Below are positions 1 to 64,000 of a DNA stretch of 64,000 nt, in pieces. Below the pieces are notes generated by a model. That model worked only from the letters and a program-made list of their open reading frames with translations. It had not been told where the DNA came from and did not search any database. Numbering within the stretch: position 1 is the stretch's first letter; every line of letters begins with the position of its first letter. The DNA is taken from assembly GCF_019008365.1 (NCBI RefSeq), contig NZ_JAHHUL010000002.1, forward strand, positions 62,001 to 126,000, written 5' to 3'. Source of the stretch: Phosphitispora fastidiosa. GTDB lineage: Bacteria > Bacillota > Thermincolia > Thermincolales > UBA2595. The position numbers and the translations under genes were made by a program.

Positions 1-657
1 GATGTTGTATCTCAAAAAGCCCAGGCAGCCGCCCACCAGCGCCGCCCCAAATACGGCCACTCCCTGGAGTTCCAGCATAATTGCAGCCAGGATAAATGCC
101 AGTGTTGATATCGCCACCGAACCGGCAGCCAGTCCGTCAAGACCGTCTGTGATGTTGACCGCATTAACCGTCCCCGGAATCACTATCAGTGAGGTGAATA
201 TTATGTACAGAACCGGGCCAATATCAAACCGGTATCCCGAAAAAGGAATAACCAGCTCTGTCCCCCTGCCCAGGAAAAATACAGCCACCACCGACACGGT
301 AATGGCGACCCCCAGCTGTCCTAACAGCTTTTCACGGGCTCGCAGTCCCAGTGACCGCCTCAAGACCACCTTGATATAATCATCAATGAATCCAATAAGT
401 CCATAAGCCAGGGTAGCCCCCAGGACCAGGAAAACAGGTCCTGTTTTCGGTGCAAATACTAATGTCCCCGTTACCGCACCGGTTAAAAACAATACTCCAC
501 CCATGGTGGGTGTACCCGCCTTCTGCAGATGTCTCTTAGGACCGTCATCCCTTATATACTGCCCAAACTTCATCTTATACAGTACAGGTATCAAAAGCGG
601 TCCTGTCAGGAGACTGATTATCAAAGCCAAACCAAACCCGTAGATTATCTCTTCCAA
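1..657 (-). CDS. mraY: MraY, phospho-MurNAc-pentapeptide transferase (partial)
   Basis: Integral-membrane enzyme that transfers phospho-MurNAc-pentapeptide from UDP to undecaprenyl phosphate, giving lipid I. Only the N-terminal 219 codons are present; the gene runs off the left edge in frame (the family is usually about 320 residues). Visible are the first membrane helix and the conserved cytoplasmic-loop motif DDGPKRHLQKAGTPTMGG, and the last residues (GGCLGFLRYNI) match a later conserved region. I chose the TTG at 657 because GGGGGGAG lies six bases upstream; a TTG one codon earlier is too close to it. It follows murF by 22 bp and is the last visible gene of the dcw operon. Confidence 0.95.
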   Translation of the reverse strand, partial: MEEIIYGFGLALIISLLTGPLLIPVLYKMKFGQYIRDDGPKRHLQKAGTPTMGGVLFLTGAVTGTLVFAPKTGPVFLVLGATLAYGLIGFIDDYIKVVLRRSLGLRAREKLLGQLGVAITVSVVAVFFLGRGTELVIPFSGYRFDIGPVLYIIFTSLIVIPGTVNAVNITDGLDGLAAGSVAISTLAFILAAIMLELQGVAVFGAALVGGCLGFLRYNI

Positions 658-679
658 CAAATTCTCCCCCCGGAATGTA

Positions 680-2062
680 TTATGTCATCTGCAGGAGGTA
701 CTCCACTATACTCTCCATCTTAACTCCGCGCGAACCTTTAACCAGAACCACATCACCGGGCCGGACCACCTTCCCGAGAATTTCTGCGGTTTCTCCGGTA
801 GCATTAAAACTAATAATCTCCACAGGAGGATTTTCCGTCATAGTTGCCCCCAGCGCTATTTCCCGGGCCAGGCTGCCGACTGTAACCAGTACATCCACCT
901 GCCTGTCCGCAGCTGCTTCACCAACCTCCCGGTGTCCGTCAAAAGCCCTTGTCCCCAACTCATACATGTCTCCGAGGATGGCTATTTTTCTTTTCCCCCG
1001 GCCCACATCGGCTAGAATTTCCAGAGCTGCCTTAACAGACGCGGGATTGGCATTATAGGTGTCATCAATAACAGTAGCCCTTTTACCCTCTTTAATCCCC
1101 AGTCTCATGGATGTAAGCCTGGCATTCCCAAGTCCCTTCTTTATCTTCTCAAGAGAAACCCCGGCCTCCAGACCCACTCCTACAGCAGCCAAGGCATTAA
1201 GGACATTATGCCTGCCGGGAATAGGCAGGTTCAGATCGATTTTACCTTCTGAAGTCAGGGCTGTAAAGCTTATGCTTCTGCCTTCCGGACTTCGGATGTC
1301 CTGTGCCGTAAGCTGCACATCTCCACCTGTGCCATAAAACACCACCCGGCCCCGGCATCTCGCTGCCTGACCGCGGACCATACAGTCATCCCCATTGAGT
1401 ATGGCAAACCCCTCAGGATCAATGTGGTCAAGGATCTCACCCTTAGCCCTGGCTATATTGGCAAGCGAACCGAGCCTTTCCAGGTGCGTTTCCCCTATAT
1501 TTGTAATTACTGCACCATCAGGTTTAGCAATTCCGGCCAGGAGGTCAATTTCCCGGAGTCCCCTCATGCCCATCTCCAAAACAACAGCGCCAAAACTGTT
1601 ATCCAGTTTAAGCAGTGTCAGGGGCAGTCCAATATGGTTATTCAGGTTCCCGTCAGTCTTCAGGACGGCATACCTCTGTTCCAGGACAGCAGCGATCAGG
1701 TCCTTTGTGGTGGTTTTCCCGTTGCTTCCGGTAACCCCTATCACCAGACCGGCAAATTTACTCCTGTTGTGTGCCGCCAGGTCCTGCAGGGCCTTAAGAG
1801 TATCCGTGACCAGAATGACCGGTCCCGGCCAGGGTCCGGTATCAACCTCCCGGCTGACTATAACTCCGGCGGCTTTTTGGGATACTGCCCTGTCAATAAA
1901 ATCATGGGCATCAAAGCGATCTCCCACTAAAGCAATAAAGAGGTCTCCCTCATTAATCTGCCTGGTATCAGTGGACACCCGGTCAAAGAGCACACCGGGG
2001 TCACCCTGCAACATTTCCCCCGACACTGCCCCGGCAATTTCTTCCGCAGTGAATTCATACAT
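680..2062 (-). CDS. murF: MurF, UDP-MurNAc-tripeptide:D-Ala-D-Ala ligase
   Basis: Cytoplasmic Mur ligase that adds D-Ala-D-Ala to UDP-MurNAc-tripeptide using ATP. The 460-residue protein shows the N-terminal Mur fold, the P-loop GVTGSNGKTTTKDL, the central motif NIGETHLERLGS, and the C-terminal DDTYNANPAS segment typical of MurF. The reading frame is open upstream to 2119, but the start is set at ATG 2062: it opens MYEFTAEEIAG like other MurF proteins and has GGGAGATG upstream. The start overlaps the murE stop by 8 bp, which indicates translational coupling. Length is normal. Confidence 0.96.
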   Translation of the reverse strand: MYEFTAEEIAGAVSGEMLQGDPGVLFDRVSTDTRQINEGDLFIALVGDRFDAHDFIDRAVSQKAAGVIVSREVDTGPWPGPVILVTDTLKALQDLAAHNRSKFAGLVIGVTGSNGKTTTKDLIAAVLEQRYAVLKTDGNLNNHIGLPLTLLKLDNSFGAVVLEMGMRGLREIDLLAGIAKPDGAVITNIGETHLERLGSLANIARAKGEILDHIDPEGFAILNGDDCMVRGQAARCRGRVVFYGTGGDVQLTAQDIRSPEGRSISFTALTSEGKIDLNLPIPGRHNVLNALAAVGVGLEAGVSLEKIKKGLGNARLTSMRLGIKEGKRATVIDDTYNANPASVKAALEILADVGRGKRKIAILGDMYELGTRAFDGHREVGEAAADRQVDVLVTVGSLAREIALGATMTENPPVEIISFNATGETAEILGKVVRPGDVVLVKGSRGVKMESIVEYLLQMT

Positions 2063-3539
2063 CTTTTGGTAACATCTCCCTCGCAACTTCACGGTCATCA
2101 AAATGGTTAACCTTATCATTGACTATCTGGTATGTTTCATGGCCTTTCCCAGCAATAAGGATTACATCTCCCGCTTCAGCCATCTTTATCGCACTGCCGA
2201 TGGCCTCTCTGCGGTCAGGAATAATGGAGTATTTCGACCTGTCAGCCGCTCTCCTGACTCCCTCTTCTATCTGGGAGATGATAAAAAGCGGCTCTTCCGT
2301 CCTGGGGTTATCTGAGGTCAGGACGGAATAATCACTGAGCCGTGCCGATATTTCCCCCATCACCGGACGCTTTGTCCTATCCCGGTCACCTCCGCAGCCA
2401 AACACCGTAATCACCCGTCCTGCAGCGAACTCCCGGGCAGCCCTGATGATATTTTCCAGCCCGTCAGGAGTATGGGCATAGTCAACCAGTACGGTAAAGT
2501 CCTGCCCCTCGGAAACTTTTTCCATGCGCCCAGGAACACCTTTAACTGACTCCAAGGCAGCTTTTATCGAATTAATTGCGATACCCTGGCAAATTCCTAC
2601 TGACAGTGCAGCCAGAGAGTTATAAACATTAAACATTCCCGGCAGATGAATTTCCAGATACAGATCCCCTTTTGGGGTTGCCACATCAAATGCTGCCCTG
2701 TCTGCTCTCAAGTTAATATTAAATGCTTTGATATCACAGTCATTTTTGACCCCATAAGTCAACACCCTGCCTTTGGTGGCCTCTATAACGCTCCGGGCGC
2801 TGGAGTCATCTACATTTATAATACCATATTTGGGCGCTTGTTTCCCCACATTCCGGTCCAGTCCTGCGAACAGCTTTTTCTTGGCCTCCAGGTAGTTCTC
2901 CATATTCCCGTGAAAATCCAGGTGATCCTGAGTAATATTGGTGAAAACAGCATTATCAAATTCAACACCCTCTGTGCGGCCAAGTTCCAGGGCATGTGAT
3001 GATACTTCCATTACAGCATGGGTAACCCCGCTGTCAACCATCTCTTTCAAAAGCATCTGCAGGTCAAGGGATTCGGGTGTAGTATTGGTGACCGGAAGTA
3101 CCTTTTCACCTATCTTATTAATTATAGTCCCGATCAGACCAACCTTGTAGCCTTCTTCCTTAAATATCCGCTCTATCAGATATGTCGTGGTGGTTTTCCC
3201 ATTTGTTCCGGTCAGGCCAATCATAGTGAGTTTACGGGAAGGATGATCAGCCATGGCAGCACTCATTAATGCCAGTGCCTTTCGCGTATCCCGCACGATG
3301 ACGAGGGGTATCCCCCCGGGGACTTCCACAGGCCTTTGGGCTATGATTGCGGCAGCACCCTGCTCCAAGGCAGACGGGATATACTTGTGACCATCAGTTT
3401 TGAAGCCTTCCACACAGACAAACCCGCAGCCCGGTGTCACCTTCCTGGAGTCATAGCTGAGACCGGACAGGATTGTATCAAGGTTTCCCCTTGTTTCTGC
3501 AGCTTCCAGGCCAATTATTAAATCACGCAGACTTTTCAT
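2055..3539 (-). CDS. murE: MurE, UDP-MurNAc-dipeptide:meso-diaminopimelate ligase
   Basis: Cytoplasmic Mur ligase that adds the third stem-peptide residue. The 494-residue protein has the ATP-binding motif GLTGTNGKTTTTYL, the central Mur ligase domain (TNITQDHLDFHG) and near the C-terminus the motif SDNPRTEEP. DNPR at this place is the known signature of enzymes that select meso-diaminopimelate rather than lysine, so the peptidoglycan is predicted to be DAP-type (inference from the family). The ATG is preceded by GGAGG at five bases. A 156-bp gap separates it from the upstream PBP gene; the gap holds an imperfect hairpin at about 3613-3645. Confidence 0.96.
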   Translation of the reverse strand: MKSLRDLIIGLEAAETRGNLDTILSGLSYDSRKVTPGCGFVCVEGFKTDGHKYIPSALEQGAAAIIAQRPVEVPGGIPLVIVRDTRKALALMSAAMADHPSRKLTMIGLTGTNGKTTTTYLIERIFKEEGYKVGLIGTIINKIGEKVLPVTNTTPESLDLQMLLKEMVDSGVTHAVMEVSSHALELGRTEGVEFDNAVFTNITQDHLDFHGNMENYLEAKKKLFAGLDRNVGKQAPKYGIINVDDSSARSVIEATKGRVLTYGVKNDCDIKAFNINLRADRAAFDVATPKGDLYLEIHLPGMFNVYNSLAALSVGICQGIAINSIKAALESVKGVPGRMEKVSEGQDFTVLVDYAHTPDGLENIIRAAREFAAGRVITVFGCGGDRDRTKRPVMGEISARLSDYSVLTSDNPRTEEPLFIISQIEEGVRRAADRSKYSIIPDRREAIGSAIKMAEAGDVILIAGKGHETYQIVNDKVNHFDDREVAREMLPKDV

Positions 3540-3695
3540 GGCAACCTCCGACCTAATATGATGTATTAATTATTATTGGCAGCAAAACACCAATTTATCC
3601 ATAAATATGCAGCGGGATCGGATGTATCCAAACATCTAATCCCGTCTACAAATCAAAACCTGTCCCAAGTTCAACTGTCGGGCGGAAACAAACTT

Positions 3696-5825
3696 TTACG
3701 GGGATGGTTCCCATACCGGCGGGGAGAAAACCACCGTAACTTCTTCCCCTGACTTCAGCTTGGTTCCCGGTGGCAGCTTCTGTTCCACTACAATCCCTGT
3801 TCCCTCCGGGTTTAACTGCAGACCCAGACTTCCCAGAAGCTGGCCCGCTTCCCTCATGGTCATCCCGGTTAAGTCAGGTACAGTGCGTTCCTGACCTTCA
3901 GGGATGTTCCCCCCGCGCTGCCCCAGATAAATAATCACCTCTGACCCTGCCGGAATCTTGGCTCCGGCTTTGGGCTGCTGATTATTAATCCACGAACCTT
4001 CACCCTCTATCCTGGCCTTTAGTCCAGCTTCCCGCAGGATAATCTGGGCATCCTCAAGGGCTGTGTTGACAACATCAGGAACCAGTACCTGAGCCTGTTC
4101 CTCCCTGTTTTCAATTTCTTCCTCACTGAGTTCAGGAGTTACATTGAGATAACGCAGGGTGTCTTTAGAAATATTTTTAAATACCGGCGCTGCCAGCTGC
4201 CCACCGTAGTGCATACCAGGCTTTGGTTCATCGATGACAACCAGCAGGGCAATCTTGGGGTCATCAGCCGGAGCAAATCCGGCGAATGAGGCCACATACT
4301 TGCCCTGGATATATCCGCCGGGGCCTGCCTTCTGCGCCGTCCCCGTCTTCCCGGCCACCCGGTAGCCTTCAAGATAGGCATTTTTTCCCGTACCTGAATT
4401 CACTACCTTCTCCAGTATTAGTGAGAGCTGTCTTGAGGTATCTTTGGATACCACTTGTCTGACAGGCTCAGGTGTATATTCCTTAACCAACTTCCCCTTA
4501 CTGTCAGTTATTTTTTCGATTATCCTGGGTTTCATCAGCACACCGTCATTAGCTACTGCTGACATTGCCGTGATAAGCTGGAGCGGAGTTACGGATATGG
4601 ACTGACCCATTGCAATCGTGGCAATATTGACCGGTATGATATCCTTCTCCGGAATCATAATCCCTTTTCCTTCACCACTGAGGTTAATTCCGGTCTTCTG
4701 TCCGAAGCCAAAGGCGTTAATATAGCGGTAAAACCTTTCCCCGCCAAGTTTCAGCCCCACTTCCACAAAACCGGTGTTACACGAATTCATGACCACTTCC
4801 TCAAACGACTGGGCTCCATGTGCCTGGGGGTATTTCCAGCACTTTATCCGGCGGTCACCTACAGTTGCATACCCGGGATCGTAGAACCGGTCATCAGGCT
4901 TTACAGTACCTTCCTCAAGGGCAGCGGCAGAAGTGATGATCTTAAAGGTGGAACCAGGTTCATAATTAAGCTGAATAGCCATATTTCTTCGATTCTGCTC
5001 AGGGTATTTGCCATAATCTGCGGGGTCAAAATCAGGTCTTGAACCCATACCGAGGATAGCGCCGGTCTCTGGATCCATCACAATGATAACAGCGCTTTTC
5101 GGTTCGTACTGGGTCACAATGTTATCCAGTTCCCGTTCTACAAAATACTGTATAGTTTCATCCAGGGTGAGCCAGACATTATTCCCCGGGTCGGGAGGAA
5201 TCCGCTCATGCAGGGCCTGGGGAATCTGCCTGCCCCTGGCATCCTTCTCAATGACAATGCGGCCCGGTGTACCTGACAGGTACTCATCCATCTTGACTTC
5301 CAGTCCGTCAAGCCCTTTGTTTTCATAACCCACAAATCCAAGGATATGAGAAGCGAGTTTTCCTTTGCTGTAAGAGCGCTTGCTTTCCTCGATGATATCG
5401 ATTCCAGGCAGGTCCAGTTCTTTAAGTTCCTGGGTTATTTCCGGATCAACCCTTCTTTTAATATATTCAAAATTGGTATTATTGGTAATCCTTTTATACA
5501 CCGTTTCATATTCCATACCAAGAACTCGGGCAACCTCCCGCGCTGTTTTCTCCGGATCACCGTCTTTTACCAGCGGCGGGAAGGCACAAACAGAATCGGA
5601 GCTGATGCTAACCACCAGCTCTTCACCATTTCTGTCATATATAGCCCCCCGCTCAGCCGGGATGGGTATGTCATCCATCCGGTTCAGCTTGGCTTTTTCC
5701 TTAAGTTCCTCGCCACGGACGAACTGTATCCACGCCAGTCTTCCGACTAATAAACAAAGAACAACACCAACAACTATAAAAAGTCTGGTAACTCGTTTCC
5801 TGATAATTATGCTTGTGGCCTGCAC
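3696..5825 (-). CDS. Class B penicillin-binding protein with two PASTA domains (FtsI/PBP2B or SpoVD type)
   Basis: Septal or spore-cortex peptidoglycan transpeptidase: one N-terminal membrane helix (about residues 15-36), a PBP dimerisation domain, then the transpeptidase domain. All three active-site motifs are present: SxxK in EPGSTFKII (near residue 293), SxN in MNSCNTGF (near 348) and KTG in VAGKTGTAQKAG. The C-terminus carries two PASTA repeats (from VLVPDVVNTALEDAQ and from RTVPDLTGMTMREAG). Two PASTA domains resemble B. subtilis PBP2B; the dcw location fits either PBP2B or SpoVD, and there is only one such gene here. The frame is open to TTG 5834, but GTG 5825 has GAGGGG at a proper nine-base distance. 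Confidence 0.93.
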   Translation of the reverse strand: MQATSIIIRKRVTRLFIVVGVVLCLLVGRLAWIQFVRGEELKEKAKLNRMDDIPIPAERGAIYDRNGEELVVSISSDSVCAFPPLVKDGDPEKTAREVARVLGMEYETVYKRITNNTNFEYIKRRVDPEITQELKELDLPGIDIIEESKRSYSKGKLASHILGFVGYENKGLDGLEVKMDEYLSGTPGRIVIEKDARGRQIPQALHERIPPDPGNNVWLTLDETIQYFVERELDNIVTQYEPKSAVIIVMDPETGAILGMGSRPDFDPADYGKYPEQNRRNMAIQLNYEPGSTFKIITSAAALEEGTVKPDDRFYDPGYATVGDRRIKCWKYPQAHGAQSFEEVVMNSCNTGFVEVGLKLGGERFYRYINAFGFGQKTGINLSGEGKGIMIPEKDIIPVNIATIAMGQSISVTPLQLITAMSAVANDGVLMKPRIIEKITDSKGKLVKEYTPEPVRQVVSKDTSRQLSLILEKVVNSGTGKNAYLEGYRVAGKTGTAQKAGPGGYIQGKYVASFAGFAPADDPKIALLVVIDEPKPGMHYGGQLAAPVFKNISKDTLRYLNVTPELSEEEIENREEQAQVLVPDVVNTALEDAQIILREAGLKARIEGEGSWINNQQPKAGAKIPAGSEVIIYLGQRGGNIPEGQERTVPDLTGMTMREAGQLLGSLGLQLNPEGTGIVVEQKLPPGTKLKSGEEVTVVFSPPVWEPSP

Positions 5826-5883
5826 TGAAGTCAACCCCTCTGTTTTCTATTGGTTGCTTCAACTCCGCCCGGTTAAACCCCGG

Positions 5884-6375
5884 TCATCCGTTGATGAGAC
5901 TGGCCAGGGCTTGAACCAGAGAATTTCTTTTCTGCTGTTCTTCCACCGGTTCTTCCGGAATCTCAGCAGCAGAAGCAATCCCTATCGCGCCCTTCGAGCC
6001 GACGTTAGAATATTCGACGGGGACAAATTCAACTCCTTCTGCCAGCTCTGGTTTTTCCATACCCAGCCGGACAGTCGCCATATACTCTATGTTTTCCAGG
6101 GATTTCATTTCATCAATTTTACGCTGCAGAATCTGGTTTTGGGTGTCCAGTTCCTGAAGCTGACTTCTCAGAGCTATAATATCGTAGCCTGCCGAAGCGA
6201 TCTCCGCGTTCCGGGAAACAAGCAAAAATGCCAGGCAAAGGGTGATTACTGCGATAACGCAGTAAACAAACTTTGTTTTTGCCCTTACCCTGCGGACCTT
6301 CCTGACCATGGTCCGGTTATTGTGCTGTTCCAGTGGAAGGTTACGGTAGTCAAAGCTTTCTTTCGCTACTAACAA
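5884..6375 (-). CDS. ftsL: FtsL-like cell-division protein
   Basis: Small bitopic division protein of 163 residues. It has a basic cytoplasmic N-terminus, one membrane helix (about residues 36-54) and a following coiled coil with a leucine pattern (IIALRSQLQELDTQNQILQR), the usual FtsL/DivIC architecture. Assignment rests on this topology and on its place between rsmH and the PBP gene, where FtsL sits in almost all Firmicutes. It starts with TTG two bases after the rsmH stop, with GGGGAGG inside the end of rsmH. The C-terminal 50 residues are acidic and look disordered. Confidence 0.85.
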   Translation of the reverse strand: MLVAKESFDYRNLPLEQHNNRTMVRKVRRVRAKTKFVYCVIAVITLCLAFLLVSRNAEIASAGYDIIALRSQLQELDTQNQILQRKIDEMKSLENIEYMATVRLGMEKPELAEGVEFVPVEYSNVGSKGAIGIASAAEIPEEPVEEQQKRNSLVQALASLING

Positions 6376-6377
6376 AC

Positions 6378-7340
6378 TTATTCATCCTCCCCGTTGTTTA
6401 GAACTCGGCGCTTTTCAGCTGCTCTGAGTTTGGAGCTTCGGGCACGCGGGTTGGCTTTAAGCTCTTCCTGAGTAGGCAATACAGGCTTTCCGGTAAGGAC
6501 TTTAACCTGCTGTTTTTTGTTGCACATGCAGACAGGTAACCCCGGAGGACAGACACAGGTTTTTGCCATTTCCCGGAAAACCTCTTTGGCAATTCTGTCC
6601 TCAAGAGAATGAAATGATATCACACAAACCCGGCCACCGGGTCTGAGGATATCGACAGCCTCATATAGAGCCTTCTTGAACCTATTCAGTTCATCATTAA
6701 CAGCAATCCTTAATGCCTGGAAAGTTCGTTTTGCCGGATGTGGGCCTTCCCTTCTGGCACCAGCCGGGACAGCCTTTTTGATAATCTCTACAAGCTCCCC
6801 CGTTGTATGTATGGGACGTTTCGCCCGGTGGTCAACAATAAACCGGGCAATCCTTCTGGCCCAATTCTCTTCCCCATAGTCTCTAATGATCCCAGTCAAC
6901 TCGTCTTCAGTCTTTTCATTGACAATTTGCTCTGCTGTCAACAAATCTCCGGGGTTCATCCGCATGTCCAGGGGCGCATCCTGCATATAGCTAAAGCCGC
7001 GCTCTCCCTCATCAAGCTGGTGTGATGACACTCCAAGGTCAAAAAGGACCCCATCTGCTTCACCCAGGTTCAGTTCTGCGAAAATTTCTTTTAACCGGTA
7101 ATAATTACTGTGAACATAAACAATACTGCTGCCAAAACTCTCAAGCCTTTTACGTGCAGCTTCCAATGCATTGGGGTCCTGATCAATGCCAATGACCCGG
7201 CCACCGGGTTGGATTTTTTTTATTATCTCTGTGGTATGCCCGCCTCCACCCAGTGTGCAATCTACATATGTTCCACCCTGCCTAAGATTCAGATACGTCA
7301 TAACTTCGTCCAACATTACCGGAACATGGTGGAAATTCAT
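6378..7340 (-). CDS. rsmH: RsmH, 16S rRNA (cytosine-1402-N4)-methyltransferase
   Basis: SAM-dependent methyltransferase (formerly MraW) modifying 16S rRNA C1402 in the decoding region. The 320-residue protein begins HHVPVMLDEVMTYL and has the SAM-binding motif DCTLGGGGHT, then IGIDQDPNAL, FDLGVSSHQLDEGERGFS, and the C-terminal RPGGRVCVISFHSLEDR, all hallmark RsmH segments. Length is normal. A cysteine-rich patch (CVCPPGLPVCMCNKK) near the C-terminus is common in clostridial members. It follows mraZ by 39 bp in the dcw operon. Confidence 0.97.
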   Translation of the reverse strand: MNFHHVPVMLDEVMTYLNLRQGGTYVDCTLGGGGHTTEIIKKIQPGGRVIGIDQDPNALEAARKRLESFGSSIVYVHSNYYRLKEIFAELNLGEADGVLFDLGVSSHQLDEGERGFSYMQDAPLDMRMNPGDLLTAEQIVNEKTEDELTGIIRDYGEENWARRIARFIVDHRAKRPIHTTGELVEIIKKAVPAGARREGPHPAKRTFQALRIAVNDELNRFKKALYEAVDILRPGGRVCVISFHSLEDRIAKEVFREMAKTCVCPPGLPVCMCNKKQQVKVLTGKPVLPTQEELKANPRARSSKLRAAEKRRVLNNGEDE

Positions 7341-7379
7341 CCCGCCTTCACCTTCTAAACATTTTTACATTCTCTCTAC

Positions 7380-7817
7380 TTAAATACCGAGGTCAAACTC
7401 AACAATTTTCTCTGCAATTTCCTCATAAGTTGGTTCAGCTTCACTGCTGTATTTATTCCAGTTTTCCCTGCTCCAAATCTCGACTTTAGTGGATACTCCC
7501 AATACCACCGCATCCTTTTCCAAGGCAGCGTGTTCCCTGAGATTTGCTGGGAGTAATATCCTGCCCTGTTTGTCCAGTTCACATTCAGTGGCTCCTGAAA
7601 AAAACAGTCTGGCAAAGGCCCTGGCATCCTTACTGGTTGATGGAATCGTTTTGAATTTTTGTTCTATCTGCTGCCAGGCTTCCATAGGGTAAACAAACAG
7701 GCAGTTATCCAGGCCTTTTGTAGCAATAAACTTTTCGCCAAGCCCCTCCCTGAACTTCTGGGGGATAATCAGCCTCCCCTTTGGATCTACGGTATGTTGA
7801 TACTCCCCCACAAACAT
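7380..7817 (-). CDS. mraZ: MraZ, dcw-cluster transcriptional regulator
   Basis: DNA-binding protein of the AbrB-like MraZ family, 145 residues, with two tandem MraZ domains each containing the family's D-K-G-R motif ([15 protein letters not shown] near residue 11 and [15 protein letters not shown] near residue 84). The frame is open to 7880, but ATG 7817 gives the standard [11 protein letters not shown] start with AGGTGA eight bases upstream; the longer form would also translate through the operator. The protein binds repeats in its own promoter and controls the dcw operon in several bacteria; matching repeats lie just upstream. Confidence 0.96.
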
Positions 7818-7853
7818 CGGCCTGTTCACCTGCCTCCACATAAGCGGGCTTCC

Positions 7854-7883
7854 GGAACACTTCCCCCCACTTATCCCCACTTT
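7854..7883 (-). promoter_or_regulatory. MraZ box: three 10-bp repeats
   Basis: Read on the minus strand there are three tandem 10-mers with period exactly 10: AAAGTGGGGA, TAAGTGGGGG and GAAGTGTTCC. They match the AAAGTG-N4 repeats reported as MraZ binding sites in other bacteria, and they end 36 bp before the mraZ ATG. Autoregulation of the dcw operon is inferred from the family. Confidence 0.8.
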
Positions 7884-8001
7884 ATACCACTGTTATTCTT
7901 CATAATCGATAAAACTCCTCCTAAACTTTAGGGTTTTTTGAAAAATAATTTTCAATGAATATCCCCGTTTTTCTTGGTTTTATTGACAAAAGCTCATCAA
8001 C

Positions 8002-8060
8002 GCACAATATGTTGTGCTCCGGCTTAGCAGCAACCTCTATTGGTTGTGTTTTTGTTTTTA
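8002..8060 (+). terminator. Hairpin followed by intrinsic-terminator-like hairpin
   Basis: A perfect inverted repeat, GCACAA-TATG-TTGTGC (8002-8017), is followed at 8031-8046 by CAACC-TCTATT-GGTTG and a T-rich run. On the plus strand this looks like an intrinsic terminator, although no plus-strand gene ends here. A TTGACA hexamer lies at 7983. Possibly a short RNA upstream of and divergent from mraZ. Confidence 0.4.
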
Positions 8061-8115
8061 TAAGAAAAAATTAAAATAGACGTTTCCCCCGTTATTGCGA
8101 TTGTGGCAAAAGCGC

Positions 8116-8144
8116 TTGACAATGTGCCTGTAATGTTATATATT
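8116..8144 (+). promoter_or_regulatory. Sigma-A-type promoter of the DUF3796/XRE operon
   Basis: TTGACA (8116-8121), a 17-base spacer and TATATT (8139-8144). The first of two palindromic sites overlaps the -10 hexamer, so repressor binding there would block RNA polymerase. Confidence 0.8.
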
Positions 8145-8171
8145 TATAACATAAAGTTATTTATTTATAAC
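8135..8171 (+). promoter_or_regulatory. Two 16-bp palindromic operators
   Basis: GTTATATATTTATAAC (8135-8150) and GTTATTTATTTATAAC (8156-8171) are near-identical dyads whose centres are 21 bp apart, two helical turns. One covers the -10 and the other lies in the transcript start region before the ribosome site GGAGGG. The probable ligand is the XRE regulator encoded two genes downstream (inference). Confidence 0.7.
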
Positions 8172-8186
8172 ATTGGAGGGAGCTAT

Positions 8187-8524
8187 ATGAAAACCAGTTG
8201 GCTTAAGTATTTAGGTTTTTTAGGATTGATAGGTTTATTGAGTCTGGTTACGGGTAATTGGGGACTGATTGGATTCTTCGGCTTTTTTAGTTTTTTTGGA
8301 TTTGGGAAATATCTTAATGACGAACGATTTGAAACCAATGTAAATAAGGCAGCAAAGAACTGCTTTATATCCTCATTAATTGTTTATGCTGTAGCCAATA
8401 TAGTATTTGCTTTTATGCCAGACTTTAAGGTTTATGCTTTTGCATTCGCACTGAACTTTTTGCTTATAATACTGGTGTTTGTAATATCCTTAAGAGTCTA
8501 TGAGGGACAGGTGATCAATGATTA

Positions 8525-8525
<1 letters not shown>
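8187..8525 (+). CDS. Small multi-pass membrane protein, DUF3796-like
   Basis: A 112-residue hydrophobic protein with about four membrane segments: two in the [20 protein letters not shown] region, then [11 protein letters not shown] and [13 protein letters not shown]. Glycine/phenylalanine-rich repeats ([12 protein letters not shown]) and pairing with a small XRE regulator are typical of DUF3796 proteins; their function is not known. An in-frame GTG at 8103 precedes the promoter, so I chose ATG 8187, which has GGAGGG six bases upstream. Its stop overlaps the next start (TAATG). Confidence 0.75.
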
Positions 8526-8728
<203 letters not shown>

Positions 8729-8801
8729 CACCCCCATTTTGCGGAGTTGATATCAGCAGCTATGAGTCAGCCTACCCCAGTATCTGATAAGATTAAAAAA
8801 A

Positions 8802-8848
8802 CCCTCTACGTAGCTAAGATAGCTTAAGTAGAGGGCTGCATTATTTTT
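8802..8848 (+). terminator. Intrinsic terminator of the XRE operon
   Basis: CCCTCTAC (8802-8809) pairs with GTAGAGGG (8828-8835), with further pairing inside, followed by a T-rich stretch. It lies 74 bp after the XRE stop. Confidence 0.8.
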
Positions 8849-8870
8849 GAATGTTACAAAGTATTATTAA

Positions 8871-8920
8871 GACAGGGGTGGATGTGTTCCGGAAGGCGGT
8901 GTCTGTCGTCCGTCCGGCCC
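8871..8920. repeat. Truncated left arm of a long-hairpin repeat
   Basis: These 50 bases match the left half of the complete element at 55122-55239 with only a few differences; shared segments include GATGTGTTCCGGA and GTCTGTCGTCCGTCCGGCCC. The right half is missing: the similarity stops at the GGCCC and unrelated sequence follows. Confidence 0.75.
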
Positions 8921-8999
8921 ACCTTGCAGTTCTCAACGGTTTCTATTACCCCGTTCATTACTTAATGGGGTTGCCGCTGTAATTGACCATAAATATAAG

Positions 9000-9116
9000 G
9001 AGAGGCAGATATTTTCCGGAACGACGAGTCTGATGTCAGCTTGTCGGCGAGCCGCAAATGCGGGAGCCGGTAACAAGCTGAATTGTTGCCGTCGTGCAGG
9101 AAAATATCTGCCTCTC
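9000..9116. repeat. 117-bp rod-like palindromic repeat (long-hairpin element)
   Basis: The ends are perfect 18-bp inverted repeats (GAGAGGCAGATATTTTCC and its complement). Inside, further arms pair in order: ACGACG/CGTCGT, TCAGCTTGT/ACAAGCTGA, CGGC/GCCG, CCGC/GCGG around an AAAT loop. The outer GAGGCAGAT and the apical CCGCAAA..GCGG are shared with the element at 55122-55239, while the inner stems differ in sequence but pair in both. Either strand would fold into one long hairpin. No reading frame is evident. The rest of the 8729-9153 gap shows nothing recognisable. Confidence 0.8.
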
Positions 9117-9153
9117 TATACGTTATGGTTAAATTTCTAGGCTCCCTATTTAG

Positions 9154-10143
9154 TTATGAAGCTTCCTCCTGAAGGAAATCTTCAAGTTTTCTCCTGCGGC
9201 GACGCACCGGTTTCTTGACCTGCAGCTTTTCACCGGTAACCGTGCCGCAATCACTCAGGTAAACAGTGACACCATGCACCCCGCCCAGGTTAAGCAGTTG
9301 GGCATCACACCATTCCACCCGATACCCGCCATCGATCCTGTTGAAATTGTAAAAGGGGAACCGCGCTCTTTTCAGAAAAACATCCACCAGTTCTGAATCA
9401 CATGACTGCTTGATACACCTGTGATAGGAGGCGGAAACAAACTCCCGGGCAGCCAGAATCTCTTCTTTTCTGGTATCGACACTCACATAAAGGTACTGGC
9501 TCCTGGCCTTATAAATAACGTCCCACTTAAAAGGGCTGATGGCAGAAGGCAGCACATAGACCTCGGCATCTTTAAACCTGGGACCCATTTCCCCTGCAGC
9601 CATTCTCCGGGCCCTGCGCTTTTGAAATACCCGGAGCAGCAGGTAAGAAGCAATCAGTGCAAAGCCTAGCATAAAAAACATCTTTTCATGGCCCGGAAAA
9701 TGGTATGCCAGGTAAACACTGCCAACCATTGAAGTTATCATCACGGGATCACAGAACCAAATCAAGTCAAAACCATACTTTTTGGATGAAAACGGGTAAA
9801 AAAGCGGCAGCCCCCACGGTGTGAATGAGTCCATCACCAAATGACCCGCCAGACCCGCGCCAACCATGATAAAAATGGCTGCAAAACTGTCCAGTGGAGT
9901 AAAAAAGTAAATTCCACCCGAAATCAGCGCCCACAGTACGGCTGCGCCAAGCAGGGAATGAGTTATTTCACGGTGATATTTATAAAATGTCTTTGGTCCC
10001 TTCAGGCCTGCTACAATATCCAGGTCTGGGGCAATATTGGCAATTATCATTGTCACAGTACCGGCAAGACCAAATTTCTGGTTAAGCCCGAGCCCGGCCA
10101 TCATTGTACCCATCAAGCCGTGAGAAATCAAATCCACAAACAA
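9154..10143 (-). CDS. Membrane-bound metal-dependent hydrolase, DUF457 (YdjM/YbcI-like)
   Basis: A 329-residue protein whose N-terminal half matches the DUF457 family: conserved SHGLMGTMMAGLG, NIAPDLDIVAG, KYHREITHSLLGA and GHLVMDSFTPWG, with His/Asp residues that are thought to bind metal, set among five or six membrane segments. The C-terminal part from about residue 185 is soluble and ends in a basic stretch (KKPVRRRRRKLEDF). The substrate is unknown. It starts with TTG after AAAGG. Alone on its strand between the repeat patch and a 105-bp gap. Confidence 0.8.
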   Translation of the reverse strand: MFVDLISHGLMGTMMAGLGLNQKFGLAGTVTMIIANIAPDLDIVAGLKGPKTFYKYHREITHSLLGAAVLWALISGGIYFFTPLDSFAAIFIMVGAGLAGHLVMDSFTPWGLPLFYPFSSKKYGFDLIWFCDPVMITSMVGSVYLAYHFPGHEKMFFMLGFALIASYLLLRVFQKRRARRMAAGEMGPRFKDAEVYVLPSAISPFKWDVIYKARSQYLYVSVDTRKEEILAAREFVSASYHRCIKQSCDSELVDVFLKRARFPFYNFNRIDGGYRVEWCDAQLLNLGGVHGVTVYLSDCGTVTGEKLQVKKPVRRRRRKLEDFLQEEAS

Positions 10144-10248
10144 TCATCCTTTCATTAACCCCTGGGTTTGTCTTCTAGCCATTAGTATAGCTAGAAAATC
10201 CAATTAATAGTATATCATATTAAACCTATTTTAGCACTATGAAAACAA

Positions 10249-11052
10249 TTAAATCTGATAGTAATTTTTGTTTCGTCCCGTAAAAGTAACTACCTTGGTA
10301 TAACCGGCACTCTTTAAGGCTGCAATAGCTGCCCTGAAGTCCATTCCCACCTGCTGCGGCAGATGGGCATCCGAACCCAGGGTAACAGGCACCTTATATT
10401 TGTGGCAAAGCTTCAGAAAGTCGATATGGGGATAAATTTCCCCTGCCGGCACCCTTAGTCCGGCGGTACTTACTTCCACACAAACCCCGGCTGCAGCAAT
10501 TTCCCGGACAGTATCCTCATAAATCCCTATAATATCATTATCGGGCCGGAACCCAAATTTCTTTATCAGGTCGGGATGGGCCATACTGTCAAAAATACCG
10601 CTGGACGCCGCTTTCTTTACAGTTTCAAAATACACCCGGTATAGCTCATACAGGTCCCACTTGTCATATTCCTTCCTGTGCGAAGGATTGTCAAAACCCC
10701 AGCCATTGAGATAGTGTATTGAGCCTAATATATAATCAAAATCGTACCTTTTCAGCACTTCCATGAGCTCTTTTTCCATACCTGGTATAAAATCCGCTTC
10801 AATGCCAAGCTTAATGGGAAAAGGATAATACTTTTCCTGCATTTCCCGGACCCGCCTCACATATGTATCCAGCTCCTCATCCTTCATGGCAATAGAAGAG
10901 TCCCTCTCTCCGGCAGGCAGAAAATACATCGGGATATGGTCGGAAAAGCCTATTTCCTGGAGTCCCTTCTGCTGACCAGCGGCAGCATACTCCTCCATTT
11001 CACCCGAAGCATGGCCGCACATTTTAGTGTGGATGTGATAATCAACCGGCAT
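10249..11052 (-). CDS. PHP-domain phosphatase, histidinol-phosphatase (HisK) type
   Basis: A 267-residue PHP-fold hydrolase: metal-binding motifs DYHIHTKMCGHA at the N-terminus, IGFSDHIP, LGIEADFIPG, LGSIHYL, MAHPDLIKKFG, EVSTAGLR and LGSDAHLPQQVG are all present in order, as in the HisJ/HisK family that dephosphorylates L-histidinol phosphate. No other his genes are nearby, so the substrate is only inferred. The frame is open to 11094; ATG 11052 is chosen because GGGAGG lies just upstream, overlapping the stop of the VWA gene, and the motif begins immediately. Confidence 0.85.
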   Translation of the reverse strand: MPVDYHIHTKMCGHASGEMEEYAAAGQQKGLQEIGFSDHIPMYFLPAGERDSSIAMKDEELDTYVRRVREMQEKYYPFPIKLGIEADFIPGMEKELMEVLKRYDFDYILGSIHYLNGWGFDNPSHRKEYDKWDLYELYRVYFETVKKAASSGIFDSMAHPDLIKKFGFRPDNDIIGIYEDTVREIAAAGVCVEVSTAGLRVPAGEIYPHIDFLKLCHKYKVPVTLGSDAHLPQQVGMDFRAAIAALKSAGYTKVVTFTGRNKNYYQI

Positions 11053-11056
11053 CAGA

Positions 11057-12577
11057 TCACCCTCCCTGCATCTGCCCGAATAATTCCCCGGCAACGTCGA
11101 TGCCCTTTAAGTCTTTACTAACCAATAGTTCATCGCAAAAAGTCTCCACAGGCGATTTGGAAACATTCCCATAGTTCACCATTACCGCAACCGTCCTGAA
11201 TCGCCGGGCCCTTTTGGCAGCTGCAAACCCGGCCAGAAACTCCCTGCTAACACTGCATACCCCATCAGTAATAAAAACGATATCCGCCCCGGGGTATTTA
11301 TCCTTTTCCAGGTAACGAAGAGCCTCATGCAAAGGTTTTTCAAAATCAGTCCCTGCCGAGCAAAGAAAATGTTCCCCTATTTCGACAAGCTGTTCCGGGG
11401 TGCAGCGCCCCTTTGGGATATCAAAAACCCTAAGTTCATCATCGGGACCGCCAAACATAATGACAACAAAATCCCTCTTCTGAGAAACCGCAATTTCCAT
11501 CAAAGCAATGGCAATGGCCTTGCTGGTTTCCTCTTTGGGCCCCTGCATAGAACCGGAATTATCCAAGCAGATTATCAGGCTGCCCTTTCCCTGAGGACGT
11601 TTTGCCTTCAGGTCATAAAGACAGAGGGTTTCATCAGCATACTTCTTCTTGAAGAGGTTTTTTTTGAATGGGTCAAAATAGTCCAGCCACTCCTCAGGAA
11701 CAACCACGGAAAGGTCATTGCCATAATCTATGCCCCGCACCTCAGATATGTCCTCCAGTCCGGAACGCCCCGTCCGCTGCTCCCTGACCTCCCGGAGGCG
11801 GCCAACCCTGTCAGCAAGCCTCTTGAGCTTGGGAGAATGATAATACGTCTCTACCAGTTTCAGGTGATTACCCAAATCGCCCCTGGTCCAGACCCCTTTA
11901 TTGTCACCCAGGCCTTCATTTCCCGTCTCAAAGCGGGCCCTCTTTTCGCCCTTTGTGTCACTGTTCCCCGAGATGGCGGTGCGTCTGCTTCCCGAGGTAT
12001 TCCAGAGCATACTGAGCCTCGCTGCCAGGTTCCTGAGCTTTTTTTGGCTTTCTTCAGACTTGACCTGCCACTCCCGGGCAGTGTTCTCATATGCCAGCCT
12101 GATATCTTCCCTGGTGGAATCCGCGGCAATCCGAGCTATCTTGGTAGATACCTCCCTGTTTAGAAGAGCAGCTTCAAGCTCCTCTTCACTGACAAAAATC
12201 TCATTGGCGGTGTCCGCTATCTCCCGGGGCAGGCCCGCAAGGACCAGTTCCGCAAAATACATAGCTGTAATCCCCGAAGCCGGCAGGTTACCCCTGCTAA
12301 ACGACCTGGCATTTTTGAACTCCCGGCTTTTCATAAGCTGTTCCAGTACCAGCCGGTTCAGCCTCGCCCCTGTAGAAACTTCATTGATGGAATGCAGCCT
12401 CGGGGAATCCTGGTAGAGAGCATAAAAGATGTCCTCCACCAAAAAAGGGAACAGGCTGACAGACCGTTCCCCATTAGCCAGCAGTCTTCCCAATTCCCCG
12501 GAATGCCGTCCCAGCCATTCATAAATCTCTTTGGCGGATGTATTAAGAATAACAGCATTTCTTTTTAAAACCATCAT
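11057..12577 (-). CDS. VWA-domain protein, ViaA-like partner of a MoxR ATPase
   Basis: A 506-residue cytoplasmic protein with a helical N-terminal two thirds and a C-terminal von Willebrand A domain starting near residue 325 (GSLIICLDNSGSMQGPKE). The DxSGS part of the metal-ion-dependent adhesion site is intact, with later conserved residues in CSAGTDFEKPL and DIVFITDGV. Order and 5-bp spacing after the MoxR gene match the RavA-ViaA pair of enterobacteria, where the complex acts as a chaperone-like module at membrane respiratory complexes. That role here is inference. Confidence 0.85.
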   Translation of the reverse strand: MMVLKRNAVILNTSAKEIYEWLGRHSGELGRLLANGERSVSLFPFLVEDIFYALYQDSPRLHSINEVSTGARLNRLVLEQLMKSREFKNARSFSRGNLPASGITAMYFAELVLAGLPREIADTANEIFVSEEELEAALLNREVSTKIARIAADSTREDIRLAYENTAREWQVKSEESQKKLRNLAARLSMLWNTSGSRRTAISGNSDTKGEKRARFETGNEGLGDNKGVWTRGDLGNHLKLVETYYHSPKLKRLADRVGRLREVREQRTGRSGLEDISEVRGIDYGNDLSVVVPEEWLDYFDPFKKNLFKKKYADETLCLYDLKAKRPQGKGSLIICLDNSGSMQGPKEETSKAIAIALMEIAVSQKRDFVVIMFGGPDDELRVFDIPKGRCTPEQLVEIGEHFLCSAGTDFEKPLHEALRYLEKDKYPGADIVFITDGVCSVSREFLAGFAAAKRARRFRTVAVMVNYGNVSKSPVETFCDELLVSKDLKGIDVAGELFGQMQGG

Positions 12578-12582
12578 ATCAC

Positions 12583-13710
12583 CTACACCATCTCGGCATC
12601 CATGTCAAGACATTCCCTGATAATCTCCGCATGTATCTCCTCGACCCCGGCGGCGGCATCCCGCAGAACAGAACCAGGGATACCGGCAAGCTCCGTGAGT
12701 TCTCTCAGCCGGTCTGTAATTTCAGCCAGCCGGGTATTCATTTCTCCGCCAAGGATCTGTCTCCGGGCCCGGTCATCCAGCGACCTGAACCGGTCCCTGA
12801 TCTGCCGGGCTTCTGTTAACAATTCTGCAGCCTGGGATTCAACAGTCATTTTCACTGTAAACAAGACCTCGCGGAACACCTTTTTATCCTCAGGCTGAAT
12901 CCAGAATATATCCCCCAGGACCCCGAGGTCGTCCAATTCAACTCCACTGCGCCCATACAACCAGGCATGTGCCTGCAGAACCTTGCGGCTCTCACGGAAC
13001 CGCCTGTCTGAGACGGCCACACCGGCCTCTCTCAGCTTAATCACCAGACTGATGACCTTATTAACAATATCTTCAGAAACCTCAACCTCCCTGACCTCAG
13101 ACTGCCATTGCCTCAATTCACCGAGAGTGTACCGGGTAAATTTCCCGGTATCGGGCAGGGTAAAAAGCCTGCGCAGGTTTTCTATATCCCTGATATAATC
13201 GAGTTCGAAACGGAACAGGAACCTATCATAAAAAGCCTGCAGTTCGTCTCCGGTCTCAGACGGAAGTTGATTGGTAGCCCCTACCATCATTATCAGAGGC
13301 ACTTCGACCACATCTGTCCCGTTATGATAGCGCCTTTCATTAAGAATGGTGAGAATTGTGTTTGCACAACTGCTGTTGGAATTAAAAATTTCATCCAGAA
13401 AAACAAAATGAGAGTCAGCTATTTTGCCGGTCAGCACCCGTTTATATTCATCGTTTTCCAGGCCTTTCAGGGAAACGGAGCCGATAATTTCATCAGGCTT
13501 GGTAAATTTCGTCATCAGATACGAAAAGTGCCTGCCCCCATCAAGCCGCCCGCCAAATTCATTGACAAGCATACTCTTGGCAGTCCCCGGCGGTCCGATA
13601 AACAACACATGCTGTCCGGTCAGCATACCCATGAACAATCCGTCAATCAACCCGGCCCTTTCAAGTACGGTCTGTGATAGCTCGTCCCTTATCTGTGCAA
13701 TCTTGTGCAA
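12583..13710 (-). CDS. MoxR-family AAA+ ATPase (RavA-like)
   Basis: A 375-residue AAA+ ATPase with Walker A GPPGTAKSMLV near residue 38, Walker B FVFLDEIFNSNSS near 97 and sensor I MMVGATNQLPS, followed by the lid domain and a helical C-terminus. RavA of E. coli is longer (about 500 residues) because of a LARA domain that is not clear here. Start is TTG 13710 with AAAGGAG upstream. It forms a two-gene unit with the VWA protein, a standard MoxR arrangement. Confidence 0.88.
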   Translation of the reverse strand: MHKIAQIRDELSQTVLERAGLIDGLFMGMLTGQHVLFIGPPGTAKSMLVNEFGGRLDGGRHFSYLMTKFTKPDEIIGSVSLKGLENDEYKRVLTGKIADSHFVFLDEIFNSNSSCANTILTILNERRYHNGTDVVEVPLIMMVGATNQLPSETGDELQAFYDRFLFRFELDYIRDIENLRRLFTLPDTGKFTRYTLGELRQWQSEVREVEVSEDIVNKVISLVIKLREAGVAVSDRRFRESRKVLQAHAWLYGRSGVELDDLGVLGDIFWIQPEDKKVFREVLFTVKMTVESQAAELLTEARQIRDRFRSLDDRARRQILGGEMNTRLAEITDRLRELTELAGIPGSVLRDAAAGVEEIHAEIIRECLDMDAEMV

Positions 13711-13828
13711 AACGTGCCCGCTCCTTTTTGTAAGTATTACGGGCCGGAGGCAGGGTTTTTGACAAACAACCTAACGCCGCAGCCGGCCTCAAAACCAGGA
13801 TATTGTTTAATTATATCATATTAATTCA

Positions 13829-14407
13829 TTATTCAACACTTTTAATCGTCAGGCTTTCCACCATTTCATCAGCCAGCCTGGCATACTGCTTTTGCTGGGT
13901 TTCCGGGTAAAAAAAGCTGAACCTGCATACCTTTTCCCCGTTCTGAAAAAAGTATTCTGCAGCATTTAAACGCGCCTCTCCGTTACCCCGGCTGTAAGTG
14001 AGCACATAACCCTGTTTACTGCCTTTCATTTCCTGTCTGAAATTCAGCGAATCATAACCCGGAACCATGCTCTTCTGTGATTCCAGGACGTATTCCGGAA
14101 TAGGGCCGGAAAGTTTCATTACCTGTACAAAGCCGTGGGCTTTCTTGTCCGGACTCACGAAAGTAACATTTTCAAGGATTTCGCCACCCGAATAGTCCTT
14201 TTCAGTCCTAAGCACCCAGTCCTGGGGATAATCGAAACTCAACCCCTCAGCCGCAGAGCTGTAAGTCAGCATCCTGGCTGCATTCCCTGCCACATCAGCA
14301 GCCGGGATGTAATAACTGGCTGCCAGGAGCGGGCACATTACCCCCAAAACCATAGCCACTGTCCAAATCAGTTTTCGCTTCCCCAGAATAATCAGCGCTC
14401 TCTTCAC
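13829..14407 (-). CDS. Membrane-anchored PsbP-like protein
   Basis: A 192-residue protein with an N-terminal signal-anchor (about residues 13-30), then an extracytoplasmic domain. The pattern SSAAEGLSFDYPQDWVL, with ENVTFVSPDKKAHGFVQV and a late YPETQQKQYARLADEMVESL, resembles small PsbP-like domains found singly in many Firmicutes. No catalytic residues are evident. It lies downstream of the NfeD-FloA operon on the same strand, 41 bp after another small membrane gene. Confidence 0.6.
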   Translation of the reverse strand: MKRALIILGKRKLIWTVAMVLGVMCPLLAASYYIPAADVAGNAARMLTYSSAAEGLSFDYPQDWVLRTEKDYSGGEILENVTFVSPDKKAHGFVQVMKLSGPIPEYVLESQKSMVPGYDSLNFRQEMKGSKQGYVLTYSRGNGEARLNAAEYFFQNGEKVCRFSFFYPETQQKQYARLADEMVESLTIKSVE

Positions 14408-14448
14408 AAAAAACCACCTCCGGTAATATATATGAGGTGGTGGACAGT

Positions 14449-14808
14449 TTAATTCTGCCTCTTTTTTCTCAGTGCCAGAGGAGGCTGGAGAACCTCACTC
14501 ATAATAATCCCATTGACCACATCCCGATAATCAATAGCCGCCGGTGCTTCATCAGACCGGTCTATTATCTGAGGTATGCCTTCCCGGCGCTGGTCTGCTG
14601 CCCGGGATGTACCGCGTTCTGAATCCTTGTTTGCAGCAACGCTCTTGGGCCGACGGGCCTCCGCTGCATCGGTCTCCTGTCCGTCGGCATCCTGGGTTCC
14701 CGGCAGCTGCCATCCACCGGGGAAATCCTCCATCATCTCCGGCAGCTTTTTCCCCAGAGCCTTGAACAGAAAATATCCGATAAAAATAATTATCCAGAAT
14801 ATATCCAA
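14449..14808 (-). CDS. Small membrane-anchored hypothetical protein
   Basis: A 119-residue protein with one N-terminal membrane helix (DIFWIIIFIGYFLFKALGKKL) and a charged, low-complexity remainder rich in Asp, Glu, Ala and Arg. It is not recognised. Position behind floA suggests a place in the nfeD-floA transcription unit. The frame is open and free of alternatives on the minus strand, but evidence beyond that is thin. Confidence 0.55.
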   Translation of the reverse strand: MDIFWIIIFIGYFLFKALGKKLPEMMEDFPGGWQLPGTQDADGQETDAAEARRPKSVAANKDSERGTSRAADQRREGIPQIIDRSDEAPAAIDYRDVVNGIIMSEVLQPPLALRKKRQN

Positions 14809-14893
14809 TATAAACCCTCCCGGTTCAACTATTGCCGGAACCTTCGCGGTTCAGTTGCAGTAACTCACACTATGTTAAATCACAAAGTAAGTA

Positions 14894-15907
14894 CTACCTA
14901 TCCTTTCGTTTACCGCGATCACCTTCCGAGCTGTCTGCTTTAGGACCAGTTTTGCTTATAGCATCCCTCATCTGGGTATCGGCCAGAATATTTTGCATGT
15001 TATAGTAATCCATTACTCCCATCCTGCCGTTTTTCAATGCCTCGGCCATAGCTTCAGGCACCTGGGCTTCCGCTTCTACAACTTTGGCCCTCATTTCCTG
15101 GACAGAGGCCTTCATTTCCTGCTCTCTGGCAACTGCCATAGCCCGGCGTTCCTCAGCCTTGGCCTGAGCAATCTGTTTATCGGCTTCAGCCTGATCGGTC
15201 TGGAGCTGAGCGCCTATGTTCCGGCCAACATCAACATCGGCAATATCAATGGAAAGTATCTCAAAAGCAGTTCCGGCATCAAGGCCTTTGCCTAACACAG
15301 TCTGTGAAATCATATCCGGGTTTTCCAGCACTGCCTTGTGGTGGTCAGCTGAACCAACTGTGGTGACGACACCTTCACCGACGCGGGCAATAATAGTCTC
15401 CTCCCCGGCGCCGCCTACCAAACGGTCAATGTTGGCCCTCACGGTAACCCTGGCAATAGCCTTGACTTCGATTCCATCCTTGGCCACCGCAGATATCAGC
15501 GGTGTTTCAATAACCTTGGGATTAACACTCATCTGGACAGCTTCCAGGACATTCCTCCCGGCAAGATCAATAGCCGCCGCCCTTTCAAAGGCAAGGGGGA
15601 TATTGGCCCTTTCAGCTGCAATCAGGGCATCAACAACCCTGTCCACATTTCCCCCGGCAAGGTAATGAGCCTCCAGCTGGTTAGCCGTGACCACCAGGCC
15701 TGCCTTGTCCGCCTTAATCAGGGGATTGACAATCCGGGCCGGGGGCACCCTTCTCAGGCGCATCCCTACCAATGTAATTATACCAATTTTGACCCCTGCC
15801 GCCAGTGCGGAAATCCACAGCCCCACAGGAATAAAACTCAGAATAATAGACACAGCGATAAGACCAACAGCTAATAGAAACAAAGGTATCAACGCAGCAA
15901 TATCCAT
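14894..15907 (-). CDS. floA: FloA, flotillin-like membrane-domain protein
   Basis: A 337-residue flotillin-like protein that organises functional membrane microdomains. It has an N-terminal hydrophobic region (residues 5-50), then a conserved SPFH-like domain ([39 protein letters not shown]) and a C-terminal Ala/Glu-rich coiled coil ([20 protein letters not shown]). Full length for the family. It follows an NfeD/ClpP-class protease by 38 bp, the common nfeD-floA pairing. Confidence 0.95.
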
Positions 15908-15945
15908 TTTATTACCTCCCTACATTATTTTAAAGCTACATTATT

Positions 15946-17262
15946 CTAAAGCTTCCTTACCACAACCCGGCTGCCTTCAACCAGAATTACCCTGATAGGG
16001 GCTCCCGCCGGGATAAAGCCGCCCTCACTAACCACATCCACCCGGTCACCGGCAAACTCGGCGGTCCCGGCAGGCCTCAGTGGAGTGACAGCCGTTCCCT
16101 CCATGCCCTGGTATTTTCCCATTCCCTTTTTGGGAGTAATATAACCAGTGGCGGTATTCAGCTTTGTCCCCAGGACCAGCCTGTCCCACATTCCGCGGCG
16201 GCCCAGAACTTTAATAAACACATACAGCATAACTATGCTGCCGGCCAGAGCCACAGTGAGAGAAATCACAGCCTGCAGCGGACTCGTTGAAGCCAGAAAA
16301 ACACTCCAGACGACCATTCCCAATCCCAGCAGACCGGCCGCCCCAAACCCCGGAATAACGAAAATCTCCAATAATAAGGCAGTTATCCCTATGGCAAACA
16401 CAAAAACCGCCAGCCACCCTGTAACTCCCGCCATCATATGGCCTGCGAAGTAGACTCCCAGGGAAGCAAGGCCAATAATACCAGGTACTCCGAAGCCAGG
16501 GGCAAATGCTTCTGTAATAAGACCGGCAAAACCAATCAACAGTAAAATGGGACTGATAAAGGGGTTAATAGTCCACCACGCCAGGGTTTCCCCAAATCCT
16601 GGTTTGTATTCAACAGGCCGGTAGGTAACTTCATCCGCTACTTCCAGTTCAGCCACCAGGGCATTGCGGTTCCGGACCACTTTGTCGGCAAGACCCAGTT
16701 CAACCGCTTTATCAGCTGAAAGGGAAAGGATCTCACCTGCCTTTTTGAGATCTTTAATGACAAGTTCCCTGTCTGCCATACCGCGAACTATGACGGTACT
16801 GCGCCCGCGCGCGGAGGCAGCCGATTCCAGATCGGAAATCCATGACCCCAGGATTTTGGGGGTATTGGGAACCGGTTCAGCCGCCCCAATGCTGGACCCC
16901 GGCATCATGTATATCTTTTCCCCGGCGAGGGATATCAATACCCCTGCCGACTTGGCCTGGCCGGTGACAAATGCTGCAGTGGGTATCTTCGCAGAAAATA
17001 TCGCATTCTTGATTGACTGTGCTGCTGTAATTACCCCGCCCGGTGTGTCAATTTCAAGGACAATCTTCCCGGCGCCGCTGTTTTCAGCCCTGGCGATACT
17101 CCGTTCCACAAAACCGGCCAGTCCTGGCTCTATCTGCCCTTTAACGGAAATAAAAACAATGTCATTTCCCGGTGTTTCGGCTGACCCCAGTCCTGTCCGG
17201 AGCAGAAACCCAACAATAATCATCATCAGACAGCACGTAATACGTAAATAGCGGCTTTTCAG
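15946..17262 (-). CDS. NfeD-family membrane serine protease
   Basis: A membrane protein with a signal peptide, an N-terminal ClpP-class protease domain (KIVLEIDTPGGVITAAQSIK and the Ser motif AKSAGVLISLAGEKIYM, followed by the helper motif SSIGAAEPV), four or five membrane helices and a C-terminal soluble NfeD OB-fold. Such long NfeD proteins act with flotillins and may cleave stomatin-type partners. The start is uncertain: the frame is open to ATG 17343, which has a weak ribosome site, while a CTG at 17262 has GGGAGGG six bases upstream and gives a normal signal peptide. I list the CTG start. Confidence 0.88.
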   Translation of the reverse strand: MKSRYLRITCCLMMIIVGFLLRTGLGSAETPGNDIVFISVKGQIEPGLAGFVERSIARAENSGAGKIVLEIDTPGGVITAAQSIKNAIFSAKIPTAAFVTGQAKSAGVLISLAGEKIYMMPGSSIGAAEPVPNTPKILGSWISDLESAASARGRSTVIVRGMADRELVIKDLKKAGEILSLSADKAVELGLADKVVRNRNALVAELEVADEVTYRPVEYKPGFGETLAWWTINPFISPILLLIGFAGLITEAFAPGFGVPGIIGLASLGVYFAGHMMAGVTGWLAVFVFAIGITALLLEIFVIPGFGAAGLLGLGMVVWSVFLASTSPLQAVISLTVALAGSIVMLYVFIKVLGRRGMWDRLVLGTKLNTATGYITPKKGMGKYQGMEGTAVTPLRPAGTAEFAGDRVDVVSEGGFIPAGAPIRVILVEGSRVVVRKL

Positions 17263-17352
17263 AACTATCCCTCCCGTAAACCTCGCTTCATCCTTACACC
17301 TTATTATTCCTCCAGGCATCGTTTTTGAATCCGTAAAAATCATCCTGATGGA

Positions 17353-17392
17353 TAAAAAAAAAGCTCATTCCCAGTTTATAGGAACCTGAGCT
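17353..17392 (-). terminator. Intrinsic terminator before nfeD
   Basis: On the minus strand AGCTCAGGTTCC pairs with GGGAATGAGCT, followed by nine T residues. It ends the DUF2294/small-protein operon just before the nfeD gene. Confidence 0.85.
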
Positions 17393-17440
17393 CTTTCAAT
17401 ATATTTTACCATCTGTTTCCACAACCTGCAACACACTTAC

Positions 17441-17563
17441 CTAAAACAACCCCTTCCCCAGCTTCGAATTCAGCATCAGAACAAAGGCAAATACTATTGC
17501 CGCAGTAAATAGAAATGCTCCCCCTATCCCCATCACAATACCAAATGACATCATCTCAGACAT
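17441..17563 (-). CDS. 40-residue membrane miniprotein coupled to a DUF2294 gene
   Basis: A short gene encoding 40 residues: MSEMMSFGIVMGIGGAFLF at the N-terminus continuing into one long hydrophobic helix and ending NSKLGKGLF. Its ATG overlaps the stop of the upstream gene (ATGTCTGA), and the GGGAGGG of that gene end is eight bases upstream, so it should be translated by coupling. Terminator at 17353 follows. Single-helix proteins of this size usually act as regulators of a membrane partner; none is identified. Not recognised as a family. Confidence 0.6.
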   Translation of the reverse strand: MSEMMSFGIVMGIGGAFLFTAAIVFAFVLMLNSKLGKGLF

Positions 17564-17984
17564 ACATATCCCTCCCCTCATTTTTTTGAATGGCAATTGA
17601 ACCATTAGATTTCATTTTATTTTTCGTCTCAATAACCAGATAGCACTTATCTTCACAAGGAATGAAATTAAAAAATATTTCTTCAACAGGGATTCCCAGC
17701 CATTCCTCTATTGGATCGATTTTTTGGCACAGGGCCTCTAATATAAGACTCCGGTGCTTCTTTATGGCCTTCTCCACTTCATTCAGCCTGATTACTTCTC
17801 TTTCGGCACGATTCAATAAACCATACAGTTCAACCATGATTGTGCTGCCCTCAATAATTACCTTCACCTTATCAGGCCCTTTGCCAAAGTGTGTTTTAAT
17901 ATATCTGCCAAAACTGACCCCGATAAAATCCTTGACATCATTGCGCCTTAATTTATCATAGGAGGTTTTTTCCACTGAAATCAT
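17556..17984 (-). CDS. DUF2294 family protein
   Basis: A cytoplasmic protein of 142 residues. The segment from THFGKGPDKVKVIIEGSTI through LYGLLNRAEREV to IPVEEIFFNFIPCEDKCYLV follows the DUF2294 pattern; biochemical function is unknown. The frame is open to 18014; ATG 17984 is preferred because AAAGGAAG lies upstream and the longer start falls in a structured leader. A 40-codon membrane gene overlaps its stop by 8 bp. Confidence 0.65.
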   Translation of the reverse strand: MISVEKTSYDKLRRNDVKDFIGVSFGRYIKTHFGKGPDKVKVIIEGSTIMVELYGLLNRAEREVIRLNEVEKAIKKHRSLILEALCQKIDPIEEWLGIPVEEIFFNFIPCEDKCYLVIETKNKMKSNGSIAIQKNEGRDMYV

Positions 17985-18014
17985 ACCCTTTCTTCCTTTT
18001 AAAGAAAAAACCAA

Positions 18015-18133
18015 CCCTCTTGACGACTACGAAAACCTCTCCCCTCCGTGAAAAGTTGGCCTCTGCTCGTCAGTAGAGTTGGCTGCCCACGAACATTGCT
18101 TTCGTACGGCATTCCAAGCTCATTTTCAGTTAT
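18015..18133 (-). other. Structured leader upstream of the DUF2294 gene
   Basis: On the minus strand the untranslated region folds into ACGAAA/TTCGT and AGTAGAG/CTCTGCT-type stems flanked by two copies of GCCAAC, with a later GGTTGG followed by six T. It looks like a regulatory leader but matches no class I know. Confidence 0.35.
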
Positions 18134-18208
18134 AAAAAAACAAAAAACCTGTGCGGTCAAAGCACAAGCTCATAATCAATTACATCTGTCGTGGGTTCTG
18201 CTTTGACC
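18134..18208 (-). terminator. Terminator-like hairpin after the MetE-like gene
   Basis: Perfect 10-bp arms GGTCAAAGCA (18155-18164) and TGCTTTGACC (18199-18208) enclose 34 bases; on the minus strand they are followed by GCACAGG and two T runs. It lies about 90 bp after the MetE-like stop. The long loop also allows an attenuator role. Confidence 0.55.
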
Positions 18209-18298
18209 CTTGACTTTGTGTTGCGATATCCTTTTAATATTTCTATTCGCAGAGAATGGCAAATTTCCTCTCTTGTCTTTTAAAAAAAGTGCAAAATT

Positions 18299-19366
18299 TC
18301 ACAGGCTGATTCTCCCAGCCAGTTCCCTGGTAAGTTCATGTACACGTACGGCTGTATCCATATTCAAAGTCCCCGTTCCACAGGTTGGGGTAATCAACGC
18401 CCGGTCATAAATAAGCTGCCTGTCGATACCTTTTTTCACCAGATACCGGACACGTTCCTCCCAAAGCTTCTCCAGTGATTCTACAGTCTGGGCAGAGACA
18501 TTTTCAGCAGATGTGGGAACAATTCCCCAGGCCAGGGAGCCGCCCCTGTTGAGATATGTTTTCATCTCATCCATGTAACTGACGACAGTAGAAAAGTATT
18601 CAAAGGCATCAAAGCTGATAATATCAACATTTGATTCAAACAGGATGGACCAGTCCATCCCTGAACAGGAATGGGTGCCTGCCAGCGCCCCAGCGCCCTT
18701 GATGGTTTCATAAATGCTGTTTAGCTCAGTAATGATTTCTTCCCTCTTCAGGGTTATGAATGTCGACTGACCTGAAGCATACAGTCCCGGGTCATCCACA
18801 AACAGCAGTACCGGCAGCCCAAACTGTCCCAAGGCTTTTGCCTGGTTCAGCCCCTGCAGCTCCAGGGTCTTGATCAGGACATCCCGGCCTTGGGAGTTAT
18901 AATAAATGGCGCGCCTGTCCTGATCAGTCATCGCCAGCCCCAGAGCTAGCGGGCCGCTGATCTGGCCTTTGAGATACCGGGCGTTTCCGGTTCCGTTTTT
19001 CTCAAGGTGTCTGATAAAAGCATAATAACCTGATGCCGATACCTCATGGAACTTAAAAAAATCTAAGGCTGCGGCATCCCCTTCCAGCGCGGCCATATAC
19101 ATCTCATAAAACCTGGCCAGTCTTTCACCCCACTCTGCCTGTTGGGTATCGAAATACTGTTTCCCGTTCTTTTCCACAACAATTCCCAGTTCAATCAGCG
19201 GTGCCGTAAACTGGTTAATAAATCCCTCCTCTGTCCCCCGGGCCGGAACCTGAGGCCAGTTAGGAGCCTCCGGAAAATAGGATAAAATAAATCTCACGGC
19301 CTCACCAGGGTCGGTATGAGGAACGCTGCCAATCCCTGTGGCCATACAATTTGGTTTAAAGTTCAT
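18299..19366 (-). CDS. MetE/UroD-superfamily methyltransferase-like protein
   Basis: A 355-residue TIM-barrel protein of the cobalamin-independent methionine synthase C-terminal/uroporphyrinogen decarboxylase superfamily. It opens CMATGIGSVPHTDP, as in MetE-like enzymes, and keeps candidate zinc ligands HSC (GTHSCSGMDW) and C (TPTCGTGTL). It is much shorter than full MetE and lacks its N-terminal half, so it is probably a core MetE or corrinoid-linked methyltransferase; the methyl donor is not known. ATG 19366 has AAAGGAGG upstream; a longer open frame to 19483 has no ribosome site. Confidence 0.75.
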   Translation of the reverse strand: MNFKPNCMATGIGSVPHTDPGEAVRFILSYFPEAPNWPQVPARGTEEGFINQFTAPLIELGIVVEKNGKQYFDTQQAEWGERLARFYEMYMAALEGDAAALDFFKFHEVSASGYYAFIRHLEKNGTGNARYLKGQISGPLALGLAMTDQDRRAIYYNSQGRDVLIKTLELQGLNQAKALGQFGLPVLLFVDDPGLYASGQSTFITLKREEIITELNSIYETIKGAGALAGTHSCSGMDWSILFESNVDIISFDAFEYFSTVVSYMDEMKTYLNRGGSLAWGIVPTSAENVSAQTVESLEKLWEERVRYLVKKGIDRQLIYDRALITPTCGTGTLNMDTAVRVHELTRELAGRISL

Positions 19367-19418
19367 CTTAAGTCCTCCTTTTTTTGAGATATGCACCGGC
19401 AGCCAAAATAAATTAGTG

Positions 19419-19512
19419 ATTCTAATGTTATACGTGATTAGAGCAAAAATCAATAACCTGTAATAAAGGAATTTATTATACAATATTAGAATTAATATAA
19501 GGGTATTCTAAT
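19419..19512. promoter_or_regulatory. Repeated ATTCTAAT/ATTAGAAT sites in a divergent promoter region
   Basis: The gap between the MetE-like gene and dgkA carries ATTCTAAT at 19419-19426 and 19505-19512, ATTAGAAT at 19485-19492 and a partial ATTAGA at 19437-19442. The last two full copies form an inverted repeat with 12 bases between. They could be operators for one or both divergent genes. Confidence 0.4.
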
Positions 19513-19545
19513 CAGTATTGTAATCTGAGTCTGGAGGGGAGTTCA

Positions 19546-19917
19546 ATGAACGAGATTAAGCGACTGCTGCGTGCAGGAGGTTATGCTTTTGACGGGCTGG
19601 TTTACCTTGTCCGGGAAGAAAAAAATACCCGCCTTCTGCTGGGCATTGCGGTACTTGCCCTGATAATCTGTCCACTGATAGGCTTCAGCGCTTTTGAGTC
19701 CATATTTGTTTTTTTTACCGTAATGATGACCCTGGTGGCCGAAGTCCTTAATACGGCCATTGAGGTAACCCTGGATCTGCAGGTACAGGGAAAGTACCAC
19801 CCCAAGGTAAAAATCGCCAAAGATGCGGCCTCCTGTGCCGTCCTGTTCTGTGTGATTACATCGGCAACAGCCTTCTTTGTAATCCTTTTCAGCAACCTGC
19901 TGACCCGCCACCCCTAG
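19546..19917 (+). CDS. dgkA: DgkA, diacylglycerol/undecaprenol kinase
   Basis: A 123-residue integral-membrane kinase with three hydrophobic segments. It carries the family signature EVLNTAIEVTLDL and KDAASCAVL, with the acidic residues that bind Mg-ATP. In Gram-positive bacteria this family phosphorylates undecaprenol, supplying lipid carrier for wall synthesis. ATG 19546 has GGAGGGGA five bases upstream. Its last 29 bp overlap the end of the convergent nagA gene. Confidence 0.93.
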   Translation: MNEIKRLLRAGGYAFDGLVYLVREEKNTRLLLGIAVLALIICPLIGFSAFESIFVFFTVMMTLVAEVLNTAIEVTLDLQVQGKYHPKVKIAKDAASCAVLFCVITSATAFFVILFSNLLTRHP

Positions 19918-21085
19918 CCATCACCCTGTAAACGATTTCTCCCTCCACAATTGTCATTAACACCCTAAACTCGTGATCCAAAACAACAATATCGGCATCA
20001 TTTCCGGTCACCAGGGCTCCTTTTGTATCAAGTCCCAGGAGACGCGCCGGATTGGCGGAAACCATCTGCATCGCCTCCCCAAGATCCAGGCCAACCTGCT
20101 CCACCAGTACCTTTACGGCAACAGCCATACTGATGGTACTTCCTGCAATTGTACCATCATCCAAAAATGTCGCCCCATCTCTGACAGTAACCCTTTGTCC
20201 GCCAAGTGTATATATCCCGTCACCCATCCCCCCGCCGCTGATGCAGTCGGTGATGGCAATGGTGTTTTGAATACCCTTGGCCCTGATGAGTATTTTTATG
20301 ATGCTGGGATGGACATGATGTCCGTCAGCAATCACATCAACTGTAAGCCGTTTCATACTCATAATGGCCCCTGTTGTCCCGGGTTCCCGATGGTGAAACC
20401 CCGTCATTGCGTTAAATGCATGGGAGACATGGGTCAGCCCCATATCGCAGGCCTCTGCAACTTGGGTAATGGATGCTCCGGAATGGCCGAGAGATACCAC
20501 CAACCCATTAGAGCGGGCATACCTGATAACCTCTATGGACCCTGGAAGCTCGGGAGCCAGGGTTATCATTTTGACAGCCCCCCTGCCGGCTTCAATATAT
20601 TCCTTAAGCTCAGCAATCGAGGGCAGTCGAAGGTATTCTTCCTTCTGGGCCCCCTTTTTTTCCGGGTTTAGAAACGGTCCTTCCATGTGCACACCGAGCA
20701 CCTTTGCCCCCCTAAACCTCCCAATTCTAAAGGCAGCGGCTTTTCTGACAGCGCCGGCCAGCATTTCCCTGGGCGCGGACATGGTTGTCGCCAGAAACCC
20801 GGTGGTACCGCCCCTGGCCAGCCATTCGGACATCTTCTCCAATGATTCCGGCAAAGGATCCATAACATCAGCCCCTCCGCAACCATGTACGTGGATATCG
20901 ATAAAACCCGGACATATGTAACACGGCCCAAAATTATGCACAACATGACTGCTGCCCGGAAACAGCGCCCCCATCTCTGCGATTTGACTGATAATACTGC
21001 CGTCTGTCTCCAGCAGGCAGTTTTCCCGTGAGATTCCTTCAGGCGTAATAAGCCGCCCTTTTAACAGCAGCTTTTTTCTCTCCAT
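19889..21085 (-). CDS. nagA: NagA, N-acetylglucosamine-6-phosphate deacetylase
   Basis: An amidohydrolase-fold enzyme of 398 residues that removes acetate from GlcNAc-6-P in amino-sugar recycling. Metal and active-site motifs are present: FIDIHVHGCGGADVMD, GVHMEGPFLNPEKKGA, SLGHSGASI, HAFNAMTGFHHREPG, DGHHVHPSI and AITDCISGGG. Frame is open to 21130; the ATG at 21085 is preferred because GGGGGGA lies upstream. No nagB is visible nearby. The 3' end overlaps the convergent dgkA by 29 bp. Confidence 0.94.
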   Translation of the reverse strand: MERKKLLLKGRLITPEGISRENCLLETDGSIISQIAEMGALFPGSSHVVHNFGPCYICPGFIDIHVHGCGGADVMDPLPESLEKMSEWLARGGTTGFLATTMSAPREMLAGAVRKAAAFRIGRFRGAKVLGVHMEGPFLNPEKKGAQKEEYLRLPSIAELKEYIEAGRGAVKMITLAPELPGSIEVIRYARSNGLVVSLGHSGASITQVAEACDMGLTHVSHAFNAMTGFHHREPGTTGAIMSMKRLTVDVIADGHHVHPSIIKILIRAKGIQNTIAITDCISGGGMGDGIYTLGGQRVTVRDGATFLDDGTIAGSTISMAVAVKVLVEQVGLDLGEAMQMVSANPARLLGLDTKGALVTGNDADIVVLDHEFRVLMTIVEGEIVYRVMARGGGSAGC

Positions 21086-21137
21086 CCCTGTCCCCCCCAT
21101 TCTCCAACAGTACCAGAGCAGATTTGTCAACAGCCTG

Positions 21138-21857
21138 TTAAATGCCGGATAATTTTACCGGCACTTTTTCTGTAATTACAATCACCTCCGGAGTTACCCT
21201 GCACCTGTATGCATACACTCCGACACCACTCCCGCCGGCTGCCCTCAGCTTCTGCCCAAAATCAGGGTCGGTCCGGTCATTTGGAGTAAACAATATCGCA
21301 TCATCCCTCTGAATGAGGAAGATTATGGCAGCCTGATACCCTTCCCGTACCGCAGCGGTCAGTTCCTCCAGATGCCGCGCTCCCCGCTGGGTAGGCGCAT
21401 CAGGAAACATGGCGATACCATTTTCAACCAGAGTTACAGACTTAACCTCAACAAAACACCTATTACTCCTTTCATCTTCCAAGAGCAGGTCCAGCCTGCT
21501 GTTACCATACCTGACCTCACTACGGGCTAAAGTAAACTGACTAAAGTCAGCCAACTGCCCGGCGGAAACGGCAGCAGCCACCACCTTATTAGGAACCCGG
21601 GCATCCACTGATACCAGTTGGCCATTATAGTTCACCAAAGCCAGGTCATATTTGGTTACCCGGTGGGGCTCATTCCTTTCTAACAGGTATACCTCATTTT
21701 CAGGTCTGAGCAGTTCCCTTAGTCTCCCCGAATTGGCGACATGGGCTCGAACCTGTTTGCCTTCGAGCTCAACAAGGGCAGTAAACCTGTTTTCCCTCTC
21801 CAAAAACCGGGCCTTAAGCATAATTTGCCCCCCAAACCGGCTCACCATAGCCATCAT
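21138..21857 (-). CDS. sfsA: SfsA family DNA-binding/nuclease-like protein
   Basis: A 239-residue protein with the SfsA signature: FLERENRFTALVELEGKQV, HVANSGRLRELL, YDLALVNYNG, ARVPNK, and the nuclease-like core RLDLLLEDERSNRCFVEVKS with FPDAPTQRGARHLEEL. SfsA was named for an effect on sugar fermentation in E. coli; the core resembles restriction-endonuclease-fold proteins and the real role is unclear. The ribosome site GGGGGAG eight bases before the ATG lies in the 3' arm of a strong hairpin (21868-21895). Confidence 0.93.
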   Translation of the reverse strand: MMAMVSRFGGQIMLKARFLERENRFTALVELEGKQVRAHVANSGRLRELLRPENEVYLLERNEPHRVTKYDLALVNYNGQLVSVDARVPNKVVAAAVSAGQLADFSQFTLARSEVRYGNSRLDLLLEDERSNRCFVEVKSVTLVENGIAMFPDAPTQRGARHLEELTAAVREGYQAAIIFLIQRDDAILFTPNDRTDPDFGQKLRAAGGSGVGVYAYRCRVTPEVIVITEKVPVKLSGI

Positions 21858-21867
21858 TTACAAAACT

Positions 21868-21895
21868 CCCCCAGAGAGGTTAGTCCTCCTGGGGG
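21868..21895 (-). promoter_or_regulatory. Hairpin that masks the sfsA ribosome site
   Basis: CCCCCAGAGAGG (21868-21879) and CCTCCTGGGGG (21885-21895) pair almost perfectly. On the minus strand the 5' arm covers the last codons of the upstream gene and its stop lies in the loop, while the 3' arm contains the sfsA ribosome site. Translation of the upstream gene would open the stem, so the two genes may be coupled. Confidence 0.6.
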
Positions 21896-22173
21896 GAAAT
21901 AGAAATCTCACGTTCTTTTCGCGGCAGGCAGAATACAAAAAAATAAACCAGGTAAATCACACTCAGCAGCAGTGCCAATAGATGAAGGACTACCACAGCA
22001 TTGGGCACGGCATCATATGCCAGGTTTCCGCCGATTTTCAGCATCCCGCCCAACAGTTCCACAACAGGCCGGTCCATTTCCACGGCAAACCTCGCATAGG
22101 CCAGAGCCATATTTATCGCTGCATATTCAAATAAGATAACCGCTGCAGGGATAATAAACAACAGATAACCCAT
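21880..22173 (-). CDS. Small two-helix membrane protein
   Basis: A 97-residue protein with an N-terminal hydrophobic segment (YLLFIIPAAVILFEYAAINM), a short extracytoplasmic loop and a second helix (VVVLHLLALLLSVIYLVYFF) ending in a charged tail (PRKEREISISPQED). I do not recognise the family. It directly precedes sfsA and its stop codon lies in the hairpin described there. Confidence 0.6.
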   Translation of the reverse strand: MGYLLFIIPAAVILFEYAAINMALAYARFAVEMDRPVVELLGGMLKIGGNLAYDAVPNAVVVLHLLALLLSVIYLVYFFVFCLPRKEREISISPQED

Positions 22174-22246
22174 TTACCTCACCTTTTTCGTCACATTTCG
22201 CAACTCCTTTTCTTATTATAAAACGGCAGCCGGTAAAAGTACAATA

Positions 22247-22498
22247 CTATAATGTGACTTCCGGAAAGCTGATCCTTTTATCATAACCACATTCCGGACA
22301 GGCAAATAGATGGACACAGGCAATCATACCGGTCGTCTGCAGGTCTTTATCCGGCTCATAGAGCTCAATTTTTCCATAAGGGCTGTATGGTCCGTAATAA
22401 TCCTCCAGCATGCCTGAGTCTTCCATAACGCTGCCGCATAACGGACAAGGCTGTGAAAAATCTATTAATCCATTGCAGAGCGGGCAGCCAATTTCCAA
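22247..22498 (-). CDS. Small double zinc-ribbon protein
   Basis: An 83-residue protein with cysteine pairs CPLC (residues 5-8), CPLC (18-21) and CPEC (68-71), plus a lone Cys near 61, spaced like two zinc-ribbon knuckles. There is no further domain. Function unknown; proteins of this kind are often adaptors. Convergent/divergent neighbours give no context. Confidence 0.6.
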   Translation of the reverse strand: MEIGCPLCNGLIDFSQPCPLCGSVMEDSGMLEDYYGPYSPYGKIELYEPDKDLQTTGMIACVHLFACPECGYDKRISFPEVTL

Positions 22499-22615
22499 AA
22501 TTACATCACCTCAACCTTAGTGTGTGATTTATGCAAAAAAAAATACAGCAGGACTTCCTGCCAACAATGTAGAAAATATCCTGCATATTAGATATCCCGC
22601 CGGGGGTGAACCAAA

Positions 22616-23224
22616 TTGACGAGACTCAAGGTAATCGGTATCAGCGCCGTCGTGCTGGTACTCGCATTTTTCTATACTCCCCTGGTGCAGTTTCTGGCCG
22701 GTCCGCTGGTAATAAGTGACCCGCTGCACCAGGTTGATGCTGTCGTAGTGTTAGGCGGCGGGTGGGAGGCCAAAGGGAAATTGGGCAAAAGCACCCTGGA
22801 GCGCTACCGGTATGGTGTAGACCTCTTTCAGCAGGGCTATGGCAAGTACCTCATCTTTTCGGGCGGAAACCTTTGGGGTAACCCCTCTGAAGCGGGTGAA
22901 ATGGCTGAAATGGCAGTAAGTGCCGGGTTCTCCGAAAGGGAAATTATCATTGAAGAAAGTTCGGAATCTACCTGGCAGAATACCCTGTTCGTAAAGAAAA
23001 TTCTACTGGAAAAAAAGCTGCAATCAGTGGTTCTGGTCACTTCCCCATACCATTCCCGGCGGGCCACGACCATGTTTACAGACAAAGGCATCACAGTCAT
23101 TTCTGCCCCGGTCCCTGACAGCGAATTCTACAGCGCCTCCGGGACAGACCAACTGCGCATGGCCAAGCTGGTTGTAACCGAATATGTCAAGCTGGGGCTG
23201 TATCAGCTGAACCTAACCAGATAG
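22616..23224 (+). CDS. YdcF/SanA-like DUF218 membrane protein
   Basis: A 202-residue protein with an N-terminal signal-anchor (residues 5-30) and an extracytoplasmic DUF218 domain: DAVVVLGGGWEAKG, LERYRYGVDLFQQGYGKYLIFSGG, IIEESSESTWQNTLF and VTSPYHSRRA are all conserved segments. Members are linked to envelope integrity or SAM binding, with no settled reaction. Start TTG 22616 has GGGGGTGA upstream. It converges on the GH15 gene with 1 bp between stops. Confidence 0.85.
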   Translation: MTRLKVIGISAVVLVLAFFYTPLVQFLAGPLVISDPLHQVDAVVVLGGGWEAKGKLGKSTLERYRYGVDLFQQGYGKYLIFSGGNLWGNPSEAGEMAEMAVSAGFSEREIIIEESSESTWQNTLFVKKILLEKKLQSVVLVTSPYHSRRATTMFTDKGITVISAPVPDSEFYSASGTDQLRMAKLVVTEYVKLGLYQLNLTR

Positions 23225-23225
23225 C

Positions 23226-25232
23226 TTAAGGAGTAGCTTTATTCTCCGCCGGCAGCCAGCATACCCGCGGACAAGTAAGTTCCGTCATAATCTCAATCAA
23301 ATTCCTTACAGTAAGCACATATGACGAATGTGACCAGGTCAGGGGCGCCACAGACAGCGGCTCACCCGTATATGGGTGTATCTGTTCGGGCAGGATACCG
23401 CTGGGCATAGCATTTCGGGTCACCCACTGCAGCATTTCCAGAGGTTTGTTCAGTTCCTCAACTGTACCGGCACACATAACATACCATTCAATTAACCATA
23501 AAGTGCAGATAAACCAGGGGTTCCCCGGGACTTTGGCAATATCACTGGATTTCTGGAAATAATAATCATTGGTGTAGCGCGCTACCCCACCGATATCAGT
23601 CTTCACCCAGAGACCTGCTTCTATTGCCTTCATTGTAGCAACAACCCTTTTATCATCTGGAGGAAGAACACCGAACTTAGCCACCCCGTACATACTGCTT
23701 TCAAGTGTGAGATCCTTTTCCAGGGTTCCGTCGTCACTGACATACACGCCACGGATAAACCTGTTCAGGGATTGGTCATAAAGGTGCTCCAGAATCCCCT
23801 GTTTCACCCTTTCAGCCGCTCCGGTAAAGAGTTCGGCTGACCGGTGATCGGCAAAAAGCCTGGCAAAATTGGCTGCCGCTACCAATCCACCATATACCGC
23901 TGAGGCGGTAAAGGTAAAAATACCGCGTCTTTCCTCCCACAGGTCATAACTTTCATAAGGGAGATTGTATTCCTCCCGCATAAACTTCACCATGAAGTTT
24001 CCTGCCGGACGAATCAGGGACCTGTAAAGCTGCAACACAAATTCTATATCCTTGGTATGCCTGTAATACTCCCACAGGGCAAAAAGGACAAGCGCTGTCT
24101 CATCCTCCTGAATGGGTAGTTGGGATTTGCCGTTATTAATCCAAGGATGCCAGCTTGATCCGACCGAACCGTCAGGGTTGTACTTGTGCAGCAGGAACCC
24201 TCCTGATGTCAGGGCATTCTCGCAAAACCTGAAAAAAGCCTGGGTCATTTCAGGGTAACCCGCCCTGATCAGCGAAAAAGACACCAGGGCCCCATCCCTG
24301 GGCCAGCAGTAACTGTAATGGTCCCTGTTATACTGCATAATATCCGAGTCATTTGCCGCCGTAATGGCACCGCGCCTGTCAACCTGGGTACGTATTATCA
24401 AGAGGCTTCTTTTATACAGTCCCATAATATCTTCCGGTATTGATAAGTCATCATAGGTTATCTTATTAACCCACTGTCTCCAGTAAGCCTCCACCGACTC
24501 AATAATGGTCCCCGGAACCCTCTTCTGTACGTATTCATTGAGCCTGACAGCCTCCTGATAATTCTTGCCGACAGCTATCCAGTAGTAGATGACATCACTC
24601 CCCCCCGCATCCAGGTCGGTACGAAAACTAATAGTACTGTCTACCGACCCCTGAGCGATGGGATTTCCCTGGAGGTGTCCATCCTCGGCATCCCTCCATG
24701 TCCCTTCGGCGCCTCTGAACCTCTTGGTCCCGGTGGCATATTGAAAGATTCCACCAGCACCGGAATAGCCGTTGGCCATAAAGTACTTTCCTTTTTTGTA
24801 GTGATAAACTACACCCATCTCAGGTTCATATACCGCAGTATCCCCCACCTCAGTTTCATCTATGGAAAAATCATGAGTACAAAAGACCCTGACCTCTCTC
24901 TTATGATCAGTCAGGTTTTTTACAGTCATCCTCCTCAGGTAGATGCTGTCATTGTAGTGAACAGTATCATTAATTTGCAGTGATATTCCCAGCCCCTCAT
25001 TTACCAGGGTTACACAGGTAACGAGGGTTTCTTTGATATACCTGAGCTTTCTCTTCCAGGAGGTTTCATCACACCAGGAAAAGCTGTTTTCCACCCACAC
25101 TCCGAGGCTATTTTTATTTCCCTGAATATGGTTCCACTGCCCAACATACGGGTAGTACAAATCCCTCATGTTATACCCTGAATCAAAATTAACCAGCATT
25201 CCGCCATTTCCAATTACCAACTGCCTAGGCAC
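23226..25232 (-). CDS. GH15 glucoamylase-type glycoside hydrolase
   Basis: A 668-residue cytoplasmic enzyme with the bacterial GH15 layout: an N-terminal beta-sandwich (to about residue 270) and an (alpha/alpha)6 barrel. Visible are HYSYCWPRDGALVSFSLIRAG, IQEDETALVLFALWEYY, YDLWEERRGIFTF with the probable acid Glu, and GILPEQIHPYTGEP with the probable base Glu. No signal peptide, so it acts inside the cell on alpha-glucans. It is the last gene of a four-gene operon, 12 bp after the nucleotidyltransferase gene. Confidence 0.92.
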   Translation of the reverse strand: MPRQLVIGNGGMLVNFDSGYNMRDLYYPYVGQWNHIQGNKNSLGVWVENSFSWCDETSWKRKLRYIKETLVTCVTLVNEGLGISLQINDTVHYNDSIYLRRMTVKNLTDHKREVRVFCTHDFSIDETEVGDTAVYEPEMGVVYHYKKGKYFMANGYSGAGGIFQYATGTKRFRGAEGTWRDAEDGHLQGNPIAQGSVDSTISFRTDLDAGGSDVIYYWIAVGKNYQEAVRLNEYVQKRVPGTIIESVEAYWRQWVNKITYDDLSIPEDIMGLYKRSLLIIRTQVDRRGAITAANDSDIMQYNRDHYSYCWPRDGALVSFSLIRAGYPEMTQAFFRFCENALTSGGFLLHKYNPDGSVGSSWHPWINNGKSQLPIQEDETALVLFALWEYYRHTKDIEFVLQLYRSLIRPAGNFMVKFMREEYNLPYESYDLWEERRGIFTFTASAVYGGLVAAANFARLFADHRSAELFTGAAERVKQGILEHLYDQSLNRFIRGVYVSDDGTLEKDLTLESSMYGVAKFGVLPPDDKRVVATMKAIEAGLWVKTDIGGVARYTNDYYFQKSSDIAKVPGNPWFICTLWLIEWYVMCAGTVEELNKPLEMLQWVTRNAMPSGILPEQIHPYTGEPLSVAPLTWSHSSYVLTVRNLIEIMTELTCPRVCWLPAENKATP

Positions 25233-25244
25233 AAAAATCCCCCT

Positions 25245-27665
25245 TTAAACTGCCGACCTGTACTTTTCTATTCTGCCGGTATAATAATCGGTAAGCCTTT
25301 GGGCAGCCTCCATGGTGGCCGCCTCGCTGACAACCCGAAAAACAGGCTCCTCACAGTCAGGGAGGACAAGTGTCCAGCCCTCGTCGGCGTAAATTTTTAT
25401 TCCGTCAATCAATTCAACTTTTCCGTTTGCGGCATCTTCTATTAGCCGCCTCATAACCGTGCCTTTTTCCGACCAGGGACATTGCACCTCTTTTCTGTAA
25501 ATACAGGATCCGGGCAGCCTATGGAACAGCCGTGCCAGGTCGGTATCTTTTTCCAGCAGGTATTCCAGAACCTTCAGGAAAATAAATATTCCATCATAAA
25601 AAGGCTGGAACAGGCTTTCGCTGGATATTTCCATCATTGCCCGCGGATGCACTTTTGTCCTGATAACCTTTCTTCCCATTGCCAAAGCCAGGTTTTCGAT
25701 AACAGATGATGCCGTAACCGGGACACCGATTTTTTCGTCTCCGCTCCGGGCCATAGAAACATATGCCCAAAGAATCATCAGTCTATCGTCACTGATAATT
25801 TCCCCTGAGGGTGAAAAGAGGATAACATCATCACCATTACTGCTGAGCAGTACCCCCATATCCAGGTGACCTTCCCTGACCAGGGCCGCTATATCCTCCC
25901 GGGAGTAATCCGGAGCATTCAAGGTAGTCACCTGGCATCCGAGCTGTTCAAACAGAGGAGGAAGAAACCAGCCGAGGTTTTGATAGTCATACGCCACCAA
26001 CAGACGGGCGCGGCACCTTTTAGCCATATCCCTGTCAATATTGCGCAGTAGTCCCTCTCTGTAAGCTTCCGCCATCTGCGGCATATATTTGACTTCTCCC
26101 AGGTTCCTGATATCCGCTCTCCGGAAATCCTCCTGAATATATGTATTCTCAATCTTGCGCTCAAAATCCTTGCTGATGTTGATCCCTTTTTCATCAAGGA
26201 ATTCAATGATAATCCTGCCGCGGTCGTGTGGAGGAAGCATCCTGATGTGAATTCCGGCCTTTGCGTTCAGACTCTTGACGGCATAGCGGGTAATCGGGGT
26301 CGTAGCCACACCCACATCATATACATTGATTCCGGCAGCCTGAAGGCCTGGTGTAAATGCTTTCTTGATAACCTCTGAAGGCCTGTGGCAGTCACTGCTG
26401 ACCACAACATGGGACCCCCGAAGTATTGTTGAACCATGGGCAACCGCCAGCCTGACAACCATTTCCGGGGAGACCTCCACATTTACCCGTCCGGCAACCC
26501 CATGTGTTGAAAACAGACTCTTACGGCGGTCTCCGCCCCAAATAAGGGACTCGGTTAAAATCGTATAATCCTCAACCATCTTATCAGGCCAAATTTTAAC
26601 TCGGGGTTTCACAATCACTCTTTTGCCATAGTAATTGTTGTCTCCGGTAACAACCCCCTCAAACATGGCCGTCCCGGCCATTATCCTGTTGTGATTGCAT
26701 ATTGTCGCTCCCCGCAGCTCAACACCAATGTCTATAAAGCTGCCGTCCCAGGCCACGGTATGTTTAAGGGAGGCTCCGGCCCTGATAGTGTTATTGTTAC
26801 CCAGCACCGTATAGCTCCCTATTTCAACACCTTCTTCTATGTTACAGTTATTCCCAATATAAATAGGCCTTCCGGCAAACTTGACACCGGGTTCCAGGAC
26901 CGTACCCTGCCCTACCCAGATGCCTTCGGCCAGTTCTCTCCCTGGAATCGCTGCCTGGAGCAAGCCATCCATCAGGTCATACTGGGTCTGGCGGTACTGC
27001 TCCAGGCTCCCGATATCGGACCAGTAACCCTCAGCCACATAGCCAAACATGGGCATTCCTCTGGACATAAGCAGTGGGAAAAGATCTTTGCTGAAATCAA
27101 AGAACGTGTCCCTCTCAAAATACTCGAATATCTCTGGCTCAATGATGTATATGCCCGTATTCACAGTATCACTGAAAACCTCGCCCCAGCTCGGCTTTTC
27201 CAGAAAACGTGTAATGCGTCCGTTATTATCACACATAACCACCCCGTACTCAAGCGGGTTCCTGACTCTGGCCATCACCAGGGTGACAATGCCGCCCTGT
27301 TTCCGATGAAATTCAACCGCTTCAGTAAGGTCATAATCAGTAATCCCATCACCACTGATGACAAGAAAAGTCTCATTAAGAAATTCTTCGGCATTTTTCA
27401 CACTTCCGGCTGTCCCCAGGGGGATTGTTTCCTCAAAATACCTCAGGTTAACACCAAGGTCTGACCCATCGCCAAAGTGGTCTTTGATTACCTCAGGAAG
27501 ATACTGTAAGGTCACAGCAATATCTGTGATGTGGTGTCTTTTCAGGAGTTCCACAGCATACTCCATAACCGGCTTATTCAAAACCGGCACCATAGGCTTG
27601 GGTTTGTTGCACGTTAAAGGCCTTAGCCTTGACCCTTTGCCTCCTGCCATTATCACAGCCTTCAT
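25245..27665 (-). CDS. Sugar nucleotidyltransferase fused to a phosphohexomutase-like domain
   Basis: An 806-residue fusion: nucleotidyltransferase domain (1-235; KAVIMAGGKGSRLRPLT, VISGDGITDYD, EKPSW), left-handed beta-helix hexapeptide repeats (250-370), then a PGM/PMM-type domain (380-780). Usual call is mannose-1-phosphate guanylyltransferase. In the mutase half the Ser loop (normally TASHNP) reads GIHIRMLPPHDRGRI near 471 and the metal loop (normally DGDGDR) reads LLSSNGDDVILFS near 607, so mutase catalysis is doubtful; similar degenerate fusions occur in other bacteria. The nucleotide-sugar product is unknown. It sits between a GH57-GT4 enzyme and a GH15 enzyme. Confidence 0.85.
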   Translation of the reverse strand: MKAVIMAGGKGSRLRPLTCNKPKPMVPVLNKPVMEYAVELLKRHHITDIAVTLQYLPEVIKDHFGDGSDLGVNLRYFEETIPLGTAGSVKNAEEFLNETFLVISGDGITDYDLTEAVEFHRKQGGIVTLVMARVRNPLEYGVVMCDNNGRITRFLEKPSWGEVFSDTVNTGIYIIEPEIFEYFERDTFFDFSKDLFPLLMSRGMPMFGYVAEGYWSDIGSLEQYRQTQYDLMDGLLQAAIPGRELAEGIWVGQGTVLEPGVKFAGRPIYIGNNCNIEEGVEIGSYTVLGNNNTIRAGASLKHTVAWDGSFIDIGVELRGATICNHNRIMAGTAMFEGVVTGDNNYYGKRVIVKPRVKIWPDKMVEDYTILTESLIWGGDRRKSLFSTHGVAGRVNVEVSPEMVVRLAVAHGSTILRGSHVVVSSDCHRPSEVIKKAFTPGLQAAGINVYDVGVATTPITRYAVKSLNAKAGIHIRMLPPHDRGRIIIEFLDEKGINISKDFERKIENTYIQEDFRRADIRNLGEVKYMPQMAEAYREGLLRNIDRDMAKRCRARLLVAYDYQNLGWFLPPLFEQLGCQVTTLNAPDYSREDIAALVREGHLDMGVLLSSNGDDVILFSPSGEIISDDRLMILWAYVSMARSGDEKIGVPVTASSVIENLALAMGRKVIRTKVHPRAMMEISSESLFQPFYDGIFIFLKVLEYLLEKDTDLARLFHRLPGSCIYRKEVQCPWSEKGTVMRRLIEDAANGKVELIDGIKIYADEGWTLVLPDCEEPVFRVVSEAATMEAAQRLTDYYTGRIEKYRSAV

Positions 27666-27694
27666 CAGACAAACCTCCCTATCAAATTTTGCAT

Positions 27695-30520
27695 TTAACC
27701 GGCAGCATAGCCTACCTTTTTTGCCTCAGAAATAATCTCATTGTATACATTGATAGTTTCTGCTGCTATCACGCCCCAGTTATATGTGGAATTAACTTTA
27801 TCCCAGGCTGCCTGGCTTATCTGATGTGCCAGGGTCGGATCACCCAGGAGACTGACAACAGCTCCTGCGAGGCCTTCCACATCACCCGGAGATACCTTCA
27901 GACCATCGATCCTGTGTTCGATAACCTCAGCCAAACCGCCGGTTTCACTGGCAATTACCGGCACCCTGGTGGCCATCGCCTCAAGAGCAACTATTCCAAA
28001 GGGTTCATATAAACTGGGGAACACAGCAATATCAGACCCGGCAAACAGCAGGTTACGGGTTTCATCATTAGCAAACCCGGTGAAATAAACCTTTTCTCTT
28101 ACCCCCAGCTTTGCAGCCAGATTTTCCAGATGGTCCTGGTAGGGCCCTTTACCGGAAATGACAAATTTGGTATCGGGAAACTTCCGCAATATTTTGGGGA
28201 CTGCTTTAATCAAAACCTGGACCCCTTTTTCAGCTACCAACCGTCCGATAAAATATACCATTTTTTCATTTGGCGCTGCATAGCTGTTGCGGAAACCCGG
28301 GTCAACCGCTCTTGGCTGAACATTCTTGATTTCAACCCCATTGGCAATTATTCTGATCTTTTCAGCGGGAAGCTGAAATACCTGGGCAAGCTCCCTGGCC
28401 ATATATCTGCTGCAGCAGATAACTTCCCAGGACTCATAGGTAAGCTGCCACTCTATTTGGTTTATGTGCCGCTGAATGTCATTATGAATACCCCGATTCC
28501 TCCCGTATTCGGTGGCATGGATTGTGGAAACCAGGGGAATCTGGTATCTGTCCTTCAGATCCTTTGCTGACTGCGCCACCAGCCAGTCATGGGCATGAAT
28601 GAGGTCAAAGCCGTGTTCCCTGACCAACCCATGAGCCCGTTCCACCATGGCAGTATTGAGGCACTCAACCCACCTCAGGAAATTCCCGGAATCGCACTGC
28701 CGGGGCTGGACCCTGTAGACATGCACCCCATCAACCCTCTCATAATCAGTGGCTCCCGGAACATAACACGTTATCAAATGTATTTCCTCCCCCTGGGCAG
28801 CCAGCGCCCTTGAGAGATCATAAACATGTCTGGCCAGACCGCCAACTGTCTTTGGCGGGAATTCCCAGGACAGCATTAGAATTTTCCTGTTCTTACGTAC
28901 AGTTCCCTGACCGCGCCTGGTGAGTGACACCACTGTCGGAGTATCAGGCTGGTAAGCCCGGTAGTCGATGTCCGGAAATATGTTGTCGGCATGCTCCAAA
29001 ACTGAAATTTCATTTTCATTGAGATCATCGTTGGTAAGAGCCCAATAGAGGCGGCTGAACCTGGCAATGTGGTCCTTGGTCCTCTTCTCGGCATACCCTA
29101 CTGCCGTCTTCATTTTCATTATAAAGGCCCAATCCGAGCTCTGGGCCAAGAGCAGTTCCCTGGCCATCTGGTTTAACGCCCGTTTTCTGAGTCCTTCTGC
29201 ACCCGGATTAGCCTGGGCTGTCTCTGTCATGCGGGTCTCGGCTTTGTGCAGGTGCCGATAGATCCAGTCATTGGGAGGTGAAAGCCACACTTCGTTGTAT
29301 CCCTTATGGCCCCAACTGGCCATAGGTAGTGAAGCCACCTGATTTGTCGGGTAGAGGTTCAGGTATTCCCAGGGGGTAATTGTTTTTACTGTGTCCTGAT
29401 CATAATGCAGCTTCCGCAGCAGGAAATCAATCCAGTCAGGCCCTTCATACCACCAGTGGCCAAATAGCTCAGCGTCATAAGTTGAAACAACAATCGGCAG
29501 CCGGTCCATCCGGGAGGCCAGGTGCTGCATCTGTTTTTCCCTGTTAAACATAAAGTTGGCGGCGTGCTCTGCCGCCCTGTCCGCCGCAGCTGCAGGGTTA
29601 TAGACCTCCTTTTGGTCCGTCTTCCCGGTGATGCGGTAATACTTGATGCCGGTATCTATACGCAGGTTGTTCTCCCCCACATATGGCCCGACATAGTCGA
29701 TGTCCAGATCATAACCGATATCCCGGTAAAACTCACGATACCAATAATCACCCGGATAACCCTGGTTCATATCCCAAACCTGCTTGGAAGTTTCCGGGTC
29801 ACGCCCGAAAGCAGCAACACCTCCGGGTGTGTAAAGCGGCGCATATATACCGTGCACCGGACTCGGAGTTGCAAACATAATCCCATGGGTATCTGTGAAA
29901 AAAAACTGGATCCCATAAGCCTTGAGGATTTCATCTATCCCAGGGGTATACCCGCACTCAGGCAGCCAGATACCTCTGGGCGGGCTGCCAAAATGTCTGG
30001 TAAACAGGTCCACAGCCACAGCAACCTGTGCCCTGATGCTCTCTTTTCTCTTCATTAGAGGAAGAAAACCGTGGGTGGCACAGCTTGTGATAAGTTCAAC
30101 ACAGTCCTTTTCCCGGAATTTTCTGAAAGCCTGAAGCAGGTTAGTTCCATACCTGTTCACAAAAATATCCCTGATTTCCCGGAACCTCTCCAGGTACATA
30201 TGAGCCGTGTCCTCAAATTCACTCCCCGCAGTCCGTTCAGTCTCTCTGCCGGCCAGTTCAATAAGTTGATTGAGGTGCATAAGGTAGCGCTTCCGCAGCA
30301 AGTCATCTGCCATCATCGAAATCAATGGCGGGGACAAGGATACTGTAACCCTGAAATCCACGCCATCATCCAACAAACCATCAAAAATCTTAATCAACGG
30401 TATATAGGTTTCGGTAAGGGCCTCAAAGAACCACTTTTCTTCGAGGTAATTCTCTTTTTCAGGATGCCGTATGTAAGGCAGGTGTGCATGTAAAACAAGC
30501 GCAAGATAGCCTCTTAGCAT
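27695..30520 (-). CDS. GH57-GT4 fusion: alpha-glucan branching-type hydrolase joined to a glycosyltransferase
   Basis: A 941-residue bifunctional enzyme. Residues 1-about 510 form a GH57 domain (LALVLHAHLPYIRHPE; nucleophile motif IWLPECGYTPG; acid motif YDAELFGHWWYEG followed by C-terminal helices), closest to branching-enzyme-type GH57. Residues from about 550 form a GT-B transferase (MLSWEFPPKTVGGLARHV; YFIGRLVAEKGVQ; FPSLYEPFGIVALEAMA with the E-x7-E motif). A polymer could be extended and branched by one protein. The frame is open to 30853 but that part is antisense-like shadow of the DUF4912 gene; ATG 30520 opens with the GH57 motif one base after the DUF4912 stop. Confidence 0.9.
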   Translation of the reverse strand: MLRGYLALVLHAHLPYIRHPEKENYLEEKWFFEALTETYIPLIKIFDGLLDDGVDFRVTVSLSPPLISMMADDLLRKRYLMHLNQLIELAGRETERTAGSEFEDTAHMYLERFREIRDIFVNRYGTNLLQAFRKFREKDCVELITSCATHGFLPLMKRKESIRAQVAVAVDLFTRHFGSPPRGIWLPECGYTPGIDEILKAYGIQFFFTDTHGIMFATPSPVHGIYAPLYTPGGVAAFGRDPETSKQVWDMNQGYPGDYWYREFYRDIGYDLDIDYVGPYVGENNLRIDTGIKYYRITGKTDQKEVYNPAAAADRAAEHAANFMFNREKQMQHLASRMDRLPIVVSTYDAELFGHWWYEGPDWIDFLLRKLHYDQDTVKTITPWEYLNLYPTNQVASLPMASWGHKGYNEVWLSPPNDWIYRHLHKAETRMTETAQANPGAEGLRKRALNQMARELLLAQSSDWAFIMKMKTAVGYAEKRTKDHIARFSRLYWALTNDDLNENEISVLEHADNIFPDIDYRAYQPDTPTVVSLTRRGQGTVRKNRKILMLSWEFPPKTVGGLARHVYDLSRALAAQGEEIHLITCYVPGATDYERVDGVHVYRVQPRQCDSGNFLRWVECLNTAMVERAHGLVREHGFDLIHAHDWLVAQSAKDLKDRYQIPLVSTIHATEYGRNRGIHNDIQRHINQIEWQLTYESWEVICCSRYMARELAQVFQLPAEKIRIIANGVEIKNVQPRAVDPGFRNSYAAPNEKMVYFIGRLVAEKGVQVLIKAVPKILRKFPDTKFVISGKGPYQDHLENLAAKLGVREKVYFTGFANDETRNLLFAGSDIAVFPSLYEPFGIVALEAMATRVPVIASETGGLAEVIEHRIDGLKVSPGDVEGLAGAVVSLLGDPTLAHQISQAAWDKVNSTYNWGVIAAETINVYNEIISEAKKVGYAAG

Positions 30521-30521
30521 C

Positions 30522-31049
30522 TTAATCCTCCTCACTGTCATTATTATTGGAATTGATATAAACGCCGTCACTGCTGAAGGTTTCCTGTTCTGTCGGCCAT
30601 TCCGCAGGTTTCTTCCCGGACAACCGGTCCAGCAGATCCGCCATGACGAGTCCCGAGCCGTCAGCCAGGCTGTCCCGCGGTGTCTGGATAACATCAGACC
30701 TGAGCAGGCAGACAAACCTGCCGTCAGGAGAAAAAACACCCAGGTCAGCACAATAAGAATGGTTTGCCTTGACATCAGTAATATAATAATTATTTGCCAA
30801 GGAATGTACGTTGAGGTCATAACTGCCATGGGCTTTATTCCTGTCCTCACCAAGCCCGGTCAAGTCGTAAACACGCAGCGTAAGTTGTATTTCCCCCCAG
30901 GGTCGTCCAAATTCCCCGGCTACCAAGTCCATCTGCTCATTGGAAATCTCCCAGTAGGTAAAAATACAGTGTGGATCTCTTACGAGAAGCATGACAGAAT
31001 TTTCATTGTAACTGGCCGGAAACCCGTATTCAGGCACGGTAACACTCAT
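30522..31049 (-). CDS. DUF4912 domain protein
   Basis: A 175-residue protein with the DUF4912 pattern: SVMLLVRDPHCIFTYWEIS, LTLRVYDLTG, and NYYITDVKANHSYCADLGV, resembling a carbohydrate-binding or Ig-like fold. DUF4912 genes are often next to GH57 and glycogen-type genes; the role is unknown. The C-terminal 40 residues are acidic and low-complexity. ATG 31049 lies after GGAGGAGAGG. First gene of the alpha-glucan operon, behind a leader with a c-di-GMP riboswitch. Confidence 0.8.
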   Translation of the reverse strand: MSVTVPEYGFPASYNENSVMLLVRDPHCIFTYWEISNEQMDLVAGEFGRPWGEIQLTLRVYDLTGLGEDRNKAHGSYDLNVHSLANNYYITDVKANHSYCADLGVFSPDGRFVCLLRSDVIQTPRDSLADGSGLVMADLLDRLSGKKPAEWPTEQETFSSDGVYINSNNNDSEED

Positions 31050-31341
31050 CTAAGCCTCTCCTCCCCCAAAATAAATACATGGTCATTATATGCGGACCTT
31101 CTTTAAAAAGAACTACACCTGTCAGAAATTTCACAAACCTAAAAAATCATTCATTGTAACTGTATTCTCAAAAAGCCTTTATTTCCCTTGTATTTTTTTT
31201 GCTGTTATATTGTCAAATTAAGGACATTTGCAGATATAGACCTGTAAAAAAAGTAAACACATGTTCATCAGTTGGTGAAATCCTGCAAAAATACAAGCAG
31301 AAAATGCGCGTAAAAAATGCCTGTAAAATAACAAAAATACA
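31050..31341 (-). other. Long leader between riboswitch terminator and DUF4912 gene
   Basis: About 290 bases follow the riboswitch terminator before the DUF4912 start. I see no open reading frame with a ribosome site. TATAAT occurs at 31085-31090 (minus strand) with a poor -35, and TTGACA occurs about 100 bases upstream of it with a poor -10, so a second promoter inside the leader cannot be excluded. Confidence 0.4.
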
Positions 31342-31371
31342 AGCCTGTCCCCGGGTTAACGGGAACAGGCT
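31342..31371 (-). terminator. Intrinsic terminator of riboswitch 1
   Basis: AGCCTGTTCCCG pairs with CGGGGACAGGCT on the minus strand, followed by a T-rich run. It lies 35 bases after the c-di-GMP aptamer, the normal distance for an expression platform, and its sequence is close to the terminator at 32704-32731. Confidence 0.8.
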
Positions 31372-31406
31372 CACATTGCCGTCCAAAATCACCACGCTGC
31401 TATTCT

Positions 31407-31484
31407 CCGGTAACCCGGCTGTCAGGGATATTATCCCAGACCCGTGGTTTTGCGCCCCCACCTCTCAATGGGTTTGCCTTTATC
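31407..31484 (-). promoter_or_regulatory. c-di-GMP-I (GEMM) riboswitch 1, variant core
   Basis: On the minus strand: GGCAAACCCA, a P2 stem capped by a GAGA tetraloop, GGCGCAAAACCACGGGTC, a P3 hairpin and AGCCGGGTTACCGG. These are the landmarks of the c-di-GMP-I aptamer. The core departs from the two other copies (GGCGCAAAACC instead of GACGCAAAGCC). It has its own promoter (31539-31567) and a terminator after it, and it precedes the DUF4912/GH57-GT4 operon. Confidence 0.9.
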
Positions 31485-31538
31485 TGAATAATGATATTTA
31501 CTTAGTTGAAGTAAGTAACCTGAAACTTTTATTAATTA

Positions 31539-31567
31539 ATTATATACTTTCTTAACAAATATTTCAA
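31539..31567 (-). promoter_or_regulatory. Promoter of riboswitch 1 transcript
   Basis: TTGAAA (31567-31562), a 17-base spacer and a perfect TATAAT (31544-31539) on the minus strand. The expected start is about 50 bases before the aptamer. Confidence 0.85.
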
Positions 31568-31619
31568 GTATAATTGTTTTAATTTGCTATGTGTTTAACC
31601 TCTCTTTGATCAAGACACA

Positions 31620-31646
31620 AAAAAAAGACCGCATCGTGTGCGGTCG
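31620..31646 (-). terminator. Terminator of the transglutaminase gene
   Basis: GACCGC-ACACGAT-GCGGTC followed by eight or more T on the minus strand, 30 bases after the stop codon. Confidence 0.9.
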
Positions 31647-31675
31647 CTTCAGAAAAAAGGAGGTTCGAGGAATGT

Positions 31676-32533
31676 TTAATAGACTTCCTGGGTTTTCTTA
31701 TGGGTGGTTCCAAAAATCCCTGCATCCTGGTCAAATACCTTCCAGACTGTATCCATGGTGACCCATCTATCGCCAATCCGGACCTCGTTCCAGGCGTGCC
31801 CGTACCAGGTTCCCCCGGTCCCGGCCTCTCCGATTACGGTCCTGGCTTCAATCCCTTCGGCCCGGCACATTGCGGTAACCAGGTTTGCGTAGTCCCGGCA
31901 CAGCCCTTTTTGGGTCTGTAGAGCCTTCACAGCGCCGTCATTATCATAAAATTCACCGCGGCGAAACTTGTCCATGTCATAAACCATGTTTTTGCTGACC
32001 CACTGGAAAATGGCTTTGGTCCTGCTGTAGTCATCCCCGGCTTGTCCTACTATCTGCCGCGCTTTATTGGTTATTACTGGGTTATTGCTTTCAATCCCCC
32101 ATGAAGGGAGCAGATATCTCTTATCACCGTTGTCAGTGTTCTCAATCTGTGCTCTGGCCAGCGAATCATACGCAATCGTACCGGCCTGACCCGGTTTTAC
32201 CAGGTTGAAATCCACCCGGTATGTGCCTTGTCCAAATCTCAGGTATACAGCCCCGGCAACCGTATTGCCAACTTTAGGGTAATAGTAGTAGGTCTGGTCA
32301 TCACCCAGAACAGTCCTGACAATTATTCCTGTATATTTTTCGGTAACAGTACCCTGGAAACCGAACCAGGTATCAAAGCTGTTACTAGCCAGTGTCACCG
32401 AATTACCTTCGGTGTAAGGGGAAAACCATCTGATGTTTGCCTCCCCGGCAAATGCTGTCGGAGCAAATGTAGTGATAAGAATAATAGCAGTTGAGATTAT
32501 CAGAATCCTTCTAAGCAGCCTGAAATCTTTCAC
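31676..32533 (-). CDS. Secreted transglutaminase-like protein under c-di-GMP riboswitch control
   Basis: A 285-residue protein with a signal peptide (VKDFRLLRRILIISTAIILI to FAPTAFAGEA), an N-terminal beta-rich region and a transglutaminase-core domain. The catalytic triad is visible: Cys in TQKGLCRDYANLV, His in WYGHAWNEVRIG and Asp in RWVTMDTVW. The family includes peptidases and cross-linking enzymes, so either cleavage or cross-linking of surface proteins is possible. GTG 32533 has GGAGG eight bases upstream, directly at the 3' end of riboswitch 2; the frame remains open through both riboswitches to 32833 but that part is untranslated. Confidence 0.88.
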   Translation of the reverse strand: MKDFRLLRRILIISTAIILITTFAPTAFAGEANIRWFSPYTEGNSVTLASNSFDTWFGFQGTVTEKYTGIIVRTVLGDDQTYYYYPKVGNTVAGAVYLRFGQGTYRVDFNLVKPGQAGTIAYDSLARAQIENTDNGDKRYLLPSWGIESNNPVITNKARQIVGQAGDDYSRTKAIFQWVSKNMVYDMDKFRRGEFYDNDGAVKALQTQKGLCRDYANLVTAMCRAEGIEARTVIGEAGTGGTWYGHAWNEVRIGDRWVTMDTVWKVFDQDAGIFGTTHKKTQEVY

Positions 32534-32546
32534 GGCCAAAACCTCC

Positions 32547-32625
32547 TTCGGTAACCCGGCTATCTGGAATATCCAGACCCGTGGCTTTGCGTCCCCACCT
32601 CTCGATGGGTTTGCCTTTATCGGGA
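32547..32625 (-). promoter_or_regulatory. c-di-GMP-I riboswitch 2 (gene-proximal of a tandem pair)
   Basis: On the minus strand: GGCAAACCCATC, GAGA tetraloop, GGGGACGCAAAGCCACGGG, a P3 hairpin TCTGGA-TAT-TCCAGA and AGCCGGGTTACCG. The ribosome site GGAGG of the transglutaminase gene starts two bases after the closing segment, so ligand binding can control ribosome access directly; there is no terminator between. Confidence 0.93.
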
Positions 32626-32703
32626 GTGACAGTGTTTCCAATCTGGAAAAACTCTTCATTTCCCAATATAGTTTTGGTGAGTATTCACTTTGGTAAACAA
32701 TTA

Positions 32704-32731
32704 AGCCTGTCTCCGGGTTCCGGAAACAGGC
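32704..32731 (-). terminator. Terminator between the tandem riboswitches
   Basis: GCCTGTTTCCGG pairs with CCGGAGACAGGC on the minus strand, followed by TTAATTGTTT. It stands 30 bases after riboswitch 3 and before riboswitch 2, so riboswitch 3 can act by transcription termination. Confidence 0.8.
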
Positions 32732-32760
32732 CATGAAATAAACACTGCCTAAATATAACT

Positions 32761-32838
32761 CCCCGGTAACCCGGCTATCTGGAGTTACCCAGACCCGTGG
32801 CTTTGCGTCCCCACCTCTCGATGGGTTTGCCATTATCA
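32761..32838 (-). promoter_or_regulatory. c-di-GMP-I riboswitch 3 (promoter-proximal of a tandem pair)
   Basis: On the minus strand: GGCAAACCCATC, GAGA tetraloop, GGGGACGCAAAGCCACGGG, P3 and AGCCGGGTTACCGG. The P2 and core are identical to riboswitch 2; P3 differs. It lies about 25 bases after the start site expected from the promoter at 32868-32896. Confidence 0.93.
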
Positions 32839-32867
32839 GAATGAGTTGTTAAATTATTTTCATTTTT

Positions 32868-32896
32868 ATTATACACCTGTATTTTAAATAGCGCAA
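32868..32896 (-). promoter_or_regulatory. Promoter of the tandem riboswitch-transglutaminase transcript
   Basis: TTGCGC (32896-32891), 17-base spacer, TATAAT (32873-32868) on the minus strand, immediately upstream of riboswitch 3 and 63 bp after the galU stop. Confidence 0.8.
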
Positions 32897-32958
32897 GAGT
32901 TTTTGTTTAATTTTGTCAAATCTTTGTCAGATTTTGTTGAAATGCAGCATTACAGCAG

Positions 32959-33870
32959 CTACTCCCCATTTCCAACAGCAATCTCCTTCATGAAATCACT
33001 ACCCCCCACCAGTTCCTTCAGGTATGCCGCAAACGGCCCTCCCAAGTCAGTGCGGGCCAGGGCGAATTCAACAGTTGCTTTCAGAAAACCCATTTTATCA
33101 CCCACATCATAGCGCTTTCCTTGAAATACATGGGCATACATCGGCTTTTGTCCTGCCAGAACCTTGAGGGCATCTGTAAGCTGAATCTCACCACCTGCTC
33201 CAGGAGTAGTGTTTTCCAGGAGTTCAAAGATCTCAGGTTCTATTATGTACCGGCCAAGTACCGCAATGTTGGACGGCGAAACCTCAACAGCAGGCTTTTC
33301 CACCAGGCTGTGTACTTTCACTGTCTGTATGCTGTCATCCCCTTCGGGGTCAACAATACCGTATTTGTTTACTTCCTTTTTGGCTACCCTTTGTACCCCA
33401 AGGACAGTGCCGCCTTTTTCTTCATATACGTCCATAAGCTGTTTCAGGCAGGGCTTTTCACTGACAATAACATCATCACCCAGCAGGACGGCAAACGGTT
33501 CATTACCGATAAACTTCCGGGCACAATATACCGCATGCCCCAAACCGCGCGGGAACTTTTGACGAACATAGTGAATATCCACCATTTCAGAAATATCCCG
33601 GACCAGGTTAAGCAGTCTGGTATTCCCCTTTTGTTCCAGGAGAAGCTCTAGCTCCAGAGTGTGGTCAAAGTGGTCCTCTATTGCCCGCTTACTGCGACCC
33701 GTAATTATCAGGATATCCTCTATCCCCGAGTTCACTGCTTCCTCCACAATATACTGGATTGTCGGTTTATCAACTATTGGCAGCATTTCCTTGGGCTGGG
33801 CCTTGGTTGCCGGAAGAAACCGTGTCCCCAGTCCGGCAGCCGGAATAATAGCCTTACGAATCTTTTTCAA
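32959..33870 (-). CDS. galU: GalU, UTP-glucose-1-phosphate uridylyltransferase
   Basis: A 303-residue nucleotidyltransferase making UDP-glucose for surface polysaccharides and lipids. It shows AIIPAAGLGTRFLPATKAQPKEMLPIVDKP, the standard GalU N-terminus split by normal residues, plus IEDILIITGRSKRAIEDHFD, LGDDVIV, VEKPAVEVSPSN and GKRYDVGDKMGFLKA. Start chosen at TTG 33870 because GGGGGTGA precedes it by five bases. It follows the phosphohexomutase gene by 75 bp on the same strand; together they convert hexose-6-P to UDP-sugar. Confidence 0.95.
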   Translation of the reverse strand: MKKIRKAIIPAAGLGTRFLPATKAQPKEMLPIVDKPTIQYIVEEAVNSGIEDILIITGRSKRAIEDHFDHTLELELLLEQKGNTRLLNLVRDISEMVDIHYVRQKFPRGLGHAVYCARKFIGNEPFAVLLGDDVIVSEKPCLKQLMDVYEEKGGTVLGVQRVAKKEVNKYGIVDPEGDDSIQTVKVHSLVEKPAVEVSPSNIAVLGRYIIEPEIFELLENTTPGAGGEIQLTDALKVLAGQKPMYAHVFQGKRYDVGDKMGFLKATVEFALARTDLGGPFAAYLKELVGGSDFMKEIAVGNGE

Positions 33871-33945
33871 AACAATCACCCCCAAAACATAATGGTATCA
33901 GCTTTGCTAACAGCTTTTAAAACAGCTTATTGCATGGTCATTTGC

Positions 33946-35328
33946 CTAATACTCCCAGTTGAAGTCCGGAAGCCCCGCCCGGAGGATCCTTTCCTTTAAA
34001 TCACCGGTTATAAAAGCCAAACCTTCCGGTGTCCTGGCCTCACACCTGGCTACCAGAGCCGGTTGGGTATTGGAGGCCCTTACCAGACCCCAGCCATCGG
34101 GATAGATTATCCTGACCCCATCAACAGTGATTGCATCATAAACCCTAAGGACCTGCTCCCGTATTTTCTCAACAATGCCAAACTTGATCTCATCAGGGCA
34201 GTCAATTCTGGTCTCAGCCGTGCTGTAATACTGCGGCAGGTCACCCAGCAAGCTGGACAGGTTTTCATCAGCATGTGACAGGGTTCGCAGCAACCGCCCG
34301 GTGGCATAAAAAGCATCATCAAAACCATAATACTCATCAGCAAAAAACATATGTCCCGACATCTCCCCGGTAAACAGGGCATTAAGTTCCTTCATCTTAG
34401 CCTTAATCAGTGAATGGCCCGTCTTGTAAAAGTATGGCCTGCCACCCAGCCTCTCTATTTCGTCCACCAGAGCTTGGGAGCATTTAACCTCTATAATGGC
34501 CTGCTGCCCGGGATTTTTCCGAAGAATCTCCCTCCAATAGAGCACCATCAGCTTATCACCCCAGATAACCTCTCCGGTATCATCAACCACACCGATTCTG
34601 TCAGCATCTCCGTCATAAGCCACACCAACCTCGGCCTGCTGTTTTTTTATTTCTTCCACCAGGTAGGTAAGGTTCTCTCTCTTCACCGGGTCTGGGTGGT
34701 GATTGGGGAAATTTCCGTCAGGCTCACAGAAAAGGGGAATTACCTCACACCCCAAAGATGTCAGGAATTTTTCGATATACATGCTGGCAGCGCCGTTGCC
34801 GGCATCTGCCACCACCTTCAACCTGCGGGGTCCAAGTTGAATTTTGGAAGACAGCATTTCAAGGTATGTTTCAGAGATATCAGCTCCGGTTACGCTGCCT
34901 ATGCGTCCGGTTCCAATGATAGCGTCCTCCTCAATGATCCTCTTTATCTGCTGTATGTCCGCACCATAAATTGTTGATTTTCCACACGCCATTTTCATCC
35001 CGTTAAACTCCCCGGGGTTATGGCTGCCGGTAATCATAATTCCTCCGTCAAAATCCATATGATGCAGCCCGAAATAAAACATCGGGGAGGTCACTATGCC
35101 AATATCAACAATATCCAGACCTACAGAGGAAAGCCCCTTGATGAGGTCTTCCCGGATAACCGGTGTCGACAGGCGGACATCACCACCGATCAGAACCTTG
35201 TCAACTCCCCTGCCCAGAACAAAGGTGCCATAGGCCTGTCCTATTTTGTGTACCACCGGCGGGGTCAGTTCTGTTGCAGCAATACCCCGAATGTCGTATT
35301 CGCGGAATATCGCAGGATTAATATGCAT
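33946..35328 (-). CDS. Phosphomannomutase/phosphoglucomutase
   Basis: A 460-residue alpha-D-phosphohexomutase interconverting hexose-6-P and hexose-1-P. It begins INPAIFREYDIRGIA, has the phosphoserine loop GGIMITGSHNPGEFNG, the metal loop VAYDGDADRIGVVDD, the sugar-specificity segment FTGEMSGHMFFADEYYG and the phosphate-binding SNTQPALVARCEA, so all active-site elements are intact. Relatives accept glucose or mannose. ATG 35328 follows AGGAGG; the frame is open to 35448 without support. The transcript leader contains a terminator-bearing candidate regulatory RNA. Confidence 0.94.
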   Translation of the reverse strand: MHINPAIFREYDIRGIAATELTPPVVHKIGQAYGTFVLGRGVDKVLIGGDVRLSTPVIREDLIKGLSSVGLDIVDIGIVTSPMFYFGLHHMDFDGGIMITGSHNPGEFNGMKMACGKSTIYGADIQQIKRIIEEDAIIGTGRIGSVTGADISETYLEMLSSKIQLGPRRLKVVADAGNGAASMYIEKFLTSLGCEVIPLFCEPDGNFPNHHPDPVKRENLTYLVEEIKKQQAEVGVAYDGDADRIGVVDDTGEVIWGDKLMVLYWREILRKNPGQQAIIEVKCSQALVDEIERLGGRPYFYKTGHSLIKAKMKELNALFTGEMSGHMFFADEYYGFDDAFYATGRLLRTLSHADENLSSLLGDLPQYYSTAETRIDCPDEIKFGIVEKIREQVLRVYDAITVDGVRIIYPDGWGLVRASNTQPALVARCEARTPEGLAFITGDLKERILRAGLPDFNWEY

Positions 35329-35436
35329 CTTTGGTCCTCCTGTACATTTATGTAATAACAAATAAGTAATTGTACAAGCACCTGTAAAATTCCTGCCTGG
35401 GTTGGTAAAACCACATATGGAGATATTTACCACTAG

Positions 35437-35470
35437 AAAAGCGCGCATATTTCAGTTCCCTATGCGCGCT
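35437..35470 (-). terminator. Second hairpin in the phosphohexomutase leader
   Basis: AGCGCGCATA and TATGCGCGCT form a perfect 10-bp stem with an 11-base loop, followed on the minus strand by TTTTC. It comes 22 bases after the first terminator-like hairpin of the same leader. Confidence 0.6.
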
Positions 35471-35484
35471 CTTTCCTGTAGCAC

Positions 35485-35508
35485 AAAAAAAGAGCGCAAT
35501 CAGCGCCC
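35485..35508 (-). terminator. First terminator in the phosphohexomutase leader
   Basis: GGGCGC-TGATT-GCGCTC followed by seven T on the minus strand. It lies between the promoter at 35608 and the gene start at 35328 and so is probably an attenuator rather than the end of the TasA operon, which has its own terminator. Confidence 0.75.
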
Positions 35509-35595
35509 TTTGATCGGTTCAGCTTCTGCTTTAGTGGGTGGAGCCAACTTTAGCTTTTGGCTAAACCAAAACTGTCATGTGTTTAACTATTGATT
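35509..35595 (-). ncRNA. Candidate aptamer region of a cis-regulatory leader
   Basis: Between promoter and terminator the minus strand carries TTTTGG-TTTAG-CCAAAA, then GCTAAAGTTGGCTCCACCC, ACTAAAGCAGAAGCTGAACC and the terminator stem. The layout (promoter, about 80 structured bases, terminator, sugar-phosphate gene) is that of a riboswitch or attenuator, but I cannot match the sequence to a known class. Confidence 0.45.
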
Positions 35596-35607
35596 TATTC
35601 TATATAT

Positions 35608-35636
35608 ATTATACGCCAATTCCTTTAATTTTTTAA
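35608..35636 (-). promoter_or_regulatory. Promoter of the phosphohexomutase leader
   Basis: TTAAAA (35636-35631), 17-base spacer and TATAAT (35613-35608) on the minus strand. Confidence 0.65.
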
Positions 35637-35689
35637 GGTTTGTAAAATTAAAATTTTTAAAACAATTTGTAAATTTTCTATTAACAAAC

Positions 35690-35720
35690 TAAAACAGGAT
35701 GCCATATATGCAGCATCCTG
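35690..35720 (-). terminator. Terminator of the TasA/SipW operon
   Basis: CAGGATGC and GCATCCTG pair around TGCATATATG-type loop bases, followed by TTTTAG on the minus strand, about 30 bases after the stop of the last gene. Confidence 0.8.
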
Positions 35721-35749
35721 CCTGACTATTTGCTCTTTGCTCATTTAAA

Positions 35750-36628
35750 TCAATGTCCACTGATAAATTTGGTTTGAGGTTCTAATTTCTGATCACCATA
35801 TTTAACGGCAGCCGTATAGTATGTATCCAGTTTTACCGGGTATTTTTCGGCATCAAACATCAGCCGGTAGTGTGGTTTGTGCAGTCCGTGTTCCTCCCAC
35901 TCCAGGGTGTCGTCGACCACACTGAAGATATATTCCACAGGCTGGCCGGCATCATTTACTCCGGTTATAACTAAATCCACCCCTCTTTTGATTATTTCAA
36001 AGGTACCGTTCTGAACCAAATGGAACCTGATGGGCATTATCATACCCTTGCGCACATGGACATCGGGCTTTTCCAAAGGCGGGTCCCAAACAACACCTCC
36101 ACCTTCAATATATGGAGGATGCTCAACAGCGTTAAGGACAAAGGTTACACCTGTGGATAATCCCTGGTATTCATTGCCGCATTCGGCCGGAAAACCTACC
36201 TGAAAGTCAAATACATCAGTTCCTCCTGCACCCAAAACCCCCAATACCAGGTCGTTTAGGTCCTTAAGCTTACCATTATAAAGGACGTTTTGGGCACTGT
36301 CCTTAATCACTAAGTCAAGGACACTATAGTACATCTCACTGCCGTTTTCCATAACAACCTCTATATCATAGGAAAAATCCAGATTCCCTTCATTTTTCAC
36401 GGTCAGCGGGGCAGCAGCCTGTTGACCGGGAGCCATATTGGGGGCGCTAATGAAACCACTTGACGGAGAAGTAGTTATGGATAAGTCAGAATCAGTTTCA
36501 ACAGCAACAACAAGTCCTTCATCCTGCATAAAAACAGCATAAAAAATAAAGATTACCAGGAAAACAGTTAAAACATATTTTATATATTTTGTTGCCTTTA
36601 AGAACGCCTTAATATCATACCTGGCCAT
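35750..36628 (-). CDS. Membrane-anchored TasA/CalY-like surface protein
   Basis: A 292-residue protein with a signal-anchor (about residues 16-34, YIKYVLTVFLVIFIFYAVF) and an extracellular beta-rich region. The segment ISAPNMAPGQQAAAPLTVKNEGNLDFSYDIEV matches the CalY/TasA-type domain (peptidase-M73-like camelysin), but the usual SipW motif ATFAYFTD after the helix is missing. The last 110 residues form a second, unrelated domain. It could be the cell-side anchor or cap of the fibre made from the three genes upstream (inference). Last gene of the operon. Confidence 0.65.
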   Translation of the reverse strand: MARYDIKAFLKATKYIKYVLTVFLVIFIFYAVFMQDEGLVVAVETDSDLSITTSPSSGFISAPNMAPGQQAAAPLTVKNEGNLDFSYDIEVVMENGSEMYYSVLDLVIKDSAQNVLYNGKLKDLNDLVLGVLGAGGTDVFDFQVGFPAECGNEYQGLSTGVTFVLNAVEHPPYIEGGGVVWDPPLEKPDVHVRKGMIMPIRFHLVQNGTFEIIKRGVDLVITGVNDAGQPVEYIFSVVDDTLEWEEHGLHKPHYRLMFDAEKYPVKLDTYYTAAVKYGDQKLEPQTKFISGH

Positions 36629-36670
36629 TTTTCCTCTTCACCTTTTGTAATTATTTTGAGTTAATTACTG

Positions 36671-36705
36671 TTTAAGCCGCGAGAATTGGATTCCCGCGGC
36701 TTAAA
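36671..36705 (-). repeat. Intercistronic hairpin
   Basis: TTTAAGCCGCG and CGCGGCTTAAA form a perfect 11-bp stem between two genes of the TasA operon, with no T run. Such stems often set mRNA stability or partial termination, giving more of the upstream fibre genes. Confidence 0.6.
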
Positions 36706-36750
36706 TATATCTTCCAAGAACGCCCTTCAGCTTTTTAAATTATCTGTCCC

Positions 36751-37413
36751 TTAAATTTGTTCTGCATAGAACGCAAAATCAAATATGAAGTTTTTACCTT
36801 GAATATCGTTTCCTGCATTTGTTGACAATGTCGCCTCAAAGGTAACATTAGCTGAACCAACCTGACCGGCATTTACATAAATAATTGAGTCAGTCGGGAC
36901 ATAGTCGTTAAGTAAACCACGAAGTGGCCCATTATACAATACTGCATTACCTGAGGGATACATTATCTTAATATTCATTTTGTCTATAAACTCATCATAA
37001 GCCGCTCCCGTTGTTTCCCCGGAAATAACGACATCGTTTGAATTGGTATATTGCGCCTGCACATTAGCTTTAACCTTTGTCACCTTTGCATCTATAGTTC
37101 CTCTGTTATAAAGATTCATAGCTCTCATAACTGAATCTCCGGGTGCCCAGCCACCAATACATTCTCCACTAGGAGTCCGTGTAGCAATTTCGTCATAGGG
37201 GTAATACCCACTTGGGTCAGAAGCTGCAGAATAAAACATGGGACCGGGAACCTTGTCCGATAAGTCCCTTTCCCCCTCAAGTATAATAGTTCCCGCAGTA
37301 AAGGTATTACCGGTATTAGCTGCCGTGTCAGTGAAGTAGGCAAAAGTTGCGCCGCCTATCAGCATACACACGGTTATTACCAGCAGAACTGGTATAATTA
37401 GCCTTTTTGCCAT
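36751..37413 (-). CDS. TasA/CalY-family SipW substrate 3
   Basis: A 220-residue secreted protein with a SipW-type signal peptide: short basic start, hydrophobic core, then GGATFAYFTDTAANTGNTFTAGT, the invariant region around the cleavage site. The mature part is a TasA/camelysin-like beta domain (GGWAPGDSVMRAMNLYNRGTID). Members polymerise into matrix amyloid fibres or act as camelysins. Ends FIFDFAFYAEQI, like the C-terminal beta strand of its paralogs. Single gene with good ribosome site. Confidence 0.85.
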   Translation of the reverse strand: MAKRLIIPVLLVITVCMLIGGATFAYFTDTAANTGNTFTAGTIILEGERDLSDKVPGPMFYSAASDPSGYYPYDEIATRTPSGECIGGWAPGDSVMRAMNLYNRGTIDAKVTKVKANVQAQYTNSNDVVISGETTGAAYDEFIDKMNIKIMYPSGNAVLYNGPLRGLLNDYVPTDSIIYVNAGQVGSANVTFEATLSTNAGNDIQGKNFIFDFAFYAEQI

Positions 37414-37479
37414 AATTTTGCCCCTTTCAGGGAATTAGGGGATAGACCCCTAATTTAATTAAATTATTATATACCGGTA

Positions 37480-38052
37480 TTAAAAACCTGCATAGCCGGT
37501 ATTAGCAGTTTGTGTAGCATTGATTTCGATATCGATAGTGAAGCTGCCACCTTGACAAAGATTGCCTGCAGAATCCGGCAGGAACGGTGTAACTTCCAGA
37601 GTCCTATAAGCATCCTTTGCCAATGTTCCTCCAGCAAAAGGACCATTTATACCATCAGCCAACCCAGTCATATCCACTGTTATTGGGGTTCCCCCGTCTA
37701 CTGATACTGTAAATCTCATAGCATTTTTTAATGCAATATCATTGGTTCCATCGGCATCCACAGTAACGTAGCCTCTCCACATCAGCGGCAAAGTGCCGTC
37801 ATTGGTAAGCTTTATAGTTTTGGTATCTCCATTCCAACCAGGAGCGATGCCTACTCCGTCGGTACCAACTTCATAAATTGCTCCACTAAATGCTGCATCA
37901 TCACCATCGGTAAGGTTAATATCAAGTTCACCTGCAGTAAACGTATTACCTTCATTTGCAGCCGTATCTGTAAACCAGGCAAAAGTGGCTCCACCCACTA
38001 AAGCAGAAACTAAGCCTATAATCATAAGGCTCATCATTATGCGCTTTTTCAT
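37480..38052 (-). CDS. TasA/CalY-family SipW substrate 2
   Basis: A 190-residue secreted protein. The signal peptide (MKKRIMMSLMIIGLVSALVG, then GATFAWFTDTAANEGNTFTAG) is nearly identical to that of the gene upstream, whereas the mature domain has diverged (GIAPGWNGDTKTIKLTNDGTLPLMWRGYV). The ribosome site region AAGGAGGAAAA and part of the leader (a GATTTTCTAG-containing block) are also shared, so the pair arose by tandem duplication. Predicted fibre subunit. Confidence 0.87.
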   Translation of the reverse strand: MKKRIMMSLMIIGLVSALVGGATFAWFTDTAANEGNTFTAGELDINLTDGDDAAFSGAIYEVGTDGVGIAPGWNGDTKTIKLTNDGTLPLMWRGYVTVDADGTNDIALKNAMRFTVSVDGGTPITVDMTGLADGINGPFAGGTLAKDAYRTLEVTPFLPDSAGNLCQGGSFTIDIEINATQTANTGYAGF

Positions 38053-38135
38053 GTTTTCTTTTTCCTCCTTAAATTTAAACTTAAATATTTCTTGGATTTC
38101 TGAATTTTCACTGAAGGGCGCCTAGAAAATCTATA

Positions 38136-38753
38136 TTAGGGTTCGTTCGGGTACTGGATGGCACTGAATTTTATATCACCGGTAAAGCTTGCTCCCTGAT
38201 AAGTATCGCTAGCAGTGGTCAGAACTCTTACATAGATGTCATACTCAATGTCATCATAGTTCGTTTGCATAGCTCCAGCAGTATCCCCATCCCATTTCAA
38301 GGGCGCGTTACTCATATTTGTTGTCAAATCATTCCCCATCAAATTTGACAATGCAGTCCAATCCTGTAACACAAGTGGATTAGTTTCTGTACCGGTTCCT
38401 ACATTGGGGCTCTCAATTTTTACTTCAAGCACGTCTTGTAAAGAACCACTACCCTCAATAAAGGCATACCACTCGATTGGCAGAGTGCCGGCATTACTTA
38501 CTTTAATAGTAGCATTACCTTCCCAACCGGGATAAACGTTGGTGGTGTCAATGAGCGCTGGTGCCGTTGAAGATGTCGGGTCACCAAATAAAGGCTGTGC
38601 ATTTTCTCTGTCTAATTCGAGGTCAACTGTTCCTGCAGAAAAAGTATTACCTTCATTTACAGCCGTATCTGTAAACCAGGCAAAAGTGGCTCCACCCACT
38701 AAAGCAGAAATTAAGCCTATTATCATAAGGCTCATCATTATGCGCTTTTTCAT
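38136..38753 (-). CDS. TasA/CalY-family SipW substrate 1
   Basis: A 205-residue secreted protein with the SipW-type signal GGATFAWFTDTAVNEGNTFSAG and a TasA-like beta domain (NVYPGWEGNATIKVSNAGTLPIEWYAFIEG; ends TGDIKFSAIQYPNEP). ATG 38753 follows AAGGAGG. First fibre-type gene of the operon, 250 bp after the TapA-like gene; this gap holds a duplicated leader block (38822-38841, matching 38111-38131) and nothing else I can support. Confidence 0.87.
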   Translation of the reverse strand: MKKRIMMSLMIIGLISALVGGATFAWFTDTAVNEGNTFSAGTVDLELDRENAQPLFGDPTSSTAPALIDTTNVYPGWEGNATIKVSNAGTLPIEWYAFIEGSGSLQDVLEVKIESPNVGTGTETNPLVLQDWTALSNLMGNDLTTNMSNAPLKWDGDTAGAMQTNYDDIEYDIYVRVLTTASDTYQGASFTGDIKFSAIQYPNEP

Positions 38754-39003
38754 GTTTTCCTTTTCCTCCTTACGTGTGAACTGAACTAATCAATAACTTT
38801 TTTTGCCTTCCAAACTTTGGGCTGAAGAGCTCTAGAAAATCCGTCTAAATTCTTTTTTTATACTTATCACTCCTTTCGATACTACCTTTTTGTTTCCCCC
38901 AAGGAGTAAAACTGCGAATTTACATTGCACCCTAGCTGAAGTTAATCGGTATTAATTTTCACAGGGTTATTCAGTACTATCTGCTAATTACAGGTAGAAT
39001 GTT

Positions 39004-40113
39004 TTATTTCTGCAGCTCACCGGCTTCCTCATCTTTTGAGGAATCTGTCGTATCGTCAGGTAAATTTCCTGCAGGATCCTCACTAACTGCCTCTATCGAA
39101 TTCTTTTTTGAATCTATAACTGCCGGGACATTTAAACTGCTATCTGAATCCAGAGGCTGAGCAACTTCTGTCTCTGGTTCATTGGGTTCTTCATCAGTAC
39201 CAATTGTTTCATTTGCAGTATCGATTGTTTCATTTGTTATTTCATTTGCTGGGCTGCCAACTACTTCCTCGATGAGCATTTCTAAAGGATCCTTGGTTGG
39301 CTCTACAATAACCGGGACACCCACCATATTTAGGGCTTCCTCCATAGCTACCGGGGCCTTCTCCCGGACCACAACTCTGGCAGGAACTCTCACAGACAGA
39401 AATTCCCCATTTACCGTCAGTACCAAATCTCCACTGTAAACCCCCGGACCTCTCCTGACATTGAGTTTCATATTCAGGGAATACTCTGCTTCTTCTCCCG
39501 ACCCTTCATCCATACAAAGGTTTGATGCTTCTTCCTCACCATATACGACTGAGGTAACATCCTCTGCAGCCTCCTGCTGCAATCTGTCAACAGAACCCGC
39601 GGAATCAGGCACAAGGATAAAACTCCCCTCTGTCCTATCAATTACTGAAGCAATCTCACCGTCAATCCGCCACCTAACGTTCAAATTCTCACCTGATACA
39701 TTGTGTATCTTTAATACATCATCAAAATTCCGGCCGGAACCTTCAACTACTTCACCAAAATCCAGGGTAATCTGGCCGTCTTTTTCTTGTGCTACTGTCG
39801 GAGTCTCTCCTTTCGGATCACCTGCTGCCGCCGGAAAGGTTGCCTGAGCTTTACCCGGTTCCAAAGATAGAAAACTGTCAATAGAGGCGGCTTGAAAAAA
39901 ATTGTTGCGGTTTTCTGCCCTTGCCGTGAAATATGAATGTGTTTGAGTAATCAGCCCCGAAATTAAGAGCAGCATCACTGCCACTGCCAAAATAACCGTC
40001 CGATAGCGGAAGCTGTTTTCTGCCTTATCAGCCTTCCTTATCCTTTCCAGTTGCTTTCTTTCCCATCTGGTCATATGCCAGCGACACGGAGTCTCTTCTA
40101 CTCTTTTGACCAT
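39004..40113 (-). CDS. TapA-like SipW-dependent matrix assembly protein (candidate)
   Basis: A 369-residue protein with a basic cytoplasmic stretch, a membrane helix (about residues 40-58) and THSYFTARAENRNNFFQAASI directly after, which resembles the SipW cleavage region (YFTA..N.F.A). The mature part begins with a beta domain (GQITLDFGEVVEGSGRNFDDVLKIHN) and ends in about 110 acidic, Thr/Asn/Glu-rich residues of low complexity. By position (between sipW and the TasA genes, overlapping sipW by 16 bp) it takes the place of TapA, the assembly factor in Bacillus, though order differs and sequence similarity is not evident. Confidence 0.6.
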   Translation of the reverse strand: MVKRVEETPCRWHMTRWERKQLERIRKADKAENSFRYRTVILAVAVMLLLISGLITQTHSYFTARAENRNNFFQAASIDSFLSLEPGKAQATFPAAAGDPKGETPTVAQEKDGQITLDFGEVVEGSGRNFDDVLKIHNVSGENLNVRWRIDGEIASVIDRTEGSFILVPDSAGSVDRLQQEAAEDVTSVVYGEEEASNLCMDEGSGEEAEYSLNMKLNVRRGPGVYSGDLVLTVNGEFLSVRVPARVVVREKAPVAMEEALNMVGVPVIVEPTKDPLEMLIEEVVGSPANEITNETIDTANETIGTDEEPNEPETEVAQPLDSDSSLNVPAVIDSKKNSIEAVSEDPAGNLPDDTTDSSKDEEAGELQK

Positions 40114-40685
40114 GGCTCAGCCACTGCCTCCTGTTTTTTCTTTTCCACTTCACCGGTAATGGCTTTACCTATGCTTCTAAGCTCACTTACAATAATTAAA
40201 ACTCCGGGAACAATAATCAGCCACACCAGACCCTGCTTTGTCTTGGCAAACTCCACAACCCTGCCAAAATACGGTATGCGAATTGTCTGCTGCCCAATTA
40301 CATTGTCTGCCGGCACCGGTTTCGAATCAATACTCCCATTAGCATCACCCTTGGTACGATAGCTGACACCGGTATCATCCTTAACCACTTCCGCAACCCG
40401 GTGAGTCACAATTCTCTTGGTATCCTCCGGATCTTTAAAGGTTATAACGTCACCCTTTTGGTATTCGGTCTGCTTTTTTTGACCGGATACCGCGATCACA
40501 TCTCCAGCCTCAAAAACCGGACTCATGCTGCCGCTCAAGACAACCATCAGCCTGTAGTCGGCCAGTTTGGGTAAACCGTCAGGCGAGATTTTGGAGCCTA
40601 CTGTAAAAAAGACCAGAACTACCATTACCAGTACTAACACTGCAATAAAGGCATTTCCAGCCAACTTCAATATCTTATTTCCCAC
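40098..40685 (-). CDS. sipW: SipW, ER-type signal peptidase I
   Basis: A 195-residue membrane protease that cleaves signal peptides of TasA-type proteins. It has an N-terminal helix, the catalytic Ser in LSGSMSPVFEAGDVIAV, and THRVAEV with His in place of the Lys of ordinary bacterial peptidases, the mark of the ER/SipW type, then GDANGSIDSKPVP and a C-terminal helix. The frame is open to 40781, but GTG 40685 has GGGAGGGG five bases upstream. First gene of the matrix operon; a 380-bp intergenic region lies before it. Confidence 0.93.
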   Translation of the reverse strand: MGNKILKLAGNAFIAVLVLVMVVLVFFTVGSKISPDGLPKLADYRLMVVLSGSMSPVFEAGDVIAVSGQKKQTEYQKGDVITFKDPEDTKRIVTHRVAEVVKDDTGVSYRTKGDANGSIDSKPVPADNVIGQQTIRIPYFGRVVEFAKTKQGLVWLIIVPGVLIIVSELRSIGKAITGEVEKKKQEAVAEPWSKE

Positions 40686-40914
40686 TTTTACCCCTCCCGC
40701 TAAACTGTTTAACCAGTCAAACAAATAATACAGCTCATTTTCCATTTTACACGTATAAATTAGCCATGTCCTGAAAAACATGTCGAGTAATTCTACGCCT
40801 AGTTAAGTGAATATTTGTCGTCTTTTGTATTATGGAGGGTAATTTTTACACGTGCTCATTTATTACATTTATGCATAATTCGCCAAAGCTTACTAATACT
40901 TGCCTCTATAACTA

Positions 40915-40979
40915 ATGGTATTTATTACCATATAAGTTAATAGCACCTAATACTAGGTTTTTTTATATTTTTTTCGACA
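40915..40979. promoter_or_regulatory. Palindrome and Spo0A-like box upstream of sipW
   Basis: ATGGTA-TTTAT-TACCAT (40915-40931) is a perfect 6-bp inverted repeat, and TGTCGAA, matching the core Spo0A box, occurs on the minus strand at 40979-40973. Both lie in the gap between ytfJ and sipW. No convincing -35/-10 pair was found. In Bacillus the tapA-sipW-tasA operon is controlled indirectly by Spo0A. Confidence 0.35.
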
Positions 40980-41002
40980 GCCCCAAGATAAATATTTTTC
41001 AA

Positions 41003-41035
41003 AATAAAATTTCCCGTGAAAAACATCACGGGAAA
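41003..41035 (-). terminator. Terminator of the DUF2953-ytfJ operon
   Basis: TTTCCCGTGA and TCACGGGAAA form a perfect 10-bp stem, followed by TTTTATTTTG on the minus strand. Confidence 0.85.
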
Positions 41036-41068
41036 TAATTATGGCATTAAATTAAACAATAAACGAAA

Positions 41069-41452
41069 TTACTCAACCCTTTTTGTTACTTCCTTGTCCC
41101 TATTTTCTTTCTGCACCGTCTTCTTCAGCTTGTCTAACACTTCGGGAACCATAGCAACCACGTTCTCTAAGCTGCCCCTTCCGGAAATCGGCAGCATGCT
41201 TACCGAATCCCCTTTAATAACTATTACTGCAGCAGGGGTAAGCCTTGCTCCGGTACCAGCTCCGACGCCCCCTCCCCCTTGGTCTTTAGCATCCTTACCT
41301 TCTCCGCCTCCGGTACCAATCCCGAAGGTCACATTGACCACAGGTACCAAGGTTACTTCCCCGATTACAATAGGGTCGCCAATTACGGTTTTTGCTTTGA
41401 ACATGTTCTCCAGGTGTGAAAAAATGGTATCCATGTTCTGTTTCAGGTCCAA
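41069..41452 (-). CDS. ytfJ: YtfJ/GerW family sporulation protein
   Basis: A 127-residue GerW-type protein, required for proper germination in B. subtilis. It shows TIFSHLENMFKAKTVIGDPI, the glycine-rich stretch GGGEGKDAKDQGGGGVGAG and LTPAAVIVIKGDSVSML, in the family's order. TTG 41452 is chosen because AAAGGAGG lies eight bases upstream; the GTG at 41461 overlaps that site. It follows a DUF2953 protein by 21 bp, the same pair as ytfI-ytfJ in Bacillus. Confidence 0.92.
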   Translation of the reverse strand: MDLKQNMDTIFSHLENMFKAKTVIGDPIVIGEVTLVPVVNVTFGIGTGGGEGKDAKDQGGGGVGAGTGARLTPAAVIVIKGDSVSMLPISGRGSLENVVAMVPEVLDKLKKTVQKENRDKEVTKRVE

Positions 41453-41473
41453 ATCAAACACCTCCTTTGATAC

Positions 41474-42157
41474 TTAAGCCCCCGGAGCCGTCCGCCTTGG
41501 TGGGACAGCAAGGGCGATCCATACTCTTCTAATTGCGGGATGAAATGCTGTTCTCAGGGTACGCAGCAGAATAAACATGGGAACAGCTGTAACAGTCAGT
41601 TTGAGTTTACCTGCCAAAACAGGCTCAAAAAAATTCGGTCTGATATCAACTTTAACTACTCCCCGCGCACCGCATAAGCCATAGGCCATACCACATACAA
41701 TGCCTGTAGCCGCTGGGTCGCCTAATCCAAGTTCTCCTGATATTTCCAGCCGCGAGTCGGTATCACCTATCATACCCCGAAAATATCGCAACAATACAAT
41801 AAAGGTGTCAGGTGTCAGGGCTCCAACTGCAGCGCTCAGCCTGCCGGGTAAGGATGCTCTCCTAATACTGTCCTGCTCTGGAACATCTTTATGTTCTTGG
41901 CTGTCTTCTTTTCTATGGTGGTTTGTGTCTTCTTTTTTCTTAAGCCTAAACCGTAGACCCGCAACACTCACTTCCGTTTGTCCTGAGAAACTTGTCAAGA
42001 TATTCAGGAAAAGCACCCTTTTCAGGAACTGCAGGCGGAGTCCGGCCTCCCCCGGCGATGATACTGTGATTGAAGCGCTCCATGGCATTATCATCGTAAA
42101 TATTGACAGCAAAATAACTGCCCACAGCACAATTAATATAGCTGCCCACCAGTCCAT
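41474..42157 (-). CDS. DUF2953 membrane protein (YtfI-like)
   Basis: A 227-residue protein with an N-terminal membrane helix (WWAAILIVLWAVILLSIFTM), a charged middle (KKKEDTNHHRKEDSQEHKD) and the DUF2953 core (GELGLGDPAATGIVCGMAYG, DIRPNFFEPVLAGKLKLTV) near the C-terminus. Paired with ytfJ as in other spore formers, which points to a sporulation role. ATG 42157 has GGGGTGA upstream; the GTG three codons earlier does not. Confidence 0.85.
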   Translation of the reverse strand: MDWWAAILIVLWAVILLSIFTMIMPWSASITVSSPGEAGLRLQFLKRVLFLNILTSFSGQTEVSVAGLRFRLKKKEDTNHHRKEDSQEHKDVPEQDSIRRASLPGRLSAAVGALTPDTFIVLLRYFRGMIGDTDSRLEISGELGLGDPAATGIVCGMAYGLCGARGVVKVDIRPNFFEPVLAGKLKLTVTAVPMFILLRTLRTAFHPAIRRVWIALAVPPRRTAPGA

Positions 42158-42247
42158 GAGTATCACCCCATGGAATCACTTCGACTTTTTTCTTATTTTC
42201 CCTTTTTTTACTGCATTTCTGGTTTACCGAAGCTTAGTTTTTCACTG

Positions 42248-42886
42248 TCAGCCGGCTATCCTGACAATGCCGTTCCAAATAAAGGTCAGTGCCAGGCCGA
42301 TCAGAAATGCTCCGCAGACAGCAATGATTCTGCGATATAATCTGTCAGACATAACTTTTTTCCCCCTGGCAATGGCAACAGCAACCACCCCATACCAAGT
42401 GAAATCTGCCAGGATGTGCCCTGTAAAAAAGAAAAAAAGGCCTGCCATACCATATTCCCAGGCACTTGTTAAGTAACCGAGGCCTACAGTAGCCCACCAT
42501 ATAGTCCAGTAGGGATTTGAAAGGCTTACCAGCATTCCGGTCAAAACCGGGCCCACCAGAACCTTCTCCGGTCCACTCTGAAGTTCCAGTGAAATATTCC
42601 CCTGCCGGGCATCCCTAAGCATCCCGTATCCCATCCAGATAAGGAACAATCCGCCAACAATGCTGACTGTTATAATAAAGTACTGATTATTTAAAAAAGA
42701 CTTCAGCCCCAGGATCAGGGCTGCAACCAGGGCCAGCTCCAGCAAAGCATGGCCTGCCATCAGAAGAGGCCCGGCCTTTGCCCCCCGCCTCGTTGTTTCA
42801 CTAACCGTTACTGTAAGCAGTGGACCTGGCATCATGGCCCCCGAAAAACCAAGTATCCAGGATGTCACAAACAATTCCAGAAGCAT
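42248..42886 (-). CDS. LysE-family exporter
   Basis: A 212-residue membrane protein with six hydrophobic segments and the LysE/RhtB signature near the N-terminus (GFSGAMMPGPLLTVTVSETTRRGAKAG split across loop), plus SNPYWTIWWATVGLG. The family exports amino acids; the substrate cannot be read from sequence. Its start lies 17 bp after the carbonic anhydrase stop, so the two may be co-transcribed. Confidence 0.9.
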   Translation of the reverse strand: MLLELFVTSWILGFSGAMMPGPLLTVTVSETTRRGAKAGPLLMAGHALLELALVAALILGLKSFLNNQYFIITVSIVGGLFLIWMGYGMLRDARQGNISLELQSGPEKVLVGPVLTGMLVSLSNPYWTIWWATVGLGYLTSAWEYGMAGLFFFFTGHILADFTWYGVVAVAIARGKKVMSDRLYRRIIAVCGAFLIGLALTFIWNGIVRIAG

Positions 42887-42903
42887 TTTCAGGATCCTCC
42901 AAT

Positions 42904-43461
42904 TTACTCTTGTTCAACCTGCCCATAACCGTTGACAACAACCTTCAACTCCCCATTATCAGGACAAAATATCAGCCCATGTACTGGGATAGTTCGAGGT
43001 ATCAAGTGGTGAGATTTTATCTTGGTAACAGCATCAATAACATTTTCTTCAACATCAGGGAACCCACCCAACCACGCCGCCAGATCATTCTTATCAATCT
43101 CTTCCTCAGAAATACCAAACTCCTTCATCCTTTCTGAAAGCAGTTCAGTATCCAGCTTTGACATACCGCAATCAAGATGGCCAATAACGAGTAACTCCCT
43201 CACCCCCAGCAGATAAATCGCAGCTGCCAGGCTCCTGATGGCATCATCACAGTCTTTGCGAATTCTGTTTCCGGCATTTTTAATGATTTTAGCATCTCCT
43301 CGCCGGATGCCCAGAGCCGGTTCAAGAAATTCGACAAGCCTGGTATCCATACAGGTAAATATGGCCACATGCTTTCTCGGCTTATGGCTGAATTTTTTTT
43401 GTAAATCGCGGTATTCGTTTACAAAAAAGCTGTTGGCCAGTAAAATCTCCTCCAGCAGCAT
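42904..43461 (-). CDS. Beta-class carbonic anhydrase
   Basis: A 185-residue zinc enzyme hydrating CO2. Zinc ligands and partner residues are in place: Cys and the Asp-Arg pair in FTCMDTRLVEF, and His/Cys in VIGHLDCGMSKL. Length is typical of the short clade found in Firmicutes. ATG 43461 has GGAGG seven bases upstream; GTG 43467 is too close. Upstream lies a gap with a long stem-loop (43583-43644). Confidence 0.92.
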   Translation of the reverse strand: MLLEEILLANSFFVNEYRDLQKKFSHKPRKHVAIFTCMDTRLVEFLEPALGIRRGDAKIIKNAGNRIRKDCDDAIRSLAAAIYLLGVRELLVIGHLDCGMSKLDTELLSERMKEFGISEEEIDKNDLAAWLGGFPDVEENVIDAVTKIKSHHLIPRTIPVHGLIFCPDNGELKVVVNGYGQVEQE

Positions 43462-43582
43462 GATCACACCTCCATATGGAATTTATAAGGCGCATTCGAT
43501 TTATTATACTATAAACACTTTTGTTCGTACATAACCACGTCAAGAAAACTATTTTCCAAATGTTTTTCGACTATCGACAAAG

Positions 43583-43644
43583 ATAGGGGCAGATAATTCC
43601 TCTAGCGGACAACACCTCGCCTTGTGGAACAATCTAACCCCTAT
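43583..43644 (-). repeat. Long stem-loop in the leader of the carbonic anhydrase gene
   Basis: ATAGGGG and CCCCTAT close a 62-base structure that also pairs TTCC/GGAA and ACAA/TTGT inside. On the minus strand it lies between the M56 protease stop and the carbonic anhydrase gene. It has only a short T run and could be a terminator or a leader structure. Confidence 0.4.
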
Positions 43645-43678
43645 AACCAAAATTTTCTATGCAACACTTATGATGCCA

Positions 43679-44668
43679 TCAGCAGACATAAAAGAGAACG
43701 AACATGGTAAGTGTTGAAATTATCAGGGCCGCAACATAACCCTGCACGTAATCCTTAAATCTGCCGGGGTCATGGTCGAGCATTCGTCTTACCCTGAATT
43801 CAACAGCCCCAGTCTGCCCTAAAAGATTAGGGTGAGGCATAAAGTTGTCAAAAACAACATTGTCTAAAAATTTCTTGGGTGACAGCCTCCAAACCTTAAT
43901 CAAAGCCTGGGCAAATGCCATCGGTCGCCCGGTCAGCCTGACCACCATATCATCTGCGGCTTTTTCCTTTTCATTAATGAAATCTCGGAAAACCCAAAAT
44001 ATAACCGGGGTAAAAAACAAGAGGTCCCTTAAAAACACCATGGTCCAGGTCGTCATAGAATCCGCCCGCACAATGTGCCCCAGTTCGTGGGCGGCAACTG
44101 TTTCCAGTTCCTCAGCATCAAGGGCATCCAATAAGCCCTTTGAAACTACAATAACCGGAAACTTATAACCCATTGTGAAAGAACGGGCAAACGAATCCGG
44201 TGTAACAATTATTTCAGGCTTTGTGATGCTGCCCTTAAGGCACAGCTTCTCCATAATATTAAAAAGTAACGGGTATTGTTCCGCCCGGGCAAAGCCATAT
44301 CTTCTGGCAATTTTTTTACCTGCGGCAATACTGATAAATGCTTTAAGAACTGCCAAAAATACCACTACCAAGAAAAGCGGGGTAAGAATTGTAGCCAAAA
44401 CTTCAGCTGAGTAACAGAGCCAGTCATTAAACACACCCAGTGGATGCCCGTAAACCGTACACCGATCAATAATAAACGGCCTGTATGCTATGTATGCAGC
44501 CAGAGGAGTTATGAAGGGCAATATATACAGCAATGCCTTTGATCTTGCATTTCGGATCACTGCAAACTGCACCATGAGAAGGGCAAGCAGATAACTGACC
44601 AGTGAACCGATTAGGACATAAACAATAAAGGGATGAACAAACTTATGAATAAAAACGTCGTATGTCAT
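43679..44668 (-). CDS. M56-family membrane metallopeptidase (BlaR1/MecR1-like, no sensor domain)
   Basis: A 329-residue membrane protease with four or five hydrophobic segments. The zinc motif HELGH is in VAAHELGHIVRAD with the third ligand Glu probably in FINEKEKAADD, and DSFARSFTMGYKFPVIVVS precedes it as in the M56 family. Unlike BlaR1 there is no penicillin-binding sensor domain after the protease; it ends with a final helix. It directly follows a BlaI-type repressor, so it likely cleaves that repressor in response to an unknown membrane signal. Confidence 0.88.
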   Translation of the reverse strand: MTYDVFIHKFVHPFIVYVLIGSLVSYLLALLMVQFAVIRNARSKALLYILPFITPLAAYIAYRPFIIDRCTVYGHPLGVFNDWLCYSAEVLATILTPLFLVVVFLAVLKAFISIAAGKKIARRYGFARAEQYPLLFNIMEKLCLKGSITKPEIIVTPDSFARSFTMGYKFPVIVVSKGLLDALDAEELETVAAHELGHIVRADSMTTWTMVFLRDLLFFTPVIFWVFRDFINEKEKAADDMVVRLTGRPMAFAQALIKVWRLSPKKFLDNVVFDNFMPHPNLLGQTGAVEFRVRRMLDHDPGRFKDYVQGYVAALIISTLTMFVLFYVC

Positions 44669-44671
44669 GGG

Positions 44672-45103
44672 TTATTTTGCCCCCTTTGACCTCCGTTCCT
44701 GAATCATGACCTCAAGTTTGCTGATATTAGTTTCATTCTCAGAACCCAGCCTTTCAACCATGTGTGAAATGGCAGGCTCAGAGAACTCTTCCATCAGACC
44801 GTCAAGAACTTCTGTAACAACTCTTTTGATAAAATCAGGTTCACTGATAGTAGGAGTATACACATATGCATTGCCTATCGGCTCTTTATCAAGAAGTCCT
44901 TTTTCGGCCAGTCGACCCATAATTGTCATTACAGTAGTATAAGCAAGACTCCGCTCCAACCGCAGTTGTTCATACACGTCTCTTACCGTAGCCTTGTTCG
45001 CCCTCCAGACAATTTTCATAATGTCTGCCTCAAGGTCTCCCAATACTTTTTTGTAACCAATCTTATGAGGTTTAAAATCAGAAATCAGTCTTTTAAGAAA
45101 CAC
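44672..45103 (-). CDS. BlaI/MecI/CopY-type transcriptional repressor
   Basis: A 143-residue winged-helix repressor: LGDLEADIMKIVWRANKATVRDVYEQL, then SLAYTTVMTIMGRLAEKGLL as recognition region and a dimerising C-terminus. Family repressors are released by proteolysis, here probably by the M56 protease 3 bp downstream. GTG 45103 is selected because GGGAGG lies seven bases upstream. No beta-lactamase gene is next to it, so the target may be only its own operon. Confidence 0.9.
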   Translation of the reverse strand: MFLKRLISDFKPHKIGYKKVLGDLEADIMKIVWRANKATVRDVYEQLRLERSLAYTTVMTIMGRLAEKGLLDKEPIGNAYVYTPTISEPDFIKRVVTEVLDGLMEEFSEPAISHMVERLGSENETNISKLEVMIQERRSKGAK

Positions 45104-45123
45104 AATTATACCTCCCATATACG

Positions 45124-45145
45124 ACTACTATCTAGTGTACTACTT
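45124..45145. promoter_or_regulatory. Candidate BlaI-type operator
   Basis: ACTACTATCTAGTGTACTAC lies at the expected transcript start just downstream of the -10, with a central ACTA-TC-TAGT dyad and two ACTAC motifs. BlaI/MecI operators contain TACTAC/GTAGTA elements, so this is a likely self-regulation site. Confidence 0.45.
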
Positions 45146-45151
45146 GTTCCA

Positions 45152-45180
45152 ATCATACACCAGAATTTGTATTTTGTCCA
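45152..45180 (-). promoter_or_regulatory. Promoter of the BlaI/M56 operon
   Basis: TGGACA (45180-45175), 17-base spacer and TATGAT (45157-45152) on the minus strand. Confidence 0.7.
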
Positions 45181-45292
45181 TTAATACGACCTATTTCCTA
45201 TATTTACGGGGGTCAATTTTGTTAATTTTCAATTTATTTTAAAAATAACATCAATTTCGTACAAAACTATCAATCCAATGACCTAGTAAAAA

Positions 45293-45321
45293 TTGTCATA
45301 AAGCAAATTTGTCTCTAATAA
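45293..45321 (+). promoter_or_regulatory. Promoter of the Na/Pi symporter gene
   Basis: TTGTCA (45293-45298), 17-base spacer and TAATAA (45316-45321) on the plus strand, 62 bases before the start codon. Confidence 0.6.
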
Positions 45322-45382
45322 AACTGAAAATGGGAGTGAAGAATCCCACATGCCCTCAGGGCAATTGGATTGGAGGAAGCCA

Positions 45383-46306
45383 ATGCTGTCACTTCTTAAT
45401 TTTTTTGCCGGAATAGCCCTGCTTTTATTTGGCATGCGCTTCATGCGGGACGGTCTGGAAAGCGCCGCCCGGAGAAGAATGCAGGAAGCCCTGAAAACAC
45501 TTACGCGGAATCCCTTGACAGGTTTTATCACCGGCACTGTAATTACCGCTCTTGTCCAGAGCAGTACGGCAGTAACTGTAATCACCATCGGTTTTGTCAA
45601 TGCCGGGATTCTAACATTTTCCCAGGCAGTAGGAATAGTGCTGGGGACAAATGTGGGCACATGTATAACCACACAAATAATATCCTTTAGGATTGAGAAC
45701 ATTGCCCTTCCTGCTATCGGTCTGGGAGCGCTGCTGATAGTTGTACCCCGAAAAAAATCTCTGCGCTGCCTGGGGCAGTCAATTACGGGCTTCGGGATAA
45801 TCTTTCTCGGAATCAATACCATCTCTGATGCCTTGGAACCATTGAAAAATTCCCCGCACTTTGTAGATCTGCTTGCCCAGGTAAGTTCAAATGCCTTCTT
45901 TGGTGTAGTTGCCGGCACCTTCTTTACAGCGCTGATCCACAGCAGTGCGACAACCACCGGGATTGTGATTACCCTTTCCCGCCAAGGCCTGGTTGATTTG
46001 CCCACATCAATAGCAATCATTCTGGGCAGCAACATCGGCACCTGCATCACCGGCGTTCTGGCCGCAATCGGGACTCCGCCTGCAGCAAAACAGGTGGCAG
46101 CGGCACACGTCCTGCTGAATGTGGTCGGTGCAATAGCAGTTATTCCGTTTATCCTGCCTTTTGCACATCTGGTGGAGACAACTGCAACGGCGCTCCCCCG
46201 CCAGATTGCCAATGCCCATACCATATTTAATGTACTCAGTTCACTGTTGGTACTCCCCTTTACACAGTATTTTACAAAGCTGGTAAAGAAATTAATACCG
46301 GATTAA
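45383..46306 (+). CDS. Na+/phosphate symporter family protein (NptA/PNaS type)
   Basis: A 307-residue membrane protein with eight or so hydrophobic segments in two inverted halves, each with a conserved QSST/HSSA loop: ALVQSSTAVTVITIGF and ALIHSSATTTGIVITL, as well as GTNVGTCITT and GSNIGTCITG. This is the core PNaS transporter fold without the C-terminal PhoU domain that many members carry. ATG 45383 has GGAGG six bases upstream; an upstream in-frame ATG at 45350 has none. Confidence 0.92.
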   Translation: MLSLLNFFAGIALLLFGMRFMRDGLESAARRRMQEALKTLTRNPLTGFITGTVITALVQSSTAVTVITIGFVNAGILTFSQAVGIVLGTNVGTCITTQIISFRIENIALPAIGLGALLIVVPRKKSLRCLGQSITGFGIIFLGINTISDALEPLKNSPHFVDLLAQVSSNAFFGVVAGTFFTALIHSSATTTGIVITLSRQGLVDLPTSIAIILGSNIGTCITGVLAAIGTPPAAKQVAAAHVLLNVVGAIAVIPFILPFAHLVETTATALPRQIANAHTIFNVLSSLLVLPFTQYFTKLVKKLIPD

Positions 46307-46410
46307 ATGGTTCGGACAGCGATATTTTTCCGGCAAAGTTACATAAAAATATTGTAAATTAACGAGTTTTGGGTTACTTTAATATAGTACAGATTGAAAG
46401 GAGAATTGCC

Positions 46411-46782
46411 ATGCATCTGGAAGCCCTTGAAAAGGTTCTGGGAATTGCCGGAAGAAATCCAAGAGTACTGCTGAGCCCGTCTTACTTCATGAAAATTTCT
46501 GCCCGTCTCGATATCGACAGCCACATCGAAGGTGACCGCATAGTGTTACGTTATAACGGTCGTGAAGCGCAAGCAGCAGTAATCACCCCGGAAAACTGTG
46601 AAAAATATAAATGCAGGGTACAGGAAGGGAAAAACGGTACAATGATTTACGAATACATAAATGCCCTGGTGACCCTGTTTACAGATGAGGAGGTGCCCCC
46701 CTCCCCTCATGATAAACTGGGGCCAACAGCCGAGTTCTACTGCAGTTGGGGAGCTGAAATATTGCGAAAAAAACTTCTCTAA
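46411..46782 (+). CDS. Hypothetical cytoplasmic protein
   Basis: A 123-residue protein without signal peptide or helices that span the membrane. Features are an N-terminal helix (HLEALEKVLGIAGRNPRVLL), a mixed alpha/beta middle (DRIVLRYNGREAQAAVITPEN) and a conserved-looking end (PTAEFYCSWGAEILRKK). I do not recognise it. ATG 46411 has AAAGGAG seven bases upstream, and a strong terminator follows, so it is a real single gene. Confidence 0.65.
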   Translation: MHLEALEKVLGIAGRNPRVLLSPSYFMKISARLDIDSHIEGDRIVLRYNGREAQAAVITPENCEKYKCRVQEGKNGTMIYEYINALVTLFTDEEVPPSPHDKLGPTAEFYCSWGAEILRKKLL

Positions 46783-46818
46783 AAAACGGGACTGCCAAAT
46801 GGCAGCCCCGTTTTTTTT
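46781..46818. terminator. Bidirectional terminator
   Basis: CGGGACTGCC-AAAT-GGCAGCCCCG flanked by six A on one side and eight T on the other; serves both the plus-strand hypothetical gene and the convergent chemotaxis receptor gene. Confidence 0.9.
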
Positions 46819-48502
46819 AGACTTTGAAGTTTTCCACCATACTCTTTAATTCCTCGGAGAGATTAACCAGAACCGATGCCGAGGCAGCCACTTCCTCAAT
46901 AGAAGCTGTCTGCTCTTCTGCCGCCGCCGCTACCTGCTCCGCGCTGGCAGCGGTTTCCTCAGAGATGCTGGCAATATTCTGCATGGCCGCAACCGCTTGT
47001 TCGGCGCCTGCGGCCATTTCCTCAGCTGCTGCCGATACCTCCAGGATTCTTCGGTTGACGTTATTAATTGAACTCACAATATCATTAAACGCCTCACCGG
47101 CTTTGTTTACTATACTGGTACCGCTTTCGACCTCAACAATACCTGATTCCATCGCTGTTACTGTCTTATCGGTCTCTTCCTGGATTTCCATTACCAGATC
47201 GGAAATCTCCTTAGCTGCCTGGCCTGACTGTTCTGCCAGTTTGCGTACCTCCTCAGCAACCACGGCAAAACCACGGCCCTGCTCACCCGCCCTGGCAGCC
47301 TCAATTGCGGCATTTAGTGCCAGCAGATTAGTCTGTTTGGCGATACCAGTAATTACGTCAACAATATATCCTATCATCTTTGATTTCTTGCCCAAATTAC
47401 TAACCGTAGCAGCAGTTAAATTAACTGTGGTATTTATATTCTTCATCTGCGAAACTGCATCCTGTATGGAACTGGCGCCTTTGCAGGCAGTGGCGCTGGC
47501 TTCCCCGGAAATATTCATCACATCATGGGCATGTCCGGCGACATCCTGGATACCCTTTGACATCTCCCCGATGACCATTGATGTTTGCTCAACGCTCTTT
47601 GCCTGGTCCTCTGTTCCTGTTGCCACCATGTGAATAGTTGCCGCAATCTGTTCTGTGGTTTTAGATGATTCGGCAGCCCCGTTATTAAGCAGGTCAGCTG
47701 AACTGGCCACATGTTCAGATACAGAATGAATCTTTTCAATCAATCCGGCAATATTGGAGACCATACTGTTAAAATTATCTCCCAGACAGGCAAATTCATC
47801 ATTTGTATTAATATTAAGGCGCGCCGTGAGATCACCGCTTTCAGCTCTGGTCATTCCCTCAACTATTGTGGGAATGGGTCTGGAAATAATTCTGGTTAGA
47901 AAGTAGAAAATTATCCCTGTTCCTACCATAGCCAGGTAAGCTCCAATCATCATCCGCATCCGGATACTGTTCACAAGGCTGGTGGACTCCTGTCGGGGAA
48001 TCCGGACAGCCAGGAATCCGGCAATATCACCAGACTGGTCGGTAACCGGCATAACTCCGGTAAGTTCTTTAGTCCCGGCAATTTCGACTTCTTTTACAAA
48101 AGCCGAACCTTCCTGCTGCATTTCAGAGAGTATTTCAGGTGCTACCCGGTATTCCTCCGGGTCTGCTATTCCTTCGATGTTGGCTGCCACCAGTTCAGTC
48201 CCCAGATATATCAGAAACTCATTACCGGTACGCTCAGCTATTGTGTCCATCAACATTGAATCAGAGTTAATTTCGTTTTCTCCCTTAAACAATACGCCTC
48301 CCTTAATCAGCCATTCTCCGGGATAAGTACCTTCAATAAGCTCATCGGTAAGGTTGATATTTTCCAAAAGCCGGCCCTCTAAAAGCGATAACCCATATTG
48401 ATCCATGGTATTGAGGGCATATAACCCAATCCCTGTGGAAATACACAGCAGCATCAGGACAAATACTATGACAAGTTTGAAACCAAAACCTATCCGCAAC
48501 AA
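46817..48502 (-). CDS. Methyl-accepting chemotaxis protein
   Basis: A 561-residue transmembrane receptor: helix 1 (residues 10-30), extracytoplasmic single-Cache-like sensor (30-185), helix 2 (about 187-207), HAMP domain (208-262) and a cytoplasmic signalling domain whose hairpin tip reads [31 protein letters not shown] (tip core shown only in part: [18 protein letters not shown]). It relays an unknown ligand to CheA. TTG start after GGGAAGGGGA. No che genes in the window, so it is an orphan receptor. Confidence 0.95.
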
Positions 48503-48648
48503 TCACATCCCCTTCCCAGGACGAGTTACATAGACAACCATATTGATAATTATATGAATATCGATTTTGACAATTATACGATATCGATTTTGTTCGACAA
48601 AATACTGGAATTTCCTGCTTTTTGGATTGACTTTTGTAAAATGGCAAA

Positions 48649-48673
48649 CAAAAAACCCGTGAGATACGGGTTT
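48649..48673 (-). terminator. Intrinsic terminator
   Basis: AACCCGT-ATCTC-ACGGGTT followed by TTTTG on the minus strand, 30 bases after the stop of the small gene at 48703. Confidence 0.85.
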
Positions 48674-48702
48674 ATGCCAAACCAAGCCACGGCTGCGGCA
48701 GC

Positions 48703-48993
48703 TTATTTTCTGCCGCTATTCAGCTCACAGTCAAGATAACCTATAGTATAACATTCCCTTGCGTGGGCTTCCAATATCCCGGCCAGAGCAGTCATTACTG
48801 CAGCCTGGTTCTCACGGGATTTAATATACGGGAAAATCAGTTTCTTGCAGGTTTCATTGTTTTTTTGCAGCAACTGCCTAATCCCGCGCTTTTCATTTGT
48901 ATCCAGGAGACCTATTACCCTGTCATGAAGGACCTCAAGCTCGAAATGACCGCCCGGGACAACCTTTAACAGGGGTTCGCTTTTTTCTTCCAT
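48703..48993 (-). CDS. Small helical hypothetical protein
   Basis: A 96-residue soluble protein, mostly helical (FELEVLHDRVIGLLDTNEKR, NQAAVMTALAGILEAHAREC), not recognised. The frame is open to 49155, but that part overlaps the preceding gene; ATG 48993 is supported by GCGGAGG eight bases upstream. A terminator follows at 48649. Confidence 0.6.
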   Translation of the reverse strand: MEEKSEPLLKVVPGGHFELEVLHDRVIGLLDTNEKRGIRQLLQKNNETCKKLIFPYIKSRENQAAVMTALAGILEAHARECYTIGYLDCELNSGRK

Positions 48994-49054
48994 AAGCAAC
49001 ACCTCCGCGGTAATATTATAACCGCGATTACAGGCAATTACACCTCTGGAATAA

Positions 49055-49285
49055 TCATTCATACTTTTTATGAGACAACCTCCACCACAAATCAATAAAG
49101 AAAAAGGCAAAAGCCAGAAACACCATCGCTCCTGCCATGCTGACATATATACCAAAACTCTGTTTTAGCCAGAATACCAACACACAATAGGCAACCATGG
49201 CTGCGACACCAAACCCCCATGTTACCAAAGCCACTGATATTTTCCTGGCCTCAGCCATAACCGCACTTTTTATTTTTTCAGCCAT
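49055..49285 (-). CDS. Small two-helix membrane protein
   Basis: A 76-residue protein with a short amphipathic N-terminus and two hydrophobic helices (VALVTWGFGVAAMVAYCVLV and SMAGAMVFLAFAFFFIDLWW) ending in a basic tail (RLSHKKYE). Not recognised. It lies 15 bp after the DacF-type gene and could be co-transcribed with it. Confidence 0.6.
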   Translation of the reverse strand: MAEKIKSAVMAEARKISVALVTWGFGVAAMVAYCVLVFWLKQSFGIYVSMAGAMVFLAFAFFFIDLWWRLSHKKYE

Positions 49286-49300
49286 TCTATGTTCCTCCGG

Positions 49301-50557
49301 TTATCTGATAGAATTTCTATGCCAAGTCCTATTCTTTCTCCTGTACCTATGACGTCTTCTTCTCCGCTTAGTTACATTCCAGGCTACAAACAGACCCAGC
49401 ATCAGGCCCCCCGCCAACAGAGGATTAACAGGCGCTATTTGGGTTATCTCTTTTGCCTTAACTTCATTGCCTGCCACCAGATCTATTGAACCGAGGTTTT
49501 TTTCTGAGAGATGAAAAGTTATTTTACCGAGTACCTGGCCTTTTTTCACCGGAGCCCTGATATCATCTGCTACTGCCACCTTCTCAGTTACCGTACCGCT
49601 TTCACCCCTGGGAACGGTATAATAAAAGTCCTCTGCTGTTTTCAGGACCACATCCCCGATGCCATTGCTGACTGCTGCCTCCCGGACTAAAGTACCGGCC
49701 TCCTTGGCTCTTATGGTATTATACCCGGAGAATCCGTAGTCCAGCAGGTTCCCGGCATCAGTCCAGACGACAGACCCCGGTTCCCCCATGACTACTGCTA
49801 TCATTTCCTGGTCTCCCCTGGCTGCTGAGGCCACCAGACAGTTCTTTGCCTCCTTGGTATACCCCGTCTTTATCCCTGTTGCTTCCTCATAGCGCCACAG
49901 AAGCTTATTGGAATTTTGCAGCCATTTGACATCAGAATCATCTTTCCTCGGAATCACCTTTACCTTGGTACTCACGAACTCCCTAAATACCGGGTTCCGC
50001 ATGGCATACCTGGCAATTACCGCCAGGTCATAGGCTGTCGAATAGTGCTCAGGGTCCGGCAGACCATGAGGGTTAACAAAATTAGATTTTACCGCCCCCA
50101 ACTCTCTAGCCTTATTATTCATCAGCTCACTAAAGGCAGGAACGGAGCCGGCTATATGCTCTGCAACAGCAACTGCTGCATCATTAGCGGATTTTACAAA
50201 GAGGGAATAGAGCAGATTTTCCATGGTAATGGTTTCCCCTTCATGAAGCCCGATAGCAGAAGGTATCACCAGTGTCGGGTTTTTGCCTCCGGTCACTATA
50301 TCGGTAAGCTTTGTGCGTTCAATGGCAATGATGCCTGTAAGTATCTTTGTAGTGCTGGCAGGAGGCAGGGGAACATGTGCATTATATTTATAAAGTATTT
50401 CTCCACTTTTGCTATCCATGAGCAGGGCTGCTTTTCCGGACACCTGGGGAGGTACCGCTGCCTGCTGCTGGGCAGCTCCGGCAGGAGATATCAGGCATGT
50501 CGTTAAAAATAAAAACAATAGCAGTCCGCAACCGATTCTACGTACCAGTGTAATCAC
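49301..50557 (-). CDS. D-alanyl-D-alanine carboxypeptidase (DacF/PBP5 family)
   Basis: A secreted low-molecular-weight PBP that trims the stem pentapeptide. It has a signal peptide (GCGLLLFLFLTTCLISPAGA), the S11 peptidase domain with SxxK (PPASTTKILTG), SxN (KSANDAAVAVAEH) and KTG (GIKTGYTKEAKNC), a PBP5 C-terminal beta domain, and at the end a membrane helix followed by a basic tail (KRRRRRHRYRRKNR). The start is uncertain: GTG 50557 is listed, but its GGAG overlaps the codon; a CTG three codons later has that GGAG eight bases upstream, and an ATG at 50629 has no ribosome site. Confidence 0.9.
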   Translation of the reverse strand: MITLVRRIGCGLLLFLFLTTCLISPAGAAQQQAAVPPQVSGKAALLMDSKSGEILYKYNAHVPLPPASTTKILTGIIAIERTKLTDIVTGGKNPTLVIPSAIGLHEGETITMENLLYSLFVKSANDAAVAVAEHIAGSVPAFSELMNNKARELGAVKSNFVNPHGLPDPEHYSTAYDLAVIARYAMRNPVFREFVSTKVKVIPRKDDSDVKWLQNSNKLLWRYEEATGIKTGYTKEAKNCLVASAARGDQEMIAVVMGEPGSVVWTDAGNLLDYGFSGYNTIRAKEAGTLVREAAVSNGIGDVVLKTAEDFYYTVPRGESGTVTEKVAVADDIRAPVKKGQVLGKITFHLSEKNLGSIDLVAGNEVKAKEITQIAPVNPLLAGGLMLGLFVAWNVTKRRRRRHRYRRKNRTWHRNSIR

Positions 50558-50759
50558 TCCTGTTGTGCTTTTTGATCCCGGAAACTCACTGTATTTGACT
50601 GACAGTACATAAAAATTATACCCTCTCATTCTCCCCAGTGCAACCCGTTCATCCCGCCCAAATCATGCCCCGATGCATCTGCAAGTTGCATTTTAAGCGG
50701 GTTTGACTTAAAATTAAACCATTAGCGGTAATTTTTTCTAACCAAAGGAGGAACATCCA

Positions 50760-51230
50760 GTGTCACTATTCAATCGCAACAAAACAATCGAAGTAAATAG
50801 TCTCGGTGGAAATATTCTCGAAGTAACGGCACACATGAAGGATAATTTTCATGAAATAAAAACAATCATTAAATTCGATAATGATTCCAAAACTATAATC
50901 GATGCCAGGACAGACATGGTTACCGTCCCTTTTGACCTTTGCCATGAAGTTTGTCCCAGAATGAAGGAGCTGGCAGGCCTACGGCTGGAAAAGGGGGTCC
51001 GCAGGTCAATTCAGGAAATTATCGGGGGAAAACAGGGGTGTTCCCACCTTAATGACCTTACCATGGACTCAATGAATGCCCTGGTCCAGGCCAGTGGTTT
51101 CTGCCTTCTGCCAACCGAAATGCCCTTTGACGAAAAAATGGAAGTCATTAAAAAGCTCAACAAAGGCATCTGCCATACTTACAGCAATCTGGACCGCAAC
51201 CCCAGGTACATAGGCTATGATAACCTATAG
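50760..51230 (+). CDS. DUF2889 family protein
   Basis: A 156-residue protein with the DUF2889 pattern: early DNFHEIKTIIKFDNDSKTI, IDARTDMVTVPFDLC, then LAGLRLEKGVRRSI and GCSHLNDLTMDSMNAL. The family has conserved Cys and His residues (CHEVCP, GCSHL) that may bind metal; its function is unknown. GTG start with AAAGGAGG eight bases upstream. It stands alone, divergent from the carboxypeptidase gene. Confidence 0.85.
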   Translation: MSLFNRNKTIEVNSLGGNILEVTAHMKDNFHEIKTIIKFDNDSKTIIDARTDMVTVPFDLCHEVCPRMKELAGLRLEKGVRRSIQEIIGGKQGCSHLNDLTMDSMNALVQASGFCLLPTEMPFDEKMEVIKKLNKGICHTYSNLDRNPRYIGYDNL

Positions 51231-51266
51231 GACAGCGCCCCCACAGATAACAGTTAACCGGCGTCT

Positions 51267-54200
51267 CTAGCTGCGGGAGGTCTTGTTTACAACTTCGGTC
51301 AGCCGCGATATCATTGCAGCTGCCTGCGCTCTGGTAGTATTTTGGTCAGGAGAAAAGGTACTGTCAGCAAACCCCTTCATGAGTTTTGCTTTTACCGCAG
51401 CAGCCACATCTTCCCGTGCCCATAGGCTGATCCTGCCGGCATCGTTAAAATCACTGAAAATTTTGGTAAGTTCCTGCTCCTTAGGTGTCTTCAGGTTACC
51501 TGCGCGGGCCAGCAGCGCGGCAGCCTCTTCCCGGGATATGTTCCTGTCCGGCGCAAACCTGTCATGAGACACGCCGGAAACCAGCCCGGCCCTCAAGGCA
51601 GCCTCAATATACGGAAAAGCCCAGTGCCTCCGGCGCACATCACTGTAAGAAGCATCCTCCGGCTCGTATTGCTGCAGTCCCAATGTCCGTACCATGAAGG
51701 TAACAAACTCCGCCCTGGTAACACTGGCATCAGGCATGAATCTGTCCCCGGTCCTTCCGGTTACTGCCCCGCGAGCCGCTAAGAATTCGATATCCCTTTG
51801 AGCCCAGTGGAAAGCCACATCATCAAAGGTCCTGAAATAGATAGCTGCGCCAAAGTAACCCTCCCTGTCAGTCTTAATACTGACAGTCCGGCTCTTGGAG
51901 TCAACTATCCCACCGAGAATCTGCCACTCATCCTCTTCCGTGTCATAAAACAACACCGTTATCTTGTGAGCCTGTTTTTCACCAACTACGTCATCATATT
52001 TCAGCGTAACCTGATAGCGCTTGACAGGGTCATCTCCCGACCAGCGCAGGCGGAACAGGGGCCCCACGAAGGCGGACTGGTCAGGTGCATCCTCCAGGTC
52101 GCCCGGGTCTTCCACCTCCAGGAGTGATTCTGTATTGAAACCTACTGAACCCGCATCCAGCTTAATCTTTATCCAGTCATCATAGGCCTTGATTTCATCA
52201 CCGTCGGCGACCTCTGTCCTAACCTCAGAGCCCTCTTTTGCTATTGTATTATAATATACCGTCAGGGTCTTGGTGGTTGAGGCTTCCCCAAAGCTTGCGC
52301 TCAGCTCAATTTCATTCTTCCCGCCTTTCAGGGTCACACTCCGGGAAAAGCTTCCGTCAGACCTGACATCTGTCTCTTCACCGTCAATTTCAAGGGTATT
52401 GAAATCAGCTTTTTTCAATTTTCCCCTGATAGTAACCATATTGGAATAAATCGTGGCCCCTTCAAGGGGAGAGTCAACTGCAATGGAGGGCCCACTAGTA
52501 TACGTCAGTGTAATTGTGCGAGGAAGGTTCGTCCGTTCACTTAATGGAAATCCCAGCGCCTCACCCTCTGTAATAGTAACCGGCACGGTGGTAACGCTTA
52601 AACTAATTTTATTTTCTTTGTCTGACCCGTCTTTATTTGACTTCAAGGTTATCGGGCCGATACGAAACCTGCCATCATTCAAGCTGACCCTGGCAATAGT
52701 TACGCTGTCGTTCACCTCAACGGTGAATGAATCAATATCATTACTATCAGCGGGAAAAACCGTCCCCTCAAGAATGATGTCGGTCGTATCCACAGTGTCC
52801 CCGTTACTATGTGATAATATAGTGAAACTTGGAGCACCGCTATAATATATGAATAGGGTTTTTTCCGCCGATTTTTGCCCGTTATAAGCATTAATAACGA
52901 TTTCATTCCTAATTCCCGTCAGTTCCACGTCGGCGGAAAAGCTGCCATCACTGCTGCTGAAGGAAACTGTTTCATCATTAATTGTCAGCCCATTTCTTTC
53001 AGTGTTCAATACCCTGCCCTTAACAGTTACTGTATCCCTGACCACCACTTCCCCGTTTTCAGGAGAGATAATCATAATAACGGGACCGGATTCATATCTT
53101 ATATTTATGGTAGCCGCAGCAGTAGAATACCCGTCAGTGGCAGTAATCTTAATTTCATTGAGGCCTGCAGACAAAGCTATAGCCTTCTTAAAGTTCCCGC
53201 TACTGTCAAAGCTAACCGCGGAATCGTTTATTTTTAACCCCCCTGAAGGAATATTGACAACCTTTCCGGTGACAGTCACAGAATCGCTGTTTACCGTATG
53301 AGTTACCCCCTGTTCCGGAGTAAGATTGACAATACCGGGTCCCCCGCGATATTCAACTGTAACAGTTTCAACATCCTCCACACCCGCAGAGTTCAGTGCT
53401 TTAACACTTATGGTATTATATCCGGGTTTCATGGTCAGGGTTTTGGAGAAGCTCCCTGAAGAATTGAAGGAAACAACTGTCCCATTTACTGTGAGCCCGC
53501 CGGACTTAGTATTGACCACTTTCCCGGAGACCGTCAGGCTGTTTGTATAGAAAACATCGCCATTATCAGGTTCCTCAAGGGTAATTACCGGATTGGTCTC
53601 ACAATAGACGTTGAAGTTATGTGTAGTGACAACCCCACCTGCAGAAGCTGCAGCTATGGTGATAATATTTGACTGGTTTGCGATAAGGGTTACAGCCCGG
53701 GAAAAAGTCCCGTCTGCGGCTATGGAGGTACTGTTTCCGTTAACTGTAAGGGAAGCCGCATCGCGGACCGTCCCCTTTACTGTTATAGATGTTGTATAAA
53801 CTGTGCTGTTGTCTTCCGGTGAGACGTCATAGACCTGGGGACCCGCTTCACCGTAATATATGGTAATATCCCTGGTTTCCCTTGCCCCGCCCCCCTCCGC
53901 GGTAATGGCAATCCGGTTAGCTCCACTTATCAGGTTCAGAGTTGCTGAAAAGACTCCTGCTGCAAAACTCTCATTGACAGCATCCCCGTTAAGAGTAACA
54001 GCCACTGAATCTGCATTGGGAGCAACTCCTGCAAGGCTGACCGAACCTGTAGTTGTGGTAATATAATCATTAACATCAATCCCATTTACTGTGACATCAG
54101 AAATAAGAGATGACTTGGTATAGGTGAGATGCAGGGTTTCGGTGATTGTGAGCCCGGAGTTGCCGGCAGTGAACACAATCACATTATCACCAGGGACAAG

Positions 54201-54722
54201 GGTCACATCTGCAGTGAAACCCCCGCTCCCATTAGGGACGTACGGTATGTCAGTGACCCAATTTAACTTAACGTCAAGGGAATCGGCATCAGTCAGGGTC
54301 CCGCTAATACTTTGGCTTGCCGCATAAACCTGTTCATTGTCATCGTGACTGGAAATATGTATTACAGGCCTGACAGCATCAGGATCATAATGTACGGAAA
54401 GATATGTATTTGAGGTATATCCTGAAGAACTGGTGGCAGAAATCCTGATGGAATTAGTACCCTCTGACAGGTTGCGGACAGTATACGAAAAAAAACCGCT
54501 GCTTCCAAAGGAAACACTAACGCCATTTATCCTCAGGATTGTTGCATTTGTCACATATCCCGTTACAGCTATTGAGTTTGTGGTGACAACAGCATCATCG
54601 ACCGGCGTGGACACCGTTATGGTGGGTCTGGTTGCCGCAAACACAGCCGGTCCCGGTAACACAAGACTGAAAAGCATGATGGTAAGCAGCATTTTGGCTA
54701 TAAATCTGTTCCCTTTTTTCAA
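51267..54722 (-). CDS. SLH-domain surface protein with nine Ig-like repeats
   Basis: A secreted 1151-residue protein. After a signal peptide (MLLTIMLFSLVLPGPAVFAA) come nine tandem repeats of about 85 residues with the pattern SP.(D/N)G..V.T..ITV.G.V, TVNG, FS..V.L..G.N.I.I.A, typical of Big_9/glucodextranase-B-like Ig folds; repeat 8 carries an insertion of about 30 residues. A linker domain (FRLRWSGDDPVKRYQVTLKY) follows, and three SLH domains (VAFHWAQRDIEFLAARGAV and two more) anchor it to secondary wall polymer. TTG 54722 has GGGGGGG six bases upstream; the frame remains open to 54974 through an inverted-repeat element. Confidence 0.92.
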   Translation of the reverse strand: MKKGNRFIAKMLLTIMLFSLVLPGPAVFAATRPTITVSTPVDDAVVTTNSIAVTGYVTNATILRINGVSVSFGSSGFFSYTVRNLSEGTNSIRISATSSSGYTSNTYLSVHYDPDAVRPVIHISSHDDNEQVYAASQSISGTLTDADSLDVKLNWVTDIPYVPNGSGGFTADVTLVPGDNVIVFTAGNSGLTITETLHLTYTKSSLISDVTVNGIDVNDYITTTTGSVSLAGVAPNADSVAVTLNGDAVNESFAAGVFSATLNLISGANRIAITAEGGGARETRDITIYYGEAGPQVYDVSPEDNSTVYTTSITVKGTVRDAASLTVNGNSTSIAADGTFSRAVTLIANQSNIITIAAASAGGVVTTHNFNVYCETNPVITLEEPDNGDVFYTNSLTVSGKVVNTKSGGLTVNGTVVSFNSSGSFSKTLTMKPGYNTISVKALNSAGVEDVETVTVEYRGGPGIVNLTPEQGVTHTVNSDSVTVTGKVVNIPSGGLKINDSAVSFDSSGNFKKAIALSAGLNEIKITATDGYSTAAATINIRYESGPVIMIISPENGEVVVRDTVTVKGRVLNTERNGLTINDETVSFSSSDGSFSADVELTGIRNEIVINAYNGQKSAEKTLFIYYSGAPSFTILSHSNGDTVDTTDIILEGTVFPADSNDIDSFTVEVNDSVTIARVSLNDGRFRIGPITLKSNKDGSDKENKISLSVTTVPVTITEGEALGFPLSERTNLPRTITLTYTSGPSIAVDSPLEGATIYSNMVTIRGKLKKADFNTLEIDGEETDVRSDGSFSRSVTLKGGKNEIELSASFGEASTTKTLTVYYNTIAKEGSEVRTEVADGDEIKAYDDWIKIKLDAGSVGFNTESLLEVEDPGDLEDAPDQSAFVGPLFRLRWSGDDPVKRYQVTLKYDDVVGEKQAHKITVLFYDTEEDEWQILGGIVDSKSRTVSIKTDREGYFGAAIYFRTFDDVAFHWAQRDIEFLAARGAVTGRTGDRFMPDASVTRAEFVTFMVRTLGLQQYEPEDASYSDVRRRHWAFPYIEAALRAGLVSGVSHDRFAPDRNISREEAAALLARAGNLKTPKEQELTKIFSDFNDAGRISLWAREDVAAAVKAKLMKGFADSTFSPDQNTTRAQAAAMISRLTEVVNKTSRS

Positions 54723-54837
54723 TGAAGGCCCCCCCTGAATATTAGTCCTATATTTTCCCATATTTCGACAAAAATCCGTAAAATCCTTTGCGAGAGTGGA
54801 AAATAAATGTTGGCTTCCGGAAATGACTGTGAAAAGA

Positions 54838-54976
54838 ATATGGTAAGGTGCTGTACCGATTTTCCGCACTGCCGCCAGTGAGTCTAGCTGCCACCCACCG
54901 GCAATAAGGCAGCGTCCCCGAACTCGATGGCTCATTGGGCTTTTCTTGCTGGATCTTGTACAGCACCTCACCATAT
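54838..54976. repeat. 139-bp element with 19-bp inverted ends
   Basis: ATATGGTAAGGTGCTGTAC (54838-54856) and its complement with one mismatch (54958-54976) bound 101 bases that hold inner pairings such as GCTGCC/GGCAGC and CAGTGAG/CTCATTG. It lies in the SLH gene leader. It could be a non-autonomous mobile repeat, or a structured RNA leader of the SLH gene when transcribed on the minus strand. No known class recognised. Confidence 0.65.
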
Positions 54977-55037
54977 GCTACAGTCATTTCCTAAGCCAAC
55001 AGTTAAAAGAATCCTATATTTGTGTGGAATTAATAAG

Positions 55038-55075
55038 GAGAGTGGCAGTTCATATCAAAATGAACTGCCACTCTC
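55038..55075. repeat. 38-bp hairpin, copy 1
   Basis: A 16-bp perfect stem (GAGAGTGGCAGTTCAT and complement) with loop ATCAAA. The same hairpin, nearly unchanged, occurs at 55287-55324; the two copies flank the 118-bp palindromic element. No gene ends at this copy. Confidence 0.8.
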
Positions 55076-55121
55076 AGGCTGTCGACAAAGTCAAAAATTT
55101 TGAACTACATAAATGTTGTAA

Positions 55122-55239
55122 GACAGAGGCAGATGTGTTCCGGATGGCGGGTCTGTCGTCCGTCCGGCCCGCGACCCGCAAAGCGGGAGCGGATGCCGGC
55201 GGAGATGTAGCCCGCCGTAGGAATTCATCTGCCTCTGTC
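55122..55239. repeat. 118-bp rod-like palindromic repeat (long-hairpin element)
   Basis: Perfect 14-bp ends (GACAGAGGCAGATG and complement) followed inward by TTCC/GGAA, GGCGGG/CCCGCC, TCCG-CCGGC/GCCGG-CGGA, CCGC/GCGG and CCCGC/GCGGG around an AAA loop, so nearly the whole element folds into one rod. Its left half matches the fragment at 8871-8920 and its ends and tip match the element at 9000-9116. No coding capacity seen. Confidence 0.8.
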
Positions 55240-55286
55240 AATATTACAGTTTAATACTCAAATTATGTGGGGTTTGTCAATAAGCA

Positions 55287-55324
55287 GAAAGTGGCAGTTC
55301 ATATCAAAATGAACTGCCACTCTC
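55287..55324 (-). terminator. 38-bp hairpin, copy 2: probable splB terminator
   Basis: The same stem as at 55038-55075 with one mismatch, lying 8 bases after the splB stop on the minus strand and followed by TTTCTGCTTATTG. Position and stem strength suit a terminator, though the T run is weak. Confidence 0.6.
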
Positions 55325-55331
55325 TTAATTA

Positions 55332-56381
55332 TCATACAAAATATTCCACTGCTGCCTGGGGGATGCTTTGGTCCACCATGTCCTGTAAGAAGGTTTTTAT
55401 TTCTGCCATTTTCTCCGGGGGATACACATATTTACCATAACCGAACTGGCCGTACTTGAATTTGCGGTTCTCTTCCACCATTGGCAGAGTCGTCTCCGGG
55501 AAGATATCCAGGATGTTATTTTTGGCCCTCTGGGTAAAGCGATGGGTTATCAGCTCAATGGTGAGCTGTTCCCCGGAACCAAAGCGTTTCCTCAGCTCGG
55601 AAAACACAGCCCGGTATTCCTCCTGCCAGCCTTCATACTCAATTATCGGAGCCACAATAAACCCTGTCGGGTAGCCCGCCTGATATACCTTCCGGGCAGC
55701 TTCAAGGCGTTGGAGCAGCCTTGGAGTTCTCTGCTCATACCGGTCAATAACCGTAGGGGCATTTAGGCTGAATCGAAATCTGGTATGGCCTTTGTGTTCC
55801 AGCTTCAACAGGCTGTCCACATTGGTGAATTTGGTCACAAACCTGAACCTGCCCATTTCCTGGATACCGAAATAGTTAATAGCTTTCGCCAAGGCCCCGG
55901 TATAAGGTTCAACAGGAAGGGGGTCCGAGGTGGCCGCACCCTCAAAAATTGTAATCTCCGGCTCTCTGGAAGTAATATACTCTTTGGCCTTGTCCAATAT
56001 CTGATCAATATTAACATAGACCCTGATATAGGGTTTTTTGCCAAGTGTCGTGTTCAGGTAACAATATTGGCACATCCCTGGGCAGCTAGTCGCCAAAGGC
56101 AGCTGAAAGTGTGCCGAGGGCTTGCAGGTCTGAAACTCAAGAGTCTTCCTGACTCCCACAACCATAGTATTCTTGCCCTCCTGATATGCTTCCCGGGGCG
56201 TTTTTCCGGGTATCCCGGTTATTCTGTTGTGAGACCCGGCCAGTTTTATCTCCACCCCCATCTCTTCCAGAGCCTGGTGTATTTCTTTTCCCAGCTGATA
56301 CTCCAGAGCCTCTCTCTCGAAATATGCCCTCCGGGGTATAAAAGAAAATTCTCCTTTATTCACGAGAATTTTTGACTCCAT
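55332..56381 (-). CDS. splB: SplB-type spore photoproduct lyase / radical SAM protein
   Basis: A radical SAM enzyme of about 350 residues. The cluster-binding motif CPGMCQYCYLNTTLG has the CxxxCxxC spacing, and the context (ATSCPGMCQYCYL, FVTKFTNVDSLL, RFRFSLNAP, APIIEYEGWQEEY) is that of SplB, which reverses spore photoproduct in UV-damaged spore DNA. A C-terminal Tyr-rich end (FGYGKYVYPPEKM) is typical. The start is uncertain: ATG 56381 has no clear site, GTG 56363 has GGAG at 12 bases; either overlaps the end of the upstream small gene. Confidence 0.85.
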   Translation of the reverse strand: MESKILVNKGEFSFIPRRAYFEREALEYQLGKEIHQALEEMGVEIKLAGSHNRITGIPGKTPREAYQEGKNTMVVGVRKTLEFQTCKPSAHFQLPLATSCPGMCQYCYLNTTLGKKPYIRVYVNIDQILDKAKEYITSREPEITIFEGAATSDPLPVEPYTGALAKAINYFGIQEMGRFRFVTKFTNVDSLLKLEHKGHTRFRFSLNAPTVIDRYEQRTPRLLQRLEAARKVYQAGYPTGFIVAPIIEYEGWQEEYRAVFSELRKRFGSGEQLTIELITHRFTQRAKNNILDIFPETTLPMVEENRKFKYGQFGYGKYVYPPEKMAEIKTFLQDMVDQSIPQAAVEYFV

Positions 56382-56613
56382 CTTCAATATCATCATTGCT
56401 GTCTTTATCTGCAATCAAAAATTCTTCATCAGCGGGACTTCCCTCAACACTGGCAAAAACTGCCGACCCCAGTTCAGTGGGTACAAATTCCGGAGGAACC
56501 TGCAGCTTATAGTCAAGCTTCTCTTCTGTTTCCACTGTCCGGTCTTGCTTTACCCCTGCTGCATCTTTCCTTTGTGCTGCGGTATCTTTTTGGGCCTTTT
56601 TGTGGGTTACCAT
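56356..56613 (-). CDS. Small charged hypothetical protein
   Basis: An 85-residue soluble protein with a basic N-terminal third (MVTHKKAQKDTAAQRKDAAG) and an acidic C-terminus (DKDSNDDIEDGVKNSRE), probably disordered. Not recognised. Its stop overlaps the start region of splB, and AGGAGG precedes its ATG, which supports translation. It may be a spore-associated partner of splB, but this is only positional. Confidence 0.5.
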   Translation of the reverse strand: MVTHKKAQKDTAAQRKDAAGVKQDRTVETEEKLDYKLQVPPEFVPTELGSAVFASVEGSPADEEFLIADKDSNDDIEDGVKNSRE

Positions 56614-56673
56614 AAACCTGCCTCCTAAAAAAGATTACTCGATTTTCTTATATGTGCAGGGATAGTATGCCCG

Positions 56674-57195
56674 TTATTTCTTTTTGTTATGGGATTCCCA
56701 TTCAAAATCTACCATACTAAATTCAAATGGGTTCTTTTCCAGCAATTCTTTTTCCAGAGCAGTAAGTTCCTTTTCCGGCATTACTGCCGGACCGCTGCGC
56801 TCTAGCCACCAATCATGGCTGCCGCCATAGATTAAAATGGCGCCCATAGCAACTTTAGGAATTAGAAAACCTACCAGGAACCCCAGGGCAAATTCATATC
56901 CTCCCCTGGGTATAGTAAAGAACATAACCATGATGATGAGCCAAAATCTCAGATAATAATAAACAAATGCCACCACTTTTGCCCGTATAGGGGACTTAAA
57001 TCTTTGATAAATCCAAGGAACGAGGCTCAGGGCCTTATAATTCAGAACCATTAGGAAGCAGCTAATAAATATTCCCACCGTAAGAGCTTTGTGCCCCAGC
57101 AGGAATGTTACCACACATACTGCTGCAGAGATGACCGCACTCCATTTAGCGATTCTTCTCTGCTCCTTTGCCGAAGTAATATCAAGTTTTCCCAT
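56674..57195 (-). CDS. ATP synthase subunit I-like membrane protein
   Basis: A 173-residue protein with four hydrophobic segments arranged in two hairpins (SAVISAAVCVVTFLLGHKAL, VGIFISCFLMVLNYKAL, FWLIIMVMFFTIPRGGYEFA, GFLVGFLIPKVAMGAILIYG), like AtpI/UncI. No ATP synthase operon is in the window. The extended C-terminus (EKELLEKNPFEFSMVDFEWE) is not part of usual AtpI. A 9-bp perfect hairpin (57217-57237) lies just upstream of its ribosome site GGGAGG. Confidence 0.65.
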   Translation of the reverse strand: MGKLDITSAKEQRRIAKWSAVISAAVCVVTFLLGHKALTVGIFISCFLMVLNYKALSLVPWIYQRFKSPIRAKVVAFVYYYLRFWLIIMVMFFTIPRGGYEFALGFLVGFLIPKVAMGAILIYGGSHDWWLERSGPAVMPEKELTALEKELLEKNPFEFSMVDFEWESHNKKK

Positions 57196-57216
57196 TGCCT
57201 ATTCCTCCCATTTCTC

Positions 57217-57237
57217 ACAAGGCACCTCGTGCCTTGT
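57217..57237. promoter_or_regulatory. Palindrome upstream of the AtpI-like gene
   Basis: ACAAGGCAC-CTC-GTGCCTTGT, a perfect 9-bp stem with 3-base loop, ending 22 bp before the start codon. There is no T run, so it is an operator or an mRNA hairpin rather than a terminator. Confidence 0.45.
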
Positions 57238-57310
57238 AAACAACACAGGCAACATCCTCCTATTCGGTTGTCCGCCTTACTTCGTCCTACCACCCCCTAA
57301 AATGAGCAAA

Positions 57311-57338
57311 CCTCTGAAGCCATAAAATGGCCCAGAGG
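57311..57338 (-). terminator. Terminator of the two-component operon
   Basis: CCTCTG and CAGAGG with inner CCAT/ATGG pairing, then TTTGCTCATTTT on the minus strand, 4 bases after the histidine kinase stop. Confidence 0.75.
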
Positions 57339-57341
57339 CTG

Positions 57342-58064
57342 TCAAGCAGGTTCTCCTGGTATCGGGACAGTAATATAAATAACAGTCCCTTCACCCGGAG
57401 CTGTTTCCAGGACAATTTCTGCATTGATTAGCTGTGCCCTCTCAAACATCCCTGCCAACCCAAGTTTACGGTTGCTGAGAAGGATTGACTTCACCTCTGG
57501 AAAACCGCTAATCCCAATACCGTTGTCCCTGACCATAAATCTTGCTGTATCCCTGCCAAATTCAATACTTATGTCTACACGGGAAGCCTCTGAGTGGCGG
57601 GCAACATTGTTGAGGGCTTCCTGAATAATCCGGAAAATACTGACCTCCACTTCAGGCTGGAAACGATGAAGTGGACCCTTTATCTCCAGACTTGTCCTGA
57701 TTCCGTAATTTTTCCGAAGTTCTTCGGCAAGGTAATCCAGTGAGGGGAGCAGTCCAAGGTGATCAAGAATGGAAGGCCGCAGGTTTGAGCTCAAATGACG
57801 AACCTCCCTGATAACACTCTTCAACTGTTCCGTAAGCTGCAGAAGGAACCTGGTATATGGCATAGTACTCAAATTCTGATTTTTTGCCATAAAATTTTCT
57901 GATTGGTGGAGTATGGCAATCAATGACTGAACAGTGCTGTCGTGAAGTTCCCTGGCTATACGAAGTCTTTCTTCCTCCTGGGCCAGGGTAACCTGTTTTA
58001 CATACAGACGCAGGTTATTTTCATTGTTCTGCACATTATAGATGTCCGGCTCCACGGGCAACAC
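57342..58064 (-). CDS. NarL-type sensor histidine kinase, cytoplasmic
   Basis: A 240-residue kinase of the HisKA_3/HATPase class (DegS, NarX type). The phospho-acceptor His is in IARELHDSTVQSLIAIL near residue 42; the ATP domain shows FRIIQEALNNVARHSEAS, VRDNGIGISGF and LGLAGMFERAQLI, and it ends with the G-box GEGTVIYITVP. No membrane helix and almost no sensor region, so the input is unknown or a partner protein. It follows its response regulator by 43 bp. Confidence 0.92.
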   Translation of the reverse strand: MLPVEPDIYNVQNNENNLRLYVKQVTLAQEEERLRIARELHDSTVQSLIAILHQSENFMAKNQNLSTMPYTRFLLQLTEQLKSVIREVRHLSSNLRPSILDHLGLLPSLDYLAEELRKNYGIRTSLEIKGPLHRFQPEVEVSIFRIIQEALNNVARHSEASRVDISIEFGRDTARFMVRDNGIGISGFPEVKSILLSNRKLGLAGMFERAQLINAEIVLETAPGEGTVIYITVPIPGEPA

Positions 58065-58107
58065 ATCTCCTTTCCCATAGAACAGCGAACTTCAGTTAAT
58101 CCAGCCT

Positions 58108-58785
58108 TTATTCCCCGCCATCAAGTTGTTCAATTTTAATTATGCCCTGTCTCAAAGCAGTCAAAATTGCTTCTGTTCGAGAGTTAACCCCTATTTTAGA
58201 AAAAACGTTGCGCAAGTGGGTTTCTACCGTACGCACACTGAGAAAAAGCCTCCCAGCTATTTCCCTGTTCCTCATGCCCATGGAGGCAAGCCTAAGAACC
58301 TCTTTTTCCCTAGAGGTCAACTGCTCCGTACTCTCTGCAGCCTTAACGCAGCGCATATGCTGCATGACCTTGCCTGCTACAACCGGGTGCAGAACAGGTT
58401 CGCCGCGTACGACCGCACTAATCGCACGAACCAGCTCCTGTCCACTGATATCTTTGAGCAAATACCCCGATGCCCCCGATTCCAGGATAGGAAAAATGTA
58501 TTGTTCATAGTCATATGCAGTTAATATCAATACAGCCGTTTCCGGGCTCAATTCCTTTATCTTTCTGGTGGCCTCGATTCCATTAAGTTTCGGCATATCA
58601 ATATCTATAACCAACACCCGCGGTTTGAGGGCTGTAGCCAGCTTAACGGCGCTTTCACCATCACCGGCCTCACCAACAACCTGAAACATTTCTTCATCTT
58701 CCAGGAGTTTACGTATACTCTCCCTTACTACCACGTGGTCATCGGCTAACATGATGGAAACTCTTTGCAAGGAATTTTTTTTCAA
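58108..58785 (-). CDS. NarL/FixJ-family response regulator
   Basis: A 225-residue two-domain regulator: receiver domain with Asp pair and phospho-Asp (IMLADDHVVVRES; VLVIDIDMPKLNG) and a LuxR-type helix-turn-helix (LTSREKEVLRLASMGMRNRE, then LSVRTVETHLRNVFSKI). It forms an operon with the kinase behind it. The start was set at TTG 58785, which has TAGGAGG nine bases upstream; the frame is open to 58806. A direct repeat AAATTCCTTG spans the start region, giving a second TTG at 58770. Confidence 0.92.
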   Translation of the reverse strand: MKKNSLQRVSIMLADDHVVVRESIRKLLEDEEMFQVVGEAGDGESAVKLATALKPRVLVIDIDMPKLNGIEATRKIKELSPETAVLILTAYDYEQYIFPILESGASGYLLKDISGQELVRAISAVVRGEPVLHPVVAGKVMQHMRCVKAAESTEQLTSREKEVLRLASMGMRNREIAGRLFLSVRTVETHLRNVFSKIGVNSRTEAILTALRQGIIKIEQLDGGE

Positions 58786-59031
58786 GGAATTTTTCCTCCT
58801 ACACACCTAAGGAGTTTGTTACTAATTTCACAATCAATTTTAAAAAATATATCAGAGGGGCCAGTAGTAAGTTTGAATTTTTTGAATTTTCTATATTGTT
58901 CCTCTTACTTATATTTTACTACCAATTGTTTCTGCTGTCAAACGGAACTAATGTCCCCTCCAGAGGTACGCAGGCGCTTTTAAACCTATTTGCTAAATGA
59001 TAAGTAAGCTGCACCATTAAGATTTAAAAAA

Positions 59032-59071
59032 ACCGGGAGCATGGAGAATGGGAGGAAAACCCGCTCCCGGT
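59032..59071 (-). terminator. Terminator of the redox operon
   Basis: ACCGGGAGC and GCTCCCGGT form a perfect 9-bp stem, followed by six T on the minus strand, 8 bases after the stop of the hybrid gene. Confidence 0.9.
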
Positions 59072-59078
59072 AAAAGAT

Positions 59079-62000
59079 TTAGTTTTGTCTTCTTTTAAGC
59101 AGTTGTCTAAGTACTTCTCCCTGTATTCCTGCCCCGCTGTTATATTCCAGCTGACAGCCCATTGCAAAAGCAAGTTCACTCATTATCTGCCTGTTATCTT
59201 TACCTGCCGGGGGTAACAATGCCTGAGCCAGGTGCTGCATTCTTCCTTCACAGTTTGTATAACTGCCTTCTGTCTCAGCAAAGGTAGCCCCCGGGAGAAT
59301 TACTTCAGCAGCCATATTGTCCTGTAAAAAGGGCGTTATGACAATGGTTTTTATACCTTGGTGCATCAGCCTGCTGTCAATTCCCAGACCGTCACTGACA
59401 ATTAACAGCCCTCTGACAGCTCCGGATTTGATGCCGTCAATAAGTGACGTATAATCAGAAGCGCCTGTCCTGACACCCATTTCCAGTTGTCCCCTGATAT
59501 TCCCATATGGATACAGGGTGATCATTCCCCTTCCGGAACCGGTCAGATTACCTGTAATCAAGGTAAAGAGACTAACCATGTCAAGTTCATCAGGTCCAAT
59601 CACATATCCGTCCACAACCACTACCGGGTTATGAGCCCTCAGGTAAAACTGCAGGAATTTAACAATTTTTTCGGGTTTGGTCCTGACTGATTTGATAATT
59701 TCATAGAAGTCTCCCGGAATTCGTTCCTTCAGAGTGTCAATCAGAATCGAATTATTTTCCCTTACAGCAGGGTCAATCAGGTTATACCGGAACACGTAAC
59801 TCAGAAATGCTTCGAAAAGGCTGAGGAAATTCCGGTATCTGACTTTAAGGCTTAAAGCAGCAATCGACTGCAGGCTGGTAGCTCCGGGACTGATTATCAG
59901 CACTTTACTTCCTTTAGCTGCGGCTTTTCTGATCTTGTGGGCCACAATAGGATAATCATCCGAAATCTCCCCGCCGACAACCAGAATCAGGTCACTGTCC
60001 ATCAGGTCTGCGAACGACGGCCCGAGTCCTTTTCTCCCAGTTTCGGAAAGCAGGCTGTTTGTGGTTACAGGTGCGGTTCCAAAGATGTTGCTGGCCCCCA
60101 GCGCCATCCGGCCCAGCTTGTATGCCGTATAGGTCTCCTCATTGGTGAGCCCTGGCGCTGCAGCAATAGCAACACTATCCAGCCCGGCAGTGTCCCTTAC
60201 CTCCCTTAGGATATTCCCGGCAGTCTGAATGGCCTCATCCCAGCCAGTCTCCTCAAACCTGCCATTCTTTCTCACCAGGGGTTTAACCAGTCTTTCAGGA
60301 TTATGAACAAAATCATATCCAAAAGCCCCCCTGGCACAAAGGTCTCCTCCGTTGACCGTGGCGCTGTCTACCGGAGATGTGACGGCTACTATCCGACCTC
60401 CTGCAATCTCAAGCTCCAATTTGCAGCCAACATTGCAGTACGGGCAGACAGATTCCACTTTTTTCGTCAGCCAGGGTCCGGGTTTAGCCAGAATGCTTTG
60501 CTGGGTAAGCGCTCCGGTAGGACATATGGCCACACACTGACCGCAAGATTTACATAAGGTTTCAGCCAGCGGAGACTTAAGGGATGGCAGAACCACCGTA
60601 TGTGAACCTCTGTTAACAAATCCCAGCGCCCCGACTCCCTGAAACTCCTGACAGACGCGGACACAATTGCCGCACAGGATACACTTATTGGGATCCCTGA
60701 TAATATGCGGATGATCATTAAGAATCGGATATTTGGGTTTTCCGACTCCCAGTCTTTTAGTGGTTACCTCAAGTTTTGTAGCATAGTTACGAACCCTGCA
60801 ATCAAACACATCCAGACAACCGCAGGACAGGCACCGTTCTACTTCCTTTGCGGCCATTTCCTTGGTGAACCCCGTCTCAAATTCCTGGAAGTTATCTTTT
60901 CTTACTTCAGGAGCTACAGTAGGCATAGCTGTCCTGGGGATTCGTTCTCTGTCGGCAAATTCTTCAGGGTCAATTTCCTCCAGGGTACCCCGGCTGCAGT
61001 TAAAGGATTTTTGGGGTGCCACCACAGCTTCTCCCCTGAGGTAAAGATCTATTGACAGCGCCGCCTTGCGACCGGCAGCCACTGCCGCAACAGCTGTCGC
61101 CGGGCCGGTGACACAGTCGCCACCTGAGAACAGCCACTCAGCCTGGCACTGATAAGTTTCTGAATCTGCTTCAATATCTCCCCAACGGTTCAAAACAATT
61201 TCAGGGCTTCCTAAAAGTGCTGACTGTTCCAGCTTTTGCCCGGTGGCGGTAATTACTGTATCAACAGGAATCTCAAACTCGGAGCCTTCAACAGGTACGG
61301 GCCGCCTCCTTCCGGAGGAGTCCGGTTCTCCCAGCTGCATCTTTACACACCTAATAGAACTAACCTGACCCCCTTCACCGATAAACGCAACCGGAGCTGT
61401 CAGCAGTTCAAGCTTAACGCCTTCCTCTTCAGCCTGCGTTATTTCATGGGGATTTGCCGGCATTTCATCTCTGGACCGGCGATAGACAACGGTTACTTCA
61501 GGAACTCCGAGCCTGACCGCAGTCCGGGCAGCATCCATGGCGGTATTGCCGCCTCCTATGACCACAACCCTGCTGCCAACAGGAAGGGCATCCTTGAGAG
61601 CCATCCTGCCCAGGAAGCTTATTCCCGAATATACTCCGCCAAGGTCTTCTCCTTCAAGTCTCAGGCTCTGGTTAGCCCAGGACCCGAGACCAATGAATAT
61701 GGCGTCAAATCCCATTTGTTTTAACTGTCTGAGGGTAAAATCACGCCCCAGCGCCTTGTTGCAGACAACTGCCTGGCACAGTTCGGTAATCACCCTGATT
61801 TCCTCATCAAGCACAGCTTTTGGCAGACGGTACTCAGGAATACCATATCTCATCATTCCGCCCAGTTCCGGAGCAGCCTCAAAAATTGTGACCCGATGGC
61901 CTTCGAGTGCAAGGTAGTAGGCTGCGGTCAGTCCTGCCGGTCCACCGCCCACTACAGCCACCTGTTTGCCTGTATCAGGCTTGGCAGGCGGAATATTTAC

Positions 62001-62546
62001 TTTCCCCTCCTGTAACTCTGAATCTCCGGCAAATCTTTTTAAGAAGCAGATTGAAACCGGTCCCTCAATGAGATTGCGGCGGCATTCCTGTTCACAGAAA
62101 CGCGGGCAAACCCTGCCAATGGAAGCGGGGAAGGGCATCTTTTCCCTTATCAGCGCCGCTGCTTCTGCTGTTCTGCTATTAGCGATATGGGCCACAAAAC
62201 CCTGAATATCAATTTCTGCCGGGCAGGCTAGCTGACATGGCGCAATACAATCCCCGGTATGTTCTGTCAGCAGAAGTTCCAAACCCAGGCGGCGCAGGCC
62301 CAGAATATGATCTGTCGCGGTCCGGACTACCATTCCCTCCTGAACCTTGGCTCCACACGCCTGGACAGGCCCGCGTCCCCCTTCAACCTCTACCAGGCAC
62401 TGGCGGCAGGCCCCAAATGGTTCCAGCCTGGAGTCATGGCAGAGGGACGGAATTTCGATACCGTTACACCTGGCGGTCTCCAGAAGATTGCTCCCCTCCT
62501 CAGCCACTATTTCCTTGCCGTCTATAGTAATTTTAACTTTAGCCAT
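59079..62546 (-). CDS. Hybrid iron-sulfur flavoprotein: GltD-like module fused to a NuoG/formate-dehydrogenase-like module
   Basis: A 1155-residue cytoplasmic protein in five parts: 2Fe-2S domain (1-80; Cys 36, 47, 50, 64); Cys-rich 4Fe-4S region (100-165); GltD-like FAD/NAD(P) oxidoreductase (195-505; [16 protein letters not shown] and [14 protein letters not shown]); two-cluster ferredoxin ([11 protein letters not shown] near 622 and [11 protein letters not shown] near 665); and a molybdopterin-oxidoreductase-like part from 700 (CPYCNVGC). Where formate dehydrogenases have a Cys/Sec ligand the sequence reads [15 protein letters not shown], and the molybdopterin-dinucleotide domain is absent, so it is more NuoG-like than an FDH. 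Overlaps the NuoF-like gene by 8 bp, suggesting one complex. Confidence 0.85.
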
Positions 62547-64000
62547 TGCTTGCCGCCCCCCTTTCTTCTCCTGAATTTACGGTTATGGCATCAAACTTGC
62601 AGACATTGATACATAAGCCGCAGCGGATACACTTTTCCCGGTCAATAGTAAAGGGTTTTTTCTTTTCACCCGAAATAGCGCCTGTAGGGCATTCCTTGCT
62701 GCATCTCCCGCAGCCTTTGCAGTTTTCGGCATTTACGTCATAACTAATAAAGGCCTTGCACTTTTTGGCCGGGCAGGTATTATGCGAAATGTGAGCCTCA
62801 TATTCTTCCCGGTAATATTTGATGGTTGTAAGCACGGGATTTGGCGCCGACTGTCCCAGCCCGCACAGAGAACCGGCAATAACCTTCTGCCCCAGTTCTT
62901 CAAGAAGTTCAATATCGCCTTCCCTGCCCTCGCCTTCTGAAATCCGCTTAAGTATCCCCAACATCTGCCGGGTTCCAATCCTGCAGAAGGTGCACTTGCC
63001 GCAGGACTCCTCCTGGGTGAAATTCAGAAAGAATTTGGCTACATCAACCATACAGGCAGATTCATCCATTATCAGCATGCCGCCGGAACCCATGATAGCC
63101 CCGATTTTTTTCAATGACTCGTAATCTACCGGCGTGTCAGCTAAAGCAGCCGGAATACATCCTCCTGACGGCCCACCGGTCTGGACTGCTTTAAATTTAC
63201 GTCCCGAAGCCAGCCCACCCCCGATATCAAAAACAATTTCCTTAATAGTGATTCCCATGGGAACCTCGATAAGCCCACCCCTGGCAATACTTCCTGCCAG
63301 TGCGAAAACCTTGGTTCCTTTACTGGTCTCTGTTCCGTAACGGTTAAAGGCATTTGCGCCGTTAAGCATTATCCAAGGGACATTGGCATAAGTCTCGACA
63401 TTATTTATGGATGTAGGTTTATTCCAGAGTCCCGCCTCAACCGGATAAGGGGGCCGGATCCGGGGCATACCGCGTTTACCCTCAATAGACATTATCAATG
63501 CTGTCTCTTCCCCACAGACAAATGCTCCTGCGCCTTCCCTGATCCCAAGCCGGAAACTGAAGCCGCTTCCCAAGATGTTATCTCCCAGGAACCCTTTTTC
63601 TTCAGCCTGGGCAATAGCCTTTTTAAGTCTGTTTATTGCCAGGGGATATTCGGCCCTGATATATACATATCCGTTGTTTGCCCCAATGGCATAACCTGCA
63701 GTGAGCATCCCTTCAAGAACACTGTGGGGATTACTTTCCAGGACACTGCGGTCCATAAAGGCCCCGGGGTCACCCTCATCGGCATTGCAAATAACATACT
63801 TGTCCTTGCCTGGCGACCTTCTGGCGAAGCGCCATTTGGCTGCAGTCGGGAACCCTCCGCCGCCTCGACCCCTCAGGCCTGACCGGTCAATTTCATCAAT
63901 GACCTGCTCAGGGGTCATGGACAAGACAGCCTTCTCAATTGCTTTGTAGCCGTCTACAGTCAAATAACTTTCTATGCTCTCAGGGTTAATTACCCCACAG
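62539..64000 (-). CDS. NuoF-like NADH-binding flavoprotein with C-terminal ferredoxin (partial)
   Basis: The NADH/FMN subunit of a NuoF/HydB-type complex. In-frame sequence continues to the window edge ([13 protein letters not shown] before a TTG at 63963), so the N-terminus is cut off; about 486 residues remain. Visible are the FMN/NADH motif [16 protein letters not shown], the [12 protein letters not shown] segment, the 4Fe-4S motif [16 protein letters not shown] and two C-terminal ferredoxin clusters ([23 protein letters not shown]). The added ferredoxin is found in electron-bifurcating hydrogenases and related NADH-ferredoxin complexes. Coupled to the hybrid flavoprotein (ATGGCTAA overlap). 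Confidence 0.94.

Follow-up and report, generated by a model that had tools for sequence, protein, structure and literature searches.

In the 64,000-nucleotide stretch of DNA analysed here (the window), two c-di-GMP-I aptamers stand in series before the gene of a secreted transglutaminase-core protein, and we consider it fairly probable, judging from the sequence, that they form a bi-mechanism tandem riboswitch that keeps the enzyme off at high c-di-GMP. The minus strand carries, in order, one promoter, aptamer A, a terminator, aptamer B, a Shine-Dalgarno (SD) sequence and the transglutaminase gene. This anatomy predicts that both aptamers are OFF switches, a regulatory sign left unstated in the preliminary description of this DNA, and that the enzyme would be made only at low c-di-GMP. 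The surrounding genome has 4.09 Mb and is close to Thermincola ferriacetica MAGs; together with its sisters G004 and G005 it makes up the three genomes termed Thermincola below.

Two c-di-GMP-I aptamers in a single leader

The promoter, read directly from the sequence, is of the sigma-A type (TTGCGC-17 nt-TATAAT; 32896-32868, minus strand), with the -35 box at 32896-32891 and the -10 box at 32873-32868. The leaders of five relatives have a similarly spaced TTGCNN-17-TATAAT/TAAAAT element before their first aptamer. Between aptamers A and B, the minus strand showed no promoter-like site, in agreement with the earlier proposal that one promoter serves both. Immediately 5′ of the -35 box, at 32897-32945 of the window, are TTTGACAAA-like direct repeats spaced by about 11 bp, a possible activator site; G003, G004 and G008 have comparable motifs upstream. 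An in-frame leader peptide was considered and rejected: in the window the frame runs through both aptamers without a stop (385 aa), but it reaches only 326 and 324 aa in the sister genomes.

Covariance search with RF01051 (cut-off, the gathering score, 35 bits) matched both aptamers, as the preliminary description had anticipated. Aptamer A (32761-32840, minus strand) scores 75.7 bits and aptamer B (32546-32624, minus strand) 78.1 bits, with cmscan E-values of 1.8e-14 and 9.2e-17, respectively; the corresponding RF03167 scores are 69.8 and 77.8 bits. The two cores are indeed identical, over 43 nt (GGCAAACCCATCGAGAGGTGGGGACGCAAAGCCACGGGTCTGG) in addition to 19 nt of the 3′ arm. If 18 sites were scattered at random in the window's genome, about 0.01 pairs on one strand and within 300 nt would be expected; since genus and family also conserve the doublet, a chance pairing is excluded.

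As read from the alignments, both aptamers and a third one in the window (aptamer C, see below) carry the pocket bases G20, A47 and C92, positions that we take to be in Vc2 numbering. This canonical pocket upholds the assignment of class and ligand type as c-di-GMP-I. The top Rfam label is nevertheless c-di-GMP-I-GGC (RF03167), a name that stands for the pocket bases of that variant family. If the label were taken at face value, the aptamers would be variants with an altered ligand; RF03167 is reported as the best family of the clan, and the window aptamers, like the GGC consensus, are devoid of the usual tetraloop-receptor sequence in P3. Yet RF03167 wins the clan competition by E-value only, whereas the RF01051 bit score is the higher one for all three aptamers. 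Moreover, all three have A at position 47 where the GGC consensus has G, so the A47G change is absent even though RF03167 scores above its cut-off. An altered, GGC-type ligand is thus most improbable, and it was rejected on pocket base 47 and the bit scores.

The first platform is a terminator after aptamer A

The terminator reported after the first aptamer is present as a hairpin of 13 bp (32704-32732, minus strand; -22 kcal/mol) that lies 3′ of aptamer A, includes the segment CCGGAACCCGG (32723-32713) and ends in the tail UUAAUUGUUU, a weak to mediocre U tract. The 3′ arm of aptamer A (CCGGGUUACCGGGG; 32761-32774, minus strand) is the proposed antiterminator strand: its CCGGGUU(A)CCGG stretch is complementary to CCGGAACCCGG, and the predicted duplex with 32723-32713 amounts to -22.0 kcal/mol, a strength matched by one of 29 control terminators. 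Across ten riboswitches from the window and its relatives, the arm pairs with its own terminator at -15.7 to -22.0 kcal/mol and 0-3 of the 29 controls pair equally well at each, in a comparison where the orthologous riboswitches are not independent and the controls are few. In addition, the hairpin and the CCCGG element are kept after the first aptamer in five relatives while the hairpin sequence changes.

The hairpin is self-contained and adjoins the U tract, so that pairing with the arm can only disrupt it, which argues that aptamer A is an OFF switch and that ligand binding probably leads to termination. We propose that aptamer A would, in the absence of ligand, pair its 3′ arm (CCGGGUUACCGG) with CCGGAACCCGG in the terminator and let RNA polymerase read through, whereas c-di-GMP would lock the arm into P3/P1, allowing the terminator to form and stop transcription. 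Such a platform resembles the Cd1 design (PMC9262584) and not that of Bc3-5 (PMC4759541).

The second platform adjoins the ribosome site

Aptamer B ends within the SD sequence AAGGAGG (32542-32548, minus strand; read directly), 8 nt 5′ of the GTG start at 32533, consistent with the earlier statement that the ribosome site adjoins the second aptamer. No terminator was found between aptamer B and the transglutaminase gene. On the full-length mRNA, c-di-GMP bound to aptamer B would stabilize an extended P1, in which CUCC (32623-32626, minus strand; predicted duplex), the proposed 5′ strand, forms base pairs with the SD's GGAG and prevents initiation; with no ligand at aptamer B, the SD would be free. 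Predicted folding with the aptamer core forced leaves the SD GGA unpaired with a probability of ~0.5 in the window, 0.15-0.19 in G005 and 0.16-0.20 in G004, compared to at least 0.9 with the P1 strand blocked (~0.95 in the window). Translational OFF control by aptamer B is therefore plausible as a prediction from these folds. When P1 and SD strands were swapped between loci, the cognate pairs were not favoured, a control that speaks neither for nor against covariation.

A simpler arrangement, in which only aptamer A regulates by transcriptional OFF and aptamer B is a duplicated ligand-binding copy of little consequence for translation, is unlikely but deserves weighing. It would fit the weak P1/SD pairing, in which 4 bp and, beyond a bulge, a further 2 bp give a predicted energy of -6.4 kcal/mol at 37 °C (-3.7 at 57 °C), as well as the shift of only about twofold in SD accessibility in the window's own sequence. 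The platform of aptamer B also varies, being a terminator in G008 and G006 and an SD in Thermincola and G003. On the other hand, only one to four differences separate the aptamer B sequences of the three Thermincola genomes, so that this aptamer must be under constraint; all three share an identical aptamer-SD junction, and SD-abutting aptamers recur in another family with a different sequence.

Opposed signs, with aptamer A OFF by termination and ligand at aptamer B exposing the SD, would give a band-pass or buffered output. A precedent for incoherent transcription-translation control exists in the c-di-GMP riboswitch Bc1 (PMC11218506), and in some predicted folds the ligand-free SD region forms a small ACC/GGU hairpin or other pairing. 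Against this, forcing the core lowers and blocking P1 raises SD accessibility in the three Thermincola sequences, and the G003 fold showed no clear change; we regard opposed signs as improbable and retain OFF control at both aptamers.

The doublet recurs before transglutaminase genes

The doublet is kept before the transglutaminase orthologue in both sister Thermincola genomes, in G003 and in G008. In G006 a single aptamer exceeds the cut-off; behind it come what is left of another aptamer, a second terminator and a gap in the assembly. In G005 (locus L038), an insert of ~130 nt with inverted repeats, resembling a small mobile element, separates the first terminator from the second aptamer. 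Among 20 more distant transglutaminase loci, all outside the family, that were scanned in a phylum sample of 398 genomes, 15 have c-di-GMP-I aptamers upstream, eight of them as doublets. The preliminary description held the target to be unlike those usually reported. This is not supported, given these 15 homologues and a published enrichment: a survey has tandem c-di-GMP-I riboswitches of Bacillota strongly enriched upstream of COG1305 transglutaminase-like genes (PMC12452182, Table 2).

Every doublet has a terminator-like hairpin after the first aptamer. According to a simple hairpin-plus-T script, the second platform is SD-adjacent in Thermincola, G003, G380 and G180, a terminator in G008, G006, G351, G152, G068 and G329, and ambiguous in G132 and G186. 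The P1/SD sequence of the SD-abutting design in G380 and G180, which belong to another family, is unlike that of Thermincola. At two loci, c-di-GMP-II-type riboswitches lie downstream of a transglutaminase gene that has a c-di-GMP-I doublet upstream: two RF01786 matches at L286 and one RF03169 match at L278.

The pocket base at position 20 differs between orthologous leaders

A GAGA-loop core is common to the transglutaminase aptamers of G003, G006, G008 and the three Thermincola genomes and has no exact match outside these leaders among the 398 genomes; the leaders differ at position 20. The cGAMP-type A20 is found in all five transglutaminase-leader aptamers of G003, G006 and G008 and in none of the six of the three Thermincola genomes, which all have G20, as do all three aptamers of the window; it occurs in 5/127 of the other aptamers of nine family genomes. 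G20 is a base of the ligand pocket, and A20 is a selectivity factor and not a hard filter (PMC9262584).

The window's genome has 17 GGDEF matches, and those read include none with a Hypr-type selectivity residue, so that c-di-GMP is expected to be the ligand. The Ser signature that marks Hypr cGAMP synthases (PMC6456294) was seen in none of the subset of GGDEF domains read in G000, G003, G006 and G008. A search for DncV-like synthases gave no match, and the control genomes likewise gave none. As a ligand in the window's genome, cGAMP was rejected on the G20 of the aptamers and on the GGDEF domains read. Since A20 acts as a soft selectivity factor and no Hypr Ser was seen, A20 may mean relaxed and not changed specificity.

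We tentatively raise the possibility that both leader aptamers switched ligand preference together, with A20 (cGAMP-type or relaxed) in three sister genera and G20 (c-di-GMP) in Thermincola; if true, the same gene-control device would have moved between two second messengers. The paired aptamers of the G008 leader are near-identical, with a single difference, which would suggest that homogenization spread the base change.

Three further loci are separate observations. In G132 (L274 1078-1344), from another family, the two aptamers of a transglutaminase doublet differ, the first with G20, the second with A20, and may form a two-ligand tandem. At G000:C19:83323-84229, near a prepilin-peptidase-like gene, an A20 and a G20 aptamer of the c-di-GMP-I class are separated by 0.7 kb, and this pair has orthologues in G004 and G005. 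A GGDEF domain with Asn (GHLTGN) at the base-selectivity site, where Asp is usual, is encoded at G000:C19:96004-96474, ~12 kb from an A20 aptamer.

The target is a secreted transglutaminase-core protein

The target gene (31676-32533, minus strand; GTG start at 32533) encodes a protein of 285 aa that matches PF01841 (E 3.5e-27) and has an N-terminus judged by eye to be signal-peptide-like, in line with the earlier view of a secreted transglutaminase-fold enzyme. An intrinsic terminator follows 3′ of the gene (31627-31645, minus strand). The putative catalytic residues Cys213, His247 and Asp262 (P0001 numbering) are invariant in six orthologues. PF01841 and PF04473 are the only Pfam matches of the protein, and the LapG-type family PF06035 gave no match in it. 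The nearest solved structure by both sequence and fold is a putative cysteine protease (3isr), with a sequence E-value of 1.3e-13 and a Foldseek match of 5.6e-6; the latter comes from a low-confidence AlphaFold model (mean pLDDT 64.5, six sequences) and lends weak support only. The enzyme most likely acts as a protease and not by cross-linking. LapG of P. fluorescens is reportedly a cysteine protease of the transglutaminase fold whose target, at low c-di-GMP, is a surface adhesin. LapG activity is under a protein receptor system (PMC3032545), whereas the window enzyme, to which PF06035 is unmatched, would be under an mRNA switch.

About 3-8 kb upstream of the transglutaminase gene, a minus-strand cluster (35750-40781) encodes three secreted proteins resembling TasA/camelysin, together with further exported proteins and an S26 signal peptidase. 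The cluster is likely a biofilm-fibre locus, and at a guess, from proximity, its TasA/camelysin-like proteins (TasA-like proteins at 36751-38753) might be candidate substrates of the transglutaminase.

A third riboswitch unit lies downstream

The preliminary description had not noticed a third c-di-GMP-I-type aptamer, aptamer C (31405-31487, minus strand; RF03167 67.1 bits, RF01051 72.6 bits), which belongs to the same GAGA-loop subgroup and lies 3′ of the transglutaminase gene, a position that it also occupies in G004 and G005. Its promoter, TTGAAA-17-TATAAT (31539-31567, minus strand), matches 11/12 consensus bases, and the terminator 3′ of the aptamer (31336-31377, minus strand) contains UUAACCCGG, complementary to the aptamer's CCGGGUUA. 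Coupling to the transglutaminase unit by read-through was considered and is less likely, because the terminator at 31645-31627 and the unit's own promoter at 31567-31539 intervene. The third unit (31336-31567) precedes the next operon, with a DUF4912 gene and a gene that fuses a GH57 branching enzyme to GT4 (27695-31049, minus strand), and alpha-glucan synthesis may be under c-di-GMP control via aptamer C.

Regulatory logic and comparison with known systems

At low c-di-GMP, the enzyme would be made and exported and would then, most likely by proteolysis, act on proteins of the cell surface or matrix. The second switch would mainly deepen repression and could silence mRNA that has already been made. 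A sharper or more digital response, as first suggested, is too strong a description: two independent equal OFF switches in series have a computed effective Hill coefficient of 1.19, which falls to 1.05 when their affinities differ 30-fold, and the EC10/EC90 span is 40 for two equal switches versus 81. Leak multiplies, and with 10% leak in each switch a 10-fold repression becomes 100-fold. The better claim is that control is tighter, and reversible on made mRNA, an argument also put forward for bi-mechanism systems in a survey of tandem riboswitches (PMC9481103).

In that survey, tandem c-di-GMP-I is the commonest tandem class, with 347 doublets; the bi-mechanism table contains SAM riboswitches only, c-di-GMP-I tandems are tabulated as pseudo-cooperative only, and platforms were not comprehensively surveyed, according to its authors (PMC9481103). 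Its SAM-II/SAM-V tandem, as described there, resembles the window in placing the first aptamer before a terminator and the second at the ribosome site for the same ligand and one gene, but it combines two different aptamer classes, compared to the near-identical c-di-GMP-I pair of the window (PMC9481103). The triple tandem Bc3-5 of B. thuringiensis likewise has c-di-GMP-I aptamers in one leader with a platform for each, but differs in its three terminators, its ON switches and its surface-protein operon (PMC4759541). As Bc3-5 switches are ON, the sign is not transferable between species. The loci of the COG1305 survey share aptamer class, doublet, kind of target and phylum with the window locus; the portion of the survey seen gives enrichment only, with no platforms, sign, pocket-base change or third riboswitch for those loci (PMC12452182).

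The proposed output parallels that of C. difficile zmpI/PPEP-1, where, in the excerpt available, a c-di-GMP-I OFF riboswitch governs a secreted protease and surface proteins are released at low c-di-GMP; that enzyme is a metalloprotease of a pathogen, under one class I riboswitch and not a tandem (PMC6366702). As far as the literature examined shows, three features are new: a c-di-GMP-I doublet that combines two kinds of output within one aptamer class, conserved in a genus and recurring in another family; a third riboswitch unit downstream of the transglutaminase; and the A20/G20 contrast between orthologous leaders, of which no description was found.

The locus offers a compact natural test of riboswitch stacking, with near-identical aptamers, one ligand and two outputs, next to close relatives that use two terminators. 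The A20/G20 difference in orthologous leaders provides matched pairs in which to test how specificity for cyclic dinucleotides evolves. Altogether, these loci suggest that secreted transglutaminase-core enzymes are commonly an output of low c-di-GMP in Bacillota; the surface-release model of C. difficile would thereby be extended.
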